A DNA stretch of 19,682 nucleotides, taken from Candidatus Hydrogenedentes bacterium CG07_land_8_20_14_0_80_42_17 (GTDB taxonomy: Bacteria > UBA8481). A program made the translations under genes and the position numbers. Location of the stretch: assembly GCA_002780065.1 (NCBI GenBank), contig PEWQ01000203.1, forward strand, positions 1 to 19,682, in the 5' to 3' direction. Below are positions 1 to 19,682 of this stretch, piece by piece. Each line of letters starts with the position of its first letter. Position 1 is the stretch's first letter. A model generated the notes under the pieces. It made no database searches. It had not been told where the DNA came from and saw nothing but the letters and a program-made list of their open reading frames with translations.

Positions 1-2272
<2,272 letters not shown>

Positions 2273-2285
2273 GGGCGAACCTATT

Positions 2286-2300
2286 GACGGTCAAACCGTT
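2286..2300 (+). terminator. Weak hairpin just after dnaK
   Basis: ACGGT-CAA-ACCGT is a perfect 5-bp stem with a 3-nt loop (2287-2299), starting 15 bases after the dnaK stop and followed by TTTCTTCC. The T-run is interrupted and the stem is short, so it is at best a weak intrinsic terminator. Its right part also belongs to a 9-nt inverted pair with CGGAAGAAA at 2442-2450 that flanks the dispersed repeat. Confidence 0.3.
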
Positions 2301-2339
2301 TCTTCCGCAGAAGACTTGAAAAGAATGGACATTTATAAA

Positions 2340-2428
2340 GAACCACGAATGGACACAAATTAACTCAAATTATTTATATATTTATTTTTTAAAATTAATT
2401 CGTGAACATTAGTGTTGATTCGTGGTTC
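2340..2428. repeat. Dispersed palindromic repeat, copy A
   Basis: An 89-bp element with near-perfect terminal inverted repeats: GAACCACGAAT (2340-2350) and ATTCGTGGTTC (2418-2428). The arms continue with imperfect pairing (ACAC-AAT blocks, then AATTA) into an AT-rich centre containing TTTTTTAAAA. The same element in opposite orientation lies at 6974-7068; shared blocks include ACACTAATGTTCAC, TAAAAAATAA and TGTGT(C/T)CATTCGTGGTT read on one strand. It encodes nothing and has no transposase. It resembles REP- or MITE-type interspersed sequences in form. An inverted pair TTTCTTCCG/CGGAAGAAA (2299-2307, 2442-2450) brackets it. Confidence 0.8.
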
Positions 2429-2497
2429 AAATACGTCAAAACGGAAGAAATACTTTTATAGCTTTCACTGTAAAATAAGGTTTTTTAAACGCAACTC

Positions 2498-2526
2498 TTG
2501 ACAGCTCATCGAAAACCTGCTATAAA
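2498..2526 (+). promoter_or_regulatory. Near-consensus sigma70 promoter of the flagellin leader
   Basis: TTGACA (2498-2503, 6/6) is followed by a 17-nt spacer and TATAAA (2521-2526, 5/6 to TATAAT). The predicted start is near 2533, giving a leader of about 238 nt before the flagellin ATG. The quality is striking for the flagellin locus, since flagellin genes normally use sigma28. I could not find a convincing sigma28 or sigma54 site closer to the gene. Confidence 0.7.
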
Positions 2527-2540
2527 GTAGATACAGATAT

Positions 2541-2569
2541 AAAACAAGGATGGGAGGTGGATTCATGGA
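2541..2569 (+). promoter_or_regulatory. GGA cluster resembling a CsrA-binding site at the small-ORF SD
   Basis: Four GGA trinucleotides fall within 22 nt (2548, 2553, 2559, 2567). The first sits in ACAAGGATG, which matches the core ACARGGAUG of the CsrA SELEX consensus at every position. The second and third overlap the strong SD GGGAGGTGG of the 18-codon ORF and the fourth overlaps its ATG. In known systems, CsrA dimers bind such GGA groups and block ribosome loading, including on flagellin mRNA in Bacillus. No csrA or fliW gene is in the window, so this is inference from sequence pattern only. Confidence 0.35.
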
Positions 2570-2621
2570 AGAATGCCGCATTCAGCGGCGAGATAAATCA
2601 CGTACAATTGTAATAACATAG
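2565..2621 (+). CDS. Candidate 18-residue small ORF in the flagellin leader
   Basis: An ATG at 2565 follows an excellent SD (GGGAGGTGG, 2552-2560) about 32 nt downstream of the predicted transcription start. The frame encodes MEECRIQRRDKSRTIVIT and stops with TAG. The peptide is hydrophilic and basic, with no membrane segment. Codons 4-9 contain a perfect GC-rich hairpin, GCCGC-ATTCA-GCGGC (2575-2589). The SD quality and position argue for real translation. It could be a leader peptide that affects the downstream flagellin, a small protein in its own right, or a fortuitous frame in a regulatory RNA. I recognise no family. Confidence 0.4.
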   Translation: MEECRIQRRDKSRTIVIT

Positions 2622-2727
2622 GCGTTTATTATTGCTTTAACTATTTTTTATTTGGCAATTTTAACGTAAAGGCAATCGACTTTTATATTCGTATCAAATT
2701 AAATTCGATGCGATAAAAAGGATTGGA

Positions 2728-2765
2728 TTCACCACACACAAAAAACAGGTGAAACCAGGGAGGGA
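2728..2765 (+). promoter_or_regulatory. Flagellin translation-initiation region with hairpin and GGA motifs
   Basis: TTCACC (2728-2733) can pair with GGTGAA (2748-2753), leaving a 14-nt loop. The flagellin SD AGGGAGGG (2757-2764) begins 4 nt after the stem. GGA motifs occur at 2720, 2725, 2759 and 2763, the last two inside the SD, which repeats the pattern seen at the small ORF. The arrangement resembles flagellin leaders where CsrA competes with ribosomes, but this has not been demonstrated here. Confidence 0.35.
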
Positions 2766-2770
2766 AAGTC

Positions 2771-3607
2771 ATGGCTATCATTACGCGGACAAATTTGGCC
2801 GCAATTTCGGCATACAATGGTCTCGTCTCTGCGACGAAACTATTCTCGGAGTCGTCACTCAGATTATCAACAGGATTAAGGATAAATAATCCTTCGGACG
2901 ATCCTGCAGGATACGTTTTTTCCGAACGCATGAAAACAAATCTTCGTTCTCTTGAGCAAGTTCAACGTTACAACCAAACATCTCGTTCGATGGTTCAAAC
3001 GGCTTCAGACGGAATAAGTTCTATCATCGATCTATTGCAGGATATGAGACAATTAGCAGTTGCATCGGCAAATTCTACTCTAACTACCGCTGACAGAACT
3101 GCAAATCAAACGCAGTTTTCGAGTCTTAGAGATCAAATAGATTCCGTTGCGAATAACACCTTTTTCAATGCGAAAAGTCTTTTAGACGGAAGTTATGGTT
3201 CAGGTACTGCAACTCTAAAATTTCAGGTCGGAGCAGATGCAAATATGACTATAACTTTAAATATTAGTTCACTCACTGCGGCGGCGATTGGAGTCTCAAC
3301 GTTGAGCGTAGACACTCAGGACAACGCAAATACCGCTCTCACAGGACTCGACTCTGCAATAGACCTAGTCACCAACGAAGCGGCGAATGTTGCGGTAGTC
3401 GACAATAGGCTCGAGAAAGCCGGGGATTTAGTCTCAAACCAAATTGAAAATTCAACAACGGCAATAAGTGGAGTAGAGGACACTGACATTGCGGAAGAGG
3501 CTATAAAGCTAGCGTTAACATCAATACTGCGTCAAACATCATCTGCCGCGTTGGCTCAAGCAAATCTTTATCCGCAAACAGTTTTATCTGCGATATTGCC
3601 CGGCTGA
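2771..3607 (+). CDS. fliC: Flagellin (flagellar filament subunit)
   Basis: Structural protein of the flagellar filament, exported through the flagellar type III apparatus and polymerised outside the cell. Residues 1-140 form the conserved N-terminal D0/D1 region: SLRLSTGLRINNPSDDPAGY (about 29-48), then repeated Q-T/A helical heptads, DLLQDMRQLAVASANSTLT, and a segment ending NTFFNAKSLLDGS. The C-terminal D1/D0 region covers the last 85 residues or so: NRLEKAGDLVSNQIENS, DTDIAEEAIKLA and SSAALAQANLYPQTVL. At 278 residues there is almost no hypervariable D2/D3 domain, so the filament should be thin and smooth. The extreme C-terminus ILPG differs from the common LLR ending. No other flagellar gene (fliD, fliS, flgL, csrA, fliW) is adjacent. 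Start choice is supported by the AGGGAGGG SD six bases upstream. Confidence 0.95.
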   Translation: MAIITRTNLAAISAYNGLVSATKLFSESSLRLSTGLRINNPSDDPAGYVFSERMKTNLRSLEQVQRYNQTSRSMVQTASDGISSIIDLLQDMRQLAVASANSTLTTADRTANQTQFSSLRDQIDSVANNTFFNAKSLLDGSYGSGTATLKFQVGADANMTITLNISSLTAAAIGVSTLSVDTQDNANTALTGLDSAIDLVTNEAANVAVVDNRLEKAGDLVSNQIENSTTAISGVEDTDIAEEAIKLALTSILRQTSSAALAQANLYPQTVLSAILPG

Positions 3608-3662
3608 TAATTTGAGCGAGAAACGTTAAACGATTTGCACAATTGCATGAAGAGGAATAATC

Positions 3663-4172
3663 ATGTATTGTAATGGCATGTCAGAGAAGCGGCGCATTGC
3701 AGTATATCCGGGTTCGTTTGATCCGCCCACGTACGGTCACGTAGATATAATCAAGCGTTCACTTCCGCTATTTGATAAAGTAATAATCGCAGTACTCGAG
3801 AACCCTTCAAAAACAACAGCGTTATTTACTCCGAATGAGCGCGTCAACATGCTTAAAGAAATACTTACCGAAACAAATGAAACTAAATTAATCACCTTCA
3901 AAGGGCTGCTAGTCGACTGCATGTCTAACTTTGGAGCGAACGTAATAATTCGAGGGCTGAGATTCGTATCTGATTTTGAATACGAGATGCAAATGGCGCT
4001 TATGAATCACTCACTCGACGCTCGAGTCGAAACTGTTTTTATGGTTGCAAGACCGGAGCGAACATTTGTTTCCTCTTCGCTTGTAAAAGAGGTAGCAAAA
4101 TTAGGAAGAGACATTTCGCCTTTTGTTCCACCTCCGGTGGCAAAGGCTTTAAAGGAGAAATTTGCAATATGA
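3663..4172 (+). CDS. coaD: Phosphopantetheine adenylyltransferase
   Basis: Transfers AMP from ATP to 4'-phosphopantetheine to make dephospho-CoA, the penultimate step of CoA synthesis, in the cytosol. The nucleotidyltransferase signature [15 protein letters not shown] (16-30) contains the catalytic His26. [21 protein letters not shown] is the substrate-binding region, and [14 protein letters not shown] is the second nucleotide motif. The 169-residue length is standard (about 160). ATG 3663 is chosen because AGAGG lies upstream. An in-frame ATG at 3678 (MSEKRR) would trim five atypical residues but has no SD. The stop overlaps the pta start as ATGA, so CoA synthesis and acetyl-CoA use are translationally coupled. 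Confidence 0.96.
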
Positions 4173-5155
4173 ATGTTATAGATTCTGCTAAATCGCAAGC
4201 CAAAGATACGCGATTAGTCTTTCCCGAAGGGGACGATCCAAGAATCGCCTCTGCGGCGGCTCGGGTTTCATTCGAATCTTACGCAAAAGAAGTCTTCATT
4301 ATCGGCAAGGAATCCTCAATCCGCAAAGCAACTCCAAATTCCGATTTTTCAAAAGTAAAATTTATCGATCCTGATATTTCATCCGAAGATAAAAGTCTTA
4401 TTGATTTTATTCGTTCCACAAAAAAATATTCAAACGTAGATGAAGCCGGAGCAAAAAAGATATTGAAAGAAAGACTATTTTTAGGAGCGGCAATGGTTGC
4501 AGAGGGCAGAGCTGACGGAGCTGTTTCAGGAGCGGCTTCTACAACTGCAGATGTGCTCCGTGCAGCGCTACGGGTCATTGGGATGCAGTCCGGCATATCT
4601 ACTATTTCGTCCATATTCTTCATGACTCTTCCAGACAAAAGATGGGGCGAAGAAGGAACTATGGGATTTGCAGATTGCGGAGTAGTTCCAAATCCTTCAC
4701 CGAAACAGCTTGCCGCAATAGCAATATCTTCAGCAGATACATTTCGAAAAATACTTGGCAGAGAGCCCAGAGTCGCAATGCTTTCTTTCTCAACAAAAGG
4801 TTCCGCTCAGCATCAAGACGTAACAAAAGTAATCGAAGCCACCGAAACAATTCGCCAGATGCGTCCTGACATTCAAGTCGACGGTGAACTTCAGGCTGAT
4901 GCGGCTCTAATTCCCGGAATTGGCGAGCGCAAAGCTCCGGGGTCTTCAGTCGCGGGTCGAGCAAACATTTTGGTTTTTCCTGATCTTGACGCCGGAAATA
5001 TAGCTTACAAACTTGTGGAACGGCTCGCCGGAGCAACAGCGCTCGGTCCAATCGTACAGGGACTTTCAAAGCCGATGAGCGATCTCTCGCGAGGCTGTAG
5101 CGCAGACGATATTGTCGGGGTTGCGGCAGTGACAGCCGCTCTGGCAAGAATATGA
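4169..5155 (+). CDS. pta: Phosphate acetyltransferase
   Basis: Interconverts acetyl-CoA and phosphate with acetyl phosphate and CoA, in the cytosol. The 328-residue length fits the short single-domain Pta type (Bacillus/Methanosarcina-like), without the N-terminal regulatory DRTGG part of the E. coli enzyme. Visible family segments are [10 protein letters not shown] near the start, [19 protein letters not shown] in the middle, [26 protein letters not shown], and the C-terminal [16 protein letters not shown] and [12 protein letters not shown]. It overlaps coaD upstream by 4 bp and the next gene downstream by 4 bp (ATGA in both cases). No ackA is seen in the window, so acetate kinase must lie elsewhere if present. 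The related phosphate butyryltransferase is less likely given the [12 protein letters not shown] ending. Confidence 0.94.
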
Positions 5156-5511
5156 TATTTAAATACAAAGCGCGCGATCCAATGGGTCGCTATGTTGATG
5201 GCGAAATGGATGTTGATACTCCGGAAAGACTGAAAAGCGAACTTGAAGGAAGAGCTCTAAAAATAATTTGGTATGAGCAATCACAGTCACAGTCGAACCA
5301 AAATAATTTTCACTTTGTAAATAACACAAGCTCAACTCCGTTTCCCGAGCATTTTCAAAAGCCTCTCGAATTCGAAGATGAAAAATATGAGAAAGAAGAT
5401 GTAACCGAACAAGCTAAAGCTCAGCAAAAAAATAAAGGTTGTTCCATGAGTTTCGGAGTAATTCTATTTATCATTTATGTCATCTATCAGATAATGCAGA
5501 TGTTCAAATAA
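5152..5511 (+). CDS. Small tail-anchored protein with GspF/PilC-like N-terminal segment
   Basis: A 119-residue protein of unknown function. The first 45 or so residues ([19 protein letters not shown], then a short helix and KIIWYE) resemble the beginning of GspF/PilC inner-membrane proteins, whose N-termini read F-x-Y-x-A-x-D-x-x-G-x-x-x-x-G. The rest of the GspF fold is absent. A Ser/Gln/Asn-rich linker and an acidic stretch follow, then a single C-terminal membrane segment (about 101-117, [16 protein letters not shown]). The protein is thus probably a cytoplasmic domain held at the inner membrane by its tail. The start overlaps the pta stop (ATGA), implying coupled translation. The SPFH gene begins 15 bases downstream. 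Confidence 0.75.
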
Positions 5512-5526
5512 AATAGGAGGTGCAGT

Positions 5527-6378
5527 ATGGCAAGAGTAATAGACATAGACACAAGAAATCTTGAATTGGGATCGGTAATGAAGCTCTTTCTATCTTTATT
5601 CGTTATTCTTCTTTTATTCGTAGTAAGTTGCAGTTCTTTCCATATCGTTCCCGCAGGGCATAAAGGAGTTAAATTCAATATCATTAAAGGAATTATTATG
5701 ACGTCTCTCGACGAAGGAATCGTATTCAAAGTTCCAATGGTCGAGACAATATACGACATAGATGTGAGAATAGACAAAGTCGAACCTCATTGTTCTGCGG
5801 CTTCAAAAGATATGCAGACTGTTGGGACAACTGTAGCTCTGAATTTCAGACCTGATCCAGGAAAAGTGCACGAATTATATCAATCGATAGGCATGTCATA
5901 TCGTGAGCGCATAGTGGATCCAGCAGTTCAAGAGGCAGTAAAAGCAGTCACTGCTCTTTACACAGCCGAAGAGCTGATAGCTAAACGCGAAGAGATAAAA
6001 GAGAAGATTCAATCTTCACTAACAAATAAATTAAAGCAGGAAAACATAATAGTAATAGCTTTGAACATAACCGATTTTCAGTTCTCACAATCGTTTAATT
6101 CTGCGATTGAGGAGAAGCAGAATGCCGAGCAGCATGCATTGAAGGCGAAACGCGATCTTGAGCGAATTAAGATCGAAGCTGAGCAGAGAATTACTCAGGC
6201 GAAAGCTGAAGCTGAGGCTCAGAGACTTTTGGCCGGATCGATTACACCACAAGTTATTGAACTAAGAAAAATTGACGCTATTCAGGAATCAATCCGCAAG
6301 TGGGACGGAAAGATGCCTCAGGTTTCGGGTGGAGCTCTTCCCTTCTGGGATATAATAAGAGGCACCGTTCAAAAGTGA
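5527..6378 (+). CDS. SPFH/prohibitin-family membrane protein
   Basis: Prohibitin-type scaffold, expected to form large rings on the membrane and to influence membrane proteases or local membrane order. Residues 1-18 are polar, 19-34 form one hydrophobic segment (LFLSLFVILLLFVVS), then Cys35. Residues 39-190 are the SPFH domain (IVPAGHKGVKFN at its start, NITDFQFSQSFNSAIEEKQNAEQ at its end). Residues 194-235 form the Ala/Glu/Lys-rich coiled coil that mediates oligomerisation. ATG 5527 is supported by a very strong SD, AGGAGGTG. VVSC fits a lipobox (residues 32-35), so it could alternatively be a lipoprotein, although the 18-residue polar lead is long for a signal peptide. The stop overlaps the next gene as GTGA. 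The precise function of this member is not known. Confidence 0.88.
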   Translation: MARVIDIDTRNLELGSVMKLFLSLFVILLLFVVSCSSFHIVPAGHKGVKFNIIKGIIMTSLDEGIVFKVPMVETIYDIDVRIDKVEPHCSAASKDMQTVGTTVALNFRPDPGKVHELYQSIGMSYRERIVDPAVQEAVKAVTALYTAEELIAKREEIKEKIQSSLTNKLKQENIIVIALNITDFQFSQSFNSAIEEKQNAEQHALKAKRDLERIKIEAEQRITQAKAEAEAQRLLAGSITPQVIELRKIDAIQESIRKWDGKMPQVSGGALPFWDIIRGTVQK

Positions 6379-6947
6379 GAGTAATAAATCTGTCCATAGA
6401 TCACCTCTTGGTGTTGCTCATTATTTCATGGGTATTGATTCTTATTCTGCTCATAAGCAATTTATTCACTTTATTTTTTCAGAAAAAAAAGTCGTTTAGA
6501 TATCCTATCAGACCTTTAGAGGAAGCTCATCGCGGATTGACAAGAATGGTTGAAGAAGCAGACTGGCTTGAAGGTGAAAAGTTGATTCTTGCAGTCCGGC
6601 ATGTTGCTATTGCGAAAGAGGCGATAGATCGAGCTGCAGAAGCATGCGGTAAATCCAACCTCGGAATATTCCAAACTCCAACTCCTTTGAAGCATGTGCT
6701 GGAAGAGGGCTCTGAAATTCTCGGTGGAGCTTCTTCCGTTCTCACTTTCAACTGCACTGATTGCGGCCAGCAAATGTCCGCAATGATAAACTTTCCAAAA
6801 ACCGGAGGCAGGCCGGAAAGCGATTCCTCAGTCGTCATTTCAGCCACATCCGAGTGGCGAACAACAGGCTTCACAGCATCGATTCCTTGCAAGAGATGCA
6901 AAAAACTTCTTTCAAAAAAATATCTCTACGATTCATTACCGGTGTAG
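6375..6947 (+). CDS. Membrane-anchored zinc-ribbon-like protein of unknown function
   Basis: A 190-residue protein. GTG 6375 is chosen because it overlaps the SPFH stop as GTGA; the frame is open further upstream but only inside the SPFH gene. Residues 10-36 are strongly hydrophobic (one N-terminal transmembrane helix), followed by a KKK stop-transfer. Residues 45-95 are predicted helical (LEEAHRGLTRMVEEADWLEGEK). Two CxxC pairs, Cys127/Cys130 (NCTDCGQ) and Cys172/Cys175 (PCKRCKK), are 41 residues apart and could bind one metal in a split zinc ribbon. With the N-terminal helix, the metal site would most likely face the cytoplasm. I recognise no named family. Gene coupling suggests that it works with the SPFH protein. 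Confidence 0.75.
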   Translation: MRVINLSIDHLLVLLIISWVLILILLISNLFTLFFQKKKSFRYPIRPLEEAHRGLTRMVEEADWLEGEKLILAVRHVAIAKEAIDRAAEACGKSNLGIFQTPTPLKHVLEEGSEILGGASSVLTFNCTDCGQQMSAMINFPKTGGRPESDSSVVISATSEWRTTGFTASIPCKRCKKLLSKKYLYDSLPV

Positions 6948-6973
6948 TCATCTCAACACCTTTCTATTTTTTT

Positions 6974-7068
6974 AACCGCTAACAGACACTAATGTTCACT
7001 AATAAATTTTTAAAAAATAATTTGGGTTTATTAGTGGTTTTAGTATTTATCTGTGTTCATTCGTGGTT
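6974..7068. repeat. Dispersed palindromic repeat, copy B (inverted relative to copy A)
   Basis: A 95-bp element related to 2340-2428. Its left end reads AACCGCTAACAGACACTAAT and its right end TGTGTTCATTCGTGGTT. The complement of copy A matches it in blocks: ACACTAATGTTCAC then (G/T)AAT, TAAAAAATAA, AATTTG(G/A)GTT, and the terminal CATTCGTGGTT. It lies 3' of the zinc-ribbon gene and overlaps the last nine codons or so of queG on the other strand. No coding content of its own and no transposase. Confidence 0.8.
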
Positions 7069-7837
7069 TTCTTTTTGATATTGCCAAATGAGTCGGTCTT
7101 CTGCTCGGCAGAGACTTTTTTGACCACGGACATGCAAGAAGACATTCATCGCAACCAAATATCCTGTTTCCCACAATTATTTTCTCTTCTTCTGAAAGTT
7201 CCGATTTTTTTTCGATAGTCATCCATGAAATGCATCTTCTCACATCAAGCCCGAATTCATCCAGAGCTGATGTCGGACATCGATCTATGCAAAGTCTGCA
7301 GTTTCCGCAATTCAAATTACTCTTCTTTTCATCAGCAGGCAATTCCAAATCTGTAAGAACCAATCCAAGAAGAACAAAGGGTCCAAATTTTTCAGAAACA
7401 AAAATTTTGTTTTTGCCTATAAAACCAAGACCAGCCTCTTTTGCCCACGCTTTTTCGAATATTGCAGACGTATCGACACAAGTCTTTGCTCGGCCTCCGA
7501 CAGTGTTTATCTCCTTCAACAATCCAGAGAGCATTGCAGAAATAGCAGCATGATAATCATCTCCATCTGCAAACGCCGAGTATCTCTTCTCATCTGCATT
7601 CCATTCAAGAGGATGATATGGTTTTACTGCTACAATAATTGTTCTAACCCATTCAGGCGGTGTGCCTCTGCGTTCAAAATTTCTAGCAAGCCAATTCATA
7701 TCAGCATATCTTTCTTTGCTAATCCAGTCAGCCATAAATTCGATGTCTTGATTTAAAACTCTGCTTCTTGCAAAACCAATCTCGCCAAAGCCCGCGGTAA
7801 GCCCCGCAATCACAATTCGTTCTTTAAGTTTCTCCAT
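7040..7837 (-). CDS. queG: Epoxyqueuosine reductase, C-terminally short
   Basis: Reduces epoxyqueuosine to queuosine at the wobble base of GUN-anticodon tRNAs, using cobalamin and two [4Fe-4S] clusters. ATG 7837 (MEKLKERIVIAGLTAGFGEIGFAR) is chosen because it starts where the family starts and does not overlap the divergent gene. Asp122 in CVDTSAIFEKAWAKEAGLGF is the family's proposed catalytic acid. Cluster ligands are Cys177, 180, 183 and 187 (CGNCRLCIDRC) and Cys202, 229, 232 and 236 (CDECLLACPW). The protein is 265 residues, against about 380 in E. coli. It stops soon after the second cluster, and its final residues KPRMNTDKY are encoded inside dispersed repeat B, so the C-terminal region appears to be lost or replaced. 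All visible catalytic residues remain, so activity may be retained. Confidence 0.92.
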   Translation of the reverse strand: MEKLKERIVIAGLTAGFGEIGFARSRVLNQDIEFMADWISKERYADMNWLARNFERRGTPPEWVRTIIVAVKPYHPLEWNADEKRYSAFADGDDYHAAISAMLSGLLKEINTVGGRAKTCVDTSAIFEKAWAKEAGLGFIGKNKIFVSEKFGPFVLLGLVLTDLELPADEKKSNLNCGNCRLCIDRCPTSALDEFGLDVRRCISWMTIEKKSELSEEEKIIVGNRIFGCDECLLACPWSKKSLPSRRPTHLAISKRKPRMNTDKY

Positions 7838-7871
7838 TTTCAATTCTCTCGAACTAATGTAGCCTATATCC

Positions 7872-8396
7872 ATGGACGAATTCTTCAAGGAACTTCTCAG
7901 CACTTCGAAGACTGTTCTCTTAGGAAGAACAGATATAGCTGTCGAACGTTTGATCGGACAATCTCCGCTCAAACTTCTCGCATTTGAAGCCGTAATAGGA
8001 ATAATAACCGGAATTCACATGTCAATTCAGTCAGCTTCGCCAATGAAGCTGATCGGAGTGCCTCTCTTTTTGATCTCAATAACCATATTGTGGGCATTTC
8101 TCTTTGCAATCTTCGGCGAGGTATGCCGAGATAACATGATTGAATTGTATTCTCTGTTTATAGGCTCATCTTTATTTCTCTCGCCCGTAGTAATTCCAAT
8201 ACTCGGTCCTATACTGGTGCAAGCGCTTTTTATCGGATGGCCATTTGTTCTAGCGCGATTCATCTCATGCCGAATGAAAAAATCTCCAGGTAAAATATTT
8301 ATTCAGCTCACGCTCCCGATAATTATTTTTTGGGGAGCATTAATACTAATTTTTTATGTTGCAGGTAAATTTTTGTTTAATGTTTTCTTAGCATAA
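7872..8396 (+). CDS. Yip1-like multi-pass membrane protein
   Basis: A 174-residue integral membrane protein with a short amphipathic N-terminus (MDEFFKELL) and about five hydrophobic segments near residues 34-54, 61-83, 92-112, 113-133 and 142-168. Length, N-terminal soluble helix and segment spacing match bacterial Yip1/YIP1-domain proteins, whose function in bacteria is unclear. Conserved polar positions are few, so the assignment is by architecture. The ATG lies 34 bases from the divergent queG start and has no obvious SD, so the start is less certain. The isochorismatase-family gene follows 10 bases downstream and is probably cotranscribed. Confidence 0.7.
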   Translation: MDEFFKELLSTSKTVLLGRTDIAVERLIGQSPLKLLAFEAVIGIITGIHMSIQSASPMKLIGVPLFLISITILWAFLFAIFGEVCRDNMIELYSLFIGSSLFLSPVVIPILGPILVQALFIGWPFVLARFISCRMKKSPGKIFIQLTLPIIIFWGALILIFYVAGKFLFNVFLA

Positions 8397-8406
8397 GGAG
8401 GAAAAG

Positions 8407-9039
8407 ATGGCGTCAAAAAGTAAAATAAGTTCAAAAAAACCGGCAAGCAAAACTATCGAGTGGAGTGAAATAGAGCTAGTAAAACGTCATCCCTCGATCT
8501 TTACAAGAGACAATTCCGCTTTACTGATGATCGATATGCAGGAGCGTCTCATTCCCGCAATGTCAAACAGATACGAACTAATAAAAAATTCAGAATTGAT
8601 TTTGCAAATTGCAAATCTTGTCGAATTGCCGATCATTGTGACTGAACAATATCCAAAAGGGCTTGGGAAAACTGTCGAAAAATTTAACGAGTTGACAAAA
8701 GCCGCAACTTTTTTTGAAAAAACATCTTTTTCCGCCGTCGGTGAAAAGAACTTCACGAGTTTTATAGAAGAAAATCACTTTAAAAAAATCGCAATCATCG
8801 GAATTGAAACTCATGTATGTATATTGCAAACCGCATTGGACTTAAAGATACGAAATATCGAAGTCACTGTCGTAGCGGATGCCGTTGCTTCGAGAAGAGA
8901 TGAAAACAAAAAGATCGCACTTGAAAAGATGAAGCAGGCTGGAGTCTGGCTTGCTACTGCAGAATCTTTGATATTTGATCTATTAGAGAAATCAGGCTCA
9001 GATGAATTTAAAAAAGCTCATGAATTAGTCATGAAATAA
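8407..9039 (+). CDS. Isochorismatase-family cysteine hydrolase
   Basis: Cytosolic alpha/beta hydrolase of the isochorismatase/nicotinamidase superfamily. The catalytic triad can be placed: Asp43 (LLMIDMQERL), Lys105 (FFEKTSFSA) and nucleophile Cys138 (ETHVCILQTALDL). VADAVASRRDENKKIAL matches the ISOC1/YcaC-like branch. Substrate is not predictable; this branch is mostly uncharacterised and is not evidence for siderophore or NAD salvage. The first 35 residues form a Lys/Ser-rich extension before the core fold. A strong SD (AAGGAGGAAAAG) immediately precedes the ATG. The gene ends just before the composite repeat at 9058-9151, with no clear terminator other than that repeat. Confidence 0.88.
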   Translation: MASKSKISSKKPASKTIEWSEIELVKRHPSIFTRDNSALLMIDMQERLIPAMSNRYELIKNSELILQIANLVELPIIVTEQYPKGLGKTVEKFNELTKAATFFEKTSFSAVGEKNFTSFIEENHFKKIAIIGIETHVCILQTALDLKIRNIEVTVVADAVASRRDENKKIALEKMKQAGVWLATAESLIFDLLEKSGSDEFKKAHELVMK

Positions 9040-9057
9040 GATGTATAAATTTTTAAT

Positions 9058-9151
9058 AAAATCGAAAAGAGGCAAGGGCTGACCAAAAAGCAGTATTTTG
9101 TCATTGCGAGGCGCGGACTCGCAGAGTCATCGCGGCTACCGTTTTTCGATT
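9058..9151. repeat. Composite interspersed repeat with hairpins between convergent genes
   Basis: Lies between the 3' ends of the isochorismatase gene (+) and the GT9 gene (-). AAATCGAAAA (from 9059) and its inverted partner TTTTTCGATTT (9142-9152) bracket GTCATTGCGAGG (9100-9111), a 12-mer known from dispersed repeats in many bacterial genomes. A perfect hairpin GACTC-GCA-GAGTC lies at 9116-9128 and CAAAA/TTTTG at 9084-9100. The right part, CGCGGCTACC then GTTTTTCGATTT, is repeated at 10142-10163 after another gene of the same operon. Position suggests that it may serve as a bidirectional terminator, although there is no clean stem plus T-run. Confidence 0.6.
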
Positions 9152-10105
9152 TCACATTTCTTCCACTTTTTTCACAGCAGAGAGAACTTCATCTACAGTA
9201 ATTTTTCCTATACACCACTGGGAAGGATATTTACATTCGTCTTGCCATCCAAAGCCGCATTTGCAAGTCGAAGAGACTATAACAGCACGGCTACTATAGG
9301 GTCTCCAGCGAGCATAATTTGACGGCCCAAATAGAGCAACTACTCTACAGCCGGCGGCGGCCGCAAAATGCATTGGTCCGGAATCACTGCCGATAAATAT
9401 CGAGACTGCTCCAAAGAGATTTGGTAAATCTTCAGGGCGGCATCCTTCAATGCTCGGAAATTCTTTAAACTCTTCATGAACTTTATCGCCGGGTCCATAC
9501 AATAAATGCACGTCATATCCATTTGCTCGAAGAGCCTTCGCGACCTTCAAAAATTTTTCAGACGGCCATATCTTCGATGCAAATCTGCCGCCGGCATGAA
9601 TTATCGCCGGTCTTTTACCAAAACGTTTTTTCCATCGTGAAATTTTCTCTTCGTCGCGGCGAAGCTCGATTGAAAACTCTTTCGGAGGTTCTATTCCCAT
9701 TCCTCTCAATAATTCCAGATTCGACTCGACTGTGTGGCGAGAAGCATCTAGATCCAAAATCTTATTCGTATAGACAAAATCAAAACGTCGCCCTGCAAAT
9801 CCTATTACCTTTCCCTTTGAAGCGATTCGCGCAATAAAACTCGCAGAAGGAGATCCGTGAAGATCAAATGCCACATCATATTTTCTAAATATCTTTTTGA
9901 ATAAAAGAATCCTTCCTATGTTCGAGCAAGGTCTCACAAGTTCATCGCTCACTCCAATAAAATTCCGAGTAGTATCTTTGAACTGTTCATCTACAAGATA
10001 ATCTATTTTAACAGACGGTAAATTTCGTGAAAGTTCCTTTGCAATAATCGAAGACAATAAAATATCACCAAGCGATTTCAGCCTAACTAAAAGTATCGAG
10101 AGCAA
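9152..10105 (-). CDS. Glycosyltransferase family 9 (LPS heptosyltransferase-type)
   Basis: GT-B enzyme that uses ADP-heptose or a related nucleotide sugar in assembling LPS core or another surface glycan at the inner leaflet. The N-terminus ILLVRLKSLGDILLSS is the family's hallmark, with the conserved Asp that acts as base. The C-terminal donor domain contains IIHAGGRFASKIWPSEKF, FIGSDSGPMHFAAAAGC and VALFGPSNYARWRPYS. The tail CKCGFGWQDECKYPSQWC carries the multi-Cys segment common in this family. The start is TTG (10105-10103): a TAG lies four codons upstream and no ATG precedes the family motif. There is no good SD; a repeat occupies the upstream gap. It is last in a galE-nadB-maf-TPR-GT9 run. 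Exact sugar and acceptor are unknown, so no symbol is given. Confidence 0.92.
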   Translation of the reverse strand: MLSILLVRLKSLGDILLSSIIAKELSRNLPSVKIDYLVDEQFKDTTRNFIGVSDELVRPCSNIGRILLFKKIFRKYDVAFDLHGSPSASFIARIASKGKVIGFAGRRFDFVYTNKILDLDASRHTVESNLELLRGMGIEPPKEFSIELRRDEEKISRWKKRFGKRPAIIHAGGRFASKIWPSEKFLKVAKALRANGYDVHLLYGPGDKVHEEFKEFPSIEGCRPEDLPNLFGAVSIFIGSDSGPMHFAAAAGCRVVALFGPSNYARWRPYSSRAVIVSSTCKCGFGWQDECKYPSQWCIGKITVDEVLSAVKKVEEM

Positions 10106-10128
10106 ACTGCGTTACCTATATTTAAAAC

Positions 10129-10165
10129 GCGGGCTAAAGCCTGCGGCTGCCTTTTTTCGATTTAT
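10129..10165. repeat. Interspersed repeat in the TPR/GT9 gap
   Basis: An imperfect hairpin GCGGGCTAAAGCCTGC (10129-10144) is followed on the + strand by GGCTGCC and TTTTTT. The segment 10142-10163, TGCGGCTGCC then TTTTTTCGATTT, matches 9131-9152 with three substitutions. In both places the end touches the stop codon of a minus-strand gene. On the minus strand it occupies most of the 59 bases before the TTG start of the glycosyltransferase. The hairpin with T-run faces + and would be an antisense-direction terminator, not one for the operon. Confidence 0.6.
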
Positions 10166-11703
10166 TAAAGATAATTTTCTTTTATCCATTTTGCTCTCTC
10201 TGCAGATTCTTTTGAAAATCTTCCGCCTGAAAATTTTGATACAAGCTCATCATAATATTTCACAGCTTCTCCGAATCTTCTCATCTCGAGATTGCGGTCA
10301 TAGAGCCGAGCAATATCATATATCGCCTCCTCAACAGCAGGTTCATTTCCAAAGCCATTCACAATCTCTACATATTCAGAAACGGCTCTGTCATAAGCCT
10401 CGTGAATCTCTTTAGCATCCATTCTAGCCGCCATTCTTGCATCTCCGAGATCGCGATAATATTGAGCAATCCCCAACTTTGCATTGCTCATATTCGACGT
10501 ATCATTTTCACCAACAAAAGAACGCAAGTATTCCACGACAACAGCAGGAGAATCCTGCGGTATGCCACCCTTATAAAACTGTGAGCGGAGAATTCCATGC
10601 AATGAAACAGCCGAATGAAACTGAGCGTCTTTTATCAAATCAGTATTCTTAGACTCTAAAACTAATTCCCGAAATTGTTTAGTAGCATGGTCATAATCGT
10701 TTATTGCGTTATCAATAGCTTCAGCTTCATTTGCTCCGGCAGATCTTCTCAAGTCTCTCTGCTTAAACGATTCCTGTTCGTACCATACTCCGCGCCTTTC
10801 ATACGCTAATCCAATTCTGAAAGAAACTAAATCGCGCAGAGTCGAACGTGGATACGTCTTCAAAAATTCTTCATACTGTTCAATCGACTGAGAATAAAGT
10901 CCTCGATTGAAAAGATCTTCAGCTAGAGAAAAAAGCTGAAGCTCACCGGGCTTCGTTGTCCCCTCAATAAATAGCGAGGTATCAGGCTGGCGGGTCGAGC
11001 CTCTAGGCACTGCTCGCTCTGAGACACGCACTGGAGGATTTGAAACAGTAATTGTAGAAATTGTTTTTGTCTCTGCGGGCACAGACTGCAGCAATATTGA
11101 AGGTTCATAGGTTGAACTTTTTTCAGGCTCTAGAAAATTTTTTAAAGGCGGGGTCAGTAAAGGTAAAGGTTTCGGAGGTATAGCTATCGGTTCAGGGTAA
11201 GCAGTCGGATTTTCATTGTTAGTGACTTCTTCAGAAGAATTATTTAGCTCAGAGCGCTCATCTTCCTTCTCAGAAATAATTACAGCATGAGCCGCAGGGA
11301 GCGAGCCGACATTTGTTGCAACTGAAGGCAATGGCAGTGGCGGCAAAGCAGAATCCGTTCTGCGCGTCAATTCGCTTTGAACCCTATTCTCAGATACTGC
11401 TGACTTTTCCACTGTAAGAGCAGGTTTCGGCTCAACTAACAACACCAACCTTCCTAAATGTTCTCTTACAACCTCAAGATGTCGAGTTGCCGAATCAGGC
11501 AATAATATCTCAACAAAGTTGCCGTAATTTTTTTTAACTATCGAAGTGTCGCCTGTTAAATTCAAAACTGAATCATCGAGCGAAATTCTTTCGGTTTTTC
11601 CGACTTCTAAAGTAATCTTGCGATATTCTGTCCACGATAAAGCATAAGCAGAAACCACCAGAACCGCAGCACCGGCAAATGAAACCAATATTCTCGTCAG
11701 CAT
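10165..11703 (-). CDS. Exported TPR-repeat protein
   Basis: A 512-residue secreted or envelope protein of unknown specific role. Residues 1-21 form a signal peptide (MLTRILVSFAGAAVLVVSAYA), with likely cleavage after AYA. Residues 30-92 are a small beta-rich domain (LEVGKTERISLDD, then FVEILLPDSATRHLEVV) reminiscent of the N-terminal domain of CpaC-type pilus secretins, which is a weak resemblance. Residues 95-245 are a low-complexity Pro/Ser/Glu linker (PIAIPPKPLPLLTPP). From about 255 onward there are TPR-like helical pairs: LAEDLFNRGLYSQSIEQYEE, FRIGLAYERRG, and a closing repeat with FGEAVKYYDELVSKF, as in BamD- or YbgF-like periplasmic proteins. Its start overlaps the maf stop by 7 bases (ATGCTGA), implying coupled translation. 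A scaffold role in envelope assembly is inferred only. Confidence 0.8.
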   Translation of the reverse strand: MLTRILVSFAGAAVLVVSAYALSWTEYRKITLEVGKTERISLDDSVLNLTGDTSIVKKNYGNFVEILLPDSATRHLEVVREHLGRLVLLVEPKPALTVEKSAVSENRVQSELTRRTDSALPPLPLPSVATNVGSLPAAHAVIISEKEDERSELNNSSEEVTNNENPTAYPEPIAIPPKPLPLLTPPLKNFLEPEKSSTYEPSILLQSVPAETKTISTITVSNPPVRVSERAVPRGSTRQPDTSLFIEGTTKPGELQLFSLAEDLFNRGLYSQSIEQYEEFLKTYPRSTLRDLVSFRIGLAYERRGVWYEQESFKQRDLRRSAGANEAEAIDNAINDYDHATKQFRELVLESKNTDLIKDAQFHSAVSLHGILRSQFYKGGIPQDSPAVVVEYLRSFVGENDTSNMSNAKLGIAQYYRDLGDARMAARMDAKEIHEAYDRAVSEYVEIVNGFGNEPAVEEAIYDIARLYDRNLEMRRFGEAVKYYDELVSKFSGGRFSKESAERAKWIKENYL

Positions 11704-12305
11704 GGCTTCATTTTATCCTCAATTTCATTCAGCATCTTCATAACTATTCTTATCGGCAAACCAATAACAGTTTGAGAATCACCTTTTACTGATTTAATCA
11801 ATTTTCTACCGAAACCCTGATATGCGTAAGCGCCTGCCTTGTCGTCGCCTTCACCTGTATCTACATATTCCGAGATATCTTCAGAAGACAATTTTTTGAA
11901 CTCAACTGAGGCGGAAGCGACTTCAGATAATTTAATCTCATGAAAAAACATTGCAAGTCCGGTATGAACAAAGTGAACTTTTCCTGAAAGCATTTCGATC
12001 ATTTTTCTTGATTCATTTCTATCGCGAGGTTGTCCCAAAAGTTTTCCATCTTCTGATACCACCAAAGTATCGGCAGCGAGGACTACTTCGTTTTCATTGC
12101 GCAACGACAATTCAGCCTTAGCAATAGCTGTTCTTCTGACAACTTCACGCGCAGATTCAAATGGAGATCTGGAATCAAAAATATTGTTAAGGGAGTCTTC
12201 ATCTATTTGCACCGGCCGAACAATAAAATCCAAACCATTCGCCTTAAGAAGTTCACTTCGGCGTGGAGAAGAAGAAGCCAAAACCAAAATAAGTTTTTCA
12301 CTCAT
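11697..12305 (-). CDS. maf: Maf-family nucleoside triphosphate pyrophosphatase
   Basis: Hydrolyses non-canonical or excess nucleoside triphosphates to the monophosphate and pyrophosphate, protecting nucleic acid synthesis; YhdE-type members prefer dTTP/UTP. The signature SSSPRRSELL (11-20) is followed by VVLAADTLVV with catalytic Asp79, then TGEGDDKAGAYAYQG and GDSQTVIGLPI. The second motif has GEGDDKAGAYAYQG where many members have EPxDKAGAYGIQG, a small deviation. Length 202 is normal. The gene begins 37 bases after nadB and overlaps the TPR gene. Its SD (AGAGGG) lies inside a hairpin (12314-12332), described separately. In other bacteria maf is often near cell-division or envelope genes, which fits loosely here. 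Confidence 0.94.
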   Translation of the reverse strand: MSEKLILVLASSSPRRSELLKANGLDFIVRPVQIDEDSLNNIFDSRSPFESAREVVRRTAIAKAELSLRNENEVVLAADTLVVSEDGKLLGQPRDRNESRKMIEMLSGKVHFVHTGLAMFFHEIKLSEVASASVEFKKLSSEDISEYVDTGEGDDKAGAYAYQGFGRKLIKSVKGDSQTVIGLPIRIVMKMLNEIEDKMKPC

Positions 12306-12313
12306 AGTGTAAG

Positions 12314-12332
12314 CCCTCTCGTTGGAAGAGGG
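12314..12332 (-). promoter_or_regulatory. Hairpin sequestering the maf Shine-Dalgarno
   Basis: On the minus strand, CCCTCT (12332-12327) pairs perfectly with AGAGGG (12319-12314) around a 7-nt loop. AGAGGG is the only SD-like sequence before the maf ATG, 8 bases away. The nadB stop (12345-12343) lies just upstream, so a ribosome finishing nadB would reach and open the stem. This predicts that maf translation depends on nadB translation. On this strand the T-run lies 5' of the stem, so it is not a terminator. Confidence 0.5.
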
Positions 12333-12342
12333 AAAAAAGAGA

Positions 12343-13911
12343 TCACTTCCAAATCATAGGTCTAGGCACTTTATTGATGAGTTCAGTGTTGGTTCCAGGA
12401 AATTCCAATCCAACCTGCGGATATCCTTCCAGAAAATGGAGTCCCCGCGATTCTTTTCTCTTCAATGCCGAGCGCACAATCAATTCCGCGCAAAGCGCTA
12501 TATTCGACAATTCAAGCAATTCTCTGCGCGAGCTGAAGGCATCTACAAGTCTTTGAATACCATTTCGAATTGCGGTCAATTCAAATGCCGTCTTCTGAAG
12601 CACGTCAATATTTCTGAATACGCCCACGTTCTGAGACATAATCAAGTTCAATCTCTCACTGTATAAATCTGTCATGCCACAAGGCGGTTTCGAATTTATA
12701 TCACCTACAACTTCATCTTCAAAAACTTTTATGTCAGGTTCTTCGCGAGCAGATTGAGCACCGCGATAAGCAAAGACTAGAGCTTCCAAAAGAGAATTTG
12801 AAGCGAGCCGATTTGCTCCGTGCAGTCCATGGCTAGCAGTTTCTCCGATAGAATAAAGTCCCGGCACAGTTGTTCGAGCAAAGAGATCGGTTTTCAATCC
12901 GCCGCAGGAATAATGCGCCGCAGGAACCACAGGAATAGGTTCCTTGTCGATCTCAACTCCATGAAGAAGACAAGTCGAATATATCGTAGGAAAACGTCTG
13001 CGCAAAAATTCAGAACCTAATTGACTTACATTAAGAAGCACATGAGGATCGCCAGTGCGCTTCAGCTCAATAGAAATCGCCCTAGCAACAACATCTCTCG
13101 GAGCAAGATCTAGCATTTCAGGATCATATTTTTTCATAAAGCGTTCACCGGATATCGTAGTCAAATATCCGCCTTCTCCTCGAACAGCTTCAGAAATCAA
13201 AAACGAACTCGCACCAGGCCTCGCCAAAGCTGTCGGATGAAATTGAATAAACTCCATGTCTCTGACAACCGCGCCTGCCCTATAACCAATCGCAACCCCA
13301 TCTCCGGTAGCAATCTCCGGATTCGTCGTATAACGAAAAACTCTGCCCAATCCGCCGGTCGAAAGGCAGACAAGATTTGCCGACATCCTTATCAATTTTC
13401 CTTCCGGATCAAGCACAAGAACTCCTGCAACTCTTCCTTCTCTCATTATCAAATCCACAGCAAAATGGTATTGCATGACAGTTATGTTCGGATGCTTCTC
13501 AACAGCATTCAATAAAATGCGTTCAATCTCTCTTCCTGTTTTGTCTGCACAATGAACAACACGTTTTCGACAATGTCCGCCTTCGCGCCCCATAACCAAT
13601 TTTCCATTGCTGTCAAATTCGAACTGAGCTCCAAGCTCAATAAGTTCTTTCACACGCGCCGGGCCCTCAGTCACAACAGTTCTTACTGCTTCAGGGTCTG
13701 CAATGCCTCCGCCTGTCTTCATTGTATCCTGAATGTGAAGGTCTAAAGAATCATCTTCGCCTAACACTACTGCCACTCCGCCCTGAGCGTAATTAGTGTT
13801 AGATTCCACAGCTTCCTTTTTAGTCAATAATAAAACCGAACGATGTTCAGCAAGAAAAAGAGAAAACCTGAGTCCTGAAATTCCACTTCCTACAACTATA
13901 GCTCTATTCAT
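12343..13911 (-). CDS. nadB: L-aspartate oxidase
   Basis: FAD enzyme that oxidises L-aspartate to iminoaspartate, the first step of de novo NAD synthesis, which NadA then converts to quinolinate. The N-terminal dinucleotide fold VVGSGISGLRFSLFLAE (6-22) is followed by NTNYAQGGVAVVL, the substrate-region motif GREGGHCRKRVVHCADKTG, and VCLSTGGLGRVFRYTTNP. HPTALARPGASSFLISEAVRGEG and HYSCGGLKTDLFART follow, with GLHGANRLASNSLLEALVFA near residue 365-385. The SELS-type sequence and 522-residue length fit NadB better than succinate dehydrogenase flavoprotein. No nadA or nadC is adjacent. The start lies 40 bases after the galE stop; a GGAG is present but 13 bases from the ATG, which is a long spacing. 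Confidence 0.96.
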   Translation of the reverse strand: MNRAIVVGSGISGLRFSLFLAEHRSVLLLTKKEAVESNTNYAQGGVAVVLGEDDSLDLHIQDTMKTGGGIADPEAVRTVVTEGPARVKELIELGAQFEFDSNGKLVMGREGGHCRKRVVHCADKTGREIERILLNAVEKHPNITVMQYHFAVDLIMREGRVAGVLVLDPEGKLIRMSANLVCLSTGGLGRVFRYTTNPEIATGDGVAIGYRAGAVVRDMEFIQFHPTALARPGASSFLISEAVRGEGGYLTTISGERFMKKYDPEMLDLAPRDVVARAISIELKRTGDPHVLLNVSQLGSEFLRRRFPTIYSTCLLHGVEIDKEPIPVVPAAHYSCGGLKTDLFARTTVPGLYSIGETASHGLHGANRLASNSLLEALVFAYRGAQSAREEPDIKVFEDEVVGDINSKPPCGMTDLYSERLNLIMSQNVGVFRNIDVLQKTAFELTAIRNGIQRLVDAFSSRRELLELSNIALCAELIVRSALKRKESRGLHFLEGYPQVGLEFPGTNTELINKVPRPMIWK

Positions 13912-13951
13912 AGAAAAAAGTTTACTCCAATATTTTTACTTTGCAACAAAA

Positions 13952-14902
13952 TTAACTTTGTTCCCAGTTCCATGCGGACAGAATTATTTTTCTGATATCT
14001 TTTCGAGGTTTCCACTTCAAAATTTGAAATGCTCTGTCAAAAGAAGCGACAAGTTTCGGAGGATCACCTGCTCTTCGAGTTCCAATAAGCATCGGAACTT
14101 TCGTTCCTGTAATCTCTTCAATCAGGTCAAGCACATCTTTTACGCTATTTCCGCTTCCTGTTCCTAAATTTACGACTCCCGACTCTTTTGAAAGAATCGC
14201 CGCAACATGAGCTTCAGCAAGATCATCGACATGAACATAATCTCTGATAGGAGTGCCGTCTGGAGTAGGATGGTCAGTGCCGAAGATTGTCAAAGGATTT
14301 CCAGAACCCATCACTGCCTTCAGAGCCAACGGAATCAAATGAGTTTCAGGATTGTGTTTCTCCCCTATTTTGCCGTCTTCGGCCGCGCCCGCCGCATTAA
14401 AATATCTTAGAGCCATCCATGAATATTTTTGATTTGAACATGCACGCAAGCAATTTTCCATAATAAGTTTCGTCTCTCCGTAAATCGAAACCGGCGCGCA
14501 TTCATCTTCTTCATGAATAACATCTTTTTTCGCCAGGCCATAAACCGCCGCCGAAGACGAAACGACTATTCTCTTCACTCCAGCCGCAGAGATCGCGGAG
14601 AGCAGAGAAACGGATCCGCCAACATTTACCGAATAATATTTCAGTGGAATTCTTGAATCTTCACCTATATTCGAGAGCGCGGCAAAATGTATGACGCCTT
14701 CGATTTTTTCTCTCACAAGAACCTCAGTAATAAATTCCGTATCAAGTATGCTCCGCTCAAAAAATTTAATTCCCTCTGGAATAAATTCTCTGTGGCCGCG
14801 CGAAAGATCATCGAGCACTATCGGTTCAAGACCGTGTTCAATCAGCGCACGCACTGTATGACTGCCGATGTATCCGGCTCCGCCTGTGACTAAAATTCTC
14901 AT
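13952..14902 (-). CDS. galE: UDP-glucose 4-epimerase
   Basis: NAD-dependent extended short-chain dehydrogenase that interconverts UDP-glucose and UDP-galactose (or their N-acetyl forms), supplying sugars for surface glycans. ATG 14902 is chosen because it puts the Rossmann motif MRILVTGGAGYIGSHT at the N-terminus and has GGAG 7 bases upstream. The frame is open ten codons further but without an SD. Motifs: GGAGYIG (7-13), SSSAAVYG (115-122), catalytic YGETK (Tyr141, Lys145), ALRYFNAAGAA, and GTPIRDYVHVDDLAEAHV. The 316-residue length is slightly short of the usual 330. It heads the leftward operon, divergent from dprA across an 84-base gap. Confidence 0.94.
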   Translation of the reverse strand: MRILVTGGAGYIGSHTVRALIEHGLEPIVLDDLSRGHREFIPEGIKFFERSILDTEFITEVLVREKIEGVIHFAALSNIGEDSRIPLKYYSVNVGGSVSLLSAISAAGVKRIVVSSSAAVYGLAKKDVIHEEDECAPVSIYGETKLIMENCLRACSNQKYSWMALRYFNAAGAAEDGKIGEKHNPETHLIPLALKAVMGSGNPLTIFGTDHPTPDGTPIRDYVHVDDLAEAHVAAILSKESGVVNLGTGSGNSVKDVLDLIEEITGTKVPMLIGTRRAGDPPKLVASFDRAFQILKWKPRKDIRKIILSAWNWEQS

Positions 14903-14918
14903 AATTGACTCCGAGTGA

Positions 14919-14947
14919 ATTCTACAGTTCAATAAGGCTCATGATAA
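14919..14947 (-). promoter_or_regulatory. Candidate sigma70 promoter for the galE operon
   Basis: On the minus strand, TTATCA (14947-14942) and TAGAAT (14924-14919) are separated by exactly 17 bases, matching TTGACA 4/6 and TATAAT 5/6. Transcription would start only about 10-12 bases before the SD GGAG of galE, a very short leader. I found no comparably good promoter for dprA on the other strand. Confidence 0.4.
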
Positions 14948-14986
14948 GTATTCGTTTTATGTTTTTTTATAGAACCGCAGAAGTGT

Positions 14987-16033
14987 ATGAAAAATTCATC
15001 TGAGCTATTATATTCAATCGCGCTAAATTTATTAGAAAATTCGCCGCTCCAGATACGAAAATATATCGATGCATTCGGTTCTCCTAAATCAGCATTAAAT
15101 AATTATTGCGGAGGGAAATTTTCTAAAGTTGAAATCGAATCCGCTTTGAACCGTGCTAAAGCAGAGCTCGAATCGGCTCATTCAAAAGATATCGCAATTT
15201 TATGCGAGTCATCTCCGTCATATCCAAAATTATTGCGAGAGATTCCTGACCGGCCAATAGTTCTCTACGTAAAAGGCAAATTACCTGATGCTCCGTCTAT
15301 CGCAATAGTCGGCTCCAGAAAAGCTGATGCCTATTGCATGAGTACCGCAGAAAAAATCAGTAAAGAACTTTCAGAAGCCGGCTTCGCTATTATTTCAGGG
15401 CTTGCCTACGGAGTCGATGCGGCGGCTCACAAAAGCTCAGTCGCTTCAAAAGGCAAGACCGTTGCAGTTTTAGGTTCAGGACTTTGCGACATTTATCCGC
15501 GTGAACACCAATTGCTTGCAAAAAAAATAATCGAATCTGATGGAGCTATTGTTTCTGAATTTGCGCTTCTTGCAGGGCCCGAGCGCCAAAACTTTCCAAA
15601 ACGCAACAGGATCATTGCAGGCATAAGTTTAGGAGTTATTGTTGTCGCGGCGGCAAAACGCTCTGGAGCGCTCATTACGGCGCGATTAGCAATGGAATAC
15701 AATCGAAATGTCTGGGCGGTTCCGCACAGATTTGGTGATGAATTGGGTGAAGGCGTCATAGGACTGATGAGAGACGGAGCAACAGTAATATCTAAGTCAT
15801 CGGATATTCTCGAAGATTTGGCTTTGCAAATGGACATAAGCTCATTCAAAAAAACAGCCCCGAATTCCAAAGACGAAGTCCTAACCTCTATCAATGCTGA
15901 CGGTTCAACTCTCGATGAAATAGCTCTCAAAACCGGATTGGAGCGAAAAATACTTTATCAACGAATTCTTCAACTTGAGCTGGAAGGAAAAATCATTTCA
16001 ATTCCCGGCGGGTTATACAGACTGACATGTTAA
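14987..16033 (+). CDS. dprA: DNA-processing protein DprA
   Basis: Binds incoming single-stranded DNA and loads RecA during natural transformation; acts in the cytosol. The Rossmann-like core has AIVGSRKADAYC (about 106-117), IISGLAYGVDAAAHKSS (135-151), VLGSGLCDIYPREH (161-174) and QNFPKRNRIIAGIS (201-214), then RSGALITARLAMEYNRNVWAVP. The last 60 residues fit a DprA C-terminal winged helix (DGSTLDEIALKTGLERKILYQ). Length 348 is normal. No other competence gene is present; DprA is also widespread in bacteria not known to be competent. SD is weak (AGAAG). It is followed after 90 bases by the smg-like gene. Confidence 0.96.
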   Translation: MKNSSELLYSIALNLLENSPLQIRKYIDAFGSPKSALNNYCGGKFSKVEIESALNRAKAELESAHSKDIAILCESSPSYPKLLREIPDRPIVLYVKGKLPDAPSIAIVGSRKADAYCMSTAEKISKELSEAGFAIISGLAYGVDAAAHKSSVASKGKTVAVLGSGLCDIYPREHQLLAKKIIESDGAIVSEFALLAGPERQNFPKRNRIIAGISLGVIVVAAAKRSGALITARLAMEYNRNVWAVPHRFGDELGEGVIGLMRDGATVISKSSDILEDLALQMDISSFKKTAPNSKDEVLTSINADGSTLDEIALKTGLERKILYQRILQLELEGKIISIPGGLYRLTC

Positions 16034-16041
16034 ATAAAAAA

Positions 16042-16053
16042 ATTATTAATAAT
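16042..16053. repeat. 12-bp AT palindrome after dprA
   Basis: ATTATTAATAAT is a perfect palindrome starting 9 bases after the dprA stop. It is all A/T and could arise by chance. It shares the gap with the larger palindrome at 16093-16111. Confidence 0.35.
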
Positions 16054-16092
16054 GTATCCAATTTTTTTCTCTGTGATAAAATTTCGCCTTGC

Positions 16093-16111
16093 AATTTAAT
16101 AATATTAAATT
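16093..16111. promoter_or_regulatory. Perfect 19-bp palindrome upstream of the smg-like gene
   Basis: AATTTAATA-A-TATTAAATT is a perfect 9+1+9 inverted repeat ending 12 bases before the smg-like ATG. Its position between any promoter and the SD fits an operator for a dimeric regulator. As RNA the stem would be all A-U and weak. Pure A/T content lowers confidence. Confidence 0.35.
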
Positions 16112-16123
16112 CATGGTGATGCT

Positions 16124-16585
16124 ATGATTGAAGATAAAAAAATAAAAATAATGTCCAAAATTGCGGAGATGATGCTGTTATCCGAAAATGAATTAAGTTC
16201 TGAAAAAGATATTACAGCAAAACTCCTTTCGCACGGATTTACTTTGAACGAAATTAATGAAGCATTAGAACTCATATCAAAAAGTATCGGTTCCACGATG
16301 ATAAAAAAAGCAGTGCATAAAACTAGTCTTCCTCCAATTTCCTATAAAGGAATTTCCAGAATGGAAGAAATTAAAATGACTGAGGGAGCAATCACACTGT
16401 TTAGTGAATGGAAAAAATTAAAACTTTTTTCAGAAAAAGAAGAGGAGAATATTTTTATGTTGATACTAAATGCTGATGTCGGTGCTGTCGATGTCGAAGA
16501 GCTCTGGGATATTGCAAAGGAGAGCGCCGAATTCGGCTCCAAACTTTTCCTCCATGTTTCAACTCGATTTGCAGCGGTGCAGTGA
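16124..16585 (+). CDS. smg: Smg/DUF494-like protein
   Basis: A 153-residue soluble, mostly helical and acidic protein. Its length, the N-terminal helix with EAxxLL-type spacing (KIAEMMLLSENELSSEKDIT, then LLSHGFTLNEINEALELI), a central EGAITLFSEWKKLKLFSEKEEENI segment and the following VDVEELWDIAKE parallel the Smg (DUF494) family, but without the strongly conserved LKWVVLMVLF ending. Position between dprA and topA, where smg lies in many proteobacteria, is the stronger argument. Molecular function of Smg is not established. The SD is GGTGAT. The stop TGA ends one base before the topA ATG. Confidence 0.6.
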   Translation: MIEDKKIKIMSKIAEMMLLSENELSSEKDITAKLLSHGFTLNEINEALELISKSIGSTMIKKAVHKTSLPPISYKGISRMEEIKMTEGAITLFSEWKKLKLFSEKEEENIFMLILNADVGAVDVEELWDIAKESAEFGSKLFLHVSTRFAAVQ

Positions 16586-16586
16586 A

Positions 16587-18989
16587 ATGGCTTCAAATCT
16601 AGTCATCGTCGAATCGCCCGCAAAAGCCCGCTCGATTCAGAAATATCTTGGAAAAAATTACGAAGTAATAGCCTCAATGGGGCACATCATGGATTTGCCG
16701 AAAAAGGAAGGAATAGCCATTGAGAAAGTCGGTTCGAAATGGGTCTTCACACCTCGAATCGAGAAAATTAAAGGCAAAGACAAAACAATAAAAATCATAA
16801 AGGCATCTTCAAAAAAATCCGAGCATATATTTTTAGCAACCGACCCTGACCGCGAAGGTGAAGTAATTGCATATCATATTTCAAATATTCTGGACACAAA
16901 AAGTAATGTAAAACGAGTTATGTTCCACGAAATTACTCCTGCCGCTGTTAGAGCCGCATTCGAGGAGCCAAAAGAAATAGATATCAAACTTGTAGAATCG
17001 CAACAGGCAAGGCGAGTGCTAGACAGAATAGTCGGTTTCGATGTTTCTCAACTGCTTTGGGATAAAGTTGCCAGAGGACTTTCAGCGGGAAGAGTTCAAT
17101 CGGTCTCATTGAGAATGATTGTTGAACGCGAGCGGGAAATAAGACGCTTCGTTCCGGTAGAGTCGTGGACTATTCATGCTATTATGGAAAAAGACGGAGT
17201 GGTATTTGAGGCTCAACTCGCAAGTATTGGTAAGAATAAACCGAAACTTCCGAATCAAGAATCCTCTGCTCAAATTTTAACTCAGCTCAAAGGAAAAATA
17301 CTTACTGTATCAAACGTAGAAAAGTCCGAAAAAAAACGTTACGCTCAGCCTCCATTTATAACTTCAACTCTTCAGCAAGAAGCGGCAAGAAGGCTAGGTT
17401 ATCCTGTTTCATTCACAATGAAGCTTGCACAATCGCTTTATGAAGGCATCGACCTTGGCGAAGAAGGACCTACAGGTTTGATAACATACATGAGAACGGA
17501 TTCTGTCCGCGTATCGGAGGCCGCAATTCTCGATGCGAGAAAACATATCGAAACAAAATTAGGAAAAGATTTTCTGTCCCGCGAACCAATTAGATATCGA
17601 ACCAGTAAATCTGCTCAGGATGCCCACGAAGCCATTCGACCGACTTCAGTTTTAAGAACGCCGTCATCAGTCTCTAAATATCTCGATAAAAAAGCGCTAG
17701 CTTTATACAAACTAATATGGAACAGGTTTGTCGCAAGCCAATGCTCAGCGGCAATATATGAGAGCATCGGAGTCGATCTTTCTGCTGATGATTTTATTTT
17801 TAGAGCTACAGGTTCAAGACTTCTCTTTCAAGGATTTTTGAAGGTTTATTCCGATGTAGAAAGCGAAGATAAAAATTTCGAAGCAAATGAATCAATTGAT
17901 TCTAAACTTCCAAATTTAAAAGTTGGAGATCAGCCTTCGCTCGAAAAATTTGAGCCGCGTCAGCATTTCACTCAACCTCCGGCGCGTTTTTCAGAAGCAA
18001 TGCTGGTTAAATCTTTGGAAGAAAAAGGAATTGGCAGACCTAGCACGTATGCAAGTATTATTTCCACGTTGAAAGACAGACATTATACCTTTATTGAAAA
18101 ACGCAGACTTGTTCCAACCGACCTCGGCATGTCAGTATCCGATCTTCTAGTAAAAGCTTTTCCTGATATTTTCAATTTCGGATTTACTGCCGAAATGGAA
18201 ACAGAGCTGGATGAAATTGAAGAAGGCTCTATCGATTGGCAAAAAGTATTGAATAATTTTTATTCGGAATTTTTGAAGGACATGGCAAACGCAAACAAGC
18301 AAATGCCAAATCTTAAAATCGGAATACCCACCAAATACAAATGTCCAAGCTGTAAAGCAACTTTAAATCTACGTTACGGCAAAAATGGAAGATTTCTTGC
18401 TTGTTCCTCATATCCAGACTGCAATACCACATTCGAAGTTGAAGAAGATAATAACGGAGAATTAAAAAAACTCGATACTCCTAAATTCGAAGCAAAATGT
18501 CCGAAATGCGGCTCAGAAATGCTTTTCAAGCGTTCGAGACTCGGCGCGTTTCTAGCCTGCGGAAAATATCCTGCATGCCGAGGACTCATTCCTCTGAAAA
18601 AAATCGAGAATAACAACTACGAGATTGTCGAGCCCGAAAAGACCGAAAGAAAATGTCCTGAATGCGGAGGAGCAATGGAAGTAAAGCAATCTAGATTCGG
18701 ACGTTTTCTAGCCTGCGAAAAGTATCCTGAATGTAAGGGTGCATTGCCTTACTTCATAAACGTACCGTGTCCTAGAGAAGGATGCAAAGGCGAATTGCGG
18801 GAGCGTGTTGCTAAAAAAGGTGTTTATTACACCTGTTCAGCTTATCCCGAATGCAAATACAGAAGCAACGTAAGACCGGTAGCGGTAATCTGCCCTGAAT
18901 GCTCATCGCCGGCAATGATACCAGAAAAAGACGGCACACTGAAATGTGCCCGTTCGGATTGCAAAGGAATAATAGAAAGAAAACAGTGA
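16587..18989 (+). CDS. topA: DNA topoisomerase I
   Basis: Type IA topoisomerase that relaxes negative supercoils by single-strand passage. ATG 16587 is chosen because the family starts MASNLVIVESPAKARSIQKY; the frame is open upstream, but only inside the smg-like gene. The TOPRIM domain has Glu9 (VESPAKA) and FLATDPDREGEVIAYHI. The core has QARRVLDRIVGF, SAGRVQSVSLRMIV, and the catalytic Tyr301 in TYMRTDSVRVSE, then AHEAIRPTS and GIGRPSTYASII. From Cys586 to Cys792 there are five four-Cys zinc-ribbon units, each starting C-P-x-C or a variant and most ending L-A-C-x-x-Y-P-x-C; E. coli TopA has three of this type. Total 800 residues. There is no clear SD, so initiation probably depends on ribosomes finishing the smg-like gene. 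Confidence 0.97.
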   Translation: MASNLVIVESPAKARSIQKYLGKNYEVIASMGHIMDLPKKEGIAIEKVGSKWVFTPRIEKIKGKDKTIKIIKASSKKSEHIFLATDPDREGEVIAYHISNILDTKSNVKRVMFHEITPAAVRAAFEEPKEIDIKLVESQQARRVLDRIVGFDVSQLLWDKVARGLSAGRVQSVSLRMIVEREREIRRFVPVESWTIHAIMEKDGVVFEAQLASIGKNKPKLPNQESSAQILTQLKGKILTVSNVEKSEKKRYAQPPFITSTLQQEAARRLGYPVSFTMKLAQSLYEGIDLGEEGPTGLITYMRTDSVRVSEAAILDARKHIETKLGKDFLSREPIRYRTSKSAQDAHEAIRPTSVLRTPSSVSKYLDKKALALYKLIWNRFVASQCSAAIYESIGVDLSADDFIFRATGSRLLFQGFLKVYSDVESEDKNFEANESIDSKLPNLKVGDQPSLEKFEPRQHFTQPPARFSEAMLVKSLEEKGIGRPSTYASIISTLKDRHYTFIEKRRLVPTDLGMSVSDLLVKAFPDIFNFGFTAEMETELDEIEEGSIDWQKVLNNFYSEFLKDMANANKQMPNLKIGIPTKYKCPSCKATLNLRYGKNGRFLACSSYPDCNTTFEVEEDNNGELKKLDTPKFEAKCPKCGSEMLFKRSRLGAFLACGKYPACRGLIPLKKIENNNYEIVEPEKTERKCPECGGAMEVKQSRFGRFLACEKYPECKGALPYFINVPCPREGCKGELRERVAKKGVYYTCSAYPECKYRSNVRPVAVICPECSSPAMIPEKDGTLKCARSDCKGIIERKQ

Positions 18990-18992
18990 TTA

Positions 18993-19682
18993 GTGATTAG
19001 AGAAAAAGCTCCAACTCATGTCACAATAATTGGCGGCGGGCTTGCCGGAAGCGAAGCCGCTTGGCAAATAGCGCAAGCTGATATTGATGTCGCGCTATAC
19101 GAAATGCGTCCAATAAAAACCACGGAAGCTCATAGAACTGATCTTCTCGCAGAACTTGTATGCTCAAATTCTTTCCGAGCCAGCGACTCAATTTCCGCCG
19201 CTGGAACATTAAAAGATGAAATGCGGGAACTTGATTCGATTGTAATGCGCGCCGCGGACGCAACCAAAATACCTTCCGGTAAAAGTCTTTCGGTAGATCG
19301 AAATTTATTTTCTGCTAACGTCACTGATTTACTCTCTTCTCATCCGAGAATAAAAATAATTCGGCAAGAAATCAGTGAAATACCGGATGGCAATGTAATT
19401 ATTGCGTCCGGACCTCTGACTTCCAATAAGCTCGTCTCAGCAATACTTCAACTCACAAATTCGAAAGCTCTGTCGTTCTATGACGCTATTGCTCCAATCA
19501 TTGACTCTTCAACTCTAACCCCTGGTACTTATTTTGAGGCTTCAAGATATTCAGACGAAAAAGATTATCTCAACGTTCCGCTTTCAGAAGAAAATTACAA
19601 AAAATTTGTAGAGGAACTTATATCTGCCGAAACTTTTACTCATCTCGATGAAGATTTTTTTGAAGGATGTCTTCCAATTGAA
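18993..19682 (+). CDS. trmFO: TrmFO, folate-dependent tRNA (uracil-54-C5)-methyltransferase (3' end cut by window)
   Basis: FAD enzyme that methylates U54 in the T-loop of tRNA using methylenetetrahydrofolate. The visible 230 residues begin with the FAD motif VTIIGGGLAGSEAAWQIA and continue VALYEMRPIKTTEAH, LLAELVCSNSFRA (family Cys), EMRELDSIVMRAAD, SGKSLSVDRNLF, IIASGPLTS and FFEGCLPIE, all diagnostic for TrmFO rather than GidA/MnmG. GTG 18993 is the only plausible start: it is two codons after the topA stop, in the same frame, with a weak AGAAAG upstream. A tandem GTGATTA duplication sits exactly at this junction. Gene order topA-trmFO is also seen in Firmicutes. Confidence 0.95.
   Translation, partial: MIREKAPTHVTIIGGGLAGSEAAWQIAQADIDVALYEMRPIKTTEAHRTDLLAELVCSNSFRASDSISAAGTLKDEMRELDSIVMRAADATKIPSGKSLSVDRNLFSANVTDLLSSHPRIKIIRQEISEIPDGNVIIASGPLTSNKLVSAILQLTNSKALSFYDAIAPIIDSSTLTPGTYFEASRYSDEKDYLNVPLSEENYKKFVEELISAETFTHLDEDFFEGCLPIE

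Follow-up and report, generated by a model that had tools for sequence, protein, structure and literature searches.

CsrA-type sites at both ends of a flagellin mRNA leader from Candidatus Hydrogenedentes: probable CsrA-FliW control and a possible second layer

In the leader of a flagellin gene from Candidatus Hydrogenedentes bacterium CG07_land_8_20_14_0_80_42_17, GGA triplets crowd around two Shine-Dalgarno (SD) sequences, that of a small ORF close to the promoter and that of the flagellin itself. This layout raises the question of whether the mRNA is controlled by CsrA and, if so, what the promoter-proximal group contributes. We approached it by comparing the window (the whole stretch analysed, 19,682 nt) with the genome it belongs to (207 contigs, 2.39 Mb, 87% complete; the window is contig 93) and with G001, the sole further genome of the phylum compared, which belongs to the same order and another family.

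The leader of about 238 nt proposed in the original prediction is sound. A −35 element (TTGACA, 2498–2503) and a −10 element (TATAAA, 2521–2526) form a strong sigma-70 promoter, and transcription is therefore expected to start near 2533. No sigma-28 box was found in the 350 nt upstream of this flagellin; in the absence of a recognisable sigma-28 promoter, a post-transcriptional checkpoint would be its main one. A search for intrinsic terminators in the leader found none. Rfam likewise returned no family above its gathering score and nothing real at relaxed thresholds, where a match to a Staphylococcus sRNA (E 1.5) was dismissed as chance. Further upstream, after dnaK, positions 2335–2435 hold an inverted GAACCACGAAT...ATTCGTGGTTC with CACGAAT/ACACAAATT units; related words were found in six places of the genome, and G001 has many CACGGAAG..ACACGGAA repeats of a similar appearance.

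The eight GGA triplets lie exactly where they had been described, in two groups (starting at 2548, 2553, 2559, 2567 and at 2720, 2725, 2759, 2763 on the forward strand) with an empty stretch between them and a step of 153 nt from one group to the other. Their number is unremarkable for the composition of the leader, being only mildly above the mean of 5.6 in dinucleotide shuffles (P = 0.116). This speaks for chance, in that two purine-rich ribosome-binding sites would merely happen to contain GGA; GGA-rich SDs are also simply good SDs, which counts against a CsrA reading. What stands out is how the triplets cluster and which letters flank them. Of the ~580 shuffles having at least eight GGA, none contained a gap of 151 nt or more, and four GGA between −52 and +3 were found in 4 of 163 genes from a sample of the genome, the window flagellin among them. 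The minimum-energy fold joins the two clusters in a long-range duplex (z −1.9), which we set aside, since such pairing is expected from the TGGATTCA that both clusters share.

For the flanking sequence, CANGGANG, the published high-affinity CsrA motif (PMC4894983), was judged the right measure rather than bare GGA. It occurs five times on the forward strand of the window (at 2545, 2564, 2756, 7871 and 19121), and three of these fall in the leader, where ~0.03 would be expected from its density in the sampled DNA of the genome (0.117 per strand-kb). Pairs of the motif within bridging distance (~37 nt) exist at 8 places across all 2.39 Mb of the genome, against 20 for a reversed-pattern control, and two of the eight are flagellin leaders (2545–2571 in the window and C17:11293–11322). 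The SELEX consensus of CsrA is RUACARGGAUGU (PMC7652899); ACAAGGATG at 2544–2552 includes ACARGGAUG, and the earlier identification of one leader site with the SELEX core is thus correct. The features of the leader are collected in Table 1.

Table 1. Predicted features of the flagellin leader (window coordinates).
Feature	Position	Strand	Remark
Flagellin promoter, sigma-70-type, TTGACA-17-TATAAA	2498..2526	+	11/12 match to sigma-70
Flagellin mRNA leader, predicted	2533..2770	+	start inferred from promoter
CsrA-type site 1a, predicted, CAAGGATG (CANGGANG; SELEX core ACAAGGATG)	2545..2552	+	motif match, genome-wide pair search
Shine-Dalgarno of small ORF, GGAGG	2553..2557	+	between sites 1a and 1b
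CsrA-type site 1b, predicted, CATGGAAG	2564..2571	+	motif match; over small-ORF start codon
18-codon ORF, predicted, MEECRIQRRDKSRTIVIT-stop	2565..2621	+	ATG 2565..TAG 2621
GGATTGGA, two GGA, 46–51 nt before flagellin start	2720..2727	+	frequent upstream-site place in other flagellins
Hairpin GGAUUCACC / GGUGAAACC, directly before SD site	2725..2756	+	pair probabilities about 0.5–0.67
CsrA-type site 2, predicted, CAGGGAGG, overlaps flagellin Shine-Dalgarno	2756..2763	+	within AAACCAGGGAGGG (2752–2764)
Flagellin gene, 278 aa	2771..3607	+	Flagellin_N E 8.6e-33, Flagellin_C E 2.5e-15 (Pfam)

A CsrA-type control presupposes its regulators, neither of which was in view in the window. The genome holds both, one copy each and adjoining: fliW at C17:10391 (E 5.8e-37) and csrA at C17:10783 (E 9.2e-25, 88 bits), csrA beginning at the end of the fliW ORF. 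With csrA in the genome, its absence, named beforehand as a possible refutation, falls away. The two genes close a run of FlgM .. FlgN-like, FlgK, FlgL, fliW, csrA, in which FlgK and FlgL were assigned by sequence and position, and so follow flgK-flgL as in the Hag-FliW-CsrA system of Bacillus subtilis. Among solved structures, CsrA and FliW come closest to their counterparts in a single FliW-CsrA complex, 5dmb; CsrA aligns over 2–73 with 5dmb_D, the CsrA of that complex, and retains L4 and R44. G001 also has one csrA.

The motif moreover marks the flagellins of both genomes. It stands at −28..−3 in all ten complete flagellins examined, against 5 of 321 other genes (Fisher 8e-16) and, when the comparison is confined to genes with a GGAG SD, 2 of 135 (Fisher 8e-14). 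These values overstate independence because the paralogues are related, and they use background gene starts predicted by a simple rule. A truncated eleventh flagellin also carries it at its SD. In the best flagellin match of G001 (56% identical), the SD is AAACCAGGGAGGG, identical over 13 nt to window 2752–2764. Hairpins with an ANGGAN hexaloop occur in six of the leaders, 7 of them in 1.1 kb, whereas the background of 0.05–0.09 per kb in sampled DNA predicts ~0.1 or less. Across the ten aligned flagellin SD sites the stem covaries (0.50 vs 0.18 shuffled, 0/500; slid controls ≤0.13) around a fixed loop, and in the orthologous pair L051/C17:11329 an upstream GGA hairpin sits 22–23 nt before the SD site with differing stem bases. 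At several paralogues CANGGANG is the hexaloop of a covarying-stem hairpin, though not at the window flagellin's own SD, whose loop has just two possible flanking pairs and no good hairpin. Site 1b may form a bulged hairpin with an AUGGAA hexaloop (closing-pair probability 0.46), with which a GC hairpin at 2575–2589 competes. The idea that the leader GGAs are conserved as loops was therefore not borne out. Still, the motif at all flagellin SDs, the exact conservation, the stem covariation and the presence of csrA-fliW make chance already unlikely as an explanation of the flagellin SD site, and we regard two merely purine-rich ribosome-binding sites as a highly improbable account of the leader. 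Among flagellins of other phyla, 20 of 36 show the SD signature, and many of these have a further copy near −42, as expected for a CsrA mechanism that is known and widespread.

Some of these flagellin loci have features worth recording in their own right. A truncated flagellin at a contig edge downstream of csrA (L053 11293–11381, G000:C17 end; C17:11329) has a CCGGGC-ATGGAT-GCCCGG hairpin followed by an SD hairpin, GGTTC-AAGGAG-GAACC, and its orthologue in G001 keeps the layout with other stem bases. Sigma-70 promoters precede the window flagellin and its orthologue, and sigma-28 boxes (TAAA-N16-GCCGATAA) were seen at several paralogues (L049, L050, L051, L052 compared). Elsewhere in G001 (L109, G001:C72:15505 region), two GGA hairpins, GGCACC-AGGGA-GGTGCC and GATTAC-AAGGAG-GTAATC, precede a 63-codon ORF; the second lies over its SD and marks a probable CsrA target of unassigned function.

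Judged from sequence, CsrA-FliW control at the SD of the window flagellin is well supported and probable. In B. subtilis hag, one leader carries two CsrA sites, one of them over the SD (PMC7652899). The window leader likewise has a CsrA-type site over the flagellin SD and further GGA upstream, and we infer CsrA binding, repression and the same feedback logic, with a FliW switch, from the sites, their rarity, their conservation in one relative and the two regulator genes. As long as unexported flagellin keeps FliW occupied, CsrA dimers would be free to bind CAGGGAGG over the SD and shut ribosomes out. Flagellin export would free FliW, which would remove CsrA and let translation resume. The GGA pair at 2720/2725, ~40 nt upstream of the SD site, is not CANGGANG, and GGA 2725 is partly paired within the hairpin that precedes the SD site; as a weaker partner, this pair may help CsrA at the flagellin SD. 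Such CsrA/FliW control of a flagellin is of a known kind. The less ordinary element is the second, promoter-proximal pair.

Unlike anything in the hag leader, this extra pair lies over a small ORF, ~190 nt from the SD site. Site 1a begins 12 nt into the leader, and the two sites (2545–2571) flank the GGAGG and cover ATG 2565; the ORF, which has an additional in-frame ATG at 2550, gave no Pfam match. The GGA-to-GGA distance is 19 nt, where 18 nt is the stated optimum of CsrA pairs and 21 nt is found in Campylobacter jejuni flaA (PMC4894983). We consider it rather likely that CsrA binds the 5′ pair, which may serve as a leader cistron, in mRNA protection or as a CsrA sponge. The spacing suits one dimer, and a second CsrA dimer would most likely sit here, covering the small ORF's SD and start codon together with the mRNA 5′ end. 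The state of the 5′ end would thereby be tied to the same CsrA-FliW switch. Our confidence in control at the flagellin SD is a judgement separate from the likelihoods attached below to readings of the 5′ pair, which partly overlap and are not shares of one whole.

Conservation of the 5′ sites was judged from two sequences, the window and G001. The orthologue in G001 also has a sigma-70 promoter (TTGACT-16-TATAAT, at −790), with CAGGGAGG downstream of it at −723 and then the hexaloop hairpin GCTCA-ACGGAT-TGAGC, the GGAs being 21 nt apart. The transcript continues with a 99-aa ORF carrying CAGGGAGG at its SD and then the flagellin, with a GGA-loop hairpin at −79. The sequence ACCAGGGAGG occurs once in the window genome, in this leader; of its six occurrences in G001, one belongs to the flagellin and one to the 99-aa ORF that immediately precedes it. 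A sigma-70 promoter with GGGAGG within 12–42 nt was found at one place in the window genome, again this leader, and at two in G001, the orthologue and a purine-rich stretch. Conservation of the GGA motifs, whose lack was the other refutation named beforehand, is thus seen in the one relative compared, from another family, with an identical SD and a 5′ pair in the same relative place. The ORF under the pair is not kept: no homologue of it was found upstream of the orthologue. A candidate relationship with the 99-aa ORF (L059 4972–5271, minus strand, between promoter and flagellin; SD AAACCAGGGAGGG) was rejected, as no homology was seen. For the 99-aa protein, neither a relative in the window genome (E up to 10) nor a Pfam match was found; it ends in VDILG, and a nearby 70-aa ORF ends in VDIIG. 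The doubling of GGA clusters, put forward as a new layout, accordingly stands only in part: the 5′ GGA pair recurs in the orthologue, whereas the small ORF does not, and an upstream ORF with a CsrA-bound SD is not new in general, E. coli iraD/ORF27 being the precedent (PMC5574718).

In the most far-reaching reading, one CsrA dimer would bind the flagellin mRNA at the flagellin SD and another at a promoter-proximal leader cistron whose position is conserved across families. The dimer at the 5′ end would then determine how long the mRNA lives or make it a CsrA sponge, a second layer of the FliW checkpoint for a flagellin without a recognisable sigma-28 promoter; we hold this as quite possible, short of probable. 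In a closely related alternative, also possible and somewhat doubtful, the small ORF is incidental and the bound pair is a stabiliser, as in E. coli flhDC, where CsrA at two 5′-proximal sites guards the mRNA from RNase E (PMC7652899), or a sponge, as in C. jejuni, where the flaA mRNA titrates CsrA (PMC4894983). It agrees with a GGA pair that is kept and an ORF that is not, but leaves aside the well-spaced SD and AUG of the ORF, which the sites cover exactly. The main rival for the 5′ cluster dispenses with CsrA there. Only the flagellin SD would then be a CsrA site, and the cluster would be a ribosome-binding sequence of the STAB-SD type acting against 5′-end decay, with the small ORF translated or not. 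In Bacilli, mRNA is known to be stabilised by a strong SD close to its 5′ end, even if no start codon is present (PMC3997798). The GGAGG lies ~20 nt from the predicted 5′ end, the GGGAGG of G001 is promoter-proximal too, and the leader of another G001 flagellin (L048, G001:C143) also begins with AAGGAGG close to its promoter. However, a ribosome-based stabiliser explains neither the paired CANGGANG at 19 nt, an arrangement with 8 places per genome, nor the ACGGAU hexaloop of G001, and we consider it rather unlikely. Far less likely is coupling, in which CsrA would block the small ORF and the translation of that ORF would open the flagellin SD. For this, iraD/ORF27 offers a precedent (PMC5574718), and the L048 leader may contain a GTG ORF of 16 codons, with AAGGAGG as its SD, that ends in a TGA overlapping the ATG of the flagellin, an iraD-like layout. 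In the window, the small ORF ends at 2621 and 149 nt separate it from the flagellin start at 2771, without stop/start overlap, and most of the flagellin SD is free of pairing in the fold (0.64–0.87), which leaves little to uncouple; coupling is therefore improbable.

Comparison with known systems places the proposed two-dimer arrangement among them. In the 45-nt leader of C. jejuni flaA, two ANGGA stem-loops 21 nt apart both lie at the gene's own SD (PMC4894983). The window leader shares with it CANGGANG sites separated by ~20 nt, one of which overlies a ribosome-binding site, and the presence of FliW; in contrast, its pair with the ~20-nt spacing lies at the very start of a leader 238 nt long. 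As in iraD/ORF27, CsrA-type sites cover the SD of a short upstream ORF, but ORF27 overlaps the iraD start, while here the ORF ends well upstream and the main gene has a site of its own. What it shares with the 5′ end of flhDC and with the Bacillus STAB-SD leaders is a long leader that has a pair of CsrA-type sites, or a sequence resembling an SD, close to its 5′ end; the CsrA-type site at the gene's own SD sets it apart. Among the papers searched, none combined CsrA binding sites with flagellin and a small ORF.

Sequence evidence here extends the CsrA-FliW checkpoint on flagellin to a phylum that is poorly sampled. The signature is present at all flagellins examined in both genomes, among them the sigma-70-read ones that would escape a sigma-28/FlgM checkpoint. 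Furthermore, if the 5′ pair binds CsrA, this leader would be a natural case for separating ribosome blocking, 5′-end protection and titration of CsrA by its target mRNA.
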